Position numbers and translations under genes: made by a program. A stretch of DNA of 64,000 nt from Lentisphaerota bacterium. GTDB lineage: Bacteria > Verrucomicrobiota > Lentisphaeria > Victivallales > Victivallaceae. Shown here piece after piece: positions 1 to 64,000 of the stretch. The stretch is from assembly GCA_015061615.1 (NCBI GenBank), contig SUWE01000003.1, positions 1 through 64,000 on the forward strand. The letters are read 5' to 3'. The first letter of the stretch is position 1. Each line of letters begins with the position of its first letter. The notes under the pieces are model-generated. The model did not search any database. It worked only from the letters and a program-made list of their open reading frames with translations, and had not been told where the DNA came from.

Positions 1-37
1 CGTAGCCAGACGCTCTATCCAATTGAGCTATGGGTGC
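1..37 (-). tRNA. tRNA-Arg(ACG), 5' half cut by window edge
   Basis: Reading the minus strand from 37, a seven-base acceptor strand (GCACCCA) is followed by T8, A9, a GCTC D-stem, a D-loop with GG, and the anticodon stem TCTGG. The loop begins CTACG, which places ACG at positions 34-36, so this is tRNA-Arg reading CGN codons. The window ends exactly at the anticodon, so the 3' half is outside. It lies downstream of rpsI on the same strand. Confidence 0.85.
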
Positions 38-121
38 AACGTTCTTTCTTAAACGATGCTATAATATACATCGGAAATCGGGTTTTGTCAAGCGGCAATT
101 CCCGGAATTTCCAAAATATTT

Positions 122-520
122 TTATCGTTTGGAGAACTGGAAGCGGCGGCGGGCACCCGGCTGACCGGATTTTTTACGTTCCTTGACGCGCGCATCGCGG
201 GTAACCATGCCGGCTTTCTTCAGTTCGGCACGCAGTTCTTCATCATAGCTGATCAGCGCACGGGTGATTCCGTGACGGAGCGCTCCTGCCTGACCAGCCA
301 TACCGCCGCCATCGCAGTTCGCGGCAATATCAAATTTGCCGGCGGTTCCGCTGACGGTGAAAACCTGATTGATGAAACCGCAGAGGGATTCGCTGTTGAA
401 GTAATCCGCCATCGGTTTGCCGTTGACAACAACATTTCCGCTGCCGACAGTCAAACGGACACGCGCCACGGCGCATTTGCGACGGCCGGTAGCCAGTACA
501 ACATCACTTTTCTTGACCAT
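122..520 (-). CDS. rpsI: 30S ribosomal protein uS9
   Basis: Small-subunit ribosomal protein S9, 132 residues, the usual length. The N-terminal [12 protein letters not shown] motif and the basic C-terminal tail ending in QFSKR are diagnostic; in the family this tail reaches the decoding site and contacts P-site tRNA. It starts 3 bases after the stop of rplM, the standard bacterial rplM-rpsI pair, so the two are co-transcribed and probably translationally coupled. Nothing unusual is visible. Confidence 0.98.
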
Positions 521-523
521 GGT

Positions 524-958
524 TTATTTCTCCAAATTGACTTTAACGGGCTGCTGGGCAGCGTGCGGATGCTCGGTGCCGGCATAGACTTTCAGTTTGG
601 CGAACTGGGCGCGGCCCAGACGACCGTGAGGCATCATTCCCCAGACAGCGTCTTTGATCAGACGTTCCGGATGGGATTCACGGACTTTTTCCGCAGTGGT
701 GACAGTTCTGCCGCTGCGGTAGCCGGAGTAGTCAACATACTCTTTACGCTCGTTCTTGTGGCCGGTGAAGACCGCTTTGGAAGCGTTGATGACGATGACG
801 AACGCTCCGGTATCAATGTGCGGAGTGTAGGTCGGTTTATCTTTGCCGCGGAGCGCGTTGGCAATACGGACTGCCAAACGGCCGACGGGCATTTCAGAAG
901 CGTCGAAAAGCAAGCACTCCGGCTTGATCTCGCCTACTTTAGCCAAATAAGTTTTCAT
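524..958 (-). CDS. rplM: 50S ribosomal protein uL13
   Basis: Large-subunit protein L13, an early assembly protein. The ATG at 958 begins MKTYLAKVGEIKPECLLFDA, giving 144 residues, close to the family norm of about 142. An in-frame upstream extension to about 1051 has no family similarity and is rejected. Family blocks seen are RLAVRIANALRGKDKPTYTP and the central GYRSGRTVTTAEKVRESHPE. A purine-rich stretch (AGGTAGAGAAGA) precedes the start. It is the first gene of the rplM-rpsI operon, behind a leader of about 260 bases. Confidence 0.97.
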   Translation of the reverse strand: MKTYLAKVGEIKPECLLFDASEMPVGRLAVRIANALRGKDKPTYTPHIDTGAFVIVINASKAVFTGHKNERKEYVDYSGYRSGRTVTTAEKVRESHPERLIKDAVWGMMPHGRLGRAQFAKLKVYAGTEHPHAAQQPVKVNLEK

Positions 959-1351
959 TTTCTTCTCTACCTGATAAAAAATCTTTTCGTCAGTGTTAAT
1001 GCGCACTTGCATGTTTCTGCTGAAAACTGCCATTTTTTCGCACTCCGGCAAGTATGATTTTCACTGCCTCCAGCTTAAATCACCTCTGAAAAACCTTGCG
1101 GCTTTTCAAGTTTTCCGCATACACAACAGTACGCTGCGATTTCCGTTTGCCGAAATTGCTTTCATTTCGCGCGATGATCGGGTGCGCTACTGTGAAAACA
1201 CAATTCTTCAACGGCATTCATTTAAAATAGCACCAAAATGGTTGAATTTCAAATTTTTCTGTAAATTAATTCCGATTTTCCTGCTTTTTTGCTTTTTTTT
1301 CCGCTGATTTCCTGCGCAGCTGCTGAAATATATCTCGGAAAGTTCAACGGC
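959..1351. other. Non-coding gap: rplM leader and promoter
   Basis: This 393-base AT-rich gap lies between the end of the isomerase gene and rplM, both leftward. It holds the candidate rplM promoter at 1224-1252, which implies a 5' leader of about 260 bases. I see no convincing terminator hairpin for the isomerase operon, no small gene and no repeat. Ribosomal-protein leaders are often autoregulatory, but no known L13 leader fold was recognised. Confidence 0.5.
1224..1252 (-). promoter_or_regulatory. Candidate promoter for rplM-rpsI
   Basis: On the minus strand TTGAAA (1252-1247), a 17-base spacer and TATTTT (1229-1224) form a sigma70-like promoter. The predicted start near 1217 gives a leader of about 260 bases before rplM. 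It follows the same pattern as the other promoters in this window. Confidence 0.45.
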
Positions 1352-2239
1352 TCATTGCGCCAGAGATTTCCGGAATTTCTCTCTTGCCTGCATGATTTCT
1401 TTGCAGTTTTCAAGAAAATAAAAGGAGTCTTCCGTCTGGCGGATGGCGAAAACGGGGTCGGCAACGTGACTCACTTTCTCTCCAAGCTGGTACATTGTTT
1501 CGCTGATAAGCAGCACATCGTGCGGAATCTCTTTTATCGCCGCCATTACCTCATCCCACCGGATTATTCCCTGACCGGCGAACCAGTGCATCTCATCAAC
1601 TCCGTCATAGTCGCAGATATGGAAACTTTTCAACCGCGGCGCAAGGCGTCTGATTATCGCCGGAAGTTCTCTGTACCGGTGCATGATATGATTCACATCC
1701 AGGCAGATACCGATATATTTTCCGGGGAATCCGTCGACGAGTGCTTCAAGTTCCTCCTCACAGTTTCCGAGGCAGGTGCGCGGCAGATACTCCACATTTA
1801 TGGATATATCCAGCTTTTCCGCCACCGGCATAAGTTCCTCAAGACTCCTGCGGCACTGGATGATGCGTGCCGGATGGGTTTCCATCGGCGGCTCATTGCT
1901 CGCATGAAGTGTGACATGTCCGCCCAGCAGATCTGGATTGTCGAGCATAAGTCTGCTCATGCGGGAGACAACATCTTTGCGGATATCTTCCTCGAGTGCC
2001 GACGGATCCCAGCGCATTCCGCCGCCGTAAAAGGGCATGTGGGCGCTGACGGGGACGATATCCCCGTCGGCAACCGCCTGATGCAAAAGTGCAAGAGCGG
2101 CGTTGTTTTCTTCATTGTCAGGCAGTTCACCCCAGAGCTGGGTTTCCACCTTTTTCAGATCGCAGATGCCAAAGGCATTACGCAGTTTTTCATTGAAATA
2201 CCGGTCAAACGAACCGAGAGATGCAGCATAAGTAATCAT
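1352..2239 (-). CDS. Sugar-phosphate isomerase/epimerase-like TIM barrel
   Basis: A 295-residue cytosolic protein of the xylose isomerase-like TIM-barrel superfamily (AP endonuclease family 2). Likely metal-ligand segments are INVEYLPR, IGICLDVNH, SFHICDYDG and LISETMYQ; these supply the Glu, Asp, His and Glu ligands typical of the fold. The reaction is probably isomerisation or epimerisation of a keto-sugar, but the substrate cannot be read from sequence. It is the last gene of a four-gene leftward operon, and its ATG overlaps the TGA of the secreted DUF4091 gene by four bases, so coupled translation is likely. Confidence 0.8.
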   Translation of the reverse strand: MITYAASLGSFDRYFNEKLRNAFGICDLKKVETQLWGELPDNEENNAALALLHQAVADGDIVPVSAHMPFYGGGMRWDPSALEEDIRKDVVSRMSRLMLDNPDLLGGHVTLHASNEPPMETHPARIIQCRRSLEELMPVAEKLDISINVEYLPRTCLGNCEEELEALVDGFPGKYIGICLDVNHIMHRYRELPAIIRRLAPRLKSFHICDYDGVDEMHWFAGQGIIRWDEVMAAIKEIPHDVLLISETMYQLGEKVSHVADPVFAIRQTEDSFYFLENCKEIMQAREKFRKSLAQ

Positions 2240-4608
2240 TTTTTATCAGCTTTCAACATGGATTCGATCATGCCGGCGATTTGCGCTTTTGCATTTTCTA
2301 TCGTACCGTATTCAGAGGTCTGCTCATGCCATGCGGGCGAGACAGTTTTTACGATACGGTCAAGTTCTTTTTGAGCCGCCGCCGCTGTTCCGGTATCCCC
2401 GGCTTTCTTTATAAGATTTTTGAGGATAACAAGGTAATCGTAATCGCCCACAGTGAGTGCAAAGTTCACCATACGCATACTGCGCTGGGGGAGGGCGTCG
2501 ATACCGTCCTCAGGGGGATAATAGATACAGCCGGAGTAATCATCACCGGGGCGCCAATCTTTGACCCACGCGTTGACGCTCCACTGGTGATAGCCGGAAA
2601 TTCCACCGTCAAAACTTTTCCATGCCACGCCGCGAACCTTGCTCAGACGGATGCCGCCGGTCATGAAATCGTTGTCGTAAATCCAGATTTCCTTGTTGCT
2701 GATATCCATTTTGTCCTTGATGCACTTGAAAAATATATCCATGTGCGGAGCTATGATATCGCTCACTTCAACAAGCTCTTTTATTCTGGGATTGAAACCG
2801 TTGATGGTGGCAAAGGTGCGGAGTTTCGGCGCCGCTTTTTTGCTGATTCTGGAGTAATGTATCTGCGACTTGAGTTTATCGGCGATATGGCACTCATCGC
2901 CGATCTGCCACAATACTTTATCGATCAGTCCCGCTGGTTCAAACGCCCGCTGCACTGCATCGGCAAACATACTCATTGCCGCATCAAGTTCGGGTGACAT
3001 ATCTTTGAGGTTGCGGAATTTTGTACAGCGGAAACTGCCATGCACACGGAAACGCTGGGTTCCGTTGTATTTTTTGAACTCCTGTTTGATATTCCATGCG
3101 GCGTTGCTGGTGAGTTTGCCGTTTTTGTCGTAAAAAACTCCGCAGGAAAGCGCCGGATGAATGCGCAGAAATGCGACATCTTTTTTGCAGAACTCCCCTG
3201 CCGCGGCTTTGTCTTTGGAAAATTTATCCGCATACGGACCGGAAATGAGAAAATCTCCGTAATATGCCGCTTGTTCAGGCAGGGTAAAACCGTAGACCCT
3301 GATTGCCAGAGGGAGTGTCTGCGCCATACCGTCGGCGGAAATTTCCACACTGCCCTGATAGATACCCGCAGGAGTTTTGGCAGGTATCTTGCCGCTGATA
3401 AGAAATCCGTTGTGTTTGTTCGCTTCAAGTTCCGCAGGAATGGTACGCAGCAGACGGTCGGCATATTCACCGGATACTGAACAGCTGTTCAGGGGGGCGT
3501 TGCGGGGAATGGATACGATGCTTTCCACCGCAAATTTATCCGCACTGAGTTTTTTTCCGTCGGCGGAAACAAAGTCGTTGAGTTTGATTTTGAAATTTTT
3601 CAGCTTTTTCGCCGGAGTAACTACCAGTTCTTCGGCAATAAACTCGTTGCCGGCACCGGAAATCTGCCATTTGCCGCATTCCGCTGACGGCAGCGGAGAC
3701 TCCGCCGGGAGCAGTTCCGGAGCCATGCGCCAGAAGACGGTTCCAGCATTGGCGGCAAGACGTTTGCCGGTCGTGACCTGCGGGCGCGGGTCGGGACGGC
3801 GCACGGATTTGGATATATCCTCACCGAAAATCTTTTTGCGCGCTTCATTTGCCGCCGTGACCGGATCGCTGTCGTTGAAAAGTGCAAAGTAGACGGTCAA
3901 CGGTATTTTGTCACCTTTTTTCAGGTTGCGGTTGCAGAATCCGGGCAGGTGGACACTGTTCCAGCGGAAAAATGCGCCCATGTTCTTATCGGCGTAAAGC
4001 GAGTGATCGACGATGACGGCAAAGCCGTTTCTGCCGCTTTCATCGGTACAGATCATCACGTCTCCCTGAACGGGATTGTGACGGTCGCGGCGGGTGGTTC
4101 CGATTTTTTCATTGCCCCGGAGCAGATAAACTTTTGTAAACTCTTTTTCAGGGGAAAAAGAGATGAAGAAACTTTCGATATAGTTATCCTGCAAAGATTC
4201 CCATGTTCCTTCGTACTTGAAGATGGCACTGTCCGGCAGGAGCGAGCATTTGCGCTCAATGAGAAAGTGTTCGTTGCGGATAGTGACCGCGGTTGCAGGA
4301 TTTTTGAAGTCGAACTTTTCCAGTTTGTTGAATCCCGCAGGAACATGGTCGGTGCCGTCGGATTTTTTCGGGAGCGAGTGAACATTCCACTGACCGCAGG
4401 TGAAATACGCGGCGCTGATGCGCTTGATGAAGTTCCGGGCTGGTTTCAGTGTCCGCAGAGATTCCAGACGGGTACTGCGGTTGAATTTGACTTCGACGAA
4501 ACCGGCGGCTTTTTTGTTGTACATCAAACTGTTGTCAACCGGCAGTTCAACGGCAGATGCCGCAGAAAAAACTCCTGCTATTGCCAGTAAAACAAAATTT
4601 TTCATCAT
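2236..4608 (-). CDS. Secreted DUF4091 glycosidase-like protein
   Basis: A 790-residue exported protein. Residues 1-19 form a signal peptide ending ASA. A beta-rich N-terminal half leads to a TIM-barrel-like region (FLRIHPALS, VLWQIGDECHI near the middle). The last 150 residues resemble DUF4091: GVAWKSFDGGISGYHQWSVN, then IYYPPEDGIDALPQRSMRMV and VGDYDYLVIL. DUF4091 is common at the C-terminus of uncharacterised secreted glycoside hydrolase-like proteins. The ATG at 4608 has GGAGG nine bases upstream. It sits 14 bases after a pseudopilin gene and overlaps the isomerase gene. A role in extracytoplasmic glycan breakdown is inferred; the substrate is unknown. Confidence 0.8.
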   Translation of the reverse strand: MMKNFVLLAIAGVFSAASAVELPVDNSLMYNKKAAGFVEVKFNRSTRLESLRTLKPARNFIKRISAAYFTCGQWNVHSLPKKSDGTDHVPAGFNKLEKFDFKNPATAVTIRNEHFLIERKCSLLPDSAIFKYEGTWESLQDNYIESFFISFSPEKEFTKVYLLRGNEKIGTTRRDRHNPVQGDVMICTDESGRNGFAVIVDHSLYADKNMGAFFRWNSVHLPGFCNRNLKKGDKIPLTVYFALFNDSDPVTAANEARKKIFGEDISKSVRRPDPRPQVTTGKRLAANAGTVFWRMAPELLPAESPLPSAECGKWQISGAGNEFIAEELVVTPAKKLKNFKIKLNDFVSADGKKLSADKFAVESIVSIPRNAPLNSCSVSGEYADRLLRTIPAELEANKHNGFLISGKIPAKTPAGIYQGSVEISADGMAQTLPLAIRVYGFTLPEQAAYYGDFLISGPYADKFSKDKAAAGEFCKKDVAFLRIHPALSCGVFYDKNGKLTSNAAWNIKQEFKKYNGTQRFRVHGSFRCTKFRNLKDMSPELDAAMSMFADAVQRAFEPAGLIDKVLWQIGDECHIADKLKSQIHYSRISKKAAPKLRTFATINGFNPRIKELVEVSDIIAPHMDIFFKCIKDKMDISNKEIWIYDNDFMTGGIRLSKVRGVAWKSFDGGISGYHQWSVNAWVKDWRPGDDYSGCIYYPPEDGIDALPQRSMRMVNFALTVGDYDYLVILKNLIKKAGDTGTAAAAQKELDRIVKTVSPAWHEQTSEYGTIENAKAQIAGMIESMLKADKK

Positions 4609-4622
4609 TTGTTATTGCCTCC

Positions 4623-5300
4623 TTATTTAAGACCTTTGCCGGTTCCGTAGTACCAATCTTTGTAGGTCGATGCCATTACCATTGTTTTATTGACGGTATC
4701 CACATGTCCGTCAAGAAAGAGGTAGTTCGCCCCGTTCTGATTGTTGTGCAGAAAGGTCAGACGGTTTTTATCCGCCTCTTCATAAAATGAGTACCAGTAT
4801 TTCGTTTCTGCGACATAGGGAACTTTAGTCGGAGTCACCCCCTGATTGCGGGCAATAAAGGTCTTTTTTCCGCAGACGGCGCTGTTGATGCCTTTGCCGT
4901 AGTGGACATTATAGACATTATAAAATCCCACCTGATTGCCCAGACCTTCGGCAGTGTCGCAGGTGAAATAGAATTGAGCTGACTTCTTGAATGCAATAAC
5001 ATTTGTTTCTCCGGCGGCGGCAATGTATCCCAGATATCCGAGTCTGCCGCCCCAGTAGGTGAGGAACCCTTCTGATGATGCCCAGGTGTTGTCGCTGTGT
5101 TTGATTATCCAGTCGTCGTTGTCATCAGTGTAGCTGTTCAGCACGGTGTAGAGCTGTTTGTGACGGCTGATACAGTCGGCACTTCTGCCCCGCTCACGGG
5201 CGCTGTTCAGTGCCGGAAGCAATATCGCCGCCAGTATGGCGATAATGGCGATAACTACCAGAAGTTCGATCAGGGTGAATCGTTTTTGGCTTTTTTTCAT
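4623..5300 (-). CDS. Type II pseudopilin-like protein, copy 1
   Basis: A 225-residue protein with a class III prepilin leader: MKKSQKR, then [13 protein letters not shown] and the small-residue helix ending [15 protein letters not shown]. Glu5 of the mature form is present, but the residue before the cleavage point is Arg, not the usual Gly. The C-terminus has His-x11-Asp-Gly followed by HVD, the signature seen in the large PVC pseudopilin families. The ATG at 5300 is chosen because AGGAG lies seven bases upstream and the leader then has normal length. It lies between the regulator gene and the secreted DUF4091 gene in one operon. No secretion machinery genes are nearby, so the partner apparatus is unknown. 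Confidence 0.85.
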
Positions 5301-5331
5301 ATCTGACTCCTTTTTTTGTTTGGTGGTTGAC

Positions 5332-6450
5332 TTATCTTTTACAGACACTGTTGCCGTGCAGGAGCAAAGGACGCATATATGTCACTCTGTTCACTGTCAC
5401 TGAACGGTGTTCTATATCTTCAATGATCTCTTTCGCCGCCTGTACAAAGACTTCGATCTTACGGGCGCAGAAACCTTCATAAAGCATTTGGGTACTGCTG
5501 CGGTTGGTGCGGCTGACACGGCACATCAAGCCTACATCCTGCGGAACTTTGAAGCCCAGCTCCTCAAGGGCGAGCCGGGTCTGTTCAGCACGGAATTTAT
5601 CCTGACAGATTATCGCATCGGGGGGATCGTCAGAGGTGAAAAGTTTTTCCAGATGCGGCTTGAAACTGCATAATCCGAATGGTTCATTGCACAATTCGCC
5701 GTTGATTTTTTGCCGATCCCAGAAGATGACGAAATCTTCGCGGAATGGAAGATCAAATTGCTGAAGTCCTGCACGGTAACCAAGCAGCGTGTCCAGCACC
5801 GGACGGGATGATGCTTCATCAGACAGAATCGCGATTTTTCTGTAACCGAGCGAATAGAGGTGCTTCACACTCAATTCACCGATTCCCCGTGAATCTTCCA
5901 GAACCCAGCTGCAATCCAATGCGGGGTTGTAACAGTTGATCCCGATGCACGGTTTATCTGCAAAGTGTTGGTTGAAAAACTCTTCAGAAATATTCCCTTC
6001 AAAAATGATGCCGCCGATATCAGGAGCAGAAAGATCAAGCGGGATCTTCCAATCCATGCCGACATGTGCCGCACGGAAACTGTACCCTGCGGGCGAAAGT
6101 ATCGTGGTCATACTGTCATGCAATGAGCGGAATTTTGATTTATGTATGAAGGTTTCTTTGGAGTAAAGCGAAGAGAATGAGAGGTAGACGATCTCCTTGC
6201 CCAGCTCTTTGACTTCAGGTTTCTGTATCCGTTCAGATTCAGGTCGGACAAAGGTGCCGCTGCCGCGTTTTCTGAAAATCAAACCGTCGGATTCCAGATT
6301 GGCAAGCGCTTTGCGTACCGAACTGCGGCTTATGCCGTAACGGGCGGCAAGGGTATCTTCGGTATGCAAACGGTGATAATCAGGGAGAAATCCTGATATT
6401 ATCTGCATACGCAATTCTTTTTCCAATTTGTAATAAGTGTGGATCCCCAT
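5332..6450 (-). CDS. GntR/LacI-type (AraR-like) regulator
   Basis: A 372-residue transcription factor. Residues 1-75 are a GntR winged helix: [20 protein letters not shown] followed by [17 protein letters not shown]. Residues about 90-370 form a LacI/periplasmic-binding-type effector domain ([37 protein letters not shown]). This architecture is that of AraR, a sugar-responsive repressor. It is the first gene of the operon it probably controls. A strong promoter with an imperfect CTG...CAG palindrome over the -10 box lies directly upstream, which suggests autoregulation. The sugar effector is not identifiable. Confidence 0.88.
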
Positions 6451-6480
6451 AACTCTTTACCGCTGCTTTTGCAATAAATT

Positions 6481-6516
6481 CTGCTATACTTTACAACAGC
6501 GGGGGATTTTTGTCAA
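6481..6516 (-). promoter_or_regulatory. Promoter and candidate operator of the GntR operon
   Basis: On the minus strand TTGACA (6516-6511), a 17-base spacer and TAAAGT (6493-6488) form the promoter. The 19-base segment 6481-6499 is an imperfect inverted repeat (CTGCTATAC...ACAACAG, six of nine position pairs matching) that covers the -10 box. This is a plausible repressor site for the regulator encoded 31 bases downstream. Confidence 0.6.
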
Positions 6517-6541
6517 GAAAAAAAGCACTTTTTCAGTGCTT
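6517..6541 (-). terminator. Intrinsic terminator of the 6551-9877 operon
   Basis: On the minus strand AAGCACT, a five-base loop and AGTGCTT are followed by an uninterrupted T run (6524-6518). It lies ten bases after the stop of the 6551 gene. Its T run ends one base before the -35 box of the next operon, a very compact junction. Confidence 0.8.
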
Positions 6542-6550
6542 GAAGTTGTG

Positions 6551-7192
6551 TTAATTTGTATGAGTTTTTTCCGGAGCTGCTTTGTTTTCTTTTTTGTGTT
6601 TCCAGGGGGCATCTTCACCGTCGTAGGATAAGCCGTGCTTTACCATCCACGCATCGAAACGCTCCATTTGTATGCGTATCGGTTTCCAGTAGCGCACTGC
6701 CGCCGCCGCTCCTGCTCCGATAAACAGGGGAATGATGAAGGAAAATATGCAGCACCCCAGAGCGTAATTTCTCTTTTTTACCGTTGGCGCGGTAACGTTG
6801 GGGATCGCCGCCGGAGTGAACGCATCCGGCTTTTTGGCCATCAGCTCCGGGGGCAGTGCCGCTTTGCGGGAAAACGGTTTGGTTTTTGCTTTGGTTTCTT
6901 CCTTCTGTTCCGGTTGGGGCGCCGGCTTTGCGGCAAGTTTTATTTCCGGTACGTCAAGGGTTGCGGCAATTTCCGCACTGTCACACATTTCCGGCGGAGT
7001 GTTCTGCGGCATAACGGGGGTGACGAAAGGCTTTTCATCCGCTTCCTCATCCACGATTATTTCGATACGCGGGGCGGAGAAGGTGAACTCCCGTGTCGCC
7101 GTATTTTCTTCCGTATCCTGAGTTTTTTTCTGCGGAGCGGCGCTCCGTCTGGTCAGTTGGATATCGTCGATATCAAAATCATTATCCGTCAT
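6551..7192 (-). CDS. Single-pass membrane protein, unknown
   Basis: A 213-residue protein I do not recognise. The first 140 residues are charged and proline-rich, with low complexity and no signal peptide. A single hydrophobic segment (GCCIFSFIIPLFIGAGAAAA, about residues 147-166) is followed by a short basic, tryptophan-containing tail. This predicts a C-terminally anchored protein with a large cytoplasmic disordered part. It is the last gene of the lipoprotein-PhoH-NAGPA operon, starting one base after the preceding stop. A terminator follows. No function is proposed. Confidence 0.6.
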   Translation of the reverse strand: MTDNDFDIDDIQLTRRSAAPQKKTQDTEENTATREFTFSAPRIEIIVDEEADEKPFVTPVMPQNTPPEMCDSAEIAATLDVPEIKLAAKPAPQPEQKEETKAKTKPFSRKAALPPELMAKKPDAFTPAAIPNVTAPTVKKRNYALGCCIFSFIIPLFIGAGAAAAVRYWKPIRIQMERFDAWMVKHGLSYDGEDAPWKHKKENKAAPEKTHTN

Positions 7193-7193
7193 T

Positions 7194-8081
7194 TTACTTA
7201 TCCGCTTTGATAACGCCCAGAGATGAACCTACCGGACGGATAACTCCCATCGGCTGATGATTGAGCATTTTTGCTTTTTTCTCAACTTTATCCCAGATGA
7301 CGAAACTGCTTGAGCCGCCGCCATCCATATTCACGCCGTTTGCCGCGCCGAGATAGCGCAGTATATTGCCGACTTCGCGGACGGTACAGCCCATGCTGAA
7401 ATCCTTCTGTCTGCCGTCGATGACCATAAAGTACATGTAGCGTTTATCCGCCGATAATCCGATCCCGGTACGCGGCGCAAGATATTTGCTTTTGTCGCTC
7501 AGATCAAGTTCTCCGTTGACCAGTACGCTGTGGAAACAGGTTATCGCCTGCGCCACAGCCGAAAGGTCTTCACCCTCTTTGACTTCGCGCAGTTCTATTC
7601 TGCCGTCTTTGTAAAAGAGGAACGAGGGGCGGTTGTTGGGACGTTTCGGGGAAACGACCACACCGTCGGAAATGAGCAATCCCAGATTGGTGGCGTAAAT
7701 ACTCGGAGTCTTATCCCACGGCGCCCAGCCGGTAGCATTGATCGCGGCGATCATATTGCGGCCGCTTTTCTGTGCTTCGGTCATGAAGTCGACCGTTTTC
7801 TGACGGAGCGTATGGATTTTCAAATGGGGATGAGTAGGAATGGTTTCTCCGTAATTAACCGCCTTTTTCGCTGTGGCAAAACGGTAATTTCCGGATAAAT
7901 CTATCCGCATCACCCAGATACGCATCAGACGCGGAGACTCTTTTTTGAAGTTTCCGAAAACGATTCCGTCATCAAGTTTCTGCGCTTTGCTCCAATCGTA
8001 TTTCCCTTCATCCCACCACTCTGCGCGGAGCAGGGTGATACTGAACACAAAAGTCAGAAAGAGTGCCGTAAATTTTTTCAT
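7194..8081 (-). CDS. Secreted NAGPA-like phosphodiester glycosidase
   Basis: A 295-residue protein with an N-terminal signal peptide (MKKFTALFLTFVFSITLLRA). The body matches the NAGPA (phosphodiester glycosidase, DUF2233) family: NMIAAINATGW, PRTGIGLSADKRYMYFMVID and the hallmark GVNMDGGGSSSF near the C-terminus. Characterised family members cleave sugar-1-phosphodiester bonds; bacterial substrates are mostly unknown. An in-frame TTG at 8096 would add five residues. The ATG at 8081 is preferred because AAGGAT lies just upstream and the signal peptide then starts correctly. The gene follows the PIN-PhoH gene by 11 bases. Confidence 0.88.
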   Translation of the reverse strand: MKKFTALFLTFVFSITLLRAEWWDEGKYDWSKAQKLDDGIVFGNFKKESPRLMRIWVMRIDLSGNYRFATAKKAVNYGETIPTHPHLKIHTLRQKTVDFMTEAQKSGRNMIAAINATGWAPWDKTPSIYATNLGLLISDGVVVSPKRPNNRPSFLFYKDGRIELREVKEGEDLSAVAQAITCFHSVLVNGELDLSDKSKYLAPRTGIGLSADKRYMYFMVIDGRQKDFSMGCTVREVGNILRYLGAANGVNMDGGGSSSFVIWDKVEKKAKMLNHQPMGVIRPVGSSLGVIKADK

Positions 8082-8092
8082 AACAATATCCT

Positions 8093-9478
8093 TCAAAGTT
8101 TTTTTGCCGCCAGCGCCGCAAGTTCACTGCGTTCGCTTTTGCGCAACGTCACATGACCGTAGATATTTTCGCCTTTGAGCCGCTCGACAGTGTAGCTCAA
8201 ACCGTTGCCCGATGAATCCAGGTAAGGGTTGTCGATCTGCGCCGGGTCGCCGGTAAGCACCATTTTGGAACCGCTGCCGCAACGGCTGATGATCGTCTTC
8301 ACCTCGTGCGGAGTGAGATTCTGCGCTTCGTCGATGATGATGAACTGATTGGGAATGCTTCTGCCGCGGATATAGGTCAATGCTTCAAGCTCTATTTTGC
8401 GGGAGTTCAGCAGACTTTCAGCCGAACAGCGCGAGGAGCTTTTCGGTTTGCGCTCCGCTTCACCGCCGGTGAGGAACTCCAGATTGTCGAAAATCGGCTG
8501 CATCCACGAAGCAAGTTTGGCATCTTTACTGCCGGGGAGAAAACCGATATCGTTCCCCAGCGGTATCACCGGACGGGAAACGAGGATCTTTTCGTAACTG
8601 CCGCCGTCGAGGGTCTGGGCGAGCGCCGCCGCCAGAGCAAGCAGAGTTTTTCCGGTTCCGGCGCCGCCGAGAAGCGTCACCAGTTTTATTTCCGGATCAA
8701 GGAGCAGATCAAGCGCCATTTTCTGCTCTTTATTACGGGGGGAAAGGTTCCAGACCTTTTCCGTTTTATGGGAAATCAGCTGTAATTTGCCGGAACAGTT
8801 TTTCCGCATGAGCAGCTGTTTTTTCTCATCGGTCTGAGATATCAGATTGACAAATCCGTTGGTGAATATCTCCTCTGCCGCTGTGCCGGAAAGTTCCTTT
8901 TTGCTGTACGCTTCATCAATAAGTTTCTGCGGCACGCTTTTTTCGCTGAATCCGGTGTAACGTTCAACTTCTCTCACCTTTTCGCGCTCAAAATCCATCA
9001 CCTTCAGACCGAGGGCATCGGCTTTGAGGCGCAAATTTATATCCTTGCTGATAAAGACCACATGTCTGCCGCGACTGCGCAGGAAACAGGCAACACGCAG
9101 GATGCGGTTATCCGGTGAGTCGATAAGCAGTTCATTGTCAAAAACTTTATCCGCCTCTTTTGTGTTGCCGTTTTCCAGCATCCCGGCGCCGAGAACAAAG
9201 AGTTTGCCTGTGGCATCCGGAGTTATTTCCGCAAGCGGCAGACCGCGTTCAGGATTGCCTGAACAGCCGGGGAACTTTTCGCGCAAACGGTCAAGAAGGC
9301 GTATCACCCGGCGGGCATTGCGGCCGAGTTCGTCGGAGTTTTTTTTGAACTTATCCAGCTCCTCAATGACCGCCATGGGGATAACGACATCATTATCCTT
9401 GAAACAGCTGATGCTGGCGGAGCTGTGCAAAAGCACATTTGTATCCAGCACGAATGCTTTTATTTTCCCCTGAGCCAT
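8093..9478 (-). CDS. PIN domain-PhoH ATPase fusion
   Basis: A 461-residue cytosolic protein. Residues 6-160 form a PIN ribonuclease domain (FVLDTNVLLH with Asp12, then the acidic segments DSPDNRIL and FISKDINLRLKA). Residues 245-461 are a PhoH P-loop ATPase with Walker A GGAGTGKT at 271-278 and Walker B IIIDEAQNL. This PhoH2-type arrangement is associated with RNA unwinding and cleavage in characterised relatives. The ATG at 9478 has GAGGAG eight bases upstream; a GTG at 9487 overlaps that site and is rejected. It is the second gene of a four-gene operon. A separate single-domain PhoH is encoded at 20302. Confidence 0.93.
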   Translation of the reverse strand: MAQGKIKAFVLDTNVLLHSSASISCFKDNDVVIPMAVIEELDKFKKNSDELGRNARRVIRLLDRLREKFPGCSGNPERGLPLAEITPDATGKLFVLGAGMLENGNTKEADKVFDNELLIDSPDNRILRVACFLRSRGRHVVFISKDINLRLKADALGLKVMDFEREKVREVERYTGFSEKSVPQKLIDEAYSKKELSGTAAEEIFTNGFVNLISQTDEKKQLLMRKNCSGKLQLISHKTEKVWNLSPRNKEQKMALDLLLDPEIKLVTLLGGAGTGKTLLALAAALAQTLDGGSYEKILVSRPVIPLGNDIGFLPGSKDAKLASWMQPIFDNLEFLTGGEAERKPKSSSRCSAESLLNSRKIELEALTYIRGRSIPNQFIIIDEAQNLTPHEVKTIISRCGSGSKMVLTGDPAQIDNPYLDSSGNGLSYTVERLKGENIYGHVTLRKSERSELAALAAKKL

Positions 9479-9490
9479 ATTCAGCACTCC

Positions 9491-9877
9491 TCAGTTGGCG
9501 ATACCGACGCCGGAAGCCTGAAGGGAGTATTTGCTGACAAACGGAATAAGAGTCGGGATCTCTGTTTTGGTGACCTGAACATTGATGACGCGTGAAGCCT
9601 TGCGTTCCTTTGCCTCTCTGGTCAGCAGATAGACGACATTGGTCGTGGTCTGGTTGTAACGGAACATGCTCCATTCACCGTCGCCTTTGGGACTGCCGGT
9701 GACAATGGGCAGACCGAAAATGTAATATCCGGGGATCTCAACATGGGTTACACAGACAGCTTTTTCACCGGCAGCACCCAAGCCCATGCGGTTGAATTTC
9801 TGAGTTGACTCAACTGAGGTGCATCCGGTGATAACGGTTACAAGAGCCAATACAGCGGCGGACAAAAGTTTTTTCAT
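9491..9877 (-). CDS. Small lipoprotein, unknown
   Basis: A 128-residue exported lipoprotein. MKKLLSAAVLALVTVITGC contains a lipobox (VITG-C19), and residues after the cysteine are polar. The rest is a compact domain with no family that I recognise (YYIFGLPIVTGSPKGDGEW; YLLTREAKERKASRVINVQV); the latter segment resembles small lipoproteins that assemble at the cell envelope, but this is weak. AGGAG precedes the ATG. It is the first gene of the lipoprotein-PhoH-NAGPA-membrane protein operon, with its own promoter. Confidence 0.75.
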   Translation of the reverse strand: MKKLLSAAVLALVTVITGCTSVESTQKFNRMGLGAAGEKAVCVTHVEIPGYYIFGLPIVTGSPKGDGEWSMFRYNQTTTNVVYLLTREAKERKASRVINVQVTKTEIPTLIPFVSKYSLQASGVGIAN

Positions 9878-9921
9878 GATACATTACTCCTTTTTTTGGT
9901 GGTTCATGACTTTCTTCATAT

Positions 9922-9949
9922 AATATAGCTGTCTGCGGAACAATGTCAA
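9922..9949 (-). promoter_or_regulatory. Promoter of the 6551-9877 operon
   Basis: On the minus strand TTGACA (9949-9944), a 16-base spacer and TATATT (9927-9922) lie 45 bases before the lipoprotein start. The -35 box sits within 12 bases of the end of mnmE, and no terminator for mnmE is visible between them. Confidence 0.75.
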
Positions 9950-9960
9950 GTAAAATTATC

Positions 9961-11286
9961 TCATTTGCCGATACAGAATTTATGGAAAATTTTATCCAGC
10001 AGGTCAGGAGCCACACTGCGCCCGGTGATTTCCCCGATTTTTACGGAAGATTCCGCAAGCTCTGCGGCGGCGATCTCGTAATCCCCGTCGTCAAAGGCGC
10101 GTTCAGCCGCTTCAAGGTGCGCCAGAGATCCTTCGAGCAGTGCGGCACTGCGGGCATTGACCGCTGTTTCGGGGATGACCGGTTTTTCACCGGCAAAGAG
10201 GACTTTTTCAAACTCATCGAAAAGCTGTTCGATATTCTCACCGGATTTGGCGGAAATTTTCACCGTGGGCAATCCGGTTTCCGGCAGAACGGCATCCGGT
10301 GCGATATCGCATTTGTTCCAGACGGCGATGAGCCCGGGAGCTTCGCGGTCGATGGCGGCGACCTCTGCCGCCGGATCATCCGATGCGGCATCGAGCAGCC
10401 AGAATGTAAGCATTCCGGCGCGGATGGTACGGAACGAGCGCTCAATACCCATCTGTTCGACCGGGTCGGAACTTTTCCGCAATCCGGCAGTATCCGTAAG
10501 ATTCACCCCGATACCGCGGATGACCGCCTGAGACTCCACCGTGTCGCGGGTGGTTCCGGGAATGGCGCTGACGATGGCGCGGTCAAATCCCAGAATACGG
10601 TTGAGCAGACTGGATTTGCCGGAGTTCGGCTTGCCGGCGAGGACTACCTGCACCCCGTCACGGACGATACTGCCGGAGCGTGCGGTGGATATCAATTCCA
10701 TGATAGTGCGGCGGCATCCGGCAGCTTTTTCCGGAACGGAGTCGTCAAAATCAAGCTCCTCATCCGGGAAATCCAGACGCGATTCACACTCTGAACGCAG
10801 CTGTATTATCAGGTCGTACAAATCATCAATACGGCTGCTGAGAGTTCCGGCAAGCTGTTTTTGCGCCATGTGCAAAGCGGTTTGGCTGGATGAGGATATC
10901 AAATCCGCAACAGCCTCAGCCTGAAGCAGGTCGAGTTTGCCGTTGAGAAATGCCCGGCAGGTGAACTCCCCCGGTTCAGCAAGACGGCATCCGGCGGAAA
11001 GCAGAGTTTTCATCACCGCATTGGCGGCGGCGGCTCCGCCGTGGCACTGAAGTTCAACGACATCGTCGCCGGTATAGCTGTACGGAGCTTTCATATAGAC
11101 GGCAAGGGTCGGGTCGCCGGATACTTCACCGAGCATCATGCGGCGCACATTGGCGGCGGAAAGCGGCTTTTTGCCCTTCCACACACTGTTGGCGATTTGC
11201 AATACTCCCGGTCCGGAAAGGCGGATGACTGTGACCGCTCCGCCGACAGCACTGGCGGGGGCGGCGATATTGTCAGACTGATTCAT
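9961..11286 (-). CDS. mnmE: tRNA modification GTPase MnmE
   Basis: A 441-residue GTPase that with MnmG installs (carboxymethyl)aminomethyl groups on U34 of certain tRNAs. The N-terminal tetrahydrofolate-binding domain is residues 1-120, followed by a helical domain. The G domain has GKPNSGKS at 218-225, DTAG at 265-268 and NKCD at 324-327. The protein ends in the conserved CIGK, whose cysteine is essential in the family. The ATG overlaps the stop of the upstream thioredoxin-fold gene by four bases, so both are translated from one message. Confidence 0.98.
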   Translation of the reverse strand: MNQSDNIAAPASAVGGAVTVIRLSGPGVLQIANSVWKGKKPLSAANVRRMMLGEVSGDPTLAVYMKAPYSYTGDDVVELQCHGGAAAANAVMKTLLSAGCRLAEPGEFTCRAFLNGKLDLLQAEAVADLISSSSQTALHMAQKQLAGTLSSRIDDLYDLIIQLRSECESRLDFPDEELDFDDSVPEKAAGCRRTIMELISTARSGSIVRDGVQVVLAGKPNSGKSSLLNRILGFDRAIVSAIPGTTRDTVESQAVIRGIGVNLTDTAGLRKSSDPVEQMGIERSFRTIRAGMLTFWLLDAASDDPAAEVAAIDREAPGLIAVWNKCDIAPDAVLPETGLPTVKISAKSGENIEQLFDEFEKVLFAGEKPVIPETAVNARSAALLEGSLAHLEAAERAFDDGDYEIAAAELAESSVKIGEITGRSVAPDLLDKIFHKFCIGK

Positions 11287-12431
11287 TGCGCGCTCCCCGG
11301 ACGGTTTTTGAGGAGTGTACGGAAAAACTCAAGCTGTTTTTCAGCCCGGGCAAGCATCGTGCGGTCACTGGATTTTTTGAAGAACTCCACCGCTTCAGCC
11401 ATATCCGCTTCGGCGGAGTCAAGGTCGCCCATCGCGTAGCGGAGCCGGGCGCGGACAGCGAGCAGATGTCCCATTTGTTCCGCAGATGCGTTGAGAGCCA
11501 TCGGGGTTCCGGCAAGGATATCACGCGCACCGAGAACGGCGGCGGACTCAAAGGAAAAGCTGTTGAGCAGAGCGTCGGCAAAAGCACAGCGGACAGGAAC
11601 CGGAAAATCGTTTTTCCCGAAAGAACGGATAAGTTCCGGCAGTTCCGGACGCAGTTCCGTGTGACGGCGGGTGAGGTCGAGCGCGGAAAAATAGAGCCGG
11701 GCCAGCGCGGGATTTTTGGATATCGCCTGCGAAAGAGCGTTCCAGATGATACGGATATTCCCCATAGCTTCGGCGGCGAAGTTGAGCATCCTGAGTGCGG
11801 AAGCATTTGCGGAGTCGATTTTGAGGATATCCATGGCAATGCTGCGGGCGCTGAAAATATTATTGTCGCGCATCGCCTGAAACATTTTGTAGATCAAAGG
11901 TTCACATTTTTTGACGGTTTCAATGTCCAGTTTTCCGGCGAGCTGCATGGCGGTGACTTCCGGCAGGTCGGCGGCTTCACCGCGCCAGAGGACGGTTCCT
12001 TCGGAATCAAGCAGAAAAGCCATCGGAAATATCATTATCGAGTTGTTCATAAATTCCGGTGTGAGCTTGCGGGTGAGATCGACCGCCAGACGGAAACGGC
12101 TTTCAGGGTAGCGCTTTTTGATGGCGCGGGCATCTTTGACGGAGTCGGGAGTGATGGCGGCAATGAGGAGTTTCCCCCGATACTGACGGTGGAGATTATC
12201 CAGCATGGCAACGGTTTGTCCGCTATCCTGTGCGCGGGTGTACATGAAGACCACGGCACGCAGGGCAGGTATATCTTTGTGTTTGTCAGGGTCGATTTTG
12301 CCCAGCGGCATGGGGGAGCAATCGATCCACTGGAGTTTGTGTTTGCTTTCACCGGGCTTTTCACCGGGCAATGCGGCAAAAGCGGCGGCAGTAAACGCCG
12401 TCATCAATACGGATAAGAAGATTTTTTTCAT
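11283..12431 (-). CDS. Secreted thioredoxin-fold/TPR protein without CxxC, copy 1
   Basis: A 382-residue protein with a signal peptide (residues 1-19, cleavage after AFA). Residues 40-150 resemble a thioredoxin/TlpA-type domain: AVVFMYTRAQDSGQTV, then FPMAFLLDSEGTVLWRG. The position of the redox CxxC is occupied by RAQDS, so it should not act as a disulfide reductase. Residues 170-375 are helical and TPR-like. A paralogue of the same layout is encoded at 24569-25705. It overlaps mnmE by four bases, although no functional link is obvious. Function unknown. Confidence 0.7.
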   Translation of the reverse strand: MKKIFLSVLMTAFTAAAFAALPGEKPGESKHKLQWIDCSPMPLGKIDPDKHKDIPALRAVVFMYTRAQDSGQTVAMLDNLHRQYRGKLLIAAITPDSVKDARAIKKRYPESRFRLAVDLTRKLTPEFMNNSIMIFPMAFLLDSEGTVLWRGEAADLPEVTAMQLAGKLDIETVKKCEPLIYKMFQAMRDNNIFSARSIAMDILKIDSANASALRMLNFAAEAMGNIRIIWNALSQAISKNPALARLYFSALDLTRRHTELRPELPELIRSFGKNDFPVPVRCAFADALLNSFSFESAAVLGARDILAGTPMALNASAEQMGHLLAVRARLRYAMGDLDSAEADMAEAVEFFKKSSDRTMLARAEKQLEFFRTLLKNRPGSAQ

Positions 12432-12471
12432 GATATCGCTCTTTCAAAATCAAGGTGTTTGACATATATAA

Positions 12472-12500
12472 AATATAGTGCATGGATAGCGTTTTTTCAA
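12472..12500 (-). promoter_or_regulatory. Promoter of the thioredoxin-fold/mnmE operon
   Basis: On the minus strand TTGAAA (12500-12495), a 17-base spacer and TATATT (12477-12472) lie about 40 bases before the ATG at 12431. Confidence 0.7.
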
Positions 12501-12545
12501 GCTGTCCGGCAGGAGTTATGTCAGTAAACCTTGCCCGGCGTTTTG

Positions 12546-13910
12546 TTATTTCACAATATACTTGCGGGTGCGCCATCTGCCGGTGAGGAAGTATATTCCG
12601 CCCATGACAAAGGGGGTGAAGCCTGCAATGGCGTGACCGTACCAGAAGCCGAATATGCCGAAGTGCAGATAAAGTCCCAGAAATACGGAAAGTCCGATCC
12701 TCAGCACTACACCGTCAAGGATTCCCACGGCAAAGTTGAGCTTGAAGTTCCCGACTCCGTTGATGAGCGCCCCCAATGGCGGACGCAGTGCCGAGCCGCC
12801 CAGAAGCAGCAATGCCACGGGAATGTAGCTTATCGCCATCTTCAACACCTCCTCATCCGATGTGAAAATTCCGAATACCAGCCGGGGAACGGCGACGAGG
12901 ATCACCGCCATAACAACGGATATGAGCGTATTGATAAGCAGCGATACTCCGACGATGCGCGGCACCCGGTGGTAGAACTCCGCTCCGATCGCCTGTCCGA
13001 TCATCGGTGAAGCGGCGGCGGCAAAGGAAAAGTTGATGATATTGACGATCATGCTCAATTTGTTGCCTATTCCGTTCATCGCGGCGGCTACTGCGCCGTA
13101 GCTGTTGATGTAGCTGTTCACATAGAGCATGGAAAAACTTATCGCCGCACTCTGCAGAAACATCGGTATGCCCAGCTTTACCAGCGGAGCGAGCGCTTCT
13201 CTGTCGATTTTGAAATTCTCTGCCTTGAACTCAAAGCCTATTTCTTTGCGGTGGCGGTAGAGGAAAATCATTGAGAGTATGAAACTTATCCCCTGACTCA
13301 GCACCGTCGCCAGTGCCACACCGAAAACTGCCCATTTGAAACATACTACAAAGAGCAGGTCAAGCACGATATTCAATCCGGCGGCGATCGCCACGAAGAT
13401 AAGCGGATGTTTGGAGTCGCCCATGCCGCGCAGAATAGCTGACACCACATTGTAGCCGTAAATAAAGAGCATACCGCTCATGCAGACAACGACATAGCTC
13501 ATGGCATAATCCCATGTTTCTCCCGCAGGGGCGTTGACCCAGCGCAGTACCGGTTCGCGGAAGATGATCGCCAATGCACCCAGAATGACTGCCAGCGTGA
13601 GCAGAAATGAAAACAGAGTTCCTATCACTTTGCCTGCACGGTCACGCATTCCGGCACCGAGATACTGGGCGATTATCACCTGTCCGGCATTGGCGAAACC
13701 CATAGCCGCGAAGGCGAGAAAGTGCATCACATCCCCGCCGACGGATACCGCCGCCAGACCGCTGGTGCCGACGAAACGCCCGATGATTATCATATCTGCC
13801 GTATTGTAGAGCATCTGTATCAGCCCTGCAAAGAGCATCGGCAGTGCGAACAGGATCATGGTTTTGGTAACACTGCCCTGATTCAAGTCTTTAACGATTT
13901 TATTGCTCAT
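12546..13910 (-). CDS. MATE family efflux transporter
   Basis: A 454-residue integral membrane protein of the multidrug and toxin extrusion family, expected to export organic cations or drugs using Na+ or H+ gradients. About twelve hydrophobic segments occur. Family motifs include KTMILFALPMLFAGLIQMLY at the first helix and YNTADMIIIGRFVGTSGLAA. The chosen ATG at 13910 begins MSNKIVKDLNQGSV; an upstream in-frame GTG adds 19 residues that do not resemble the family. The gene is monocistronic with its own promoter. Confidence 0.93.
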   Translation of the reverse strand: MSNKIVKDLNQGSVTKTMILFALPMLFAGLIQMLYNTADMIIIGRFVGTSGLAAVSVGGDVMHFLAFAAMGFANAGQVIIAQYLGAGMRDRAGKVIGTLFSFLLTLAVILGALAIIFREPVLRWVNAPAGETWDYAMSYVVVCMSGMLFIYGYNVVSAILRGMGDSKHPLIFVAIAAGLNIVLDLLFVVCFKWAVFGVALATVLSQGISFILSMIFLYRHRKEIGFEFKAENFKIDREALAPLVKLGIPMFLQSAAISFSMLYVNSYINSYGAVAAAMNGIGNKLSMIVNIINFSFAAAASPMIGQAIGAEFYHRVPRIVGVSLLINTLISVVMAVILVAVPRLVFGIFTSDEEVLKMAISYIPVALLLLGGSALRPPLGALINGVGNFKLNFAVGILDGVVLRIGLSVFLGLYLHFGIFGFWYGHAIAGFTPFVMGGIYFLTGRWRTRKYIVK

Positions 13911-13957
13911 GGTATAAAGTTCCACACAAAGTTGAGTTGAAAAAAGATGATTCTGAT

Positions 13958-13986
13958 AAAATATCACTGAAAGCAGAATAATTCAA
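13958..13986 (-). promoter_or_regulatory. Promoter of the MATE gene
   Basis: On the minus strand TTGAAT (13986-13981), a 17-base spacer and TATTTT (13963-13958) lie about 48 bases before the ATG at 13910. The -35 box is close to the stop of nadK. Confidence 0.55.
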
Positions 13987-13995
13987 TAACTGAAC

Positions 13996-14739
13996 TTACT
14001 CATCTTCATTCAGTGAATGTAAATGGTGGCGGCGCTTGCGGCACTCCGGACACATGAACTCTTTCAATCCGTGGATAAGAGCGGTTTTGCCGGATTTGAA
14101 GAATTTTACTTTTTCGCCTACTTCCACCTTGATCCGGTGCGGGTCGTTATCCGCAATCAGAAGTGCCGGACCGCGGAGTATTTCCACCGTCACCGCAGAA
14201 TCCTCAGGCAGAACAAGGTGATTGACCGCTTCGCTTGAGTTGTTGAACGCAACTCCCACACCGGTGCGGAATGTTCCGCGGGTGATCGAACGGAAGTAAC
14301 CGGTACTGCCGTGCGGTGTGGCAAAGCATATTCCGTCGCCGAAGACCTCCTTTGCATGGAGTTCCCCGTCGATAAATACCCGGAAACGCAGAGCGCATGC
14401 AGGGTCGCAGGAGTGAAGCACAAGGTCGTTTATTCCGGAAAGTTCCCCTCCCGGAGCCGCCGCGATGATGCACGGCAGTTCACAGCCTGCAAGTTTGCCG
14501 GCGGCAAAACCGGCAATGATTTTTTCCGTCTGATGAAGCGCGCAGGTCGGAGCGGTCTCTGTATCCCGCAACGGAAACTTGGGGATCTCCGGATAATCCC
14601 GGACGGCACCGAGCAGGGCGCCGTCACCGCCGTAAGTTACGATCAACTCCGGAGTTCCGTTCCCTGAATCACAGAATCCGTATTTTTCCAGCATCGCTGA
14701 AACATTGTGCAGATTTTTGCCGAATAATTTTATTTCCAT
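13996..14739 (-). CDS. nadK: NAD kinase, short form with Cys tail
   Basis: A 247-residue enzyme that phosphorylates NAD to NADP. Diagnostic motifs are GGDG at 37-40, NDLVLH at 104-109 and GDGICFATPHGSTGY at 134-148. It is shorter than most bacterial NAD kinases (about 290 residues), mainly in the N-terminal Rossmann half. The C-terminus carries an unusual basic tail with MCPECRKRRHHLH, a CxxC plus two histidines that could bind a metal. It follows the SpoU gene by four bases, so the two form a pair. Confidence 0.9.
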   Translation of the reverse strand: MEIKLFGKNLHNVSAMLEKYGFCDSGNGTPELIVTYGGDGALLGAVRDYPEIPKFPLRDTETAPTCALHQTEKIIAGFAAGKLAGCELPCIIAAAPGGELSGINDLVLHSCDPACALRFRVFIDGELHAKEVFGDGICFATPHGSTGYFRSITRGTFRTGVGVAFNNSSEAVNHLVLPEDSAVTVEILRGPALLIADNDPHRIKVEVGEKVKFFKSGKTALIHGLKEFMCPECRKRRHHLHSLNEDE

Positions 14740-14743
14740 GAAC

Positions 14744-15232
14744 TTACATCTTCAGTTTGTTACGCCGTTTTGCATCTATGGCGTAGGTTATAGCCGCGGC
14801 GGCATTGCCCACATTGATCGAGGCTTTCCCGCCGTGCATTGCAAGAGAAACGATCCCGTCAACCTTTTTCAGAGCTTCGGGACTCACCCCGAGAGCTTCG
14901 TTGCCGAAGATAACCGCCAGCCGGGCTGGATAATCCATTTCCCATGCTTCACTTCCGCCGGGTTCCGCCGCCAGAACGGTGAATCCCTTTTCATGGAAAT
15001 AATCCACCGCTTCAGCGGAAGTTTCAAAGTGCATCCACTGAACGGTTTTGTCCGTACCCATCGCAGTCTTTTCCAGTTTCGGATGCGGAGGGCAGGGCGT
15101 GTAACCGCAGGGAGCCACCATTGCTCCGAGTGCCTCCGCTATCCGGAAAATGTTTCCGGTATTGTGCGCACTGCGGAGCCGGTCAAGAATCAGTACCAGT
15201 TCTGCCATAGTTTCAACTTTCACCTCTGTCAT
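14744..15232 (-). CDS. SpoU/TrmH-type RNA 2'-O-methyltransferase
   Basis: A 162-residue SPOUT-fold enzyme expected to methylate a ribose in tRNA or rRNA using S-adenosylmethionine. Motif 1 is LILDRLRSAHNTGNIFR, motif 2 is VIFGNEALGVS and motif 3 is LAMHGGKASINVGNAA, together forming the knotted cofactor site. No extra RNA-binding domain is present. The ATG at 15232 coincides with the predicted transcription start, so the message may be leaderless. The ATG at 15208 (MAELVLIL), 12 bases after GAGGTG, is an alternative. The RNA target cannot be told from sequence. Confidence 0.88.
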   Translation of the reverse strand: MTEVKVETMAELVLILDRLRSAHNTGNIFRIAEALGAMVAPCGYTPCPPHPKLEKTAMGTDKTVQWMHFETSAEAVDYFHEKGFTVLAAEPGGSEAWEMDYPARLAVIFGNEALGVSPEALKKVDGIVSLAMHGGKASINVGNAAAAITYAIDAKRRNKLKM

Positions 15233-15238
15233 CTGTTA

Positions 15239-15267
15239 AATATATCATTTAGTTGCAAATTTTACAA
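15239..15267 (-). promoter_or_regulatory. Promoter of SpoU-nadK
   Basis: On the minus strand TTGTAA (15267-15262), a 17-base spacer and TATATT (15244-15239). The expected +1 is about 15232, the first base of the annotated ATG. Confidence 0.65.
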
Positions 15268-15275
15268 GTTTTTTC

Positions 15276-15304
15276 TTGCCATTATTGCAATATGATAGTA
15301 TATT
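15276..15304 (+). promoter_or_regulatory. Promoter of lpxA
   Basis: TTGCCA (15276-15281), a 17-base spacer and TATATT (15299-15304), giving a leader of about 40 bases before lpxA. It is back to back with the divergent SpoU promoter at 15239-15267. Confidence 0.7.
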
Positions 15305-15352
15305 ATGGAAAATGTTGTTTTTTTTATCTCATTAAATTATGGAGAATGTACT

Positions 15353-16156
15353 ATGGCAAAAATTCATCCCAGTGCCATCGTTGAAGATGGTGCAATTCTT
15401 GCGGACGGTGTGGAAATCGGACCGCTTTGCTATGTCGGACCCAATGTGAAGATCGGCGAAGGCACCCGCCTTATTGCCCATTGCAATGTCGATGGCTTTA
15501 CCACTCTCGGCAAAAACAATGTTCTGCATCCTTTTGCCGCGCTGGGACAGCCCGCGCAGGATCATGCGGTCGTTCCGGGGGCGGCAACCTATCTCAATGT
15601 CGGCGATGATAATATTTTCCGTGAAGGTACTGCCATCCATACCGGAACCACTCCGGAGTCAGCCACTACCATCGGCAACGGCAACATGTTCATGAACGGC
15701 AGCCATGTCGCGCACAACTGCAAGATCGGCAACAATGTCCACTTTATCAGCCTGGCGGTCGCCGGGGGATATGCTGAAGTCCATGACCGCGCCATCCTTT
15801 CCGGACTGGTGGCTATCCACCAGTTCACCAGAGTCGGCAAACTGGCGTTCATTTCCGGCTGTTCGGCGTTTTCGCAGGATGTTCCTCCCTTTATGCTTGC
15901 CGAAGGCCGCAACGGCGGCGTGAAAATGTACAACAAAGTCGGTCTTCAGCGTGCCGGATATACTGCTGAACAGATCAGCAATATCAAACATATCTTCAAA
16001 ATCTACTTCCGCAGCGGTCTTTCTTCGACCAATGCTATCGCCAAAATCAAGGAAGAATTGCCGATGACTGAGGAGGTCATGGAGTTCATCAACTTCTGTG
16101 CGAACACCAAAAAAGGTGTTATTTCCGGCAGTGAGAAGCCCGGTCACCGCAGCTGA
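15353..16156 (+). CDS. lpxA: UDP-N-acetylglucosamine acyltransferase
   Basis: A 267-residue cytosolic enzyme for the first step of lipid A synthesis, transfer of a 3-hydroxyacyl chain from acyl carrier protein to UDP-GlcNAc. Residues 1-190 are left-handed beta-helix hexapeptide repeats. SHVAHNCKIGNN contains His118 and His121, the latter matching the catalytic histidine of the family. The segment HQFTRVGKLAFISGCSAFSQ and a helical C-terminal domain complete the fold. ATG at 15353 is preceded by GGAG; an upstream in-frame ATG adds 16 unrelated residues. Its presence shows a lipopolysaccharide-type outer membrane. acpP, its acyl donor, is encoded about 1.9 kb downstream. Confidence 0.97.
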   Translation: MAKIHPSAIVEDGAILADGVEIGPLCYVGPNVKIGEGTRLIAHCNVDGFTTLGKNNVLHPFAALGQPAQDHAVVPGAATYLNVGDDNIFREGTAIHTGTTPESATTIGNGNMFMNGSHVAHNCKIGNNVHFISLAVAGGYAEVHDRAILSGLVAIHQFTRVGKLAFISGCSAFSQDVPPFMLAEGRNGGVKMYNKVGLQRAGYTAEQISNIKHIFKIYFRSGLSSTNAIAKIKEELPMTEEVMEFINFCANTKKGVISGSEKPGHRS

Positions 16157-16190
16157 TATCTGAATATATAAATTTAAGGAATACATCATC

Positions 16191-17846
16191 ATGGTAAAAT
16201 CTTTGGAGATCAATCCCGCATTCACTCCCCGCCGCGGTCCGGTCGTTCTGGCGATCCTTGACGGAGTCGGTTTCGGCAAATACGCAGACGGCGATGCGGT
16301 CAAACTTGCCAACACCCCCGTTCTTGACGATTTGATGGCTAATTGCCCCTGCACCAGACTCAAAGCTCACGGAACTGCCGTCGGTATGCCCTCTGATGCC
16401 GATATGGGCAACAGCGAAGTCGGTCACAACGCCATCGGTTCCGGCAGAGTTTTCTCTCAGGGGGCAAAACTGGTCGGCGAAGCCGTCGCCAGCGGCAAAC
16501 TTTTTGAAGGCAATGTCTGGAAGAAGGTCGTTGCCAATGTCATTGACAACAACTCCGCGCTCCACCTTATCGGACTTGTTTCCGACGGAAACGTCCACAG
16601 CCACATCGACCATCTCTATGCGATGATCGACGCCGCGTATGCCGCCGGAGTCAAAACTCTGCGCGTCCACGCGCTGCTCGACGGCCGCGACGTTCCGGAA
16701 ACCAGCGCTCTGGAATATGTCAAACCTCTGGAAGATAAACTTGCCGGATTGAGTTCCAAAGGTGTCGATTACATTATCGCTTCCGGCGGTGGCCGCATGG
16801 TCATCACCATGGACCGTTACGGTGCCAACTGGGATATGGTCAGAAAAGGCTGGGAAACCCACGTTCAGGGCAAAGGTGACCTTTTCGGTTCCGCTGTTGA
16901 AGCGATCGAAACCCTCCGTCAGCGTACCGGTGCGATCGACCAGGATCTCGGAGCATTCGTCATTTCCAGAGACGGCAAAACCCCTGTCGGCGCCATGAAG
17001 GACAACGATTCTGTCGTTCTGTTCAACTTCCGCGGCGACCGTGCGCTTGAGATCACTGCGGCGTTTGAAGAAGGTGACTCCTTCGACAAATTCGACCGCG
17101 GCACTGTTCCGCAGGTGCTTTTCGCCGGTATGATGGAGTATGACGGCGACCTGCACGCTCCGGCAAATTATCTGGTCGATCCCCCGGAAATCGACAATAC
17201 TATGGATGAATATCTCTGCGCCTCCAAGGTCCGTCAGCTGGCGATCAGCGAGACCCAGAAATACGGTCATGTGACCTACTTCTTCAACGGCAACCGTTCC
17301 GGAAAATTCGCTGAAGAATACGATGATTATGTGGAAATCCCTTCCGACGTCGTTCCCTTTGAACAGCGTCCGTGGATGAAGTGTGCGGAGATCACCGATG
17401 CCGTCGTCGCGGCGATCGCGGACAACAAGTACCGGATGATCCGTCTGAACTTCCCCAACGGCGATATGGTCGGACACACCGGCAGTATGGAAGCCGTCCT
17501 CGTTTCCATGGGCGCGCTCGACCTCTGTCTGGGCAGGATCCGCGATGCGGTCAAAGCCGCCGGCGGTGTATTGGTCATTTCCGCTGACCACGGAAATGCT
17601 GATGATATGCTTGAACATGACAAGCAGGGCAATGCGAAGAAGGATAAGCAGGGCAATCTTGCGCGCAAGACCAGCCATTCACTCAATCCGGTTCCGTGCA
17701 TCATCTATGATCCGGAAAGCAAAGGCGAGTACGAAGAAACTCTCAACGAGGGTCTCGGAATCAGCTCTCTGGGCGCAACCTGTATCGAACTGCTCGGCTT
17801 CAAAGCCCCCGCAGAATACGATAAGAGTGTCCTGAAATTCAAGTGA
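16191..17846 (+). CDS. gpmI: Cofactor-independent phosphoglycerate mutase, long form
   Basis: A 551-residue glycolytic enzyme interconverting 3- and 2-phosphoglycerate with two Mn ions. Ser75 in DMGNSEVGHN is the phosphorylated serine. Further motifs are HALLDGRDVPETSALEYV, ASGGGRMVITMDRYGANWD, NFRGDRALEI and SADHGNADDM. Length and the segments GHVTYFFNGNRSGK and RLNFPNGDMVGHTG resemble the plant/trypanosomatid subtype rather than the shorter form of about 510 residues in Escherichia and Bacillus. An extra lysine-rich stretch (EHDKQGNAKKDKQGN) follows the ADHGN motif. It lies 34 bases after lpxA, probably in the same transcript. Confidence 0.96.
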   Translation: MVKSLEINPAFTPRRGPVVLAILDGVGFGKYADGDAVKLANTPVLDDLMANCPCTRLKAHGTAVGMPSDADMGNSEVGHNAIGSGRVFSQGAKLVGEAVASGKLFEGNVWKKVVANVIDNNSALHLIGLVSDGNVHSHIDHLYAMIDAAYAAGVKTLRVHALLDGRDVPETSALEYVKPLEDKLAGLSSKGVDYIIASGGGRMVITMDRYGANWDMVRKGWETHVQGKGDLFGSAVEAIETLRQRTGAIDQDLGAFVISRDGKTPVGAMKDNDSVVLFNFRGDRALEITAAFEEGDSFDKFDRGTVPQVLFAGMMEYDGDLHAPANYLVDPPEIDNTMDEYLCASKVRQLAISETQKYGHVTYFFNGNRSGKFAEEYDDYVEIPSDVVPFEQRPWMKCAEITDAVVAAIADNKYRMIRLNFPNGDMVGHTGSMEAVLVSMGALDLCLGRIRDAVKAAGGVLVISADHGNADDMLEHDKQGNAKKDKQGNLARKTSHSLNPVPCIIYDPESKGEYEETLNEGLGISSLGATCIELLGFKAPAEYDKSVLKFK

Positions 17847-17902
17847 TAACGCTATTTGTTCCGTTAAATGGAATAAAAATCGACTATTTTTCTTAAATTG
17901 AC

Positions 17903-17933
17903 TTGACTTTTCGCTCTTGAGAAGCGATATTAT
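17903..17933 (+). promoter_or_regulatory. Candidate promoter of acpP
   Basis: TTGACT (17903-17908), a 19-base spacer and TATTAT (17928-17933). A second overlapping TTGACT starts at 17898. The spacing is looser than for other promoters here. Confidence 0.4.
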
Positions 17934-18009
17934 AAGAGATGCAGTCGTACAGACTGGAAAGTTTGAAACTATGGGACTCTAAAACCAACTTTAAGAAAGG
18001 GAAAGAAAG

Positions 18010-18246
18010 ATGTCCGAAATCGCAGATAAAGTAAAAAGCATCGTTGTCGATCAGTTGGGTGTTGCTGAAGATCAGGTTACCCCGGAAGCCAAATTCGTCG
18101 AAGACCTCGGCGCCGACTCTCTGGATCAGGTCGAGCTGATCATGGCTTTTGAAGAAGCCTTTGAAGCCGAAATTCCGGATGAAAAAGCTGAAACTCTGAC
18201 CACCGTCGGTGATGCGATCGCTTATATCGAAGAAAATATGAAGTGA
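18010..18246 (+). CDS. acpP: Acyl carrier protein
   Basis: A 78-residue acidic protein that carries fatty-acyl intermediates on a phosphopantetheine arm. The attachment serine lies in [19 protein letters not shown] (DSL motif). The N-terminal [11 protein letters not shown] and C-terminal [12 protein letters not shown] are typical. AAGAAAGGGAAAGAAAG precedes the ATG. A strong terminator follows, and then fabF. Confidence 0.98.
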
Positions 18247-18282
18247 TTGGCGCACTACGCGTAACAAAAGTTTCACAGAACG

Positions 18283-18317
18283 GGGTCGCTGATCGGTAGC
18301 CGATTAGTGGCCCTTTT
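18283..18317 (+). terminator. Intrinsic terminator between acpP and fabF
   Basis: A 14-base-pair stem (18283-18296 with 18300-18313, three G-T pairs) around a TAG loop is followed by TTTT. It lies 36 bases after acpP and 34 bases before fabF, so it would limit read-through into the synthase gene. Confidence 0.75.
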
Positions 18318-18351
18318 CCGTTTGTTTTATGGAGTATTGAGGCAGAGAAAT

Positions 18352-19608
18352 ATGGATAAGCGCAGAGTTGTTGTCACCGGTTACGGTGTATTGTCCTGCG
18401 TCGGCAATAACGTCGCCGACTTCTGGGATTCATTGGTCAATGGTCGATGCGGTATCGGACCGATCACCCGTTTTGATGTCAGTGCCTACCGCACCAAAAT
18501 CGCAGGCGAAGTGAAGAACTTTGATATAAGTTCCTGCATTTCCGTCAAAGAGGCACGCAGAATGGATCTGTTCACCCAGTATGCTGTTGCCGCGACCGAT
18601 GAAGCGTTGAAGTGTGCAGGTCTGCATGTCGGTTCAGGTGAAAAACGCTCTGACGGTGACCGTTTCGGCTGTATGGTTTCAAGCGGTGTCGGCGGTCTTG
18701 CCACGATCAGCAAAGAAAGTCAGGTGCTTTTTGAAAAAGGTCCCGACCGTATTTCCCCCTTCCTCATCCCGATGATGATCAGCGATATGGCGGCGGGTTC
18801 CGTTGCAATGCGTTATGATTTGCGCGGTCCGAATATGGGTCTGGTCACTGCATGTGCCACCGGATGCCACTCCATCGGTGAAGCATTCTGGACGATCAAA
18901 CATGATGATGCCGATGTCATGGTCTGCGGCGGTGCTGAAGCAAGTATCGTTCCTCTCGGTCTGGCAGGATTCTGCGCCCTCAAGGCCCTGAGTACCCGTA
19001 ACGACGATCCGCTTCACGCCAGCCGTCCCTTTGACCGTGACCGCGACGGATTTGTCATGGCAGAAGGTGCCGGTGTCCTCGTGCTTGAAGAACTCGGTCA
19101 CGCCGTGCGCCGCGGAGCGAATATCCTCGCCGAAGTCGTCGGTTACGGTGCAACTGCCGATGCTTACCATATCACCAGTCCTGCGCCCGACGGCAACGGC
19201 TGTGCCAGAGCGATCTCAATGGCGCTGCGCCATGCAGGGATCACGCCGGATGAGCTGGACTATATCAATGCCCACGGCACAAGTACCTCGCTCAACGATA
19301 AATATGAGACCCTTGCCATCAAAGCGGCGCTGGGCGATGCTGTCAGCAAAGTCGCGGTGAGCAGTACCAAGGGAACCACCGGTCACGGCCTCGGTGCCGC
19401 CGGCGGTCTGGAGTGTATTGCCTGTATCAAGAGTATCGAAACCGGAATCATTCCGCCGACGATCAACTATGAAAATCCCGATCCGGATTGTGATCTGGAT
19501 ATCACTCCGAATGTTGCCCGCAAGCGTGAAGTCAACTACGCGATGAACTGCAACCTCGGTTTCGGCGGACACAACGGAACGATGCTTTTCAAGAAATTTG
19601 AAAACTGA
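18352..19608 (+). CDS. fabF: Beta-ketoacyl-ACP synthase II
   Basis: A 418-residue condensing enzyme that extends acyl-ACP with malonyl-ACP. The active-site triad is Cys168 in TACATGCHSIG, His308 in NAHGTSTSLND and His345 in GTTGHGLGAAGG. Length and motifs match FabF rather than FabB or FabH. The ATG at 18352 begins MDKRRVVVTGYG with GAGG eight bases upstream; an in-frame extension to 18307 runs into the terminator stem and is rejected. It directly follows acpP, the usual order, and heads a rightward run to ybeY. Confidence 0.97.
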   Translation: MDKRRVVVTGYGVLSCVGNNVADFWDSLVNGRCGIGPITRFDVSAYRTKIAGEVKNFDISSCISVKEARRMDLFTQYAVAATDEALKCAGLHVGSGEKRSDGDRFGCMVSSGVGGLATISKESQVLFEKGPDRISPFLIPMMISDMAAGSVAMRYDLRGPNMGLVTACATGCHSIGEAFWTIKHDDADVMVCGGAEASIVPLGLAGFCALKALSTRNDDPLHASRPFDRDRDGFVMAEGAGVLVLEELGHAVRRGANILAEVVGYGATADAYHITSPAPDGNGCARAISMALRHAGITPDELDYINAHGTSTSLNDKYETLAIKAALGDAVSKVAVSSTKGTTGHGLGAAGGLECIACIKSIETGIIPPTINYENPDPDCDLDITPNVARKREVNYAMNCNLGFGGHNGTMLFKKFEN

Positions 19609-19631
19609 TAAACTTTACAGGAGATAAGATT

Positions 19632-20291
19632 ATGGTGAAATTTTCTGCCGCCGCCGGAGCTGTACTTCTCGTCTGCGCCGGATGTTATCAAACCGATCTT
19701 GCCAACCCCCGTGTCAGTCAGGAAGAGCAGGCATGGGAGAATATCATCCGTCAGAGCTATCCGGGATACAAAGCGCCCCAGAAGACCTCCCGTTCCTTCA
19801 AGGGACATACCGAAAACCGCGTTTCAGCTGTTATCGTTGAAACTCCGGTGAAGGCGCTTGATGATCCTGCTCCGCTTGCTGATGATGCCGCAACAGAGAT
19901 ACCTGCTGTCGCAGAAGATCCTGCGGAAAAGCCTGCGGAAACTCCCGCAGTCGCGGAACCCGCTGCGGAAACTCCCGCAGTTGCTGAAGTCAAAGCCGAT
20001 AAACCTGCGGAAACTCCTGCAGTTGTTGAAGTCAAAGCCGATAAACCTGCGGAAGCGGTCAAACCTGCGGATAAGCCTGCGGAAAGCAAACCTGCCGCGG
20101 CGGTCATGCCGCCGGATCCGACGAACAGCACTGTGTACGTTGTCAAATCCGGGGATACTCTCGGCTCGATCGCCCAGAAAACCTACGGCAATGCGCGTTA
20201 CAGCGATGTGATTTTCAAGGCGAACTCCGATATTCTCAAAAATCCCGACAAGCTCAGCCTCGGAATGAAACTTATCATTCCCAAGCTCTGA
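19632..20291 (+). CDS. LysM lipoprotein with Pro-Ala-rich linker
   Basis: A 219-residue lipoprotein (lipobox LVCAG-C18). Residues 75-155 form a low-complexity linker built from PAETPAV and VKADKPAE units, probably extended and crossing the periplasm. Residues 168-217 are a LysM domain (VYVVKSGDTLGSIAQKTYGN to LGMKLIIPK), which in the family binds peptidoglycan glycan strands. It likely tethers the outer membrane to the wall or scaffolds envelope enzymes; partners are not known. It lies 23 bases after fabF. Confidence 0.88.
   Translation: MVKFSAAAGAVLLVCAGCYQTDLANPRVSQEEQAWENIIRQSYPGYKAPQKTSRSFKGHTENRVSAVIVETPVKALDDPAPLADDAATEIPAVAEDPAEKPAETPAVAEPAAETPAVAEVKADKPAETPAVVEVKADKPAEAVKPADKPAESKPAAAVMPPDPTNSTVYVVKSGDTLGSIAQKTYGNARYSDVIFKANSDILKNPDKLSLGMKLIIPKL
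19920..20092 (+). repeat. Intragenic repeats coding the PAETPAV/KADKPAE linker
   Basis: Within the LysM lipoprotein, GCGGAAACTCC-type units recur about every 30-42 bases, and a 42-base unit coding KADKPAETPAVVEV is present nearly twice. The copies differ at synonymous sites, so length variation between strains is possible. Confidence 0.75.
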
Positions 20292-20301
20292 ACATGATGC
20301 G

Positions 20302-21249
20302 ATGAGTGCTGTAAAGCGTTTTTATTTTGAACCGGGCTTCTCCCTGCGTGCCGCCGGCATGGGGGATGAAGTCCGTTTGCTTGACCGCATCAGGAACATT
20401 TATTCTGTTTCTGCGGCGGCGAGGGAAAACTGGGTCGAATTTACCGGTGAAGATGCTCAGGTCGATGCGGCGCTGCATGTGCTGGATGAGATCCAGACGC
20501 TTTTTCTTCTGCGCAGGCACGAGCTTGACCGCAGCGATGTGGAGTCGCTGTTGAAAAGTTCTGCAACCGGGAGTGTGAAAAACTTCTGGGAGTCAAGAGT
20601 CCGGGTCGGACCGGGCAAAAAAGATATCCTGCCCCGTTCTGCACGGCAGAAGGAGTATCTTGCGGCGATAAACAAACATGATGTTGTTTTCGGGATCGGT
20701 CCTGCCGGAACCGGCAAGACTTATCTGGCGATGGCAATGGCGGTTTCGATGTATATCAAAGGTGAGGTTTCCCGCATAATCCTCACCCGTCCGGCACGGG
20801 AATCCGGTGAAAGACTCGGATTTCTGCCCGGTTCGCTTGAGGATAAAGTTTCCCCGTATCTGCGCCCGCTTTACGATGCGCTTTTTGATATGATGCCGCA
20901 GGAAGAAGCCGCGGCGCTCATTTCCCGCAATATTATTGAAGTTGCTCCTCTTGCGTTCATGCGCGGGCGGACGCTGAACAACGCTTTTATTATTCTGGAC
21001 GAGGCGCAGAACACCACCTGTGAACAGATGCTGATGTTCCTCACCCGCATGGGATTCGGTTCCCGGTGTGTCATAACCGGCGACCCGACCCAGTCCGATC
21101 TGGCAAAAAATGAGCGCTCCGGTCTGGAAAAGGCGCTTTCTACCCTGAAGAAGATCCGCGAGATCGGATTTGTCTTTTTTTCTGCGCAGGATGTGGTGCG
21201 CCACTGTCTGCTGGAAAAGATCATCACTGCATATACCGATGGAGAGTAA
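20302..21249 (+). CDS. PhoH family ATPase (YbeZ-like)
   Basis: A 315-residue P-loop ATPase without a PIN domain. Residues 1-80 are the short N-terminal domain found in YbeZ-type proteins. Walker A is GPAGTGKT at 133-140 and Walker B is FIILDEAQNTT; TGDPTQSD is the sensor segment. YbeZ works with YbeY in RNA metabolism in characterised bacteria, and ybeY lies two genes downstream here. It starts ten bases after the LysM gene stop and is followed seven bases later by the HD gene. Confidence 0.93.
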   Translation: MSAVKRFYFEPGFSLRAAGMGDEVRLLDRIRNIYSVSAAARENWVEFTGEDAQVDAALHVLDEIQTLFLLRRHELDRSDVESLLKSSATGSVKNFWESRVRVGPGKKDILPRSARQKEYLAAINKHDVVFGIGPAGTGKTYLAMAMAVSMYIKGEVSRIILTRPARESGERLGFLPGSLEDKVSPYLRPLYDALFDMMPQEEAAALISRNIIEVAPLAFMRGRTLNNAFIILDEAQNTTCEQMLMFLTRMGFGSRCVITGDPTQSDLAKNERSGLEKALSTLKKIREIGFVFFSAQDVVRHCLLEKIITAYTDGE

Positions 21250-21255
21250 CCGCTG

Positions 21256-23529
21256 ATGAGTTTCAAAAAAATAATCCAGTATTTCCGTCAGAAACTGGTC
21301 AATGAAAGTTATATCGAAGAGAGTCTGGAACAATCCAAAGTGCCGGTCATTCTGGTGCTGGTGATGATCTGGATGGTCTCTGCTGTGCTGCTGCTGCTTT
21401 CCGAAAACCGCCAGCGTGATCTGACGGTATGGACACACGGTCAGCGTTCACCGTTTTCTTTCACTGCCCGCATAGATTTTGATTACGAGGACTCCGCCGC
21501 CACAGAAAAAGCGCGCAATGCCGCAGGCAGAAAAGCTCCTTTGATATACCGTATAAATGCGAATGCGGCAAACGAAACCGCACTTGAAATAGATCACTTT
21601 CTTTCCGGTATTTTGCAGCGGGAGCGGATGGAGCAGGATAAAAAAATTTTTGTGCCTGACCCCAATCCGGGGAGCCGTCTTGCGGAAAAGGTCACCGATT
21701 TTTCCCTGTTGGCACGCCAGTACCGCGCTCATCAGGAGGATTTTGACCGCCGCATAAAAGATATGCTCCACAACGGTATCGCCGATGATGAACTGGTGAA
21801 AAATGCCGCCGGGAAACGTTCCTCACGCGTCATTTCTCCGGATGATAAAACCTATTACTACGATCATCTGCCGCCGGCAGTTTCCGATTGCGCCCAGACG
21901 GCGGCGGAGCTGTTGAAACTTTCCGAATCAACGAAAACGGAACTTATTTACTGCATCAAACAGCTTTTCGGTAAAGGCAATCTTGTTTTTGACCCTGAGT
22001 TGTCGGATAAAGAGGCATCCGCCGCATCTGCCGCAGTCAAACCGATCATCAAATCCCGGAAAAAAGGTGACCGTCTGGTGGAACGCAAACAGATAATTTC
22101 CACGGAAATCGCCGATATGCTCCGGGCGGAAAAGCAGGCGATCCCGCGCGGTTACGGGATCATACTGCTCTGCAACCGGCTGGGAGTGAGTTTTCTGCTG
22201 TTGGCAATATCGCTGTTTTTCCTTTACCGGACGTACAATAAAATCTTTTACAATCCCCGCCATTTTGCCATCGCCGGACTGGCGATCATCATCGGATTGC
22301 TGGCAAATTACGGCGCGATCCAGCTCTTTTTCTACTTCTTCCGCATGGGGATCATGCCGGAGTACGACCTGATGCTTTTCATGATGCCGCTGCCGCTGGG
22401 AGCCGCATTGCTTTCCATTCTGCTGGGCAACCGGGTGGCGCTTTTCGGAGGATTTCTGGTCGCGGTGCTTTCGTCGCTGATGATCCTGCCTGACCGGTCG
22501 CTGGAACTGGCACTGCGCTGGTTTGCGATCGTGGCGCTGATGGGATTTGCGGTACGCAATGTATCCAACTACCGCAGTTTCTTTGTCCGGGTGCTTTTCG
22601 GCGGATTCATATTGACACTTCTGGCAAATATAGATATGCTTTTTACCATGCACGGTGATATCCGGTTGATAAAGACCGCTTTTATCGCGATGGCGGCAAA
22701 CGCATTTTTCTGCGCGACGGCGGCACTGCTGCTGGTCTTTGCCTTTGAATTGATCTTCAATATGGATACAGTCCTTTCACTTACCGTGCTGGGGGATACG
22801 AATAATCCTCTGCTTGTGCGTATGCGGCGCGAAGCATCCGGAACGATGGTCCACTCACTCAATGTGGCTTCGCTTGCCGAAGGAGCGGCGGCGGCGATAA
22901 ATGCCAACTCCGTCCGGGCGCGTGTCGGTGCGCTTTATCACGATATCGGCAAACTTGTCAAGCCGCAGTATTTTGTGGAAAACAATCCCCGCAGTCCGGA
23001 AATGTATGAGAAGATGCCGCCGCATCTGGGGTGCGCCAGGATCCGGAATCATGTTTCCGACGGTCTGGAACTTGCCCGCGAATACCGCCTTTGCCGTTTT
23101 ATCCGCGATGCGATAGCCACCCATCACGGCGATGACCGCATATCGTTTTTCTATGAACTTGCCAAAAAACAGCTTGGCGGCAATGTGCTTGAAGAACAGT
23201 ACCGTTACAAAAATGAACCGCCTTCAGGCAAGGAATTGACCATCATTGCCCTTGCTGATGCGTGCGAGGCGGCGAGCCGTTCGCTGAAAAATCCATCCCC
23301 GGCGGCGATCGAAGATCTGGTGAATGCGATTTTTCTCAAACGTATGGAAAACGGTCAGCTGCGCAACTCCGAATTGACGGCGAGGGAGCTGGATGAAGTG
23401 CGGATGAGTTTTATAGAATATCTGACCAGTATCAAGCACGAGAGAATCGAATATGAGAAGGAGGAGCATGATGATACAGCTGCACAGCCGGTGGACAAAC
23501 CGGAAACTGCCGGCACCAAAGAAAAGTGA
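21256..23529 (+). CDS. 7TM-HD phosphohydrolase (PgpH/YqfF-like)
   Basis: A 757-residue inner-membrane protein. Residues 30-50 hold one helix, residues 60-290 an extracytoplasmic domain, and residues about 300-500 a set of seven hydrophobic helices. The cytoplasmic HD domain is residues 530-720, with VHSLNVASLAEGAA, LYHDIGK (His562-Asp563) and HHGDDRISFFYEL. Family members of this layout in Firmicutes degrade cyclic di-AMP; whether this organism makes that nucleotide cannot be seen here. The phoH-HD-ybeY order is widely conserved. Its 3' end overlaps ybeY by about 60 bases. Confidence 0.93.
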   Translation: MSFKKIIQYFRQKLVNESYIEESLEQSKVPVILVLVMIWMVSAVLLLLSENRQRDLTVWTHGQRSPFSFTARIDFDYEDSAATEKARNAAGRKAPLIYRINANAANETALEIDHFLSGILQRERMEQDKKIFVPDPNPGSRLAEKVTDFSLLARQYRAHQEDFDRRIKDMLHNGIADDELVKNAAGKRSSRVISPDDKTYYYDHLPPAVSDCAQTAAELLKLSESTKTELIYCIKQLFGKGNLVFDPELSDKEASAASAAVKPIIKSRKKGDRLVERKQIISTEIADMLRAEKQAIPRGYGIILLCNRLGVSFLLLAISLFFLYRTYNKIFYNPRHFAIAGLAIIIGLLANYGAIQLFFYFFRMGIMPEYDLMLFMMPLPLGAALLSILLGNRVALFGGFLVAVLSSLMILPDRSLELALRWFAIVALMGFAVRNVSNYRSFFVRVLFGGFILTLLANIDMLFTMHGDIRLIKTAFIAMAANAFFCATAALLLVFAFELIFNMDTVLSLTVLGDTNNPLLVRMRREASGTMVHSLNVASLAEGAAAAINANSVRARVGALYHDIGKLVKPQYFVENNPRSPEMYEKMPPHLGCARIRNHVSDGLELAREYRLCRFIRDAIATHHGDDRISFFYELAKKQLGGNVLEEQYRYKNEPPSGKELTIIALADACEAASRSLKNPSPAAIEDLVNAIFLKRMENGQLRNSELTARELDEVRMSFIEYLTSIKHERIEYEKEEHDDTAAQPVDKPETAGTKEK

Positions 23530-23968
23530 ATTGCGCAGACTTGCTCACAAAGCGGCACTCGCCGCCGGATTGCCGGTCGAACCTGAGTGGGATCTGAATC
23601 TGCTTTTTGTCAATGATAAATCAATGGCAGTATATAACAGTGAGCTTGTCGGACACGAAGGAACCACCGATGTTATAACATTTTCGTACTTTGATGACTG
23701 CGACGGATATGAAGCCGGTGATACGATGATCGAACTTATCATCAATCCAGATGCGGCAGTGCGTGAAGGAGCCAGACGTGAAGGCGGTTACGCGCGGGAA
23801 ATGGTGCTGTATCTGGTGCATGGATTGCTCCACAGCGCAGGCGAAGACGATCTTTCCCCTGTTCCGCGCCGCCGGATGCGCCGCCGTGAGCGTGAATGCC
23901 TTGCCATTCTGGAAAAAGAGTTTGACTTTGATGCGGTTTTTCCCGCCGCTCCTGCGGATAATGCTTGA
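23471..23968 (+). CDS. ybeY: Endoribonuclease YbeY with altered metal site
   Basis: A 165-residue metal-dependent RNase involved in 16S rRNA maturation and ribosome quality control in other bacteria. FVNDKSMAVYNSELVGHEGT and TDVITFSY are family blocks. The metal motif normally reads HGxLHLxGYDH; here it is HGLLHSAGEDD, so two histidines remain but the third ligand is Asp. The ATG at 23471 is preferred, with GGAGG six bases upstream; an ATG three bases earlier is also possible. It overlaps the HD gene, so coupled translation is likely. Confidence 0.88.
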   Translation: MIQLHSRWTNRKLPAPKKSELRRLAHKAALAAGLPVEPEWDLNLLFVNDKSMAVYNSELVGHEGTTDVITFSYFDDCDGYEAGDTMIELIINPDAAVREGARREGGYAREMVLYLVHGLLHSAGEDDLSPVPRRRMRRRERECLAILEKEFDFDAVFPAAPADNA

Positions 23969-23993
23969 AAGAAGCGCCGCAGACAACTATATT
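23965..23993 (+). promoter_or_regulatory. Promoter upstream of the BamE-like gene
   Basis: TTGAAA (23965-23970, overlapping the ybeY stop), a 17-base spacer and TATATT (23988-23993). The predicted start near 24000 lies about 195 bases before the next gene. Confidence 0.65.
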
Positions 23994-23999
23994 AACAGG

Positions 24000-24130
24000 A
24001 GCCAATTTCAAAAGTCCTCAAAAATTCTTGAAATTCATCGCTGCGATCTTAAAGCGGGGCGTTTCCGGTGGTTATTTATTCAACAGCCACGCTCAAACTA
24101 CCGCTTTGATCTCATCAACGCTGATTTTTT
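24000..24130 (+). other. Structured leader or candidate small RNA
   Basis: Downstream of the promoter at 23965, GATC and AAAGCGG (24045-24057) pair with CCGCTTT and GATC (24101-24111), enclosing a smaller GTGG/CCAC stem. A short ATCA/TGAT hairpin with a six-T run follows at 24114-24130. This could be a terminated small RNA or an attenuated leader of the BamE-like gene. Confidence 0.35.
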
Positions 24131-24194
24131 AATCTCTTTTTGAATTACTTTTGAAATCAGCTCAATAGAACAATAACTGTCAGGAGACTGTATT

Positions 24195-24572
24195 ATGAAA
24201 AAAATCTTTACTGCTGTACTGCTGGCGGCACTTGCCGCGGGCTGTGCGTATTTCAACGCCGGTGAGACACTGGAAAAATCCAAAAATCTCCGTGTCGGCA
24301 TGACCAAAGATGAGGTGCTTGCCGTCATGGGCGAACCGCTGAAAGATGAGAGCTATCACCGTCCGGATCTCTGGTACTACTACTTTGACTGCAACTGGAT
24401 GGATGGACTTTATACTGAGGAGGAGTGTTTCCCGCTGGTTTTCAAAGAGGGTAAACTTATCGGATGGGGCAATAAATTTTATGCCGCATGGCGTTTGGAA
24501 AACCGCGACCGCATTCCCAATGTTGAACTGCCCAAAGAGGCAAATACCGGCAGTGCCGGCGGAGCAAAATGA
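24195..24572 (+). CDS. BamE/SmpA-like lipoprotein
   Basis: A 125-residue lipoprotein with lipobox AAG-C17. Residues 27-90 match the SmpA/OmlA (BamE-like) fold: LRVGMTKDEVLAVMGEP, then DLWYYYFDC and FKEGKLIGWG. BamE is a small accessory subunit of the outer-membrane protein assembly machine, but many lipoproteins share this fold without that role. CAGGAG precedes the ATG. Its stop overlaps the start of the next gene by four bases. Confidence 0.78.
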   Translation: MKKIFTAVLLAALAAGCAYFNAGETLEKSKNLRVGMTKDEVLAVMGEPLKDESYHRPDLWYYYFDCNWMDGLYTEEECFPLVFKEGKLIGWGNKFYAAWRLENRDRIPNVELPKEANTGSAGGAK

Positions 24573-25705
24573 ATATGCGTAAAATTCCGCTTTTGCTGCT
24601 GACGGTGTTCAGCGTATTTTCCCTTTGTGGTGCAGTGCTTAAAACCGGAACTCCGGTAAAGGCGCTGCCGTCTCCGCTTTTTGTCGACGGTTCGACGAAG
24701 ATGATCGGTGATTTTTACGGCAAAAAGTTTGTCGTTCTCTACATTTTTGAGCAGAACCGCGCGGCGCTGGATGATTTTGCGCTTATGCACGAAGTGCGTA
24801 AACGGTGTGCGGATATCGCTGATTTTGTCGGTATCGGCATCGGAACGGTCGAACAGTTGAAGAAGTTCCCCGGCGTGATGCAGTTCGGTTATCCCGTCAA
24901 TGCCGACAAGGGCAAGGCGCGCGGGATGTTTGTCCGCGACGGCGAATCACTGCCGCTTGCGGTCGTGCTGGATAAAAAGGGGGTGCTTCTCTGGCGCGGT
25001 CCGGTCAAGGCGGCAGTGAAGACCCTCAACGAGTGTGCAAACGGCAAATTTGACCTCAAAGAGCAGATCCGGCAGGAGGTGTTCACCGATACGGTAAACG
25101 ATGCCATCCGCAATGAAAAGTTTGATATTGCCCTGCCGATGCTCAAAAAAGAGTTTGCCGCCAATCCGCGCAAACTGGAACTGCTCCGCGTTCAGCTGGC
25201 GATATTGAAAAAGCTCAACCGCATTGATGAGGCGTTTGCGGAACTGCGCGCGGCTCAGCTTCTGCGCCCCAGAAGTTACCGGATATTTGAGATGGAGTAT
25301 CAGCTTATCGGTGAGACGAAAAAAGTTGACAGACTGCCGGATTTCTTTGAGCGGTTGAAGAAAAATTTTGCCAAAAGCCCCGGGATACTGCTCGGTTTTG
25401 CCCTTTCGGAGTGCAAACTGCCCCCCGAACAGCTTGAGTTCAAGTATGTTTTCGATCTTGTGGAAACCGGATGGAACAGCAAAGCGTTTGCCAAAGACGA
25501 GGATAAGGGAATGTATGCGCTGGATTATGCAAAAATATTCCACTCTGTCGGGCGCAACGACCTGGCGGCGGTGATGGCGCGTCAGGCGCAGGTTCTGCTT
25601 GCAAAGAATGCACAGGGGGCGCAAAAAGCGAAGACCGCGTTCCTTTATTATACAAAAATGATGCAAATCGCTCCCAAGGTCAAACTCCCTGACTTGAAAA
25701 AGTGA
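24569..25705 (+). CDS. Secreted thioredoxin-fold/TPR protein without CxxC, copy 2
   Basis: A 378-residue exported protein (signal peptide 1-22). Residues 40-145 resemble a thioredoxin/TlpA-type domain (KKFVVLYIFEQNRAALDDFA; PLAVVLDKKGVLLWRGPVK) with no cysteine pair at the active-site position. Residues 165-370 are helical, TPR-like repeats. The layout and the (V/L)LWRG motif are shared with the protein at 11283-12431, although overall identity looks low. The start is ATG at 24569, overlapping the lipoprotein stop, or ATG two codons later. Function unknown. Confidence 0.7.
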   Translation: MNMRKIPLLLLTVFSVFSLCGAVLKTGTPVKALPSPLFVDGSTKMIGDFYGKKFVVLYIFEQNRAALDDFALMHEVRKRCADIADFVGIGIGTVEQLKKFPGVMQFGYPVNADKGKARGMFVRDGESLPLAVVLDKKGVLLWRGPVKAAVKTLNECANGKFDLKEQIRQEVFTDTVNDAIRNEKFDIALPMLKKEFAANPRKLELLRVQLAILKKLNRIDEAFAELRAAQLLRPRSYRIFEMEYQLIGETKKVDRLPDFFERLKKNFAKSPGILLGFALSECKLPPEQLEFKYVFDLVETGWNSKAFAKDEDKGMYALDYAKIFHSVGRNDLAAVMARQAQVLLAKNAQGAQKAKTAFLYYTKMMQIAPKVKLPDLKK

Positions 25706-25722
25706 TTTATACAGGATATATT
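25694..25722 (+). promoter_or_regulatory. Promoter of pnp
   Basis: TTGAAA (25694-25699, inside the end of the upstream gene), a 17-base spacer and TATATT (25717-25722). The predicted start near 25729 gives a leader of about 244 bases. Confidence 0.65.
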
Positions 25723-25728
25723 ATATAT

Positions 25729-25972
25729 TGAGGCAGTTTGCGCAACTTGCCTCATTTGTCGTATCTGCATGGGTTTGAAAGCGGTGAGAACCGTTTTTGC
25801 GGCGGTAAGGCAGACAAGTGGAATTCAGTCGTTATCACATTCTGTGTCAAAGATTTGGCAGGGGCGGTGATAACGGGATTCCGCCTGCTGTATGGATTCC
25901 GCAAGACAAAGGGATATCCCGCTTTTACACTCTGCAAAAAATAAACCAATATTATATAAGGATAAAATTATC
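25729..25972 (+). promoter_or_regulatory. Structured 5' leader of pnp
   Basis: Three stems are visible: TGAGGCA with TGCCTCA (25730-25755); AAGCGGT, a GAGA tetraloop and ACCGTTTT followed by a T (25780s-25800); and a perfect nine-base pair CGTTATCAC/GTGATAACG (25830-25838 with 25867-25875). GGATTCCGC occurs twice (25876, 25894). In enterobacteria the pnp leader is a hairpin target of autoregulation, and a similar role is plausible here. Confidence 0.5.
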
Positions 25973-28087
25973 ATGGGTGAAGAAAAGAAAATCGTCTTCC
26001 AGTTGGATGACACCAGAACCATGGAAATCTCCACCGGCAAAATGGCAGGTCTTGCCAATGGCAGCTGTCTTGTCCGTCTGGGCGACACCATCATCATCGC
26101 CGCGGCATGTTCCGGCGAACCGCGCGAAGGCAGCGACTTTTTTCCGTTGCAGGTAGACTATCGTGAAAAGTACTCCGCCGCAGGTAAATTCCCCGGCGGC
26201 TATATCAAACGCGAAGGCCGTCCTTCCACGAAGGAGATCCTGACCTGCCGTATGATCGACCGTCCCATCCGTCCGCTTTTCCCCAAAGGCTTCTTCCACG
26301 AAGTCCAGGTGCAGTGCATGCTGCTGAGCGCCGACGGTGTCAACGATGCCGACGTGCTGGCGATGGTCGGTGCGTCTGCAAGTCTGATGCTTTCCGATCT
26401 GCCGTTTGAAGGTCCTATCGGTGCCGTCCGCGTCGGCAAGGTCGATGGCGAATACGTTGTCAACCCGACCCGCAGTCAGATGGAACGCAGTACGATGGAA
26501 CTCATCTACGCCGGTCTGCCCGATCAGGTCATCATGATCGAAGGTGAAGCTGAATTTGTCAGCGAAACCGAAATGCGTGAAGCGATGTACTGCGCCAACG
26601 AAGCGATCAAACGTCAGTGCGCCGCTCAGATCGAACTGGCGAAGATCGCCGGACGTGAGAAGAAAGAGTACCACTACTATCTCGTTCCCGAAGCGTTGCA
26701 GAAGGCTCTGGAAGATTTCTGCGCCGCAGAGATCGAAACCACCTGCACCATTCCCGGCAAAGAGAACCGTCAGAATGCGCTCAATGCGCTGCTTGCCAAC
26801 GCCCGTGCCGCTCTGCGTGAACAGTTTGCCGATATGAGCGATGCGGAATTCAATCTTGAAACCGCCAAAGGTTTTGACGATTACGTCCGTGACATTACCC
26901 GCAAGCTGATTCTGGAAAAACATTTCCGTCCCGACGGCCGCAGTGTCACCGATATCCGTCCGCTTTCAGCGGAAGTCAATGTTCTGCCCGTTGTCCACGG
27001 CAGTGCGCTTTTCTCCCGCGGCGAAACTCAGGCGCTGGTCATTGCCACACTCGGCAGTGAAAAAGATGCGCAGGAGTTCGACGATCTGACCAGCGTTACC
27101 GGTAATGCGGTCAAACGTTTCTATCTGCACTACAACTTCCCCAATTACAGTGTCGGTGAAGTCGGCCGTATCGCCGGTCCCGGACGCCGTGAGATCGGTC
27201 ACGGAAACCTTGCAGAGCGTTCTGTTGCCAAAGTTGTTCCGGCGGATTTCCCCTATGTTGTCCGCTGTGTGTCTGAAATCATGAGTTCCAACGGCTCCAC
27301 CTCGATGGCGAGTGTCTGCGGTGCGACACTGGCGCTGATGGATGCGGGTGTTCCGATCACTGCTCCGGTCGCGGGTATTTCCTGCGGACTTGTTACCGGC
27401 GACAACGGTGAAAGACTGCTTCTGACCGATATCCTCGGCGCGGAAGACCACTTCGGCGATATGGACTTCAAAGTTTGCGGAACCCGTGACGGGATCACCG
27501 GATTCCAGCTCGACCTCAAACTGCCGGGTATTCCGATCGATCTGCTCTGCGAAGCGATGGAACGCAACCGCATTGCCCGTCTGAAGATCCTCGATGTGAT
27601 CGAAGGCTGTATTGCCGCTCCCAGAGCTGACATCAGTCCGCGCGCTCCGCGTATCGACTCAGTCAAAATCAACCCCGACAAGATAGGTGCGCTTATCGGT
27701 CCCGGAGGTAAAAATATCCGCTCCATCACCGAAGATACCGGTGCCAGCATCGACGTTGAAGAAGACGGTACCGTCAAGATCATGGCGTCCGATCTCGCCC
27801 AGCTCAACGCCGCCAAAGACCGCGTGCTTGCCTGCACCGCTGAAGCGGAAATCGGCAAGATCTACCGCGGTAAAGTCGTCACCATCCGTGACTTCGGCGC
27901 ATTTGTGGAGATCCTGCCCGGAATGGATGGCTTGCTCCACATTTCCGAAATGGCGGATTACCGCGTGAACAAAGTCACCGACATTTGCAGTGAAGGCGAT
28001 TTCGTCACAGTCAAAGTCATCGACATTGACAACTCCGGTAAGATCCGTCTCAGCCGCAAGGCCGCTCTCAAAGAGATGGATGCGTAA
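25973..28087 (+). CDS. pnp: Polyribonucleotide nucleotidyltransferase
   Basis: A 704-residue 3'-5' phosphorolytic exoribonuclease, a trimeric RNA-decay enzyme. Two RNase PH domains (residues 1-220 and 320-540) flank a helical linker; [20 protein letters not shown] and GETQALV are family blocks. A KH domain ([20 protein letters not shown]) and an S1 domain ([20 protein letters not shown]) close the protein. ATG at 25973 has AAGGAT upstream; an upstream in-frame extension lies in the leader and is rejected. A terminator follows the stop. Confidence 0.97.
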
Positions 28088-28109
28088 GCGGATACCGTAT
28101 TGATAAAAT

Positions 28110-28139
28110 CCCGTCGGAGTCAAATTTGACGGGTTTTTT
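28110..28139 (+). terminator. Intrinsic terminator of pnp
   Basis: CCCGTC (28110-28115) pairs with GACGGG (28128-28133), followed by six T. The inner GTCAAATTTGAC palindrome could form a competing smaller hairpin. Confidence 0.8.
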
Positions 28140-28191
28140 ATTTTCAGGTTGAAAAACTCCACCGGATGTAAACAACCCCGTGTTGACCGGG

Positions 28192-28220
28192 TTGAAAAAT
28201 CACAACTTTCGTGATATATT
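28192..28220 (+). promoter_or_regulatory. Promoter of the esterase operon
   Basis: TTGAAA (28192-28197), a 17-base spacer and TATATT (28215-28220), about 95 bases before the first gene of the three-gene esterase operon. Confidence 0.65.
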
Positions 28221-28321
28221 TTACACGTTGGCAGAAATGTTTGTTTATAGCTTCCTGCCTGGGTTTACAAAATTCTGGACATTATCAGATATGTGCCAAT
28301 TCAGCTGAGGAAAAGTGCAAA

Positions 28322-29734
28322 ATGGAAAAGAGATGTTTTGAAAAATCGTTCCGCCAATGCTCCATTACGGGGCGCGAATATGAAAAAGGTTCGCGTTTTG
28401 AGTTCGATATCCACATTGCCCGCAAGCCGTTATGGGGGCAGGAGCTTGCGCTTTATCTGCTGTTGGAGCATAATTTTGATGTTATGGTTCCGATGCTGAC
28501 CGGATTTATGGAAGAAGGACTCATCCCGTGGGGAATGATGATTTTCGTGCGTCCCGGCAGGCTTTATCCGACATTGCCCGGCGGCAGTGAACGTTATATG
28601 CGTCCGGAGGAGTTCGACCAGTACGGCAGGGAATTTGCCGACTTTCTGGTGGAAGAACTTGTCCCTGAGGCGTGCCGTATTTCCGGAGAAACGCTGATGG
28701 CTTCGCCGGATATGCACTTTATCTGCGGTTCATCATCCGGCGGATTGACCGCATGGAACGCGGTCTGGTTCAGAAACGACTTTTTCCGCCGGACATTCCT
28801 GAGCAGTCCGACATTTTCCGCCATCCGCGGCGGCGAAGATGCGATGGTGATCGTCCGCAAATGCGAAGCAAAACCGGTCAAACTTTATATCACATGCGGT
28901 ACGGAAGAACCGGATTACTACTTCGGCAGTTCGCTTATGGCGGCACAGAATGCCGTTGCCGCGCTGGAATTTGCCGGATACGACTTCCGCTATGAGCAGT
29001 TCAACGGCGAAGAACACGGTGCGCGCCGTGAAGATGCTGCCTTGTGGCGGCGCATGATGAGTTTTCTCTGGGCGAACTGGCAGACGGTCCCGGTTCTGCC
29101 GCTGAACAACAATATCCGTATCCGCAAACTTGTCGCCGACGGGAGCAAATGGCAGAAGATCGACGGAGCATTTCCGGAAAAATCCCCGGTCACCGCTCAG
29201 GGCGGAACCTATCTTTTTGAAGCGGGGACACTCCTGTTTGAAAAAGACGGAGTCCGCAAGACAGTTGCCGGCGGATTCGGAAAAATCACCGCGCTTGGGT
29301 TGTCTTCGGATAAATGGCGGCTTTACATTGCCGACGAAACGCGCCGTTTCATCTTTGCGATGAATATAAAAGAGGATGGAACACTTGAAAACCTTTCCAA
29401 ACTTGCTCCACTGCATCTCAAATACGATTTTCTCAAGCCCGGTGCCGCTGATATCGCCGTATTGTCGAATGACCGCGTGCTGGCGGCGACGGAACTCGGC
29501 GTGCAGGGGGTGATCTCTTTCGGATTGACCGACCTTATCCTGCCGCTGCCCGGTGACCTTGCGGTGGATAAGATCGCAGTACACGGAACGACACTTTACG
29601 CTCTTGCCGGTGATGAGCTGTTTTGCCGTGAATTGAAAATTCCCGGAATCGAAGCGGATTCCGATCCATCAACTCCGGATACCGGTTACGGCGACGGTTT
29701 TCCGTACATGCGTTCACATCTTTACTTTTTCTGA
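28322..29734 (+). CDS. Esterase fused to a propeller-like domain
   Basis: A 470-residue protein without a signal peptide. Residues 30-250 are an alpha/beta-hydrolase of the esterase D/enterochelin-esterase type: nucleophile elbow GSSSGG (Ser138), candidate acid in TCGTEEPD, and His232 in EEHGARRE. Residues 260-465 contain short beta repeats (GKITALGLSSDKWRLYIADE; GAADIAVLSNDRVLAATELG) resembling an SMP-30/gluconolactonase-type propeller, probably partial. ATG at 28322 is preferred; upstream in-frame codons lie over the promoter. It may remove acyl groups from imported sugars. The substrate is unknown. Confidence 0.72.
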   Translation: MEKRCFEKSFRQCSITGREYEKGSRFEFDIHIARKPLWGQELALYLLLEHNFDVMVPMLTGFMEEGLIPWGMMIFVRPGRLYPTLPGGSERYMRPEEFDQYGREFADFLVEELVPEACRISGETLMASPDMHFICGSSSGGLTAWNAVWFRNDFFRRTFLSSPTFSAIRGGEDAMVIVRKCEAKPVKLYITCGTEEPDYYFGSSLMAAQNAVAALEFAGYDFRYEQFNGEEHGARREDAALWRRMMSFLWANWQTVPVLPLNNNIRIRKLVADGSKWQKIDGAFPEKSPVTAQGGTYLFEAGTLLFEKDGVRKTVAGGFGKITALGLSSDKWRLYIADETRRFIFAMNIKEDGTLENLSKLAPLHLKYDFLKPGAADIAVLSNDRVLAATELGVQGVISFGLTDLILPLPGDLAVDKIAVHGTTLYALAGDELFCRELKIPGIEADSDPSTPDTGYGDGFPYMRSHLYFF

Positions 29735-29749
29735 ACCGGGGTGAAATTT

Positions 29750-30532
29750 ATGCGTATTTTTCTTGGAAACAATTCAAAAGAGGGGGAGTTTTCCCCTTAT
29801 ATTGATACATTTCTGCTTGAGGGTGCAAGCACTCCGCTTGGCGGGGTGCTGGTCGTTCCCGGCGGCGGCTATGTCCTGCGCGGCGATTATGAAGGCGATG
29901 CTGTGGCAAAGCGTTTCAATGAACTCGGATTCCACGCATTTGTGCTGCAATACCGCGTTGCACCGGAGCGTTATCCGGCTCCGCAGTGCGATCTGGTGCG
30001 GGCGCTGAAGGTTATCGCTTCTTGCGCGCAGGAGTGGAAGATGGATAAACTTGCCGTTCTCGGCTTTTCCGCCGGAGGGCATCTTGCGGCATCCGGAGTG
30101 ATGCTTGCCGGGGAGTTTGACCGGCCTTGCGGTGATGAAGCGGATGATTTCCCCGCCGCGGCTGATGCGCTTATACTTTGCTACCCTGTGATATCGCTTA
30201 CCGATGATTTTAGCCATAAAGGCAGCGGCGAAAATCTTTTCGGTCCCGGTGTGTCTGATGCGGAAAAATCCCGTCTGGATATGCAAAAACTGGTGACTGC
30301 TTCCACCCCTCCGGCGTTTCTCTGGCACACTGCCGACGATGATACTGTGAGTGTGCGCAACTCCGTGGAGTTCGCTCAAAAGATGTGGCAGTGCGGAAAC
30401 AGTTGCGAACTGCATGTATTCCCCAAAGGTTTTCACGGCAGGGGATTGGCTTATTCCCATGCTGATTTGCGGCAGTGGTCGTCACTTGCCGCTAAATTTC
30501 TTGAAACAAGTGCAAAATTTACCAGAGGTTGA
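29750..30532 (+). CDS. Alpha/beta hydrolase, sugar esterase type
   Basis: A 260-residue cytosolic hydrolase. VLVVPGGGYVLRGDYEGD provides the oxyanion-hole motif, GFSAGGHLA holds the nucleophile Ser107, TADDDTVSV the acid and KGFHGRG the histidine. These features match acetyl-xylan or carbohydrate esterase-like members of the family. ATG at 29750 is preferred over an in-frame GTG at 29741, which coincides with the GGGGTG ribosome-binding site. It follows the fused esterase by 15 bases and precedes the SGNH gene by three. Confidence 0.85.
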   Translation: MRIFLGNNSKEGEFSPYIDTFLLEGASTPLGGVLVVPGGGYVLRGDYEGDAVAKRFNELGFHAFVLQYRVAPERYPAPQCDLVRALKVIASCAQEWKMDKLAVLGFSAGGHLAASGVMLAGEFDRPCGDEADDFPAAADALILCYPVISLTDDFSHKGSGENLFGPGVSDAEKSRLDMQKLVTASTPPAFLWHTADDDTVSVRNSVEFAQKMWQCGNSCELHVFPKGFHGRGLAYSHADLRQWSSLAAKFLETSAKFTRG

Positions 30533-30535
30533 ACA

Positions 30536-31375
30536 ATGACAAAAAAAATCTTTACCACTGTCATCACACTTTTCATCACTGTTGCGGCAATGGCGGAAAC
30601 CGCTGTTAAAAACGGCGATGCCATCTCGTTTCTCGGCGACTCGATCACTTATTACGGCAACCGGTTTGAAGGCGGATATGTAAATCTTGTCATCGCCGGA
30701 CTCAAAGCCAACGGCATAGATGCCGTCAAACTGCCTGCCGGTATCAGCGGCCACAAATCCAATCAGATGCTTGCCCGTCTGGAGCAGGATGTGCTTGCCA
30801 AAAAGCCGCAGATCATGACTTTAAGCTGCGGAGTAAACGATGTCTGGCACGGTAAACGCGGCGTCAAACTGCCCGAATACAAAAAGAATATCACCGAACT
30901 GATCGACAAGGCACAGGCGGCGGGAGTGAAAGTTTGCATACTTACTGCGACGATGATAACTGAAAATCCTGATGCCGGATACAATCTCACTCTTGCATCG
31001 TATAACGATTTTCTCCGTCAGCTTGCCCGTGAAAAAGGGTGTATGCTTGCCGATCTCAACGCGGTCATGCAGAAAGAGATCGCCGCGTTCAAGGCAAAAT
31101 ATCCCGACTTCAAAGGGAATCTTTTTACCAATGACGGTGTCCACATGAACCCCAACGGCAACGAGCTTATGGCAGAAGGTGTCCTGCGGGCGTTCGGTCT
31201 GGATGATGCACAGATCGCCAAAGCAAAAAGTGTGTGGCATGATAAATACTCCGATGTCGGCAGAGTGCTGTTTTCCGGCAGAATGATCCGCAAAATTGCT
31301 CCGCTTGCCGCTGAAAAAGGTGTTTCCATTCAGGAATATCTGGCGCAGATGGTTGAAAATCTTCCGGAAAAATAA
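30536..31375 (+). CDS. Secreted SGNH/GDSL esterase
   Basis: A 279-residue exported hydrolase (signal peptide 1-20, cleavage after AMA). SGNH blocks are FLGDSITYYGN (Ser36), LPAGISGHKSNQML, LSCGVNDVWHG and NDGVHMNPNGNEL. Members of this type often deacetylate polysaccharides outside the cytoplasm. With the two cytosolic esterases upstream it suggests stepwise deacylation of a decorated glycan, first outside and then inside the cell. It is the last gene of the operon, followed by a strong hairpin shared with the convergent AraC gene. Confidence 0.88.
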   Translation: MTKKIFTTVITLFITVAAMAETAVKNGDAISFLGDSITYYGNRFEGGYVNLVIAGLKANGIDAVKLPAGISGHKSNQMLARLEQDVLAKKPQIMTLSCGVNDVWHGKRGVKLPEYKKNITELIDKAQAAGVKVCILTATMITENPDAGYNLTLASYNDFLRQLAREKGCMLADLNAVMQKEIAAFKAKYPDFKGNLFTNDGVHMNPNGNELMAEGVLRAFGLDDAQIAKAKSVWHDKYSDVGRVLFSGRMIRKIAPLAAEKGVSIQEYLAQMVENLPEK

Positions 31376-31389
31376 TCCGGTACAAAGAA

Positions 31390-31417
31390 CTTTGCCGCCG
31401 GAGCGCAGGCGGCAAAG
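31390..31417. terminator. Bidirectional terminator hairpin
   Basis: A perfect ten-base-pair stem (31390-31399 with 31408-31417) around an eight-base loop lies between two convergent genes. There is no clean T run on either side, so efficiency is uncertain. Confidence 0.6.
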
Positions 31418-31424
31418 CTCAAAT

Positions 31425-32234
31425 TCAGCCTTCAAGTCCGGTTCCGTTGCGGAACTCTGAAGGGGAACAACCGAACTTTTTCCGGAAAACTTTTGCCAGA
31501 TAGTTGGCATTGGCAAAGCCGGTTTCCAGAGCGATCTCTTTGAAACTTTTTCCTGAAGTCCTTATCAGCGAAAGGACAAGCTGCATCCGCAGCGCGGTGA
31601 TATACTCCACCGGGGTCATTCCGGTTGCCGCAGAGATGTTTCTGTTGAGCGTGGTCGGGTGGACATTCAGCATTTTTGCGATTTTTGACGGATGCAGATC
31701 GGGGTTGTCAAGCTGTTCAGCGGCAATGGATTTGAAACGTTCAGTCAAACTGTTTTCCACATTTTCCCCCGCAAATGCGCGGCAGAGGATATTGTAGCCG
31801 TCGGCGCTTGCCAGATACTCACCCTGAGCTGAGTAATCGTGCAAATGGATGCTCAGCGATTCAAAAAGCTCCACCGGACAGGGACCGGCTTTGCGCAGTT
31901 CCCGCGTGATTTGAAAACTGTTTATAAGGTATTCCAGACCGTCACCGTCGATGGTCAGCCAGCAATATTCAAGCGGAGCTTCGGCAAGGGTCACTTCATG
32001 CCGGTCGCCGGGCAGGTAAAAGCAGACATGCTCCGGTTTCAGCAGAACTTCTCTGTTCCCGAAACGGAGTCTGGCAATGCCCCTTATCCCCCAGAACAGC
32101 TGGAGGAAATTTTTCTTCAAAAACCTGTCCTGCCAATGTTTTTCCGCTATGTAGTAGTGTCCGCAGGAGCGGACATTAAGCGGCATCGGCATTACTGGTT
32201 TGGGCTGATAGCGAAATACAGGATTGATAATCAT
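31425..32234 (-). CDS. AraC family regulator
   Basis: A 269-residue transcription factor. The N-terminal 150 residues form a cupin-like effector domain (LRFGNREVLLKPEHVCFYLP; APLEYCWLTIDGDGL). Residues 165-265 are the AraC DNA-binding domain with two helix-turn-helix units: HPSKIAKMLNVHPTTLNRNI and FKEIALETGFANANYLAKVF, then KKFGCSPSEFR. It is divergent from the sugar cluster starting at 32391 and probably controls it. The promoter's predicted +1 falls at or one base before the ATG, so the message may be leaderless. The effector is unknown. Confidence 0.9.
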   Translation of the reverse strand: MIINPVFRYQPKPVMPMPLNVRSCGHYYIAEKHWQDRFLKKNFLQLFWGIRGIARLRFGNREVLLKPEHVCFYLPGDRHEVTLAEAPLEYCWLTIDGDGLEYLINSFQITRELRKAGPCPVELFESLSIHLHDYSAQGEYLASADGYNILCRAFAGENVENSLTERFKSIAAEQLDNPDLHPSKIAKMLNVHPTTLNRNISAATGMTPVEYITALRMQLVLSLIRTSGKSFKEIALETGFANANYLAKVFRKKFGCSPSEFRNGTGLEG

Positions 32235-32241
32235 ATTTTAA

Positions 32242-32270
32242 ATATACTCTGGCACTTGCCGGTTGTCAAT
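32242..32270 (-). promoter_or_regulatory. Promoter of the AraC gene
   Basis: On the minus strand TTGACA (32270-32265), a 17-base spacer and TATATT (32247-32242). Expected +1 is about 32235, one base before the ATG at 32234. Confidence 0.75.
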
Positions 32271-32325
32271 AGCAAAAAATATTAAACTGTGCATTTTTTT
32301 TACCCATATCGCTTGTTTTTTACTC

Positions 32326-32354
32326 TTGTCAAAGTTCCGATTTCATGGTATATT
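32326..32354 (+). promoter_or_regulatory. Promoter of the 32391 cluster
   Basis: TTGTCA (32326-32331), a 17-base spacer and TATATT (32349-32354), about 30 bases before the ATG at 32391. It faces away from the AraC promoter, leaving 55 bases between the two -35 boxes for regulator binding. Confidence 0.7.
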
Positions 32355-32390
32355 TATACATAATTCAGAAAATAAGGTAAAGAGATAATC

Positions 32391-33770
32391 ATGAAAGATT
32401 TTCCGATCCGCGGATTCAATCCCTGCGAGAGTCTTCTGCGGCACACGCCGGAACAGCTGACCCGCTTTCTGCGGCGCATGAAAGAGTTTGATTTCAATTC
32501 GGTGATAATCCACAGCGATTACGGCTGGCGGCGTTACCGGGAATTGATAGAGCGTGAGTGTGCCGCCTGCGGTGTGGAAATAACTCTTATGGTTTTCGGA
32601 CCCCGGACTTTTTTCTCCTTTGCCGATTGGAAAAGTTCATGGTTCGCCAAAGATGAGTCCGGCAACCCCTTTACCCGGCGCCCGGAGTGCGAGACCCACC
32701 CCTGCGCCGCTGAAGCCGATGCTGTTGCCGGTTTTCAGGAAGGGGCGGAAAAATATCTTGCCTCCCTGCCGGACTCCATAAAGCGGCTCCACATGCGCGC
32801 CGGTGACGGATTGATGTTCTGCCGTTGCCCGAAGTGCCGGGAAATCCCGGAACATGAACAATATCTGCCGTTTATTGAAGCGTTTGTCCGTGCGGCGAAG
32901 AAGGTGCGCCCGGATTTGAAGCTGGAAACTGACCTCTATATCCGGCGCTATTCCATTCCGCGCCGTCATGAAGTTTTCGGTGAGCTTGACCGTGTCATGT
33001 TCGATACCTTTTACCGTCACCCGTTTTTTCCGATCGGTTCCACTTGCGACCGATGCAACGCTTTTGCCATGCAGTATGCCGCTCCGGCGGGGTATGCCGA
33101 TGCGGTTACGCCCAATGAGTATTATCTTAAACGCTTGAAGCAGTGGAACTCTTTCTATCCCGGCAAACTTTATATCCATGAAAATGTTATGTGTCAGGGA
33201 TACTGGGGGTGTCCGCAGTATAATACTGGTGTATATCTGCGCGATCAGCAGCTTTACCGCGAACTTGGACTCGGCGGCGTTTGTTACGAGGCATACGAGC
33301 CGGGATTTGCGGCGTTTGCAAAGAGTTTTGCCGCTCTTGCCGCCGGAAAGGAATTGGAAGAAGCCGGTGAATTGGAAAAAATTCTGCCTTCGACTGATTT
33401 GAAAGTTTTCTGCACCGATCCTGAATTTCCCTTTGAGCGTTATCTTGACCCGTTTGCAGCCCGGATCGCCCGCAATCTGGCGACATTTCTTGCCCGCGGT
33501 GTCAGTGCGAAGTTTTTCCGTGAGGTGGTGGAGTTCCAGTGGAGCAATGAAGATATCCTTGACCCGCTTTTGGTATCTTACGCCGCCGCGCGGAGCGGAT
33601 GGCTCAAAGGTTCCATTGTTTTTGATGAGCTTTCTGAATCGGCGCAGGAGTTGATTTCCCGCAGAAAACTCTGGGATTTTATGGAGGATATACCTGTCGA
33701 TTCCGATCCCCGTGCAGTTTGCCGGGAGCTGATAATGGAACTTTATAATAAAGTCAGGGATAATATTTGA
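32391..33770 (+). CDS. Glycoside hydrolase-like cytosolic protein, unknown family
   Basis: A 459-residue protein without signal peptide or membrane segment. The order of short beta/alpha segments (NSVIIHSDYGW, VEITLMVFGPR, PDLKLETDLY, DRVMFDTFYR, GKLYIHENVMC, LGGVCYEAYEPGF) suggests a TIM barrel of glycoside-hydrolase type, loosely like DUF4838 proteins. Two cysteine pairs, CRCPKC near residue 146 and CDRC near 222, may hold a metal. AGAG precedes the ATG. It is the first gene of the AraC-linked cluster and is followed nine bases later by another unknown gene. Substrate and activity are not known. Confidence 0.6.
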   Translation: MKDFPIRGFNPCESLLRHTPEQLTRFLRRMKEFDFNSVIIHSDYGWRRYRELIERECAACGVEITLMVFGPRTFFSFADWKSSWFAKDESGNPFTRRPECETHPCAAEADAVAGFQEGAEKYLASLPDSIKRLHMRAGDGLMFCRCPKCREIPEHEQYLPFIEAFVRAAKKVRPDLKLETDLYIRRYSIPRRHEVFGELDRVMFDTFYRHPFFPIGSTCDRCNAFAMQYAAPAGYADAVTPNEYYLKRLKQWNSFYPGKLYIHENVMCQGYWGCPQYNTGVYLRDQQLYRELGLGGVCYEAYEPGFAAFAKSFAALAAGKELEEAGELEKILPSTDLKVFCTDPEFPFERYLDPFAARIARNLATFLARGVSAKFFREVVEFQWSNEDILDPLLVSYAAARSGWLKGSIVFDELSESAQELISRRKLWDFMEDIPVDSDPRAVCRELIMELYNKVRDNI

Positions 33771-33779
33771 GGTGAAACT

Positions 33780-34580
33780 ATGGCAAAATTGATCGATGGT
33801 GTATGGCTCTGGGGACAGACCCCGGGATCGCATCATGTGAATCCTGATTACCGTCTGCCTGGAAAAAATGTGATGACTCCAGTTGAAGGGTGTGATTTTT
33901 TCGGGATTTCCCGCTGCTGCCGCGTGGCGATGGGGGCAGGACCTTTTCCGCCGTTTGATGATGAATCCGTGCCGCTTGATAAGCTTGATGAGGTCGTTTG
34001 GTCGATCGTCGGCGCAGGCAGTGTTCAGCGCAACGAAGAAAATCTCTTTGATCTGGATGAGGTACTGCGTCAGGCGAAGCTCCACCCCAATGTCATCGGC
34101 GGGGTTATGGATGATTTTCTCCAGAATGAGCGTCGCCGTGAGATATTTTCTCCTGAGGTACTGAAAAAGGTCAAAAATCTGCTCCGTACCGCTGTCGGCA
34201 GACCGCTTGAGTACTGGACAGTCTACTACGAACGGGAAATGCACCTTGATGTGCAGGAGTTTCTCGATGTTTTTGATGTTATCACCTTCTGGACATGGTT
34301 CGGAGAAAATTTGCAGCACCTTGAGGAAAATCTCAATACCGTTATTTCCGCAAATCCTGACAAGCGTTTCTATTGCGGCTGTTATCTCTGGGATTACGGC
34401 AACGGCAAGCCTCTTACTGCAGAACAGATGCAGCATCAGCTTGATGTTTACTACAAATATATCAAAGCTGGAAAGGTTTCAGGTATCATCATCTGTTCAA
34501 ACTGCTGTGCCGATGTCGGTTTGGATACTGTTCCGCAGCTCAAAGCATGGCTTGCGGAACACGGAAATGAAGAAATTTAA
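33780..34580 (+). CDS. Hypothetical cytosolic protein, TIM-barrel-like
   Basis: A 266-residue protein I cannot assign to a named family. It has no signal peptide. Segments such as NVIGGVMDDFLQNERR, LEYWTVYYEREMHLDVQEF, FDVITFWTWFGENL, RFYCGCYLWDYGNG and GIIICSNCCADVGLD alternate beta strands with helices, consistent with a barrel having carboxylates at strand ends. GGTGA lies five bases before the ATG. It follows the 32391 gene by nine bases, so both are probably co-expressed and act on the same sugar. Confidence 0.6.
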   Translation: MAKLIDGVWLWGQTPGSHHVNPDYRLPGKNVMTPVEGCDFFGISRCCRVAMGAGPFPPFDDESVPLDKLDEVVWSIVGAGSVQRNEENLFDLDEVLRQAKLHPNVIGGVMDDFLQNERRREIFSPEVLKKVKNLLRTAVGRPLEYWTVYYEREMHLDVQEFLDVFDVITFWTWFGENLQHLEENLNTVISANPDKRFYCGCYLWDYGNGKPLTAEQMQHQLDVYYKYIKAGKVSGIIICSNCCADVGLDTVPQLKAWLAEHGNEEI

Positions 34581-34583
34581 CTG

Positions 34584-34613
34584 TTGAAACAGCCTCGTTG
34601 ATCCAAATATAAT
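34584..34613 (+). promoter_or_regulatory. Internal promoter before pseudopilin copy 2
   Basis: TTGAAA (34584-34589), an 18-base spacer and TATAAT (34608-34613), about 30 bases before the pseudopilin ATG. It would allow the pseudopilin and secreted enzyme to be expressed apart from the two upstream genes. Confidence 0.65.
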
Positions 34614-34643
34614 GAACTCAAAACCAAAATGGGAGAAGAAAAA

Positions 34644-35327
34644 ATGAAAAAATCACCCCGTCCCGAAGGAATGAAAGCCAAAACATTCACTCTTATCGAA
34701 CTGCTGGTAGTCATTGCGATCATCGCCATTCTTGCAGCAATACTGCTGCCTGCCTTGAACAGCGCGCGTGAACGCGGACGTTCGGCAAACTGCATCAGCA
34801 ACCTCAAACAGATGGGAACCTGTCTTCTGATGTATGAAAGCGACAATGACGGCTGGTCAGTTCCCTATGCCAACCCTGATGGAGCAGAAAAGGAGTGGAA
34901 GTTCCGTCTTCAGGGTTACGGCGCAGGAAGGGAACTCTTTTTCTGCCCGTCTCAGGTCAAAGCGAATATCGTCGGTTACGGTATGCTCTATCAGGCGCGC
35001 GGCGGACACACCAACCGGCTCAATACTCACTATCAGGGCGCGGGCAAAGAACCGGTCAAAGCCAGCAGTGTGAAAAATGCCACGGCTAAAATGGTGATCG
35101 CCGACGCCAGAACAGAAGCAGGGCCGGGCAGCAACGATACCAATGTCATTTACTGCAAAACCTGCGAAGCCAAAACTGATATCGTCGGTATAAACACCAC
35201 TGACCGCCACGGAAAATCCAGGGCGCACGCGGTTTATCTTGACGGTCACGCGAATGTGTTTTCTCTGGATGATGCAATTAAGACCCAGAGTGCAACACTG
35301 GATGTTTTCGGTCACTTTACCAAATAA
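34644..35327 (+). CDS. Type II pseudopilin-like protein, copy 2
   Basis: A 227-residue protein with a longer basic leader ([14 protein letters not shown]) before [13 protein letters not shown] and the helix ending [15 protein letters not shown]. The residue before the predicted cleavage is Thr rather than Gly. The C-terminal domain ends in His-x10-Asp-Gly-His ([15 protein letters not shown]). ATG at 34644 has GGAG seven bases upstream; an ATG 15 bases earlier overlaps that site. The first 35 mature residues nearly match copy 1, but the DNA differs at many synonymous positions, so the match is kept by selection. A large secreted protein gene follows after 15 bases. Confidence 0.85.
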
Positions 35328-35342
35328 TCAGGAGATATGTGT

Positions 35343-38300
35343 ATGAAAAAGAGTTTATTGACAATGTGTTTGACTTCCGCTGTACTTCTTTCAGCGCAGG
35401 AGGTGTGGAAAGCTCAATCACGCGATGACTGGCATATCCGCAAACCGGCGGTGCTTGCCGACGGAGTATTTTCCCACGCATCCGGTCAGCGGCTGATCGC
35501 GGAAAAGAGCTTCAACGTCGCTGAAGGCAAAAAATATATCATCAGCGGTGAGTTCCGTATTGTCGGAGCATCTGCGCCGTCACCGTTGTATTTCGGATTT
35601 GTTCCCTATACTGCCGATGGTAGAGAAATCGGGTTCCAGCATTATAGGATGGTCGCAAGAACGACTATGGGTGAAGTTGTCCAGAGTGCCGCTCCCGGAG
35701 CGACTGAATTGGTGCTGAAAAAGAATCCGACATGGAATCTGACCAAAGGCACCTTGCTTCTGGCACTCAACGCCAAAGCCGACGGCAGTGACCTGCCCAA
35801 CTTCAATATCGTCGCTGTGAAAAAGATCGTTCAGAATGCGGATAATACCGTTGTTCAGCTTTCATCGGCGCTTAAAGAGGCGGTTCCTGCGGGAACTCCT
35901 GCCCGTCTGCACGGTTACGGTGCCTCTTTCCTCTATGCCGGCTGTTTCGGCAAAAAAATCAATGACCAGTGGCAGAAATTCACTGGTACTATCACCTTTG
36001 ACAGCGGCGCTGTCCGCTGGGCACCCGGAACAAAACAGGCAAAGGTCGCGTTTTTGAGCGGTATCCGTTCCGGAACGGTGGAGTTCCGCAACATTTCGGT
36101 GGTCGAGGCGGATGCGGAAACTGCCGTCATTCTGCCCGGTCAGAGCAATATCGCCACCAAAAATGCCGGTGCCGTGATAACGGTCAGTGACTCCGCTGAA
36201 GCTGACCGTTACCGTGCGGGGTCGATGTATGACGGAAAAAATGATACTGCGTGGCTCTCCGGAGTCGCGCAGAGCGATCATGATATCGAGATAAACTGGT
36301 TCAAAAGCAATGTTACAGCAGGTGGAATTTTTATCGACTTCACTCCGGTGGATTACAGTTACCGCGATTCGGTGAGTTATCTGAGTCTGCTCAGCGGTTT
36401 CAAGCCGGAAAATTTTTCCGGAAAAAGCTCTCTGCCGAAGACGGTGACACTGGCAGTAAAACAGCATGACAAGTGGCGTGAAATTGGAACATTTCCGGTC
36501 CGCAAGGATCATTTTTTTTACCGTTTTTCTGAAAATCTGACCGATGTTCAGCGGATAAAGCTCTCATTTACCGCTCCGGCAAACGCGCGAACCGCCATCC
36601 GGGAACTGCAAATTTCAGGCGTTACAGGCGGCAATAATGAAGCATTGAGGAGTGTCCCTGCCTTCAGTGCCAACGGTGCATACTTCATCTGGGTCGCCAA
36701 CTCGTCACCGATACCGACTGACCGCGCTGTGGAGGGATTTTTCCGTACCCCGTTCCGTCTCAACGGAAAAAAAGCTGTTGAAGCGGTGCTGACCGTCGCC
36801 GCGTACAATCAGGCGGAAATTTTTCTCAATGGAAAAAAGATACTGAAAACTCCGCTTACCATTCCGGAATCCCGTCCGCAGGCTCAAAGGGTGAAGCTCC
36901 CCGTTTCGATGCTCAATGAGACAAATCTTCTTGCCTGCCGCGCGATGAAAACCGATATTTCAAGCGGACTTCACGGCGTCATCTATGAACTTGCCATCCG
37001 CTTTGACGACGGTACGGAACAGTATGTGGTCAGCAATGGCAAAAGCACAAGGGGTTCACTTGTTTCCGGAAATTTGTGGCACAGCACCCTTACCGGCTTT
37101 GAATCGTGGCTCCCGGCGCACAACCGCCAGTTTTCCGCCGCCTATCCGTCAAACTACTGGGCGGTCGATGTGAGCAAACCCTTCTTTGCCGATGAGGTGG
37201 AGCTTGTCGGGTACACTCTTACTCCGGCGGTTCCCAAAAGCGGGGAAAAGTATACGCTCAAACTTGATTTCAATATTCCTGCTCCGCTCAAAAACGACTA
37301 CACTGTTTCGGCACGTTTCGGTGAACTGCCGCTGGAACTTCATGCGGATTTTTCCCTCGGAAACAATGCCACAGATGCCGGTGAATCGCTTTTTGCCGGG
37401 GATAAGGGGAAGAAAAGCTGTATTATCAAAGGCTGCTGGAGTGAGGAAGTTTCAAGCTCTGTACCCGTCCGTCTGGCAGTTGCCAACGGCAAAACACAGG
37501 CGTTTATCCGCAGTCAGCATGGAAAGATGCTCCCTGCGCCCGCTGACGGACAGCTCAAACTTCTCCTCGGAGCCGAACCGGTCAAACTGCCTGCGGGATT
37601 CCCGTTGTCGGAACTGAGAAACGGCAAATATCACCTTGACGGCAAACCTGCCGGACTCTTTTTCTTCGGAGCGAACAAACTCACTGCCGGTCAGGTCGCC
37701 GATCAGCTTGATGCCGGAGCGCTTCAGATGTTCCGTGTCGGCAGAATGCCCTTTGTTGCGGATAAGGAAAATATGGAGTCGTCGCACTCCACTTATATCA
37801 GGATTTTTGAAACCTTTGCCCGCTACACCCTTCAGAAAAATCCGCAGGCGAAGTTCATGCTGGTTCTGAGCATCGACCCGCTGACTGAATGGCTCTTTGC
37901 CAATCCGGATGATCAGATCGAACTTGGTGACGGCAGCCGCCTTATGGGATTTTACAACAACCGCGGCACCGGAAATTTACAGGTGCGTGCCAGTATGGCA
38001 AGTGAGAAATACCGCGCGCTGGTCTATGAAAATGTGTACAAACTCATTGAACGTATCGGCAAATCCCCTTATGCAAACAGCGTTGCCGCCGTGGCGGTGG
38101 CTGCCGGGCTTGCGCATGAAAACAACTGGGGCGTTGACCGTTACGACTTTACCAAAGGCAAACGCAACCGCAACAGCTCCATGACCGGTGACTTCGGTGT
38201 TGCGGCGCGGGCGGCGCTGGTGAAGTTCCTTTCTGAGCGTTACGGCAGTGATGCAAAATGGGCGGCGGCGTGGAAACTTGCTATGGAAAGCAAAATCACC

Positions 38301-39869
38301 GATCTGCTTTCGTTTGAAAAGTGGAGTCACGACCGAATCCAGAAAATCATGCTGTGGCGCGACCGTCCGGCGGACAGATTCATCTTCCGCGACGGAGCAA
38401 AAGATGGCAGAGCCGCTGAGGATATGAATGAATTCTGCTCCCGTCAGCGTGCGGAAATGATGCTGGTCACGGCAAAGGCGGTCAAAGATGCTTCCCACCG
38501 CAGGATCCTTGTCGGCGGTTATGCCGGATATGTCTTCCCCCAGCTTATCAACAACCCGGTCGGCAGTTCGGTATATTCCGGTCATGCGGCGGCGAAACTT
38601 TTGCGTGAAAGCCGGGATTTTGATTACTTCAGTTCTCCGCAGTGGTGTCACACACTTGATCTGCCGGTATTTTACAGCGTGCTGAACGACTCGTTGCGCC
38701 TTTACGGTAAAACCTTTATCGTTGAAGGGGATATACGCACTCACTCTGCGGCGTTCGGTTCCCTTTACAGCCGGTATAACATGGTTTCACAGCTCCGTAA
38801 AATGTCAGGCTTGATGCTCGCTAAAAAGTTCGGCTGCTGGTTCCTCGGCTGGAGCTTCAGTTTCAGCGGTCCGCAGGGCGTGCGTTTCTTTTCCGACCCG
38901 GCGGTTTTGAGTGAGCTGAAAAATCTCCGGGAATCCGCCGCACTGCCGGATCTCCCTGCCGTCAAAGGCGACCGTATTGCGCTTCTGGTCAGTGAGCAAA
39001 GTTCATGGTTCATGGATTTGATGTCACCTGCCAACACTGTCCACGCCCGTCTGCTTTACTACAATCTGCATAAGTTCCTGCGCACCGGTGCCGGATGCGA
39101 TATCATGGCGCTGGAAGATCTGCCGCAGCTTGTTAAAACCGGCAGGCTGGATGATTACCGCTTTGTCGCATTTTACAACGCCTTCCATCTGAACAAGGAA
39201 CTGCGTTCACTTATCAACACCGAAGTGAAATCCTCCGGCAGAACGGTATTGTTCTTCTACGCTCCGGGATTCCACGATGATGACTTCAACCGCAACGGTT
39301 CCTCTGTTTCCCCTGAAGGAATCGCCGATATTCTCGGTGTGAAGAAGGTGGAAATGGTGAAAAAAGATCACCTGTTGGGGGCGAAGTGGAACAGCGGTGA
39401 GACCGTCGACTGCAATACCTGGTGGGACAGTAATCAGAAAGAGACTTTCTCAGACAAGATCGGTCCGGTATTCTATCTGACAAAGGAGTCCGGAGTTGAA
39501 AAACTTGCCGCTTTGCGCCTTGACGGAACCGATCATGCTGAAAAGATCGCTGCCGCCCGGATAAAAGGGAAAGATCATACGGTGATTTACGTTGCAATAC
39601 CGGATATTCCGCAGGATATGCTCAATACGCTCGTCCGTGAATCCGGAACGGTCATCGCCGCTGACGGTGAGGTGATCGTCAATACCGGCAACGGATTCCT
39701 CTCGGTCACCAACCGCGGCAAAGAACGCGATATCACGCTGAAAAGTGCTTATACTGCCAACTGGAAGGAGCTGCCTTCGCAGCGCACGGTTGCGGAAAAA
39801 ACTTCAACTGTGACACTCCGGTTCAAGTTCAACGAAACGCGCCTTTTCCGTCTGGATTTTGCGCGCTGA
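35343..39869 (+). CDS. Very large secreted glycosidase-like protein
   Basis: A 1508-residue exported protein (signal peptide MKKSLLTMCLTSAVLLSA). Residues 20-260 and 270-430 are beta-rich, carbohydrate-binding-like, the second resembling F5/8-type domains (YRAGSMYDGKNDTAWLSG). Residues 480-740 contain further beta modules. Residues 770-1180 form a TIM-barrel region (ANSVAAVAVAAGLAHENNWG; VKFLSERYGSDAKWAAAWK) similar to GH42-type beta-galactosidases. Residues 1190-1350 resemble the trimerisation/glutamine-amidotransferase-like domain of such enzymes (DRIALLVSEQSSW). ATG at 35343 is preferred, eight bases after GGAG. It lies directly after a pseudopilin gene and before a GH36 gene. Substrate unknown. 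Confidence 0.75.
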   Translation: MKKSLLTMCLTSAVLLSAQEVWKAQSRDDWHIRKPAVLADGVFSHASGQRLIAEKSFNVAEGKKYIISGEFRIVGASAPSPLYFGFVPYTADGREIGFQHYRMVARTTMGEVVQSAAPGATELVLKKNPTWNLTKGTLLLALNAKADGSDLPNFNIVAVKKIVQNADNTVVQLSSALKEAVPAGTPARLHGYGASFLYAGCFGKKINDQWQKFTGTITFDSGAVRWAPGTKQAKVAFLSGIRSGTVEFRNISVVEADAETAVILPGQSNIATKNAGAVITVSDSAEADRYRAGSMYDGKNDTAWLSGVAQSDHDIEINWFKSNVTAGGIFIDFTPVDYSYRDSVSYLSLLSGFKPENFSGKSSLPKTVTLAVKQHDKWREIGTFPVRKDHFFYRFSENLTDVQRIKLSFTAPANARTAIRELQISGVTGGNNEALRSVPAFSANGAYFIWVANSSPIPTDRAVEGFFRTPFRLNGKKAVEAVLTVAAYNQAEIFLNGKKILKTPLTIPESRPQAQRVKLPVSMLNETNLLACRAMKTDISSGLHGVIYELAIRFDDGTEQYVVSNGKSTRGSLVSGNLWHSTLTGFESWLPAHNRQFSAAYPSNYWAVDVSKPFFADEVELVGYTLTPAVPKSGEKYTLKLDFNIPAPLKNDYTVSARFGELPLELHADFSLGNNATDAGESLFAGDKGKKSCIIKGCWSEEVSSSVPVRLAVANGKTQAFIRSQHGKMLPAPADGQLKLLLGAEPVKLPAGFPLSELRNGKYHLDGKPAGLFFFGANKLTAGQVADQLDAGALQMFRVGRMPFVADKENMESSHSTYIRIFETFARYTLQKNPQAKFMLVLSIDPLTEWLFANPDDQIELGDGSRLMGFYNNRGTGNLQVRASMASEKYRALVYENVYKLIERIGKSPYANSVAAVAVAAGLAHENNWGVDRYDFTKGKRNRNSSMTGDFGVAARAALVKFLSERYGSDAKWAAAWKLAMESKITDLLSFEKWSHDRIQKIMLWRDRPADRFIFRDGAKDGRAAEDMNEFCSRQRAEMMLVTAKAVKDASHRRILVGGYAGYVFPQLINNPVGSSVYSGHAAAKLLRESRDFDYFSSPQWCHTLDLPVFYSVLNDSLRLYGKTFIVEGDIRTHSAAFGSLYSRYNMVSQLRKMSGLMLAKKFGCWFLGWSFSFSGPQGVRFFSDPAVLSELKNLRESAALPDLPAVKGDRIALLVSEQSSWFMDLMSPANTVHARLLYYNLHKFLRTGAGCDIMALEDLPQLVKTGRLDDYRFVAFYNAFHLNKELRSLINTEVKSSGRTVLFFYAPGFHDDDFNRNGSSVSPEGIADILGVKKVEMVKKDHLLGAKWNSGETVDCNTWWDSNQKETFSDKIGPVFYLTKESGVEKLAALRLDGTDHAEKIAAARIKGKDHTVIYVAIPDIPQDMLNTLVRESGTVIAADGEVIVNTGNGFLSVTNRGKERDITLKSAYTANWKELPSQRTVAEKTSTVTLRFKFNETRLFRLDFAR

Positions 39870-39911
39870 AGCTGAAGTTGCGGTATTTGTGATAACCTGA
39901 CTTGAAATGAG

Positions 39912-41837
39912 ATGAAAAGAATGTTCCATACGCTTGAAAATGAGCTGTTCCGCCGGGTGTTTGAAGTTTCCGCTTCCGGGGTGAGATCGGTGTCGATGGT
40001 GGATAAACGCTCCGGTCTGGAGTATCTGCACACTCCGGCGCGGGAGTTTATGTTTTCCATCGACGGTAAAATGTACTCCTCATACCGCAGTTGTTCTGTT
40101 CGTGTCGTTGACGGCAATACCGAAGTCAACGCTGATACGCCGGAATTTATCCGCTGTGAAGCTGCGGAAAATCAGCTTTCGCTCGTTTTTGCACTGGGCA
40201 GGGTGGAACTTTCTCTCAATTACCGTATATTCCCCGGTGTCTGCGGATACCGTAAAAGTGTGAGCATCATCAATAAAAGCGGCAAAATGGTCAAAATCGA
40301 CAAATTCGCCTTTGATGATACCTGCGCCGCTCCCGGGAAAATCGCCGATTGTGCGCTTTTCTCCGGATACAGCGACACTCCCCAACCGTTATGTTTCACC
40401 TGCGAAGGTAACGAAGATATGGTGCGTTGTCATGACCGTGTGCTTGATGCCGGCTGGTTCATGGGGTCCACTGCGCCGGGGATTTTACGTTACATGATGA
40501 TCTACCCCAACTGGCGCAATGCACTCAACGCACTGAATATGAGTTCGGCGCCGTTTGCAAAGTTCCTTGAGAACGGGGAGTCCTTCACTTCTCCGGAATC
40601 GGTATTTGCTTTGTACAGCGGCAAAATGGCTGATGCCGCAACGGCAGATGATTTCAACGCATTGCTGAGAGTTGACCTTCCGCCGCTTTGCCGCAGAGAA
40701 GGGCTTATGTACTGTACATGGATACCGTTTCTGAAAAATATCAACGCTTCGCTGGTAAAGGAGCTTATTTCCCGCGCCGCCGCACTCAATTACCGTTATT
40801 TTGTTCTTGATGACGGCTGGTTCACCGCCGATGATCATGCGGTGGATAAGGAAAAGTTCCCCGGCGGTCTGGAAGAAATTTCCGATGCTGTCCGCGCCGC
40901 CGGAATGGAGTCCGGTTTATGGCTGAATATCGGAACTGCCTACGGCAGAAAGGATTTGCCGGAAAATTTCTTCGCCCGTCAGTATGACGGAAAAAAGAGC
41001 CGTCTGGGGTTTGATTACTCCAATTCCGGTGACGTATTATGTCTGGGCAGTTTGTGGCGCGATGCGGCGCTTGCCGAACTTGAGGCGCTGGCGGAAAAGT
41101 ATCATCCGGCTTATTTCAAACTTGATTTCAGCAGTATCATGTCTCCCTACGGATTGCTTCCCTACGGCTGTCACGCAAAAGATCACGCATACCACCGCTG
41201 CTGGCACGACTCCTTCATGGCAATGTACGACGGAATGCACTGTATCAAAGAGCGGATGCTGGAGCGTTTCCCTGAAATCATCCTCGATTTCAGTTTTGAG
41301 ACCTTCGGAACGGAAAAACCCAATATTGCGGCATTGGAACTTTCTGCACTGCATCACGTTACAAATATCGCCGCCGATGACCCCGATATCCAGGATATAT
41401 CAATGGCGCGCAAATCGTTTTATCCGTGGCTGAAACGCCTTCCGGCGGAGCGTATCCTCAACGGTCTGCTTGCTGTTCAGGGTGAACGGTGTGCCGAGGC
41501 GCTGCTCACTTCGTTCGCGGGTGCGCCGCTGACGGCGGGCGATCTGCGGAGTTTGACCGGCGAACAGTGTGCGCGGCTGAAAAAGTTTTCCGCCGCATTC
41601 AATTCAGCGGTTTCACAGGGGGCATTGACAAAATTCCGTTCCTTTGAGTTCTCAGACAAAGTCGATGGATTCTGCCGTCTGAATGAAAACGGGAGCGGTT
41701 TTGCCGCGTTTTTCAACCGGACTTCCGCTCCCTTTAACGTTGAATTGCCGGATGGAGTTTCCGTTGTCAATGTGGAAAACGGTGACTCTGCCGCCGTTCT
41801 TCCCGCCAACGACTGCGCCATGTTTTTCTGGCAGTGA
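39912..41837 (+). CDS. GH36-type alpha-galactosidase
   Basis: A 641-residue protein without a signal peptide, so cytosolic. Residues 1-260 form the beta-sandwich domain of clan GH-D enzymes. The barrel follows, with RYFVLDDGWF, VRAAGMESGLWLNI and the nucleophile segment PAYFKLDFSS. The acid/base loop does not show the usual GGGR-type motif (region EIILDFSFETFGTEKPN), so the exact specificity is uncertain. A small beta domain ends the protein. ATG at 39912 or the in-frame ATG three codons later could be the start. With the large secreted protein upstream it suggests uptake and hydrolysis of alpha-galactosides. Confidence 0.8.
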   Translation: MKRMFHTLENELFRRVFEVSASGVRSVSMVDKRSGLEYLHTPAREFMFSIDGKMYSSYRSCSVRVVDGNTEVNADTPEFIRCEAAENQLSLVFALGRVELSLNYRIFPGVCGYRKSVSIINKSGKMVKIDKFAFDDTCAAPGKIADCALFSGYSDTPQPLCFTCEGNEDMVRCHDRVLDAGWFMGSTAPGILRYMMIYPNWRNALNALNMSSAPFAKFLENGESFTSPESVFALYSGKMADAATADDFNALLRVDLPPLCRREGLMYCTWIPFLKNINASLVKELISRAAALNYRYFVLDDGWFTADDHAVDKEKFPGGLEEISDAVRAAGMESGLWLNIGTAYGRKDLPENFFARQYDGKKSRLGFDYSNSGDVLCLGSLWRDAALAELEALAEKYHPAYFKLDFSSIMSPYGLLPYGCHAKDHAYHRCWHDSFMAMYDGMHCIKERMLERFPEIILDFSFETFGTEKPNIAALELSALHHVTNIAADDPDIQDISMARKSFYPWLKRLPAERILNGLLAVQGERCAEALLTSFAGAPLTAGDLRSLTGEQCARLKKFSAAFNSAVSQGALTKFRSFEFSDKVDGFCRLNENGSGFAAFFNRTSAPFNVELPDGVSVVNVENGDSAAVLPANDCAMFFWQ

Positions 41838-41847
41838 CGGAGGAAGT

Positions 41848-43275
41848 TCAGAAGGGGAAATCTTCTTCTGCATCAAGTTTGACCGCCTGAACCGGTTCGG
41901 GTTTTTCCACGAAACTTTGAACCGACGTGCCTTCAACCGTTATTGCTTTTACCGGAGTCACCGGACAAATATGCTGACATGCGCCGCAGCCGATGCAGAG
42001 TTTCTCATTCACCTGCGGAATGTTTGTATCCTTATACGGCACCATTGTCAGCGCTCCGACCGGACAGTGTTCGGCACATGCTCCGCAATCTTCTCCTGCA
42101 TCGTATGCCACACAGAGGGCAGGGGTGTAGCGGGCAAGACCGATACGCAAACGTTGTTTGTCTTTAAGTTCCAGAATTTTCAGCGCTCCGGCAGGGCAGG
42201 TGTTCATACAGCGGGAACAGCCGAAACGGCACTCGCCTTTGCTGTAATCCAGATGCGGCATCATAAATCCGCGCAAGCCGTACTCATTCACTGAAGGAGT
42301 AAGGACATTGCCGCTGCATGCGCTGATGCACAACCCGCAGCCGATACACGCGGAACTGAAGCGGTCGAAATTCATCGCCCCCGGCGGCATGATGACCTTT
42401 TCCGGAACCGGACGTTTGCCCAGAATCACTCCGGCGGCGGCGGAAACGGCAACAGCGGTACTGCCTGCTATAAATTCTCGGCGCGAGGGCATGGATGGCT
42501 CTTTATTTTGACATGCGGTGATCTTCAATGCATCAAATTTGCATTGAGACAGACAATTCATGCACATCACGCAATCTTCATTGTTAACAAGTTTATTTTT
42601 TGCATCTATGCAGGAACTTTTGCAGATCTTTTCACACGCTCCGCAAGAAACGCATTTATCCTTGTCGATGGTGACTTTGTACAGCGCGAAACGGGCGAAC
42701 AGCCCCAGAACAGTTCCGACGGGGCAGAGGGTGTTGCAGTAGATCCTGCCCTTCCACCGGGCAAGGATGAGCAGTATCACAAATACTCCCCACGCGTAAA
42801 TCATCGTCACCACTGCCGCGTTGGGAGCTTTTTCCGCAATTCCGGCAAGGTGTGCCGTTTCGCGGAATCCGTAATTGACGATCTGCACGAAGTTTGCCGA
42901 CGGCATCAGAATTGTCCACGGGAGCATCACTCCGGCGGCGACCATCACCGTTCCGGCGATGAAGATGAGATATTTCACCGGACGGACTCCCGGCAGAAAG
43001 CGGAAACTGCGTTTGCCTGTTGCCATGATATCCTGCATTATTCCCAGCGGGCAGAGAACCGAACAGTAGACTCTGCCGGTCAAAAGAGTAACAATGACGA
43101 TGGAAACAACGGCAAAGACCGCGCCGAGAGAGATTTCAGAGAATATGCCCAGCGCGCTTGAGCCGAACTGGGTGGTGAAAAATCCGCTTATTTCCGGGAT
43201 GAACCACGCCGCGCACCACGAGGCGGCGAAGGTCAGTGCGGCAAGCAGAATTCTGATTATTCGCAGTTTTTTCAT
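41848..43275 (-). CDS. Polyferredoxin membrane protein with internal twin-arginine motif
   Basis: A 475-residue iron-sulfur membrane protein. Residues 1-200 are NapH-like, with about five hydrophobic helices and paired cysteine motifs CSVLCPLG and CNTLCPVG. Residues 205-250 hold two 4Fe-4S motifs (CVSCGACEKIC, CVMCMNCLSQC). At residues 263-286, PSRREFIAG leads into a hydrophobic alanine-rich segment like a Tat signal. Beyond it are at least four more cysteine clusters (CIGCGLCISAC, CRFGCSRCMNTC, CGACAEHC, CIGCGACQHIC). It overlaps the DUF362 gene by four bases, in an operon with tatA and tatC. An electron-transfer role across the membrane is inferred. Confidence 0.88.
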   Translation of the reverse strand: MKKLRIIRILLAALTFAASWCAAWFIPEISGFFTTQFGSSALGIFSEISLGAVFAVVSIVIVTLLTGRVYCSVLCPLGIMQDIMATGKRSFRFLPGVRPVKYLIFIAGTVMVAAGVMLPWTILMPSANFVQIVNYGFRETAHLAGIAEKAPNAAVVTMIYAWGVFVILLILARWKGRIYCNTLCPVGTVLGLFARFALYKVTIDKDKCVSCGACEKICKSSCIDAKNKLVNNEDCVMCMNCLSQCKFDALKITACQNKEPSMPSRREFIAGSTAVAVSAAAGVILGKRPVPEKVIMPPGAMNFDRFSSACIGCGLCISACSGNVLTPSVNEYGLRGFMMPHLDYSKGECRFGCSRCMNTCPAGALKILELKDKQRLRIGLARYTPALCVAYDAGEDCGACAEHCPVGALTMVPYKDTNIPQVNEKLCIGCGACQHICPVTPVKAITVEGTSVQSFVEKPEPVQAVKLDAEEDFPF

Positions 43276-44228
43276 GATTTCAGGTCGATTCTTTTGATAT
43301 TCAGTGATTTCAGGTCAGTCGTCCCCAGTCCGAGCGCTTTGGCAGCGGCAATGTGTCCTATGGAACGCAGCGGAACATTGAGCAATCTTGCTCCGGCGGT
43401 ATCGAGCGCCACCATATCCGTTCCGCCCATCATGTAACGCAGAAGTTTCACGTCACTCTGATCGACTCCGCGCGGGCCGCGGCTGATTATCACCCGGTAG
43501 GCATCGACGATATTCAAATCCGGCTTGCGGAATGAACAGCATTCGGCGATGCACTGATTCAATCCGTGACTGTGGAAATAGCGGTGGTATTTTTTGGAAA
43601 CGGTTCCCATCAGATTTTTCATACAGCAGGTGAGCTTTGCGCCGCCGTGAACCTTCAGTACCGGAACGTTGATGAATACGTCGCAGTTGCGGACAAGGTT
43701 GTGATTGACCATTGTTTTCAGGACTTTTGCTCCGGGAACGGTAACTTCACTGTAATTTTCCGCAAGGTATTCGGCATCTTTGTCGCTGTCGCCGCCGACG
43801 ACTACGGCTCCGGCATTGCGGGCGTATTCCGCGATTTTACTGGTGCGGTAGGTGTCACCCCAGAAGTTGCATGTGGTGTCAAAGACGTAAACCTCCTTCG
43901 CTCCGGCGGCTTTACAGCTGCGGATTATCGCCGCAACCAGTTCCGGATTGGTGTTCGCCCCCATTTCCGGCGGCTGATTCCATGCAATATTGGGTTTGAC
44001 GAGGACGGTCTGACCCTTTCGGACAAATTTTTCCATGCCGCCGAGGGTCTTCATCAGTGCATCGAACATCTCCTGAATCCCGCCGTTGCGGACGACTGCG
44101 ATATCCACCGGGGCATCCGGCGCAGTTGCGGCAGGTGCGGGCGCCGCTGAAAGCGACGGAACAAGTTTTGCCACACTGCTCAATGCTGCCAATGCGGCGC
44201 TTTTTTTCAGAAAATCACGTCTGTCCAT
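43272..44228 (-). CDS. DUF362 protein, Tat-exported
   Basis: A 318-residue protein starting MDRRDFLKKSAALAALSS, a clear twin-arginine signal peptide with cleavage near ALA-type residues around position 28. The body matches DUF362: GQTVLVKPNIAWNQPPEMGA, VFDTTCNFWGDTYRTS and VLKVHGGAKLTCCMKNLMGT. DUF362 proteins often accompany or are fused to 4Fe-4S ferredoxin modules; their activity is not established. It starts three bases after the tatC stop and overlaps the polyferredoxin gene by four bases. Export by the Tat proteins encoded just upstream is very likely. Confidence 0.88.
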   Translation of the reverse strand: MDRRDFLKKSAALAALSSVAKLVPSLSAAPAPAATAPDAPVDIAVVRNGGIQEMFDALMKTLGGMEKFVRKGQTVLVKPNIAWNQPPEMGANTNPELVAAIIRSCKAAGAKEVYVFDTTCNFWGDTYRTSKIAEYARNAGAVVVGGDSDKDAEYLAENYSEVTVPGAKVLKTMVNHNLVRNCDVFINVPVLKVHGGAKLTCCMKNLMGTVSKKYHRYFHSHGLNQCIAECCSFRKPDLNIVDAYRVIISRGPRGVDQSDVKLLRYMMGGTDMVALDTAGARLLNVPLRSIGHIAAAKALGLGTTDLKSLNIKRIDLKS

Positions 44229-44231
44229 AAA

Positions 44232-44993
44232 TCACTCCTCCTGTTCGTCGTTTGCGTTAGAATAGATTTTATCGTAAGAGTCATCCTTTTTCTGCCGGAT
44301 GGCGTAAAAAAGCAGTGTCGCTTCAAAGAGAATGCAGCTTGGAATCGCCAGAAGCAGCTGGCTGAAAACATCCGGCGGAGAAAATACCGCCGCAAGAATA
44401 AAGATTATCACCATGATATGCGCCCGCTTGGCACGGACAGTTTCAAGCTGTAAAACCCCTGTCGTAAGCAGACCGAGCAGAATCACCGGAAACTGGAACA
44501 TCGCCATCGCCGCCAGCACGATCACCAGAATCAGCGAAACGAAATCACCGATGCCGATTACCGGTTCAAGCGCATTGCCGGTAAATGACATGGAAAAAGT
44601 TATCATCGCCGGAAGAATGAAAAATATCGCTGCTGCCGCTCCGCCGAGCGCAAGAAAAAACATCAGAAATACCGGAAAGGCAAGTTTCCGCTTTTCCTCA
44701 CTTGTCAGTGCCGGCGCGATAAATCCCCATATCCAATATAAAATAAAGGGGATAGACGCGGTAAATGCGAGAATAAGCGCTATCTTCAGCAGTGTGAGGA
44801 ACGGCTCCATTACAGTGAAATAGTGGAGTTTGAACCCTTCCGGCGCGGCATGGTCAAGGATAAGCTGCAAAATGTCACCGGCAAAGAACCATGCCGGAAT
44901 GCAAAAAAGCAGGAAACACCCTGCGGATTTCAATAAAACACTCCGCAGAGCTTCCAGATGCTCAAGAAAATTGGCGTTTTCTTCTGAACTCAT
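44232..44993 (-). CDS. tatC: Sec-independent translocase TatC
   Basis: A 253-residue inner-membrane protein that recognises twin-arginine signal peptides. The N-terminal FLEHLEALRSVLLKS is the conserved cytoplasmic signature, and PFILYWIWGFIAPALTSEEK is the second family block. Six hydrophobic segments are present. The ATG overlaps the tatA stop by four bases, so translation is coupled. No separate tatB is seen, consistent with a minimal TatAC system in which TatA serves both roles. Confidence 0.96.
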   Translation of the reverse strand: MSSEENANFLEHLEALRSVLLKSAGCFLLFCIPAWFFAGDILQLILDHAAPEGFKLHYFTVMEPFLTLLKIALILAFTASIPFILYWIWGFIAPALTSEEKRKLAFPVFLMFFLALGGAAAAIFFILPAMITFSMSFTGNALEPVIGIGDFVSLILVIVLAAMAMFQFPVILLGLLTTGVLQLETVRAKRAHIMVIIFILAAVFSPPDVFSQLLLAIPSCILFEATLLFYAIRQKKDDSYDKIYSNANDEQEE

Positions 44994-45187
44994 TTATCTT
45001 CCGAAGCGGCTTCTTCGGCGGCTTCTTCTTCGGCGGCTTTTACTTCGTTGGCGATATCCTCTTTGGCTTTTTTGAATTCGTAGCTCGCCCGTCCGAGTGA
45101 GCGGGCAAGTTCCGGAATCTTTTTTGCACCGAACAGGATAAGTATCACGATCACCACAACGAGAATTTCAGTTGTACTCAGACCCAT
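44990..45187 (-). CDS. tatA: Sec-independent translocase TatA
   Basis: A 65-residue protein with one N-terminal helix (STTEILVVVIVILILFGAKK), then the hinge and amphipathic helix PELARSLGRASYEFKKAKED, and an acidic, alanine-rich tail. This matches TatA, the pore-forming subunit. It is the first gene of the four-gene Tat operon. Confidence 0.95.
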   Translation of the reverse strand: MGLSTTEILVVVIVILILFGAKKIPELARSLGRASYEFKKAKEDIANEVKAAEEEAAEEAASEDK

Positions 45188-45223
45188 AATATCTTCCTTA
45201 CGCGTTATATGCTGTCACACATT

Positions 45224-45252
45224 ACCATACATCAACATAACGCATTTTGCAA
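45224..45252 (-). promoter_or_regulatory. Promoter of the Tat operon
   Basis: On the minus strand TTGCAA (45252-45247), a 17-base spacer and TATGGT (45229-45224), about 35 bases before tatA. Confidence 0.6.
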
Positions 45253-45285
45253 GCGGTTTATGCTGTTTTTTAAGATAATATCAAC

Positions 45286-45318
45286 AAAAAACCCCTGCAT
45301 CCGGTTAAGATGCGGGGG
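45286..45318 (-). terminator. Terminator of the small basic protein gene
   Basis: A ten-base-pair stem (45292-45301 with 45309-45318, one G-T pair) is followed on the minus strand by six T. It lies 26 bases after the stop at 45345. Confidence 0.88.
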
Positions 45319-45344
45319 CTTATTCTGATGCCGAAACGTAAGAA

Positions 45345-45500
45345 TTACATTTCAACCGGTTTGGTCTTGGGCAGACCGTAAACCTTATCTTCCGCGATAC
45401 GGCCATCGGCACGCAGAACGTTCAGGCGTTCAAAACGTTTCATGACATTGCGGATTTTGCGGATTTTTCCGCCGACGCGCAGACTCGGATGCTGAGACAT
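45345..45500 (-). CDS. Small basic protein, Chlamydiae/Verrucomicrobia type
   Basis: A 51-residue highly basic protein on the minus strand, starting MSQHPSLRVGGKIRKIRNVM and containing KRFERLNVLR and VYGLPKTKPVE. This pattern (SQHPSL at the start, LKRFER-like centre, GLPK near the end) is that of the small basic protein family known from Chlamydiae, Verrucomicrobia and Lentisphaerae. The function is unproven; an RNA or ribosome association is a reasonable guess from its charge. GAGGTG lies five bases before the ATG. It has its own promoter and terminator, so it is a stand-alone gene. It is the best taxonomic marker in the window. Confidence 0.85.
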   Translation of the reverse strand: MSQHPSLRVGGKIRKIRNVMKRFERLNVLRADGRIAEDKVYGLPKTKPVEM

Positions 45501-45554
45501 GTTATCACCTCATAAGTTTATGTTAAAATTACAATTTCACTTCACAGGATACTT

Positions 45555-45582
45555 AATATAGCACAAAAGCGCTTTTTGTCAA
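45555..45582 (-). promoter_or_regulatory. Promoter of the small basic protein gene
   Basis: On the minus strand TTGACA (45582-45577), a 16-base spacer and TATATT (45560-45555), a near-consensus promoter with a leader of about 48 bases. Confidence 0.8.
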
Positions 45583-45609
45583 GTTTTTTGCCGCTGAAAA
45601 GTCACTTTT

Positions 45610-46845
45610 TTATGCGGATTTACGCCGCAAGTGGCGGAAAACCGGAACCTTCAATGCAAAATCTATCGACTTCACCGAAACCGGCAGCATGAGCAAAAAG
45701 AACAATCCGCCGATATAAAACACTCCCGATATGCCGCAATGCACCATTGCCACACCGCTTGCCGCCGCCGCGAGCATCGTTCCGATTCCCTGCGTCGATG
45801 AGGCAAAGCCGAAGACACTGCCGCGTTTGCGCGCCGGAGTGATCTGGGCAAGCGTTTTCTGCAATACCGGCTGCAATCCGCCCGCCGCCATGTAGAGTAT
45901 GACGCGGGAAACGGCAAATACAACAAGGTTTTTGGCAAATCCCTGTCCGGCAAGGGCTATTGCGGAAATTATCATCACCGGATAAAGAATTTTCTGCGGC
46001 GGCAGGCGGTCAACGAGCCAGCCGGTGTAAATTCCTGAAAGGATCGCCGCCGCACAGACCACTGCACTGGTGATGCCTGTCCAGAATGCGGCACTTTCTT
46101 TACTGGTGAGTTCTTCGACCTTCAGCGCAATGTACGGCGCTTCAAAACTGCGGACAAAACCCATCAGCAAAAAGAGTACCAGCATCACCCACACCTGACG
46201 TGTCAGATTGGGAATGAACCTTTCCAGTCCGCTTTGTCTGATATGGCTTTTGACATGCACCGCCTGAACAGCTCCGTCGCGGGTGAACAAAATGGATATG
46301 CCGCCGGCAATATACATCAAACCGCACACCCAGAAGGCGACCGTGTAATCAAAGTAATGGATAAGCAATCCGCCGATAACAAATCCGAGCATCGAACCGC
46401 CCCAGATGGCAGTGGTCAATACTCCGAGAGCGAATCCCTGATTTTCATTAGGGGTGTTCCGCACGATCATCGTCTGCGATGCCGCAGTCGTCCCTGCGCA
46501 CGCGGCAGTTATGAACCGGAGCAGTACGAGGAACCACACCGTTTTTGAGTACGCCATCAGCGGGAATATCAAGCCGGTGACAAACGTTCCGCGCAACAGC
46601 ATCGGTTTGACACCGAAACGGTCGGCAAGTGTTCCCCAGACCGGATTGAAGATCGCGTAGGCAAAGGTTCCGAAAAAGTTGAAGGCGGTGACCGCCGCCG
46701 CCAGTTCCAAGGTGTCAGTCACACCGAGTTCATTTTTGATGAAGAGTGAAACAAAGGGAATGAGTGCCTGAAATCCCGCAAAAATCACTAATTGTGAAAA
46801 CCAGAGCATTGCCAGATTCAGTTTCCACGAAACTTTCGGCGGCAT
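45610..46845 (-). CDS. MFS transporter
   Basis: A 411-residue major facilitator with about twelve hydrophobic segments. The loop between helices 2 and 3 reads GTLADRFGVKPML, the family signature, and a related motif GWLVDRLPPQK occurs after helix 8. The substrate is not evident; resemblance is to the multidrug/sugar efflux side of the superfamily. GAGG lies five bases before the ATG. It follows pgsA by 37 bases, so they may share a transcript. Confidence 0.9.
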   Translation of the reverse strand: MPPKVSWKLNLAMLWFSQLVIFAGFQALIPFVSLFIKNELGVTDTLELAAAVTAFNFFGTFAYAIFNPVWGTLADRFGVKPMLLRGTFVTGLIFPLMAYSKTVWFLVLLRFITAACAGTTAASQTMIVRNTPNENQGFALGVLTTAIWGGSMLGFVIGGLLIHYFDYTVAFWVCGLMYIAGGISILFTRDGAVQAVHVKSHIRQSGLERFIPNLTRQVWVMLVLFLLMGFVRSFEAPYIALKVEELTSKESAAFWTGITSAVVCAAAILSGIYTGWLVDRLPPQKILYPVMIISAIALAGQGFAKNLVVFAVSRVILYMAAGGLQPVLQKTLAQITPARKRGSVFGFASSTQGIGTMLAAAASGVAMVHCGISGVFYIGGLFFLLMLPVSVKSIDFALKVPVFRHLRRKSA

Positions 46846-46882
46846 AAAAACCTCTTTTCTCAGAAAAAATCAGTAAATGATA

Positions 46883-47515
46883 TTATTTTTCTTCTTCACT
46901 GCCCATAAAGAGCTTGCGGTAACGGATGAAGTAACCCAGACCGGAAAAGATCGTGACCAGTACGATTCCGGTCATGAACGCCAGCCAAATATACCAGATA
47001 CGGATTCCTGCCCATGATGCGGAGTGCAGGTAATCCCTGCCGCCGTCGATCGCCCATGCGATACCGGCAAGTCCGAGCATCGTCATCTGAAGCGCGGTTT
47101 TGAGTTTTCCCCAGCGGTCGGCAGAGATCACCACCTGTTTTTTCGCCGCAAGGGTGCGCAGACCGGTGACCATAAATTCACGGAAAAGCACCGCAATGGC
47201 GATCCATGCGGGGATTATTCCGAATTCCACCGCCATCAGCATCGTTCCGGTGACGAAAATCTTATCGGCAAGCGGGTCCATAAGTGCGCCGAAGTCGCTG
47301 ACCCAATGATATTTACGCGCAAGATAACCGTCGAGCAGATCAGTGAGTCCGGCAAGCAGTGCCAGAATGACCGCCGCAAGACGCAAGCCGAAGACCCAGG
47401 TTTTGTCACTTATAACATCAAGGTGCGCCACAGAGGCGATCGCCACGAAGATAAGTACCGCAAAAATTCTGCTCACAGTGAGTGTATTCGGCAGATTTTT
47501 TCCCATTAATGACAT
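46883..47515 (-). CDS. pgsA: Phosphatidylglycerophosphate synthase
   Basis: A 210-residue CDP-alcohol phosphatidyltransferase that makes phosphatidylglycerol phosphate from CDP-diacylglycerol and glycerol 3-phosphate. The signature DG-x2-AR-x8-G-x3-D-x3-D is complete: DGYLARKYHWVSDFGALMDP followed by LADK. PNTLTVSRI at the N-terminus is typical of PgsA rather than phosphatidylserine synthase. At least four membrane helices are present. The start may be the ATG at 47515 or the in-frame ATG at 47506. Confidence 0.92.
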   Translation of the reverse strand: MSLMGKNLPNTLTVSRIFAVLIFVAIASVAHLDVISDKTWVFGLRLAAVILALLAGLTDLLDGYLARKYHWVSDFGALMDPLADKIFVTGTMLMAVEFGIIPAWIAIAVLFREFMVTGLRTLAAKKQVVISADRWGKLKTALQMTMLGLAGIAWAIDGGRDYLHSASWAGIRIWYIWLAFMTGIVLVTIFSGLGYFIRYRKLFMGSEEEK

Positions 47516-47563
47516 AGTTTACTATTCCTGAACAAATTGTTGAACAAACTTTTATAACACAAA

Positions 47564-47597
47564 CGTCCGTTCCTGCACTGTCTGCCGGAAACGGACG
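47564..47597 (-). terminator. Weak hairpin between the bS22-like gene and pgsA
   Basis: CGTCCGTTCC (47564-47573) pairs with GGAAACGGACG (47587-47597) with one bulged base. On the minus strand it is followed by TTTGTGTT, an imperfect T run, so it may be a partial terminator or an RNA processing site. Confidence 0.4.
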
Positions 47598-47709
47598 CCG
47601 CAAAAGTATGACCGCCGCTCTTTGAGAAGCGGCCTCTCCGCCGCGCCGGAGTTTACCGGGCGGAGCAGGCGGCAGCAGAACAAATCCGCCGCCGCGTATC
47701 GGAGAAAAC

Positions 47710-47799
47710 TTACTTGTTTTTATGCCGGAGCAATTTCAGCTGTTTTTTGCGTTTGTGTTTGGCGATTTTTTTACGCCGTTTCTTTTTCAAGTTACCCAT
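47710..47799 (-). CDS. 29-residue bS22/mS38-like mini-protein
   Basis: A 29-residue, extremely basic protein (MGNLKKKRRKKIAKHKRKKQ, then LKLLRHKNK). It matches the AURKAIP1/COX24 domain, a tiny ribosomal protein class comprising mitochondrial mS38, mycobacterial bS22 and short Bacteroidota homologues; KKRRKK followed by KHKRKKxLK is the recognisable core. In structures these peptides sit in the small subunit near the decoding region. GAGGT lies six bases before the ATG, and a promoter is visible upstream. Because the gene is so short, identity rests on composition and core pattern. Confidence 0.72.
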   Translation of the reverse strand: MGNLKKKRRKKIAKHKRKKQLKLLRHKNK

Positions 47800-47843
47800 T
47801 GTCAAACCTCTTATAGTATGATTTTGCTGTATAGCATTGTATT

Positions 47844-47871
47844 AAAATATCACAGCTTTGCGAAAATTCAA
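47844..47871 (-). promoter_or_regulatory. Promoter of the bS22-like gene
   Basis: On the minus strand TTGAAT (47871-47866), a 16-base spacer and TATTTT (47849-47844), about 45 bases before the ATG at 47799. Confidence 0.55.
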
Positions 47872-47924
47872 GTCAAAAACTGTTTTTTTCAGGAAAAAAC
47901 CGCGTTTCCGCCGCTGATTACCTT

Positions 47925-49292
47925 CTATAACTGCCGGATGAAGCGGCAGATTTTGTGCAGATCATTTGTTTCAAGCACTTCGATTTTTCCGGAAAAACGG
48001 GGCGCAAACGCCGCCGGATCCTCCTCTTTTGCCAGCACGATCAGCGCATTATCCGGCAGTGCGCGCAGTTTGCCGGGGGGGATATCCGGAATCACTTGGA
48101 ACTTTCCGGCGGATGCGTAAATCATCGCAAACGGGTCTGCTTCAAAGGAAACGAACACTGCGGCAGGGGCGTATCTTTCCACCGCTTTTGCCGTCACATG
48201 GGGAGTGAATACTCTTCTGGCAAAACGCGGAGCGAAAAAGTCATCCTGTCCGGCAAGACTCACCGCCGGAGAAAGCAGTGTGCGCGGCAGTTCCGGCAGC
48301 ATCAGCGCTCCCCATACCACCGTCGCCGCAGCGATGAACTTCAGCACTGCGCTTCCGGCGCGGCGCAGATATGTCCCTGCGAGCAGTGCGATCACCGGGA
48401 ACAGCACAAAATATACTCTGGGGAAGGGAGCCACCGGCAGAAATGCTCCCGCCGCCGGGATCAGCCAGATAAAACTCCGCGGAAGATTCCTTATTTTTGG
48501 ACGGTGAAAGAATACTCCGCCGCACAGAGGAATCAGGAACGTTGCCAATATCCCTGTTCCGACGGCGATCAATGCGTACCCGGCATGGTGCCACCCCTCT
48601 TTCAAATCAAATGCCGCAAGCAGTTTGTCCCATATCGGCAGATAAAAGAGCAGAAATCCGGCAAACGGCGCAATGGCAAGCAGATAAAGTTTCCTGTTTT
48701 TCCAGTACCGTTTTCCGCAATACGGTGCGATATATAATCCGGCAGCGGCGATCCCCGCCAGCGCCGAAGGCATCACTCCGACTGCAAGCGTGGAAAAAAT
48801 GAACCATAACAAAAGCATCCGGATTCTGCCGCCCAGTGCGTATTTTTTCGCTGAAACAAGCGCGATCACCGTAAAGAGTGCCGCAAGCATATATCCTCTC
48901 AGCGCAGTGGCATAGAGCATGAACGGCGGAGAAAGCACCAGCGCCGCAAGCGCAATGGCAAGTTGTGTCGTGCCGATCTCTTTTTTGAAACTTTTCCACA
49001 GTATATAAACAGTCAGCAATCCGCAGATAAGCGGAAAAATCCTTGCCGCTTCCGGCGATACCCCCCATTTCAGCAGAGAGGAAAGCATGATCGTGTGGAC
49101 GATCTGATTATTCGGTATCGTATAGCTGCTGCAGATATCCGCCACGCTTGGCAGAAAGGCAAATTGCAGTGTAAGTACCTCATCGAACCAGAGTTCCCGC
49201 GTGAGGTAAAAGGGAAGGAATATGACAAAGATCAATAATACCGATACAAAAAAAGCCGACCGGAACAACTCCAATCGGCTTTTCTTTTCCAT
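47925..49292 (-). CDS. GT-C (GT39/ArnT-like) membrane glycosyltransferase
   Basis: A 455-residue polytopic membrane protein with about ten hydrophobic segments. The first extracytoplasmic loop reads LTRELWFDEVLTLQ; the Asp-Glu pair after helix 1 is the catalytic signature of GT-C glycosyltransferases that use lipid-linked sugars. The C-terminal 120 residues form a soluble domain. It could glycosylate proteins or lipids on the periplasmic side. The ATG at 49292 (MEKKSRLELF) is chosen because the longer reading frame runs into the ferredoxin gene. Codons 4-15 contain the terminator of the upstream ferredoxin gene. Confidence 0.78.
   Translation of the reverse strand: MEKKSRLELFRSAFFVSVLLIFVIFLPFYLTRELWFDEVLTLQFAFLPSVADICSSYTIPNNQIVHTIMLSSLLKWGVSPEAARIFPLICGLLTVYILWKSFKKEIGTTQLAIALAALVLSPPFMLYATALRGYMLAALFTVIALVSAKKYALGGRIRMLLLWFIFSTLAVGVMPSALAGIAAAGLYIAPYCGKRYWKNRKLYLLAIAPFAGFLLFYLPIWDKLLAAFDLKEGWHHAGYALIAVGTGILATFLIPLCGGVFFHRPKIRNLPRSFIWLIPAAGAFLPVAPFPRVYFVLFPVIALLAGTYLRRAGSAVLKFIAAATVVWGALMLPELPRTLLSPAVSLAGQDDFFAPRFARRVFTPHVTAKAVERYAPAAVFVSFEADPFAMIYASAGKFQVIPDIPPGKLRALPDNALIVLAKEEDPAAFAPRFSGKIEVLETNDLHKICRFIRQL
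49248..49283 (-). terminator. Ferredoxin terminator inside the next coding region
   Basis: AAAAGCCGA (49251-49259) pairs with TCGGCTTTT (49275-49283), nine base pairs, and on the minus strand seven T end the hairpin. It lies 20 bases after the ferredoxin stop, but within the first 15 codons of the GT-C gene. Confidence 0.7.
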
Positions 49293-49303
49293 AACACTCT
49301 GAA

Positions 49304-49474
49304 TCAGAGGGAGATGGCTTCGGTCGGGCAGCTGCCGACGCAAGCGCCGCATTCGATGCATTCGCCTTCAGCGACAACGGCTTTGTCAGCTTCAATTTTG
49401 ATAGCATTGACGGGGCAGCTGTCGACGCAGGCGCCGCAACCGACACAAGTTTCCTGATTAACATTAGCAGCCAT
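49304..49474 (-). CDS. 2x[4Fe-4S] ferredoxin
   Basis: A 56-residue ferredoxin with two motifs, CVGCGACVDSCPVNAI and CIECGACVGSCPTEAI, each supplying three cysteines to one cluster and one to the other. This is the clostridial type used by low-potential redox enzymes and fits an anaerobic lifestyle. ATG at 49474 (MAANVNQETC) has AAGGAGAT upstream; an in-frame extension to 49522 adds 16 unrelated residues. Its own promoter and terminator flank it. Confidence 0.95.
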   Translation of the reverse strand: MAANVNQETCVGCGACVDSCPVNAIKIEADKAVVAEGECIECGACVGSCPTEAISL

Positions 49475-49536
49475 TTTCTTATCTCCTTGTTTTGAAAAAT
49501 ATGACTTGAACGGGCATTTCACCCTTTCCGCTTGTT

Positions 49537-49564
49537 AATATAACACACTTCCTGAAAATATCAA
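49537..49564 (-). promoter_or_regulatory. Promoter of the ferredoxin gene
   Basis: On the minus strand TTGATA (49564-49559), a 16-base spacer and TATATT (49542-49537), with a leader of about 55 bases. Confidence 0.7.
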
Positions 49565-49625
49565 GCGTAAATGAATTTTTTTTGCAATTACCTCTTGCGG
49601 CGTGACAGGCGTGAGCGTCCCCTGC

Positions 49626-49661
49626 AAAAAAAACTCCCGCAGAAGTTATCCTGCGGGAGTT
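49626..49661 (-). terminator. Terminator of the glutamate dehydrogenase gene
   Basis: An eleven-base-pair perfect stem (49632-49642 with 49651-49661) is followed on the minus strand by a run of T. It lies 15 bases after the stop. Confidence 0.9.
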
Positions 49662-49675
49662 GGCAGCTTGCGTTA

Positions 49676-51994
49676 TTACGCCAGAGCTTTGACGATATCC
49701 GCCACAGCTGGGTCAGCCGGAGTGTAGATGATTCTGCTCGCCGCCTCGGCAGCGCCGATGGCACGGCGGTAGAGGTCGGGCAGACGGCTCACTCTGCCGG
49801 CGAACTTCGTGCGGAAGATCGGGAGCAGGTGGTCGAGGATCAGCTCATCTTTCAGCAGTTCCGGTTTTGCGGTAAAGAGGTCGAAGAGCGCCGCTTTGAG
49901 TTCGTTGACCTTGTTGCCAAGCTCGTTGCTCAGGTCGGTCAGGGGAACAGTTTTGCGGGCGTTGAACTCGGTAAAGAGCCATTCGGCTTCTTTGTTTGCG
50001 CATGCGGCAAGGCGGTTCATCAGGTCGGCGACCAGTTCTTCTTTGTTGGCGATGAACTCATCTTTTTCCAGCAGGATACCGCTCATGATCTCGTAACTTG
50101 AGGTGATGACACCGCATTTGTTGGATGAGGAGTCAAGCACGTTGACGATTCCGGCAGCCTGAAGTTTCAGGCGGGCAGACGGAGTGGTGAAGGAGTTCGC
50201 ACCTTCGACGATCGCCTTGATGATCGGCTGACCGTTGGGGACGAAGTTTGTCCAGTTGCCGTCGTGGATGGTCTGCGGACGGCCGCCGCCGGGGATGAAG
50301 ACGGTGGCTTCGCGGAAGATGTTGTTGCTGAACAGCTGCATAAATTCGTTGCGGCTGATGAATTTATCTTCGACTTTGCCGTTGATGACCGTCGCCATGC
50401 GGTGCAGACCGTCGGCATTGGCGGCGCTGAAGATCATGAACGCACCTTCGCCGTGCAGTTTGGCGGGGTTGAATCCGTCGAGCGCGGCGGTGTGGATGAG
50501 TGAGGAAAGCTCCTCACGGTCGATACCCGCCGGGTCGTAGATCGCCGCCGGACCGTCAGTGACCGCTTTGATGCAGAGTTTGGGCAGAACGTAGGAGCCG
50601 TCCGCCTTCTTCGCATTGAGCAGCTTCATCATATTTCCGGCAACGTCACCGAAAGGTCCGCCGGAAAGGATGGCGGAAAATTCGTCAGTTTCCGCATTGA
50701 TATTCAGGTGTTTCAGAGTACGGATAAGGTACTGGTAGACACCGAAGCTGGTAACACCGTAGTGTTTGTGATTGATACCGGTATCCTCTTTACCGGAGAT
50801 GATTCCGGATTTGAGAACGTAGTTCGCCTCTTCGCCGCGGTTGCCCATGTGGCAGATCATCTCGTCGAACATGTTTTCGTCCGGACCGATTTCGATGATG
50901 TCGTTGCTGTCTTCAAGCAGCAGGGCGAGGAATGCTTCAAAAATCGCGCGCTGTGCCGCCCAGAGGGTGGTTTTGAAGTCGGCGCCGTCAAGATTTTCAA
51001 GGATGGTGACCATTTTGGAGCCGCCTTCGTAGATATCCTTGTTCTTCTTGTGCTGGGTGTTTGCAAGCACGAAACCTTCGCGGAAGATCTCGCAATGTGC
51101 CTGATTGAAGAAATCATATTTATCCAGAGCGCTGCTGCCCGGTTTGGGAACAACGGTACGCCATCCGCCGCGGGCGATGGGGGCGAAACGGATCTGGAAA
51201 CCGCTGATTTTGTTGCGGTAGAAGAAGAAGACTCCGAAGGGGCGTTCCGGCGGGAATGCCTGGATATACTTCTCATCGACTCCGCCGAAGAAGCTCATGA
51301 ATGCCGGATCAAGTTTGAATGCCAGAGCGGTCTTGTTTTCCAGGGTGTAGTTGCTGCGGATGATACAGCGGAAAAATTCGGCGGCGGAGTTGAGGACGGT
51401 TTTGACCTTGATATCCTTATCCGCGATACCGCTGGCGATTTTGGCGATCTCGGCTTTGACACACTCAACGTCGCGGCATCCGGCAAGGAATTTATCCATC
51501 AGCTTGCGCAGGATTTCCGGATAAAGTCCCATAAAGCGGCGGATTTCGCAGATGGTATAGGCGTTGCGGTCGATGTATGAAAGCTGGCTGTGGATGAATT
51601 CCGCAGCGGCATTCAGCACGTTGGCTTCAGCGGTGGAAAATCCGCCGTAGGTGACGAAGAAGTCGTCGCCGCCGGAAATCAGCAGTTCAGCGATCTCACG
51701 GGCAGGGTCGGCGGGGATGGAGCCGTTTTCGACTTCAATGGTCAGCGCCGTTACTGCCTTGTTGGTGAAATCATCAGCTTTGGCATCGGTATTGAAGAGT
51801 GTGGTTTCAGAGGATTTGATTTTACCGCCGTTACCTGTCAGAGCAAGAATTTTCTCGATCATAGCATCAGCCATGAATGCGCTGGGGGCGGCGATCTGCC
51901 AGGTGGCAATGCCATTGGCACTCACCGCGTTGACGACCGGGTAATCGACTTTTGCCGCGAGTTTGGCGGCTTCAACGGGGAAGTTTGTGTTCAT
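49676..51994 (-). CDS. NAD-glutamate dehydrogenase, GDH2-like
   Basis: A 772-residue dehydrogenase expected to convert glutamate to 2-oxoglutarate and ammonia with NAD. Motifs resemble the 115-kDa fungal GDH2 class: RFAPIARGGWRTV, LANTQHKKNKDIYEGGSKMV, IGPDENMFDEMI and the cofactor region SGGPFGDVAGNMM, then KAIVEGANSF. It is shorter than fungal GDH2 (about 1030 residues), lacking much of the N-terminal extension, and longer than the common 450-residue hexameric enzyme. ATG at 51994 is preferred over the TTG one codon earlier. It is monocistronic with clear promoter and terminator. Confidence 0.87.
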   Translation of the reverse strand: MNTNFPVEAAKLAAKVDYPVVNAVSANGIATWQIAAPSAFMADAMIEKILALTGNGGKIKSSETTLFNTDAKADDFTNKAVTALTIEVENGSIPADPAREIAELLISGGDDFFVTYGGFSTAEANVLNAAAEFIHSQLSYIDRNAYTICEIRRFMGLYPEILRKLMDKFLAGCRDVECVKAEIAKIASGIADKDIKVKTVLNSAAEFFRCIIRSNYTLENKTALAFKLDPAFMSFFGGVDEKYIQAFPPERPFGVFFFYRNKISGFQIRFAPIARGGWRTVVPKPGSSALDKYDFFNQAHCEIFREGFVLANTQHKKNKDIYEGGSKMVTILENLDGADFKTTLWAAQRAIFEAFLALLLEDSNDIIEIGPDENMFDEMICHMGNRGEEANYVLKSGIISGKEDTGINHKHYGVTSFGVYQYLIRTLKHLNINAETDEFSAILSGGPFGDVAGNMMKLLNAKKADGSYVLPKLCIKAVTDGPAAIYDPAGIDREELSSLIHTAALDGFNPAKLHGEGAFMIFSAANADGLHRMATVINGKVEDKFISRNEFMQLFSNNIFREATVFIPGGGRPQTIHDGNWTNFVPNGQPIIKAIVEGANSFTTPSARLKLQAAGIVNVLDSSSNKCGVITSSYEIMSGILLEKDEFIANKEELVADLMNRLAACANKEAEWLFTEFNARKTVPLTDLSNELGNKVNELKAALFDLFTAKPELLKDELILDHLLPIFRTKFAGRVSRLPDLYRRAIGAAEAASRIIYTPADPAVADIVKALA

Positions 51995-52057
51995 CAATGT
52001 ACACTTTCTGTTTCTGTTTAGGTTGTTGTTTACATTTACTAATACACCCGAATTTAC

Positions 52058-52086
52058 AATATATCACCGGAAAATATTTTTTGCAA
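52058..52086 (-). promoter_or_regulatory. Promoter of the glutamate dehydrogenase gene
   Basis: On the minus strand TTGCAA (52086-52081), a 17-base spacer and TATATT (52063-52058), giving a leader of about 55 bases. The 130 bases further upstream are very AT-rich with no gene. Confidence 0.7.
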
Positions 52087-52218
52087 GCATCAACACTCCC
52101 GTAAAGAAATTTTTTTTGTAATTTTTTGCTAAATATTGATATTTAACCCACTGGGTCAGGTGAAAATAATAAAAAAATATCTATTTTATTTTCTTAATAA
52201 CGCTTGATCTCCCGGCAG

Positions 52219-52250
52219 AAAAAAAGGGTATCTGCACGGAGCAGATACCC
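52219..52250 (-). terminator. Terminator after the truncated gene
   Basis: A perfect ten-base-pair stem (52226-52235 with 52241-52250) and a seven-T run on the minus strand lie 16 bases after the stop at 52267. Confidence 0.9.
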
Positions 52251-52266
52251 TCTTGACAGCACAAAA

Positions 52267-52760
52267 TTACTTCAGCGAGATTTTTATATCCGTGACCGGT
52301 TTTCCGGTTTCCGGGTCGAGGAAACGCACGGCGTGTCCCGTATTGCCCTGTCCCTGACACACTTTTACCAGTACGGTGTTTTCACCCTTTTTCAATTTGA
52401 GCTTGAATTGCTCCGAATCTGCCTTGAGAGAACGGCTGACCGGATTGACTGCACTGCACAGCGTGGAGTTCACCCAGCTCTTGTTGCCGTCATCACTGCC
52501 GATACTGAATATGACTTCGCGTTCACGGTCGCTTATCACCTTGCAGAATATATAATATGCAATGCGGTCGATATATTTCAAATCGGTCAGTTCTTCAAAA
52601 ACCGGCTTGGTAAATCCGGAGGAAAACTCCACCGGCCGCCACTTGAGCAGCAGCTCCTTTTTATCCGCTTTGCCGTTGAACCATACGGTACGTTCCAGCG
52701 CACGGTTTTTTCCTGAAGCATCGAAGATCGCCGTAAAAACCCCGTTCCCCCATTGGCAAC
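52267..52760 (-). pseudogene. 3' remnant of a secreted sugar-hydrolase gene
   Basis: About 163 codons remain. The visible domain (REVIFSIGSDDGNKSWVN; FKLKLKKGENTVLVKVCQGQ; DPETGKPVTDI) resembles the PA14-like or carbohydrate-binding C-terminal domain of secreted hydrolases from Planctomycetes and Lentisphaerae. Upstream, the frame runs at about 52760 straight into a repeat module, with no ATG, ribosome-binding site, signal peptide or catalytic domain; only a TTG inside the repeat could start it. The natural terminator is retained. The gene was therefore probably cut by insertion of, or recombination at, the repeat. Expression as a small independent protein cannot be excluded. Confidence 0.65.
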
Positions 52761-52763
52761 ATC

Positions 52764-52954
52764 GCAAGCCGCAGGGTTCAGTTTGCAAACAGACCCACTT
52801 ACTGCAAGCTCTGGGGTGAACGCTGAATTATAGCGGCACACCAAATCTGTCCGACCTGTCCGACTTGTCTGACCTGTCCGACAAAGTGCCGCCCCCTGCG
52901 GACAGTGCGCCACAGCGGGTATCAAGAGCGTGTCAGCCCGCAAGCCGCAGGGGT
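52764..52954. repeat. GCAAGCCGCAGG repeat module 1
   Basis: This 190-base module is bounded by exact copies of GCAAGCCGCAGG (52764-52775 and 52940-52951). Its first 24 bases after the boundary core match module B at 56693 (GTTCAGTTTGCAAACA), and similarity continues more loosely for about 35 bases. It contains a nine-base tandem array. No gene is supported here. Confidence 0.7.
52847..52882. repeat. Four tandem copies of CTGTCCGAC
   Basis: Four consecutive nine-base units, three exact CTGTCCGAC and one TTGTCTGAC, lie inside repeat module 1 at the place where the modules near 56600-56900 carry a different nine-base array. Confidence 0.85.
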
Positions 52955-53018
52955 TTATTTTTTGCGCTTCGCGCTTGTTTATGCGCTTCGCGCAGGTAAG
53001 TGCTGTGCACTTATTTAA

Positions 53019-53134
53019 GCGCTTTTTGTAAAAAGCTCCCCCATACCCCCGCAAAAACTTTTCACGCTTGCTCCGCAAGCTGCTCTTGGCGCTTCGCGCT
53101 GTTTGGTGCTGCGCACGGCTTGAGCGCTTCGCGC
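53019..53134. repeat. 116-base direct repeat, copy 1
   Basis: Nearly identical to 53167-53283; differences are one extra G in the C-rich stretch and a CTCC/TTC change. It includes GCGCTTTTTGTAAAAAGC, CTTGCTCCGCAAG and several GCGCTTCGCGC palindromes, each able to form hairpins. Long open frames across it are compositional artefacts. Confidence 0.9.
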
Positions 53135-53166
53135 TTGTTTTTTGCGCTTCGCGCTTTATTATGGGG

Positions 53167-53283
53167 GCGCTTTTTGTAAAAAGCTCCCCCATACCCCCGG
53201 CAAAAACTTTTCACGCTTGCTTCGCAAGCTGCTCTTGGCGCTTCGCGCTGTTTGGTGCTGCGCACGGCTTGAGCGCTTCGCGC
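53167..53283. repeat. 116-base direct repeat, copy 2
   Basis: Second copy, separated from the first by 32 bases. It ends in a run of C (53283-53291) shortly before the leuS promoter. The non-coding gap 52761-53397 otherwise holds only repeats. Confidence 0.9.
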
Positions 53284-53325
53284 CCCCCCCCACGCGCCCG
53301 CCGGTTCAAAACCGTTTTTCTCCAC

Positions 53326-53354
53326 TTGAAAAATGCGCCTTGCGGTGTTATATT
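53326..53354 (+). promoter_or_regulatory. Promoter of leuS
   Basis: TTGAAA (53326-53331), a 17-base spacer and TATATT (53349-53354), with a leader of about 37 bases. Confidence 0.75.
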
Positions 53355-53397
53355 AAAACAAAATATATAATATGCACAAAAATACGGAGAAATTCTT

Positions 53398-55950
53398 ATG
53401 AATCCTGAGTACGATTTCGCGTCGATCGAGAAAAAATGGCAGCGTTTCTGGGAGGATAACAAAACCTTCCGCGCCGAAGACCTTGTTGACAAACCCAAAT
53501 ATTACTGCCTGGATATGTTCCCCTATCCCTCCGGCGCCGGACTCCATGTCGGTCACCCCGAAGGCTATACCGCCACCGATATCGTCTGCCGCTACAAACG
53601 CATGAAGGGTTTCAACGTCCTTCACCCGATGGGGTGGGATGCTTTCGGTCTGCCCGCTGAACAGTACGCTGTCGATACCGGTACTCATCCGGCGATCACC
53701 ACTGAGAAAAATATCAACCACTTCCGTGAACAGATCAAATCCCTCGGTTTCAGCTACGACTGGGATCGTGAGATCGACACCACCGATGTCAACTATTACA
53801 AATGGACTCAGTGGATTTTTATGCAGCTCCACAAAAAAGGACTTGCCTACCTTGATGAAGTTGCGGTCAACTGGTGTCCGGCTCTCGGAACCGTGCTTGC
53901 CAATGAGGAGGTCATCAACGGCCGCAGTGAGCGCGGAGATCACCCCGTCGAGCGCCGCCCGATGAAGCAGTGGATGCTCAAGATCACCGAATACGCTGAA
54001 CGTCTGCTCAACGACCTTGACGACCTTGACTGGCCCGAAGGCATCAAAGAAATGCAGCGCAACTGGATCGGTAAATCCACCGGAGCTGAAGTCATCTTCC
54101 AGACCACCTGCGGCGAAGCGGTGACTGTTTACACCACCCGTCCGGATACTCTTTTCGGAGCCACTTATATGGTGCTTGCTCCGGAGCATCCGCTGGTCGA
54201 TAAACTTACCACAGCTGAATGCCGCGAGGCGGTCGAAGCGTACCGTGCCGCCGCCGCTCAGAAAAGCGACCTTGCCCGTACCGAATCCACTGAAAAGACC
54301 GGAGCTTTCACCGGAGCGTATGCGACCAATCCGGTCAATGGCGATCAGATTCCGATCTGGATCTCCGACTATGTTCTTATTTCTTATGGAACCGGCGCGA
54401 TCATGGCGGTTCCTGCGCACGACACCCGCGACTTTGAGTTCGCTCAGGTCTTCGGTCTGCCGATCAAGTGTATCATCGCTCCCGATGCCGAAGCCGCCAA
54501 AGCCGAAGGTGTCGATGTCGATGCGGTCCTTGCCGGAAAAGCGTGCTGGACGGGTGAAGGCAAACTCATCAACTCCGCTAATGCCGAAGGACTTGATGTC
54601 AACGGTCTTTCTGTCAAAGAATCCAAACCCGCCGCCACCAAATGGCTTGCCGATCGCGGAATGGGGAAGGAAGCGGTCAAATACAAACTGCGCGACTGGC
54701 TCTTCAGCCGTCAGCGTTACTGGGGCGAACCGTTCCCCATCATCCACTTTGAAGACGGCTCCGTTGAATTGGTTGATGAAAGCGAACTCCCCGTCGCTCT
54801 GCCGGAAATGCCCGACTTCAAGCCCAGCGGCACCGGCGAACCGCCGCTTGCTAAAGCGGGCGACTGGCTCAACTATACCTGTCCGAAAACCGGTCGTAAA
54901 GGACGCCGCGAAACCAACACCATGCCCCAGTGGGCAGGATCATGCTGGTACTATCTGCGTTATATCGACCCGAAAAACACCGAAGCGGCGTGGGATAAGA
55001 AACTTGAAAAATACTGGCTTCCGGTCGACCTCTATGTCGGCGGTGCGGAACATGCTGTGCTTCACCTGCTCTATGCCCGTTTCTGGCATAAAGTGCTGTT
55101 CGATCTCGGCTATGTCCACTGCAAGGAGCCGTTTACCAAACTGGTCAATCAGGGAATGATCCTCGGAACCTCTTACAAAGACTCCCGCGGCGCGCTCGTG
55201 CCGACCGATCAGGTCGAATTTACTGCCGCCGGTCCCGTCCGCAAATCCGACGGTGAAGCGCTGGTCGAGTTCCCTGCGAAAATGTCCAAGAGTCTGCGCA
55301 ACGTCGTCAACCCCGACGATGTAATTGCCCGTTACGGCGCGGACAGTATGCGTCTCTATGAAATGTTCATGGGACCGCTGGAAGCTGTCAAACCGTGGAA
55401 CACTGCCGGGGTCGAAGGCGTTCACCGTTTCCTGAAAAAAGCGTACCGTGTCATCGGTCTTACTCCGCTTACCGGTGAAGCGGCGGGCAAAGAGCTTCAG
55501 CGTGTTATCCACACGGCGATCAAAAAGGTCGGTTCCGACCTTGAGACCTTCGGATTCAACACCGCGATCAGTGCGATGATGGTCTGTCTCAACGAGCTTG
55601 CCAAACTTGAAAAATTGCCCCGCGATGCCGCAGAGAAGTTCACGCTGATGCTGGCGCCGTTTGCTCCGCACCTTGCCGAAGAACTGTGGGAACACCTCGG
55701 TCATACCGGCACGATTGCGTATGAGCCGTTCCCCGTTTGCGATGAATCGGTGCTTGCGGTCAGCGAAGTGGAAATTCTTGTTCAGGTACTCGGCAGACCC
55801 AAGGCACGTCTGATGATGCCTGTCGATTGTGACGCCGATACCGCCAAAGCCATTGCGATGGCGGACGATGCCGTGAAAGAGGCAATGGGCGGCAAAGAAC
55901 CGAAGAAAGTCATCTGGGTCCAGGGACGTCTTGTCAATATCGTTATCTGA
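53398..55950 (+). CDS. leuS: Leucyl-tRNA synthetase
   Basis: An 850-residue class I aminoacyl-tRNA synthetase. The HIGH-type motif is HVGHPEG within [19 protein letters not shown] is present as [15 protein letters not shown]. The CP1 editing domain ([32 protein letters not shown]) that clears mischarged isoleucine or valine is intact. Length and domain order match the bacterial enzyme. ATG at 53398 begins [20 protein letters not shown]. It is followed 14 bases later by a lipoprotein gene. Confidence 0.98.
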
Positions 55951-55963
55951 GGAAATCGGGTTT

Positions 55964-56416
55964 ATGCGGTTGAAACTTTTCATCTTTGCGCTTTTTGCCG
56001 TGCTTTTTGCCGGATGCACCGTCCCCACTCTGCCCAACGGCAAGTATGAGACTTCGCAGCCCGGCAGGGATGATTTTATCGCGATATATAATGATATCCT
56101 CGTTATGCGTCTGCGTAATCCGGAATATGTTTCCGGAACCGATAACGGCTACTGGGATTGGGGCGGTAAGTTTGAGATCCTTTCCGACAACCGCATCGTT
56201 CCGGATATGACCAGAGCGGAACAGCGCAAATGGTGTTTTTATTACGAGTTTTACAAAGTCGGCAACGCAATAAAAGTAAATGATTTGCGGGCGGAAAACA
56301 GTTTTGTGCTGGATTATATTCCGGCACGGACTCCGCCGCCGATGAGTGCGGTATCGCCGGATAACTCCCTTAAAGCCGAAGAGATCCCCGCTGCGGCGTA
56401 TCCGGAATTCAAATAG
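55964..56416 (+). CDS. Small lipoprotein, unknown
   Basis: A 150-residue lipoprotein (MRLKLFIFALFAVLFAG then Cys18). The body has no family I recognise; GKYETSQPGRDDFIAIYNDI, NGYWDWGGKFEILSDN and WCFYYEFYKVGNAIKV suggest a small beta-sheet domain, perhaps lipocalin-like. ATG at 55964 has GAGGAAA upstream; an in-frame start at 55931 lies inside leuS and lacks a signal peptide. The gene is probably co-transcribed with leuS and precedes tRNA-Arg. Confidence 0.75.
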   Translation: MRLKLFIFALFAVLFAGCTVPTLPNGKYETSQPGRDDFIAIYNDILVMRLRNPEYVSGTDNGYWDWGGKFEILSDNRIVPDMTRAEQRKWCFYYEFYKVGNAIKVNDLRAENSFVLDYIPARTPPPMSAVSPDNSLKAEEIPAAAYPEFK

Positions 56417-56425
56417 ATTATAAGT

Positions 56426-56502
56426 GCTCTCTTAGCTCAGCTGGATAGAGCGGCTCCCTCCTAAGGAGCAGGTCATGCGTTCGAATCGCATAGAGGGCAC
56501 CA
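56426..56502 (+). tRNA. tRNA-Arg(CCT)
   Basis: A complete 77-base cloverleaf. The acceptor GCTCTCT (56426-56432) pairs with AGAGGGC (56492-56498), followed by A and an encoded CCA. The D-arm is GCTC...GAGC, the anticodon stem GCTCC/GGAGC encloses CTCCTAA with anticodon CCT, and the T-arm is ATGCG TTCGAAT CGCAT. It reads AGG arginine codons. A repeat island begins 14 bases after its 3' end. Confidence 0.97.
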
Positions 56503-56516
56503 TTTTTTGAGAAAAA

Positions 56517-56680
56517 CCGGTGCAGCCCGCAAGCCGTTGGGGTTCAGTCTGCAAACACCCTGCTCAGACTGCTTTTTGCGCCGCCCCCTTAAAAACCAGT
56601 ATTCATAGTATTCTTAGTATTCTCAGTAATCACAGTAGCGGCGCACCCTATAATCTGCAAGCCGCAGGTGGTATCTAAAA
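56517..56680. repeat. Repeat module A (164 bases)
   Basis: Starts CCGGTGCAGCCCGCAAGCCG and ends GCAAGCCGCAGGTGGTATCTAAAA. It contains four nine-base units of the type AGTATTCNN (56598-56633), then GCGGCGCACCCTA. The same head and tail flank module B directly downstream. Confidence 0.85.
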
Positions 56681-56941
56681 CCGGTGTAGCCCGAAAGCCG
56701 CAGGGTTCAGTTTGCAAACAAGCCACTTTCTGCGGTCTCTTGGGTAGAGCTGCCAACTATGAATACTGGGAATACTGGGAATACTGGGGGTGGGTCTTGT
56801 GAGTGTCTGCAAACACCCCGCGCAGACTGCAAACAGCGCCGCCCCAAATAAAAAACCAGTATTCTTAGTATTCTTAGTATTCACAGCACTCTCAGTCAGC
56901 GGCGCACCCTAAAGCCCGCAAGCCGCAGGTGGTATCTAAAA
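56681..56941. repeat. Repeat module B (261 bases) with inverted nine-base arrays
   Basis: Same head (CCGGTGTAGC) and same 24-base tail as module A. It carries three GAATACTGG units (56761-56787) and, about 70 bases later, AGTATTCTT units (56856-56882). The two arrays can pair along 27 bases in the plus-strand transcript, with G-U pairs at each unit end. Confidence 0.85.
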
Positions 56942-56969
56942 CCGGTGTAGCGTGCAAGCCGCAGGGCTG
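56942..56969. repeat. Truncated repeat module C
   Basis: The head CCGGTGTAGCGTGCAAGCCG and AGGG are present, but the copy breaks off next to the stop of the AraC gene. The stretch 56503-56977 holds no gene; it consists of modules A, B and C. Confidence 0.75.
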
Positions 56970-56977
56970 TGCCGGAG

Positions 56978-57796
56978 TTATTCTTCAGTTCTGGGGATAA
57001 GCTGTTTGCGGTATTTCTGCGGAGTTATTCCGGAGTGTCCGGCGAATACTTTGGTGAAGTAGTTCGCGCTCCCGAAGCCGCATGCCTCGGCAACCTCTTT
57101 TATCGGATATGCGGGATTTTCAAGCATCTTTCTTGCATTGTTCAGCCGGACGAAGATTATATAATCCGATACCGTCATATCGAATGCTTTCCGGAATGCT
57201 CTGCTCAGACTGCCCCGGTGCATATCGAGATATTCCGCAAGCTGAGTGACGCTCAAATCCGGATCATCATAGGTCGTGTCGATCAGATTTTTGGCATCTT
57301 CCATCGACGGGTCGGAGTTGTTCTGAGTGCGGGGCATGTACGATGCCATTGCCGCGATACGGAATGCTGTCGTCAGGGCGTTGATGCGGTGTTTCGGGGT
57401 ATGGTAGCTCAAATCGTTGCCGAGCTGGGCAAAGAGCTGTTCCGGACAGTGTCCGGCGCGGTTCATTCCCGGAGTTATATTGAGCATGTCAAAAAAGTGT
57501 CCGGCATTTTTCCCTGCCACGGTCAGCCAGCAGTAGTGAAAGGTCGTTACCGGATTGTAATCGTGGTGTGAATCCGGCGGATAATACCAGAGATATCCCG
57601 GTTTTACCACATATTCCCTGCCGTCCATGCGGAATTTGCATTGCCCGCTCACCGGCCAGAAAATTTCCCCGAAATCCACCGTCCTGCGAGCTTCGGTATC
57701 CGGCGGGACAAGTATAAAGTCTCCGTAAGAGCGCACATACAGCGAAAATGACCGGTCAGGTCCCCAGAAAAAGTTTCTGCTCCTTGAAGTTTCCAT
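56978..57796 (-). CDS. AraC family regulator of the 57948 cluster
   Basis: A 272-residue regulator. Residues 1-140 form a cupin-like sensor (FWPVSGQCKFRMDGREYVVK; YPPDSHHDYNPVTTFHYCWL). Residues 170-268 contain two helix-turn-helix units (LSVTQLAEYLDMHRGSLSRA; IKEVAEACGFGSANYFTKVF), then GHSGITPQKYRK. It is divergent from a secreted glycan-degradation operon and is its likely regulator. It resembles the other AraC protein in layout (31425). Its own promoter was not clearly found. The stop lies nine bases from a repeat module. Confidence 0.9.
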   Translation of the reverse strand: METSRSRNFFWGPDRSFSLYVRSYGDFILVPPDTEARRTVDFGEIFWPVSGQCKFRMDGREYVVKPGYLWYYPPDSHHDYNPVTTFHYCWLTVAGKNAGHFFDMLNITPGMNRAGHCPEQLFAQLGNDLSYHTPKHRINALTTAFRIAAMASYMPRTQNNSDPSMEDAKNLIDTTYDDPDLSVTQLAEYLDMHRGSLSRAFRKAFDMTVSDYIIFVRLNNARKMLENPAYPIKEVAEACGFGSANYFTKVFAGHSGITPQKYRKQLIPRTEE

Positions 57797-57832
57797 GTGA
57801 CAAAATTACCCTGTTGTGTTAAAATTTTACTC

Positions 57833-57861
57833 TTGCAAAAACGTTGTTACCTGTGTATAAT
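57833..57861 (+). promoter_or_regulatory. Promoter of the 57948 operon
   Basis: TTGCAA (57833-57838), a 17-base spacer and TATAAT (57856-57861), giving a leader of about 80 bases. It lies between divergent genes, where AraC proteins usually bind. Confidence 0.75.
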
Positions 57862-57947
57862 ATATACAGTTCAGTCACTTTTTCAAGTGCGGACGGCAAA
57901 ATGCCGCAGAATAATACAAATGTTGTTACAAAAATGCAGAGGTCAAA

Positions 57948-58733
57948 ATGAAACTTGAAAAACTGTTTTTCCTATCCTTGCTTTTATGTTTTCTGTCAGT
58001 ATCTTCTTTGGCGGCTTCTGTTGCCTATGCTGACGGTTCTTTGAACACGCCTTTAGTTTATGCCAATGACAATTCCACACCCATCAAGTACCCCACGGCT
58101 TTCAAAGCAGAGTTTGACCGGAAAAATCTTTATATCACCGTCAAATGCAGTGATCCGAAAGCTCCGGAACTGGGCAGGACACCCCGGCAGATCGTCCGTT
58201 CATGGCCGATGGTGGACAGCGTTGAGATCTTTCTTGACCCGCCGCAGTTGAAAAATTTTGTTCAGCTTGCCGTCGGAGTCAACGGCATGTTTTACGATTC
58301 ACGCAAAAATGTTGCCGCTCCTGCGTGGAAATATGAATTGAGTTTTCACTCTGACTTCTGGCAGGTGAAATTCATCATTCCTTTTTCCGATCTCGGTGTG
58401 AGCGCCGAAACCGGGGACAACTGGAAATTCAACCTTTGCCGCAATGTCCGTTTCAGTGACAACTTCAACTCAACCTGGGCGCATGTCGGCAGTGCCTTCC
58501 ACAATCCTTCCGGATTCGGAACTCTCACCTTCGGCGCCCCTTCCGCCGCCTCTGCCGCGCTGAAAAAGAAGATGCGCAAAGCTGTTGCGGAACTGGAAGC
58601 TGAACTGCGTAAAAAAGGGATTTATTCCGAATTGAAAGATAAGGTCGATGCCATCCGGAACAACTGTACCGTTTCAAAAATAAATGCCATCCGTGAAGAA
58701 GCTCAGATGATCGAACAACTCAAAGGATTATGA
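57948..58733 (+). CDS. Secreted CBM9-like sugar-binding protein
   Basis: A 261-residue exported protein (signal peptide about 1-22). Residues 30-205 resemble a family 9 carbohydrate-binding or DOMON-like module: TAFKAEFDRKNLYITVKCSD, DSVEIFLDPP, WQVKFIIPFSDLGVSAETGD and WKFNLCRNVR. These domains usually sit beside hydrolases and bind glycan ends. The last 50 residues are helical and charged. It is the first gene of the operon and precedes the GH42-like gene by four bases. Confidence 0.78.
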   Translation: MKLEKLFFLSLLLCFLSVSSLAASVAYADGSLNTPLVYANDNSTPIKYPTAFKAEFDRKNLYITVKCSDPKAPELGRTPRQIVRSWPMVDSVEIFLDPPQLKNFVQLAVGVNGMFYDSRKNVAAPAWKYELSFHSDFWQVKFIIPFSDLGVSAETGDNWKFNLCRNVRFSDNFNSTWAHVGSAFHNPSGFGTLTFGAPSAASAALKKKMRKAVAELEAELRKKGIYSELKDKVDAIRNNCTVSKINAIREEAQMIEQLKGL

Positions 58734-58737
58734 TATC

Positions 58738-61700
58738 ATGAAACGCTTTATTTCTCTGCTTGTCTGTCTGTTTTTCACCCTGACCCTCGGAGCGTGGTCA
58801 AAAGACGGAACTCCGGCGTGGCGGCTGATAAAAAATCCCCCGGCATCGCCGCACCGTACCTTTGCCAATCCCAAAGCGGGCAAAATCCCGGTTGCATTGA
58901 TGCTTCTTTCGGGCATCGGTCAGCGTGAGGCGATCGAACTTCAGCAGCGTTTTGAGTACCGTTACATACTTTTGCCGGTTTACGATTACAAAACTTTTTC
59001 ACCCTTTGCCGGATACAGCACTTCCGGTAAAAATATCCGGGTTTACGGTCAGGCGATGACGGCGGATGAGTATAAGCCGGAGTTGGAAAAAATCCTCAAA
59101 CAGCTCCCGGAGTGTGACCTTATCGTTCTCGGCAAGATACAGTGGACGAACATTCCGCCTGCGGTTCAGCAGAAATTTCTTGAACGGGTGAAAGCCGGTG
59201 CATCCATGCTCGTTATCGGTTTTGACGGAACGCCCGCTGCTTTGCCGGAAGGGGAGTACAATAAAACCCAGATCGACTTTCCCGCAGATGCGGTTCCGCT
59301 TCTCAAAGACAGTGTTATCCGCACCGGAGAGTACGGCAGAGGGCAGATAATGGCGGTCGATTACCCGGCGTTGAAACAGAAGCTCCCGAACTGGGTGTTT
59401 ACGGAATCCATTACACCTTTTGAATCCGACGATCCGCTTTATTATGAACTTTCACTGGCGTTTATCGCCAAATGTATGATGGTGCTTACGGAACCTTATG
59501 CGCCGAAAGTCACAACTTCCGGAGTTGATTCTGTGAGTGTGCATCCGCTGCCTGCCGGCTCGTTTCTGGAGTATTCCGTCCTTGACCGTTTCGGCAGAAG
59601 TGTGACATCTTTCAAAGTTCCGGCAACTTCGCAGTCGCGCGGCAGATTCCATGCTGAAAATCTCCCCGCTTCGGCGGCAATGGTCGAAGTGAAGCTGCTT
59701 GACTCTGCAAACCGGACCATCGACTTCACCTTTCTGCCGGTCGTCCGCAAACATGCGGAAGTGGTAAAGGATATCGCACTTGCCAAAGATATTTATTACC
59801 CTGATGAGATCATTCCGGTGAAACTTGATTTTGCCGCGTTGTTCAAAGGGGATATCGCATTGACTCTGACCGATGACCGGAGCAAGGTGATCTTTGAACG
59901 CACCTTTGCCGTTGACGGAAACTCCGCCGCATTCGATCTCAAAGTGCTTCATCAGCTGAGCCGTTACGCTCAAATATCCGTAAAAGCTCTGAAAAACGGT
60001 ACGGTCGTTGATGAAAAACGGAAAAATATCTACTTCAACACCGACCGCCGGGGAAAGCCCGATGATTTTCTTTTCGGCATGTGGTCATACGGCATATCAA
60101 ACAGCAGGGTGAACAGTTTGTGGCTCGATGCCATGCGCAAAGAGGGGATAGATTTTGTCATGTGTGCAAGCAGTATCTATTCACCGGAATCCAAAATGGC
60201 GTTCACTCCGCGCAATATCAAGCGGCACGGAATGGATTATGCTTCGTATATAACCCGTCTGTCGGCGGCGGTGGAGTTCCGGCTGAAACGTCCCTGTCCC
60301 TTTGCGTATTTTGAGAAATTTCAGCAGACGGGCAAACTCACTGATGAAAAAGGTCTGCCCTTTGACCGCGATACCCATTTTCTCAAATGGCTCAATGTGT
60401 TGAAAGAGACCGGAGTGGTATTTTACAACCTCGGTGACGAAAATCACCTCGCCTTTGTGATGAAGGATGAAAACTGCTTCTGCGGCAACTGTCAGCGCCG
60501 TTTCAGGGAGTATCTCAAAAAGGTTTACGGTACATTGGATAATGTAAATAAATCATACCTGAGCAGTTACAAATCGTTTGACGATATCGTCGCCGCTCCC
60601 TTTGAAAAATCGCTCAAAGCCGGGCACTATTCACTCTGGCTCGATTACCGGCTTTTTATGGAAGAGGAGTTTGTCAAGTGGCATCTTTACAAAGTCGAAC
60701 AGATACGCGCCGTGGATAAACGCCACCGCATCGGTATTGAAGGAATGGTCTATCCCACCCGGTTCTGGCAGGGATACAATCTGCCCAAAATGCTGAAAAA
60801 CTTCGATTTCTGCGCTCCGTACTTCAACACTCGCGACGTTCATGCACTCAAATACACTGCTCCGGGAGCTTTGAAAAGCGCCTGGTTCGGAACCTATGAA
60901 ACGATGATGGGCAGTGAGCAGCTCAGGCAGACGGTATGGCATTATCTTTTTGCCGGACTTCACGGAGTATTTTACTGGTTCAGCGGCGAACCGCAGAATA
61001 CCAACTCTTTCACCACCGCGTGCATCACCGGACCTGATCTTGCACCGTTGCCGCAATTTACGGTTCCGGCAAAAGAGGTGGAGCTTATCCGTTCCAGCGG
61101 TATCGGTAAACTGCTCATCAATTCTCAAGCGGTGAATGACGGTATCTGGATACACTACTCCAACAGTTCCATGCTCGCTTCGGTGCTTGCTCCGGATAAG
61201 AACACATGGGAGCTTTCAGTGAATGAGTTCACCGCCCTTCTGGACAGCATCGGTGCCGGATACGATCTGGCAACTCCGGATGAGACAATAAAAGGTATTC
61301 CGGAAAATATCAAAGTGCTTATCCTTCCTTATGCGCTGGCAATGAGTGATGCCGAATGTGCCGCAGTTGAAAAGTTTGTTTCCCGCGGCGGAATGGTGAT
61401 CGCAGATCATGACCCGGCAGTGATGGATGAACATGCAAAAGCGCGCAAAAAGAGTCCGCTTCTGAAAGTGTTCGGCAACTTTGACAAATTCCATGTTTCA
61501 AAATACGGCAAAGGTTACGCGGCGTATCTGGGCGGCTTTATTTCCGGAGCCGACAGCCGTATCCGGAAAGGGGAGGCATCAGGTATACAGTACGCGATGC
61601 TCCGTCTGCTTGATAAAGCAAACGTCCGTCCGGCAGCCCGCATTACCGACCGGAGCGGAAATATTGCCGGAACAATGGTTTTCAAACACGGCAGTGACCG

Positions 61701-62199
61701 TTATCTCACCCTGCTTGCCCAGCGCTCCGGAGCTGATTCCGTGGTGAAAAAAGCTGCCGGAGCTGAAGGAGGCACTTCGCTTCTTTCCGCCGCCGGAGGT
61801 GATTTTTCAAGGATAGTCACCCTCGAAAAGCCCATGCACGTTTACGATATTCTGCAAAACCGTTATTTCGGTAAAGTACAGCGTTTTGAGTTGACCCTTG
61901 CTCCTGCTTCCGGCAGAGTTGTCGCCTGTCTGGAATCGGTTCCGGCTGTTCCGGAAATAGAAGCTGCACCATCTTCAGTCAACGCCGGTTCAGCGGTGCA
62001 GTTCACATTCGGCAAAATTCATAATACGGCAATACTGACAGTCTGTGATCCGGCAGGCAAAGCGGTTTTCATCCGGCGGGTAAGCGGAAATTCCGCAAGA
62101 TTCGTACCTGCTTACAATGATGCCAAAGGTGTTTATACTGCCGAACTCCGGCAGGTGATCGGCGGAAATAAAACGGCGGTGAAATTCACCGTGAAATAA
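58738..62199 (+). CDS. Large secreted GH42-like glycosidase
   Basis: An 1153-residue exported protein (signal peptide 1-18). Residues 40-240 form an unassigned alpha/beta domain and residues 250-430 beta-sandwich modules. Residues 435-770 are a TIM barrel with FYNLGDENHLAF, a cysteine-rich CFCGNCQRRFREYLKKVYG and GIEGMVYPTRFWQGY, similar to GH42 beta-galactosidases; Glu residues in GDENH and GIEGM are candidate catalytic residues. Residues 790-1000 look like the trimerisation domain, and beta modules follow. GH42 cysteine clusters usually bind zinc. The substrate is unknown. Confidence 0.78.
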   Translation: MKRFISLLVCLFFTLTLGAWSKDGTPAWRLIKNPPASPHRTFANPKAGKIPVALMLLSGIGQREAIELQQRFEYRYILLPVYDYKTFSPFAGYSTSGKNIRVYGQAMTADEYKPELEKILKQLPECDLIVLGKIQWTNIPPAVQQKFLERVKAGASMLVIGFDGTPAALPEGEYNKTQIDFPADAVPLLKDSVIRTGEYGRGQIMAVDYPALKQKLPNWVFTESITPFESDDPLYYELSLAFIAKCMMVLTEPYAPKVTTSGVDSVSVHPLPAGSFLEYSVLDRFGRSVTSFKVPATSQSRGRFHAENLPASAAMVEVKLLDSANRTIDFTFLPVVRKHAEVVKDIALAKDIYYPDEIIPVKLDFAALFKGDIALTLTDDRSKVIFERTFAVDGNSAAFDLKVLHQLSRYAQISVKALKNGTVVDEKRKNIYFNTDRRGKPDDFLFGMWSYGISNSRVNSLWLDAMRKEGIDFVMCASSIYSPESKMAFTPRNIKRHGMDYASYITRLSAAVEFRLKRPCPFAYFEKFQQTGKLTDEKGLPFDRDTHFLKWLNVLKETGVVFYNLGDENHLAFVMKDENCFCGNCQRRFREYLKKVYGTLDNVNKSYLSSYKSFDDIVAAPFEKSLKAGHYSLWLDYRLFMEEEFVKWHLYKVEQIRAVDKRHRIGIEGMVYPTRFWQGYNLPKMLKNFDFCAPYFNTRDVHALKYTAPGALKSAWFGTYETMMGSEQLRQTVWHYLFAGLHGVFYWFSGEPQNTNSFTTACITGPDLAPLPQFTVPAKEVELIRSSGIGKLLINSQAVNDGIWIHYSNSSMLASVLAPDKNTWELSVNEFTALLDSIGAGYDLATPDETIKGIPENIKVLILPYALAMSDAECAAVEKFVSRGGMVIADHDPAVMDEHAKARKKSPLLKVFGNFDKFHVSKYGKGYAAYLGGFISGADSRIRKGEASGIQYAMLRLLDKANVRPAARITDRSGNIAGTMVFKHGSDRYLTLLAQRSGADSVVKKAAGAEGGTSLLSAAGGDFSRIVTLEKPMHVYDILQNRYFGKVQRFELTLAPASGRVVACLESVPAVPEIEAAPSSVNAGSAVQFTFGKIHNTAILTVCDPAGKAVFIRRVSGNSARFVPAYNDAKGVYTAELRQVIGGNKTAVKFTVK

Positions 62200-62214
62200 A
62201 AACGGGGGGAACAG

Positions 62215-62847
62215 ATGAAAAATTTTTTACTGCTGACGGCGATGCTCTGGAGTGCTTTTGCCTGTGCGGAAGGTGAAAATCTTCTGTACAACGGTGATTT
62301 TGAGAAAAAAGTATCCATAGCCAAAGCGCTTGACAAAAACCTTCTGCAGCATATCCGCGCCGGGTGGAATATGGGCAGGGCTCCGGTGGTCATTCTGCCG
62401 GAGTCGTGGCGTCCCTGCGGCGGTGCGGCAGAGTTTGAATTGATCGACCTTGAGGAGGAGCCTGAAAGAAGTGCCTTTGTTCCTTCCGGCAAGTGCAGTA
62501 TCCATTTGAAATTCAATAAAAAATTCTTCAACATGCTCAATACCCGTCACTTCACACCGGGGAAATACGAGGTTTCATTCCGTTACAACGGCAAGGCACG
62601 CATCGCCTTTTCCGATATCTGTTACGGAGTGGACCCTGTTACCGGAAAACCGGGCAAACACCTTAAAAGCAACCGTTTTTTCCACGAAACAGTTGACACG
62701 CAGGGAAAATGGGTAACGCATAAAAAAGTGTATGAACTCGGAGCATTCCCCGGAACAAGTTACTTTATTTTCTACATCGGCGGAATAAACGGCGAACTTT
62801 ATTTAGATGATATCCGAGTCAATGTCAATTTGAAAAAGGTTGAATAA
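62215..62847 (+). CDS. Secreted carbohydrate-binding-like protein
   Basis: A 210-residue exported protein (signal peptide 1-18, then GENLLYNGDFEKK). The NLLYNGDFE start, the KYEVSFRYNGKARIAF core and the ending ELYLDDIRV are characteristic of CBM4/9/16/22-type jelly-roll domains that bind polysaccharides. There is no catalytic domain. GGGGGAA precedes the ATG. It lies 15 bases after the GH42-like gene and one base before the next gene. Confidence 0.75.
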   Translation: MKNFLLLTAMLWSAFACAEGENLLYNGDFEKKVSIAKALDKNLLQHIRAGWNMGRAPVVILPESWRPCGGAAEFELIDLEEEPERSAFVPSGKCSIHLKFNKKFFNMLNTRHFTPGKYEVSFRYNGKARIAFSDICYGVDPVTGKPGKHLKSNRFFHETVDTQGKWVTHKKVYELGAFPGTSYFIFYIGGINGELYLDDIRVNVNLKKVE

Positions 62848-62848
62848 A

Positions 62849-64000
62849 ATGAAAAGATTTTTTCTTGTTCCGGTTCTGCTTGCGGCAATGATCCTTTCTG
62901 CACAGCAGACGGGAACGTTGGATACTATCCGCAAAAAGGCGGAAAAGGTCAGGCGTCTTTCGCCGGAGGATTTTGAACTCGGCAAAGAACTGCTTGTCGA
63001 ACTGCGTAAACTTGCCGCCAAACGCCGCCCGGTGAATGAACGCCCGCTGTTGATGATGGAGTCGCTTTCCGCCGCCGGAAGAATGTGGTTCACCGACCAT
63101 AACTACACCGACCGTCAGCTTTTCTGCGCCCGCGATATGTGGGAAGCCGGCAGAAGCGAGTTCAAAACCGCCGGACACCGCAAAACTTTTGAACTTATGG
63201 AACTTTGCGGAGTCGATCTGATAAACTGCTTTCTCTACGGTGTGAATCCGCGCCGCTACGCGGAGGATATCACCGCGCTCAAGCCGGATTTGAAATTTGT
63301 TCCGACAGTCACTCCGCAGGGATACAACGGTTCGCTCAAAGCCGATCTGGTGAAAATGGCGGCGGAACTCCCCGCAAAAATGATGCTCAACGGTAAAATG
63401 ATGGTGCTTGCCTATTCTCAGGTCGATGCAGAAAAGACCGGAATATTTCTGCGTGATATGGAAAAGATGGCGGGCATTCCGATATCGCTGATTTACAGCT
63501 GCGGAACATGGAGCGGCAGGGAAGATCCCTATATTTTCTACATGCGCGGCAAAGGTGTTCCGGCAACGACTCTGCTCTACTGGTATGACCGTCTGAGCGA
63601 AGTTCTGGAGTTTTGTGCAGGTGTGCGTTACAGCAACTGTCTGGGCGAACCCGACGGGACCATGTCTGTACGTTATTATGAAGAGGTGATAATGCCGCTT
63701 TTCGGTGCGGTTTTTGCTCAGGAGCGTTTCAACGGCAAAAAGTTGTGGGCCCAGCAGATAACCACCGGATACAATAACTACCGCGGCTATCAGCGCCGTT
63801 CCCACGACGGAACCGGGATGCTGCGGGACTGGCTCGATCTCTGTGTGAAATACAAGCTCGACCTCATTTCCGGATTTGAGTGGGATGAATACAACGAAGA
63901 TACCCATTTTCAGCCGACGGTCAACAAGCCGATGGCAGTTCCGCGGATACTGCGCTTTTATACTTCGCGCTGGAAAGGCAGGAAGATAACTCCGCTTGCC
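62849..64000 (+). CDS. Secreted GH71/GH99-like protein, 3' end missing
   Basis: An open frame of 384 codons that runs past the window edge. ATG at 62849 begins MKRFFLVPVLLAAMILSA, a signal peptide. The mature part has TIM-barrel-like segments (MMLNGKMMVLAYSQVDAEKT; IPISLIYSCGTWSGREDP; GVPATTLLYWYDRL). The segment SGFEWDEYNEDTHFQPTVN recalls the WNEW/DE...THxxPT signature of GH71 and GH99 endo-acting alpha-glucanases and alpha-mannanases, which makes such an activity plausible. No frameshift is seen. It overlaps nothing and starts one base after the preceding stop. Confidence 0.7.
   Translation, partial: MKRFFLVPVLLAAMILSAQQTGTLDTIRKKAEKVRRLSPEDFELGKELLVELRKLAAKRRPVNERPLLMMESLSAAGRMWFTDHNYTDRQLFCARDMWEAGRSEFKTAGHRKTFELMELCGVDLINCFLYGVNPRRYAEDITALKPDLKFVPTVTPQGYNGSLKADLVKMAAELPAKMMLNGKMMVLAYSQVDAEKTGIFLRDMEKMAGIPISLIYSCGTWSGREDPYIFYMRGKGVPATTLLYWYDRLSEVLEFCAGVRYSNCLGEPDGTMSVRYYEEVIMPLFGAVFAQERFNGKKLWAQQITTGYNNYRGYQRRSHDGTGMLRDWLDLCVKYKLDLISGFEWDEYNEDTHFQPTVNKPMAVPRILRFYTSRWKGRKITPLA

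Follow-up and report, generated by a model that had tools for sequence, protein, structure and literature searches.

The window analysed here, a stretch of 64,000 nucleotides of DNA from a Lentisphaerota bacterium, encodes a YbeY protein whose metal-site motif reads HGLLHSAGEDD (23819..23851, + strand). The YbeY family motif is stated as H3XH5XH (PMC8191802; papers are cited here by PMC number for statements in excerpts of their text), and the window protein departs from this three-His pattern. Counted from the sequence, the codons at its three ligand positions on the + strand are 23819-23821 (His), 23831-23833 (His) and 23849-23851 (gat, Asp), which align with H114, H118 and H124 of E. coli in that order. 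A sequence-only reading had recognised the Asp in place of the third metal-binding His, with two His kept, and the alignment bears this out. Is this Asp a peculiarity of one protein, and is a YbeY that carries it still a working one?

An intact ybeY gene in a phoH-HD context

The ybeY ORF is intact and runs from 23453 to 23968 on the + strand; its sequence contains YLVHGLLHSAGEDDLSPVPRRRMRRRE. An AAGGAGG-like Shine-Dalgarno sequence can be read immediately upstream of the ATG codons at 23468 and 23471, so that the ORF start at 23453 is probably too early and the protein has about 165-166 residues. The likely coding region is 23468..23968 (+), 166 aa from the ATG at 23468, the ATG at 23471 being equally possible. 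The anti-Shine-Dalgarno pattern was found in the draft genome at one site, with one mismatch. The protein scores 67.1 bits against TIGR00043 (curated cut-off 45) and 62 bits against PF02130 (curated cut-off 25), the latter being its sole Pfam match at E <= 0.001. It is the single YbeY match in the 2.7-Mb draft genome (84.65% complete), and phoH lies nearby.

Upstream of ybeY on the + strand are phoH, coding for a ybeZ-like ATPase (20302..21249; 302 bits against PF02562, and 201 bits against NF007827, under its cut-off of 380), and a gene for a 7TMR-HDED/7TM/HD-domain membrane protein (21256..23529; PF07697, PF07698 and PF01966 over cut-off), which overlaps the start of ybeY. We take this membrane protein to be PgpH-like. 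The matches and the intact ORF agree with the earlier claim that the gene is undamaged and stands in a conserved phoH-HD-ybeY context. The only named relative from a single-protein scan of genome contigs, the uncultured Victivallis L058, has a YbeY 65% identical to the window protein, and there too a long ORF resembling the HD gene overlaps the ybeY ORF. On the other side of phoH, the ORF 19632-20291 (+) encodes a predicted lipoprotein-like product in which, by eye, a repetitive Ala/Pro/Glu/Lys stretch is followed by a LysM-like C-terminus.

Asp at the third ligand column throughout the phylum sample

Two sets of genomes were searched. The relatives search gave matches in 56/60 genomes, the own genome counted; all 56 were read, and one, G007, whose ybeY is broken at contig ends, was dropped. 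The phylum search gave matches in 236/240 genomes, and 152 of these 236, picked to span many families and many weak scores, were read for the alignment: the own genome, 34 common to the relatives set, 27 read as loci, 60 by place and 30 by handle. With L058, the alignment comprises 173 sequences from 57 coded families and one Victivallaceae record. A further 28 check genomes were taken from the phylum matches, including the weakest and those split in two, bringing the total to 180/236 read and 56 unread. In G007, which belongs to the same genus as the window genome, the ybeY matches (L056 and L057) sit at two contig ends, and the piece that bears the motif is Asp-type.

Asp occupies the column of E. 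coli His124 in 173/173 aligned YbeY sequences of the phylum and in 28/28 check genomes; His was found there in 0/173 and 0/28. The sequence-only reading had suggested looking for relatives with the normal His, and none turned up. The 173 include 29 further loci from the genus of the window genome, all with Asp at column 124, which excludes a sequencing error as the source of the Asp in the window protein.

The neighbouring column 123 behaves differently. It holds Asp in 129/173 phylum sequences, with ten other residue types in the rest, versus Asp in 18/18 named His-type sequences (described below). Column 123 thus drifts while column 124 never varies, which argues that selection holds the ligand column itself. 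Only six columns present in E. coli YbeY are invariant in all 173: T65, D66, E107, H114, H118 and D124. Two other positions were considered as the third ligand and rejected, His at column 61, present in just 96/173, and Asp at column 123, in just 129/173, compared with Asp124 in 173/173. A PROSITE signature for the YbeY family already permits His or Asp at the third-ligand position, so the variation may be familiar to annotators.

Column 107 was also compared. Glu is found there in 173/173 phylum sequences and in 5/5 Bacteroidota, and elsewhere in 11 of 18 sequences, the remaining 7 having His. This column, in the helix leading to the metal site, may be a further clade marker.

Asp-type and His-type YbeY in other phyla

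Sequences from other phyla were chromosomal genes in plasmid-collection records, picked for taxonomic spread among the matches listed. This sampling was sparse and reached, besides Bacteroidota, only Pseudomonadota, Bacillota, Actinomycetota, Fusobacteriota and Mycoplasmatota, whose named sequences have His at column 124 in 18/18. The five named Bacteroidota (Bacteroides, Parabacteroides, Phocaeicola, Prevotella and Riemerella) have Asp124, the only state at that column, together with Leu59 and His61; three of these five sequences carry the name ybeY in their records. Three unannotated gut contigs from a phage collection gave two Asp and one His at column 124. Two unannotated faecal 'Bacteriophage sp.' records, L182 (MT839329.1) and L183 (MT836603.1), bear a Bacteroidota-type ybeY, most likely as bacterial contamination of phage records; scans of viral contigs confirmed no YbeY.

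Bacteroidota YbeY resembles the window protein in its Asp third ligand, the absence of Arg59 and the His61, and is 21-28% identical to it (three compared). It differs in having Asn or Lys at column 123 and in retaining Asp85, and no phoH or HD gene adjoins ybeY in three annotated Bacteroidota regions (flanks of 0.6-2 kb).

A tree was built from 127 rows: all 26 sequences from outside the phylum set, and 101 from within it that share less than 55% identity with one another. Columns 59, 123 and 124 were masked. Asp-type and His-type sequences fell on opposite sides of one branch, with an SH-aLRT of 99 in the quick tree. A further analysis gave the same branch a support of 100/99, and 100% of 200 bootstrap trees gave one change; these values come from 118 columns and 19 His-type rows, with many forks open, an odd letter make-up in several rows and one long branch. 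The Bacteroidota rows, which share the Asp side of the supported branch, were interspersed in the quick tree with rows from the class to which the window belongs; the phylum does not come out as one group, and descent and transfer are not distinguishable. Since the tree is unrooted, it gives no order of age between the Asp and His states. With that reservation, Asp looks like the normal and ancient state across the phylum and the sampled Bacteroidota and not like a single-genome oddity. The earlier framing of the Asp as a peculiarity of one protein therefore has to be given up, Asp being the sole state among the sampled phylum sequences and the five named Bacteroidota.

All five solved YbeY sequences found (E. 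coli 1XM5, S. aureus 7Y7O, A. aeolicus 1OZ9, T. maritima 1TVI and H. influenzae 1XAX) are His-type, with G-Y-D-H in the alignments. The PDB copy searched held no Asp-type YbeY structure, and a profile search added no solved YbeY beyond these five.

Replaced and kept residues of the active-site region

The RNase activity of E. coli YbeY is said to require H114, H118, H124, R59 and K61 (PMC5101352). In S. aureus YbeY, Arg58 is reported to stabilise a zinc-bound citrate and, with Lys60, to contact modelled RNA (PMC9895993). The window protein does not have the Arg59 and Lys61 of the canonical cleft: according to the alignment, the column of the RNA-binding Arg59 holds a Val codon (gtc, 23648..23650, +) and that of Lys61 a His codon (cac, 23654..23656, +). 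With H124, R59 and K61 all replaced, it is without three of the five residues stated as required in E. coli.

The same loss is seen across the phylum. Column 59 holds Leu in 82, Val in 45, Phe in 22, Met in 18 and other residues in 6 of the 173 sequences, with Arg or Lys in 0/173 and likewise in 0/28 check genomes. At column 61, His (96) is followed by Asp (34), Arg (13), Lys (10) and others (20), Arg and Lys together making 23/173. The branch is one without Arg59 and mostly without Lys61, so that substitutions at sites described as required in E. coli extend over a phylum. In the 18 named His-type sequences column 59 is Arg in 15, Lys in 1 and Met in 2 (Nonomuraea and Tsukamurella), and column 61 is Lys in 10 and something else in 8. 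M. tuberculosis YbeY presumably also has Met at column 59.

A coupled mechanism in which Asp124 and the loss of Arg59 covary was considered and dropped: two Actinomycetota without Arg59 keep the His, and a single branch separates all Asp-type from all His-type sequences, which leaves no independent pairs to compare.

The column of E. coli Glu137, described as a second-shell residue that interacts with His114 (PMC4231759), holds a Glu codon in the window (gag, 23888..23890, +). Of the phylum sequences, 147 have Glu there and 22 have Gln, together 169/173. The sequence-only description of the protein as otherwise intact stands for the fold, Glu137, the gene context and the single copy; the replacement of Arg59 (Val) and Lys61 (His) it had missed.

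Three further columns, those of E. coli T42, R44 and D85, form the reported S11 interface of E. coli YbeY, and all three differ in the window protein, which has Asn (23597-23599), Leu (23603-23605) and Glu (23732-23734; all +). Column 44 is variable in His-type sequences also (Arg in 4/18), while column 85 is Glu in 143/173 phylum sequences versus Asp in 16/18 named His-type sequences. Compared directly, the window protein and His-type YbeY have in common profile scores above both curated cut-offs, the predicted fold, the phoH neighbour, the first two His of the motif and, as in the E. coli protein, Met133 and Glu137. Where His-type YbeY has His124, Arg59, Lys61 and Asp85, the window protein has Asp, Val, His and Glu.

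Predicted structure

An AlphaFold2 model was built on the window protein and L058, and the best of five was used (pLDDT 80.4, pTM 0.81; the other four had pLDDT from 73.2 to 43.1). The top Foldseek matches of this model are solved YbeY proteins: 1oz9 (E 6.5e-9), 1xm5 (E 1.9e-8; TMt 0.76 with 1xm5_A) and 7y7o (E 3.4e-8). In VIA-align the model superposed on 143 residues of 1xm5_C, the E. coli YbeY, with an rmsd of 2.5 A and Z 17.6; 1oz9 and 7y7o scored Z 17.1 and Z 15.6, and zincin-like peptidases came next at Z < 8, a level that may reflect no more than a common arrangement. The predicted fold is that of YbeY, including the cleft helix that bears Arg59 in YbeY (residues 50-61 of the model); in model numbering, Val61 and His63 stand at the Arg59 and Lys61 columns. 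YfcM was not among the matches listed in the structural searches, which we give no weight either way.

Function of the Asp-type protein

Judged from sequence, model and analogy, the window protein is probably a working YbeY from an ancient Asp-type branch, with a 2-His-1-Asp metal site and a part in 16S 3'-end maturation. The sequence-only reading had also called the protein probably active, and the strict conservation lends this indirect support. S. meliloti YbeY is described as a zinc enzyme (PMC6943124). In the mechanism we propose, the two His and the Asp would most likely hold one divalent metal, with zinc as the first choice. The metal would activate the scissile phosphate or a water, and single-stranded rRNA would be cleaved during maturation of the 16S 3' end. 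The phosphate-binding roles of Arg59 and Lys61 would be dispensable or taken by other groups. Metal binding by the Asp, the metal, the catalysis and the 16S role are what we infer here from the observed sequence, conservation, context and tree and from the predicted fold. E. coli delta-ybeY is reported to be complemented by orthologues of four distant bacteria, including M. tuberculosis (PMC4047096), and this, together with the Met59 of Tsukamurella and Nonomuraea, indicates that loss of Arg59 need not abolish function.

The sequence-only reading had compared the Asp with the third ligand of other metalloprotease-like folds, and such a precedent exists in the Asp-zincins, which bind zinc via HEXXHXXGXXD (PMC3890501). 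YfcM offers another, a carboxylate standing there where YbeY has His124 (PMC4231759). Snapalysin and Acel_2062 share with the window protein the HxxxHxxGxxD spacing with Asp as the third residue, in zincins a zinc ligand, and snapalysin resembles YbeY in a conserved Met about ten residues past the third ligand (PMC3890501). The window protein nevertheless does not carry HEXXHXXGXXD: its first His is followed by Gly where the Asp-zincins have their catalytic Glu. Acel_2062 (3e11_A) aligned with the window model at Z 5.6, within the range that the tool calls common.

Against this reading stands the replacement of H124, R59 and K61 together, and RNase activity could have been lost with only a role in ribosome assembly left. 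The differences at the reported S11-contact residues count against it as well, and conservation does not identify the metal. There is some chance, though a rather small one, that two phyla mature 16S rRNA with a rebuilt YbeY site, a 2-His-1-carboxylate that maybe holds Fe(II) or Mn and not zinc, with no Arg59 and mostly no Lys61, and that either the chemistry differs or the nuclease is not the essential function.

We think it improbable that the Asp-type protein binds metal and serves in ribosome assembly but has lost the nuclease, its site being kept for structure or for contact with rRNA or protein, while another RNase trims the 16S 3' end. Such an assembly factor would suit the replacement of three out of five residues that E. 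coli YbeY is said to need as an RNase, and also the report that the RNase activity of human mitochondrial YBEY is unnecessary for rRNA processing (PMC7515705). However, a catalytic site accounts better than a relic for the fixation of Asp and both His in 173/173 sequences. Moreover, the two Actinomycetota without Arg59 keep three His, and an actinobacterial orthologue complements E. coli.

We hold it highly improbable that Fe(II) occupies a 2-His-1-carboxylate centre here and that the enzyme catalyses something different from zinc-type hydrolysis, in the manner suggested for the E. coli EF-P hydroxylase YfcM/EpmC. The precedent is a real one in that YfcM is described as having a YbeY-like fold with a His/His/carboxylate site, two His and one Glu, for which Fe(II) binding is proposed (PMC4231759). 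YfcM differs from the window protein in that its carboxylate is a Glu on the following helix, and it is described as lacking the Arg59-bearing cleft helix (PMC4231759), which is present in the window model. PF04315 (EpmC) gave no match in the window protein, whose only Pfam family is PF02130, and 0 matches in the draft genome. The absence of an EpmC match could speak for the Fe(II) centre, since an EpmA-like protein just under the cut-off is present. This EpmA/GenX-like protein lies outside the window, at G000:C65:23487-24347, and scores 283.7 bits against a TIGR00462 cut-off of 286.9. As the sole YbeY in the draft genome, the window protein presumably covers the ribosomal job, which counts against a hydroxylase. 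Bacteroides are strict anaerobes and lie within the Asp-type clade, and strict anaerobes in the clade make an O2-dependent hydroxylase unlikely.

Finally, a local mutation, a sequencing error or a decaying gene in one genome, for which nothing spoke beyond the single-sequence reading, is refuted by the relatives, with Asp in 29 same-genus loci and in 173/173 sequences, and by an intact ORF with profile scores over cut-off, and can for practical purposes be set aside.

Implications for the YbeY family

In the literature searched, which leaves out most subscription journals, we recognised no paper treating the Asp type and found no assay of an Asp-type YbeY. On this comparison, the consensus published as H3XH5XH would be better written H3XH5X[HD]. 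The window protein is itself an ordinary Asp-type member, and the main interest is the loss of Arg59 and mostly of Lys61 across the branch. A large natural clade that includes human gut Bacteroidota has Asp124 and no Arg59 in every sequence read, with Lys61 mostly gone. This clade is a clean natural experiment on which residues, or whether the nuclease itself, carry the role of YbeY in ribosome maturation.
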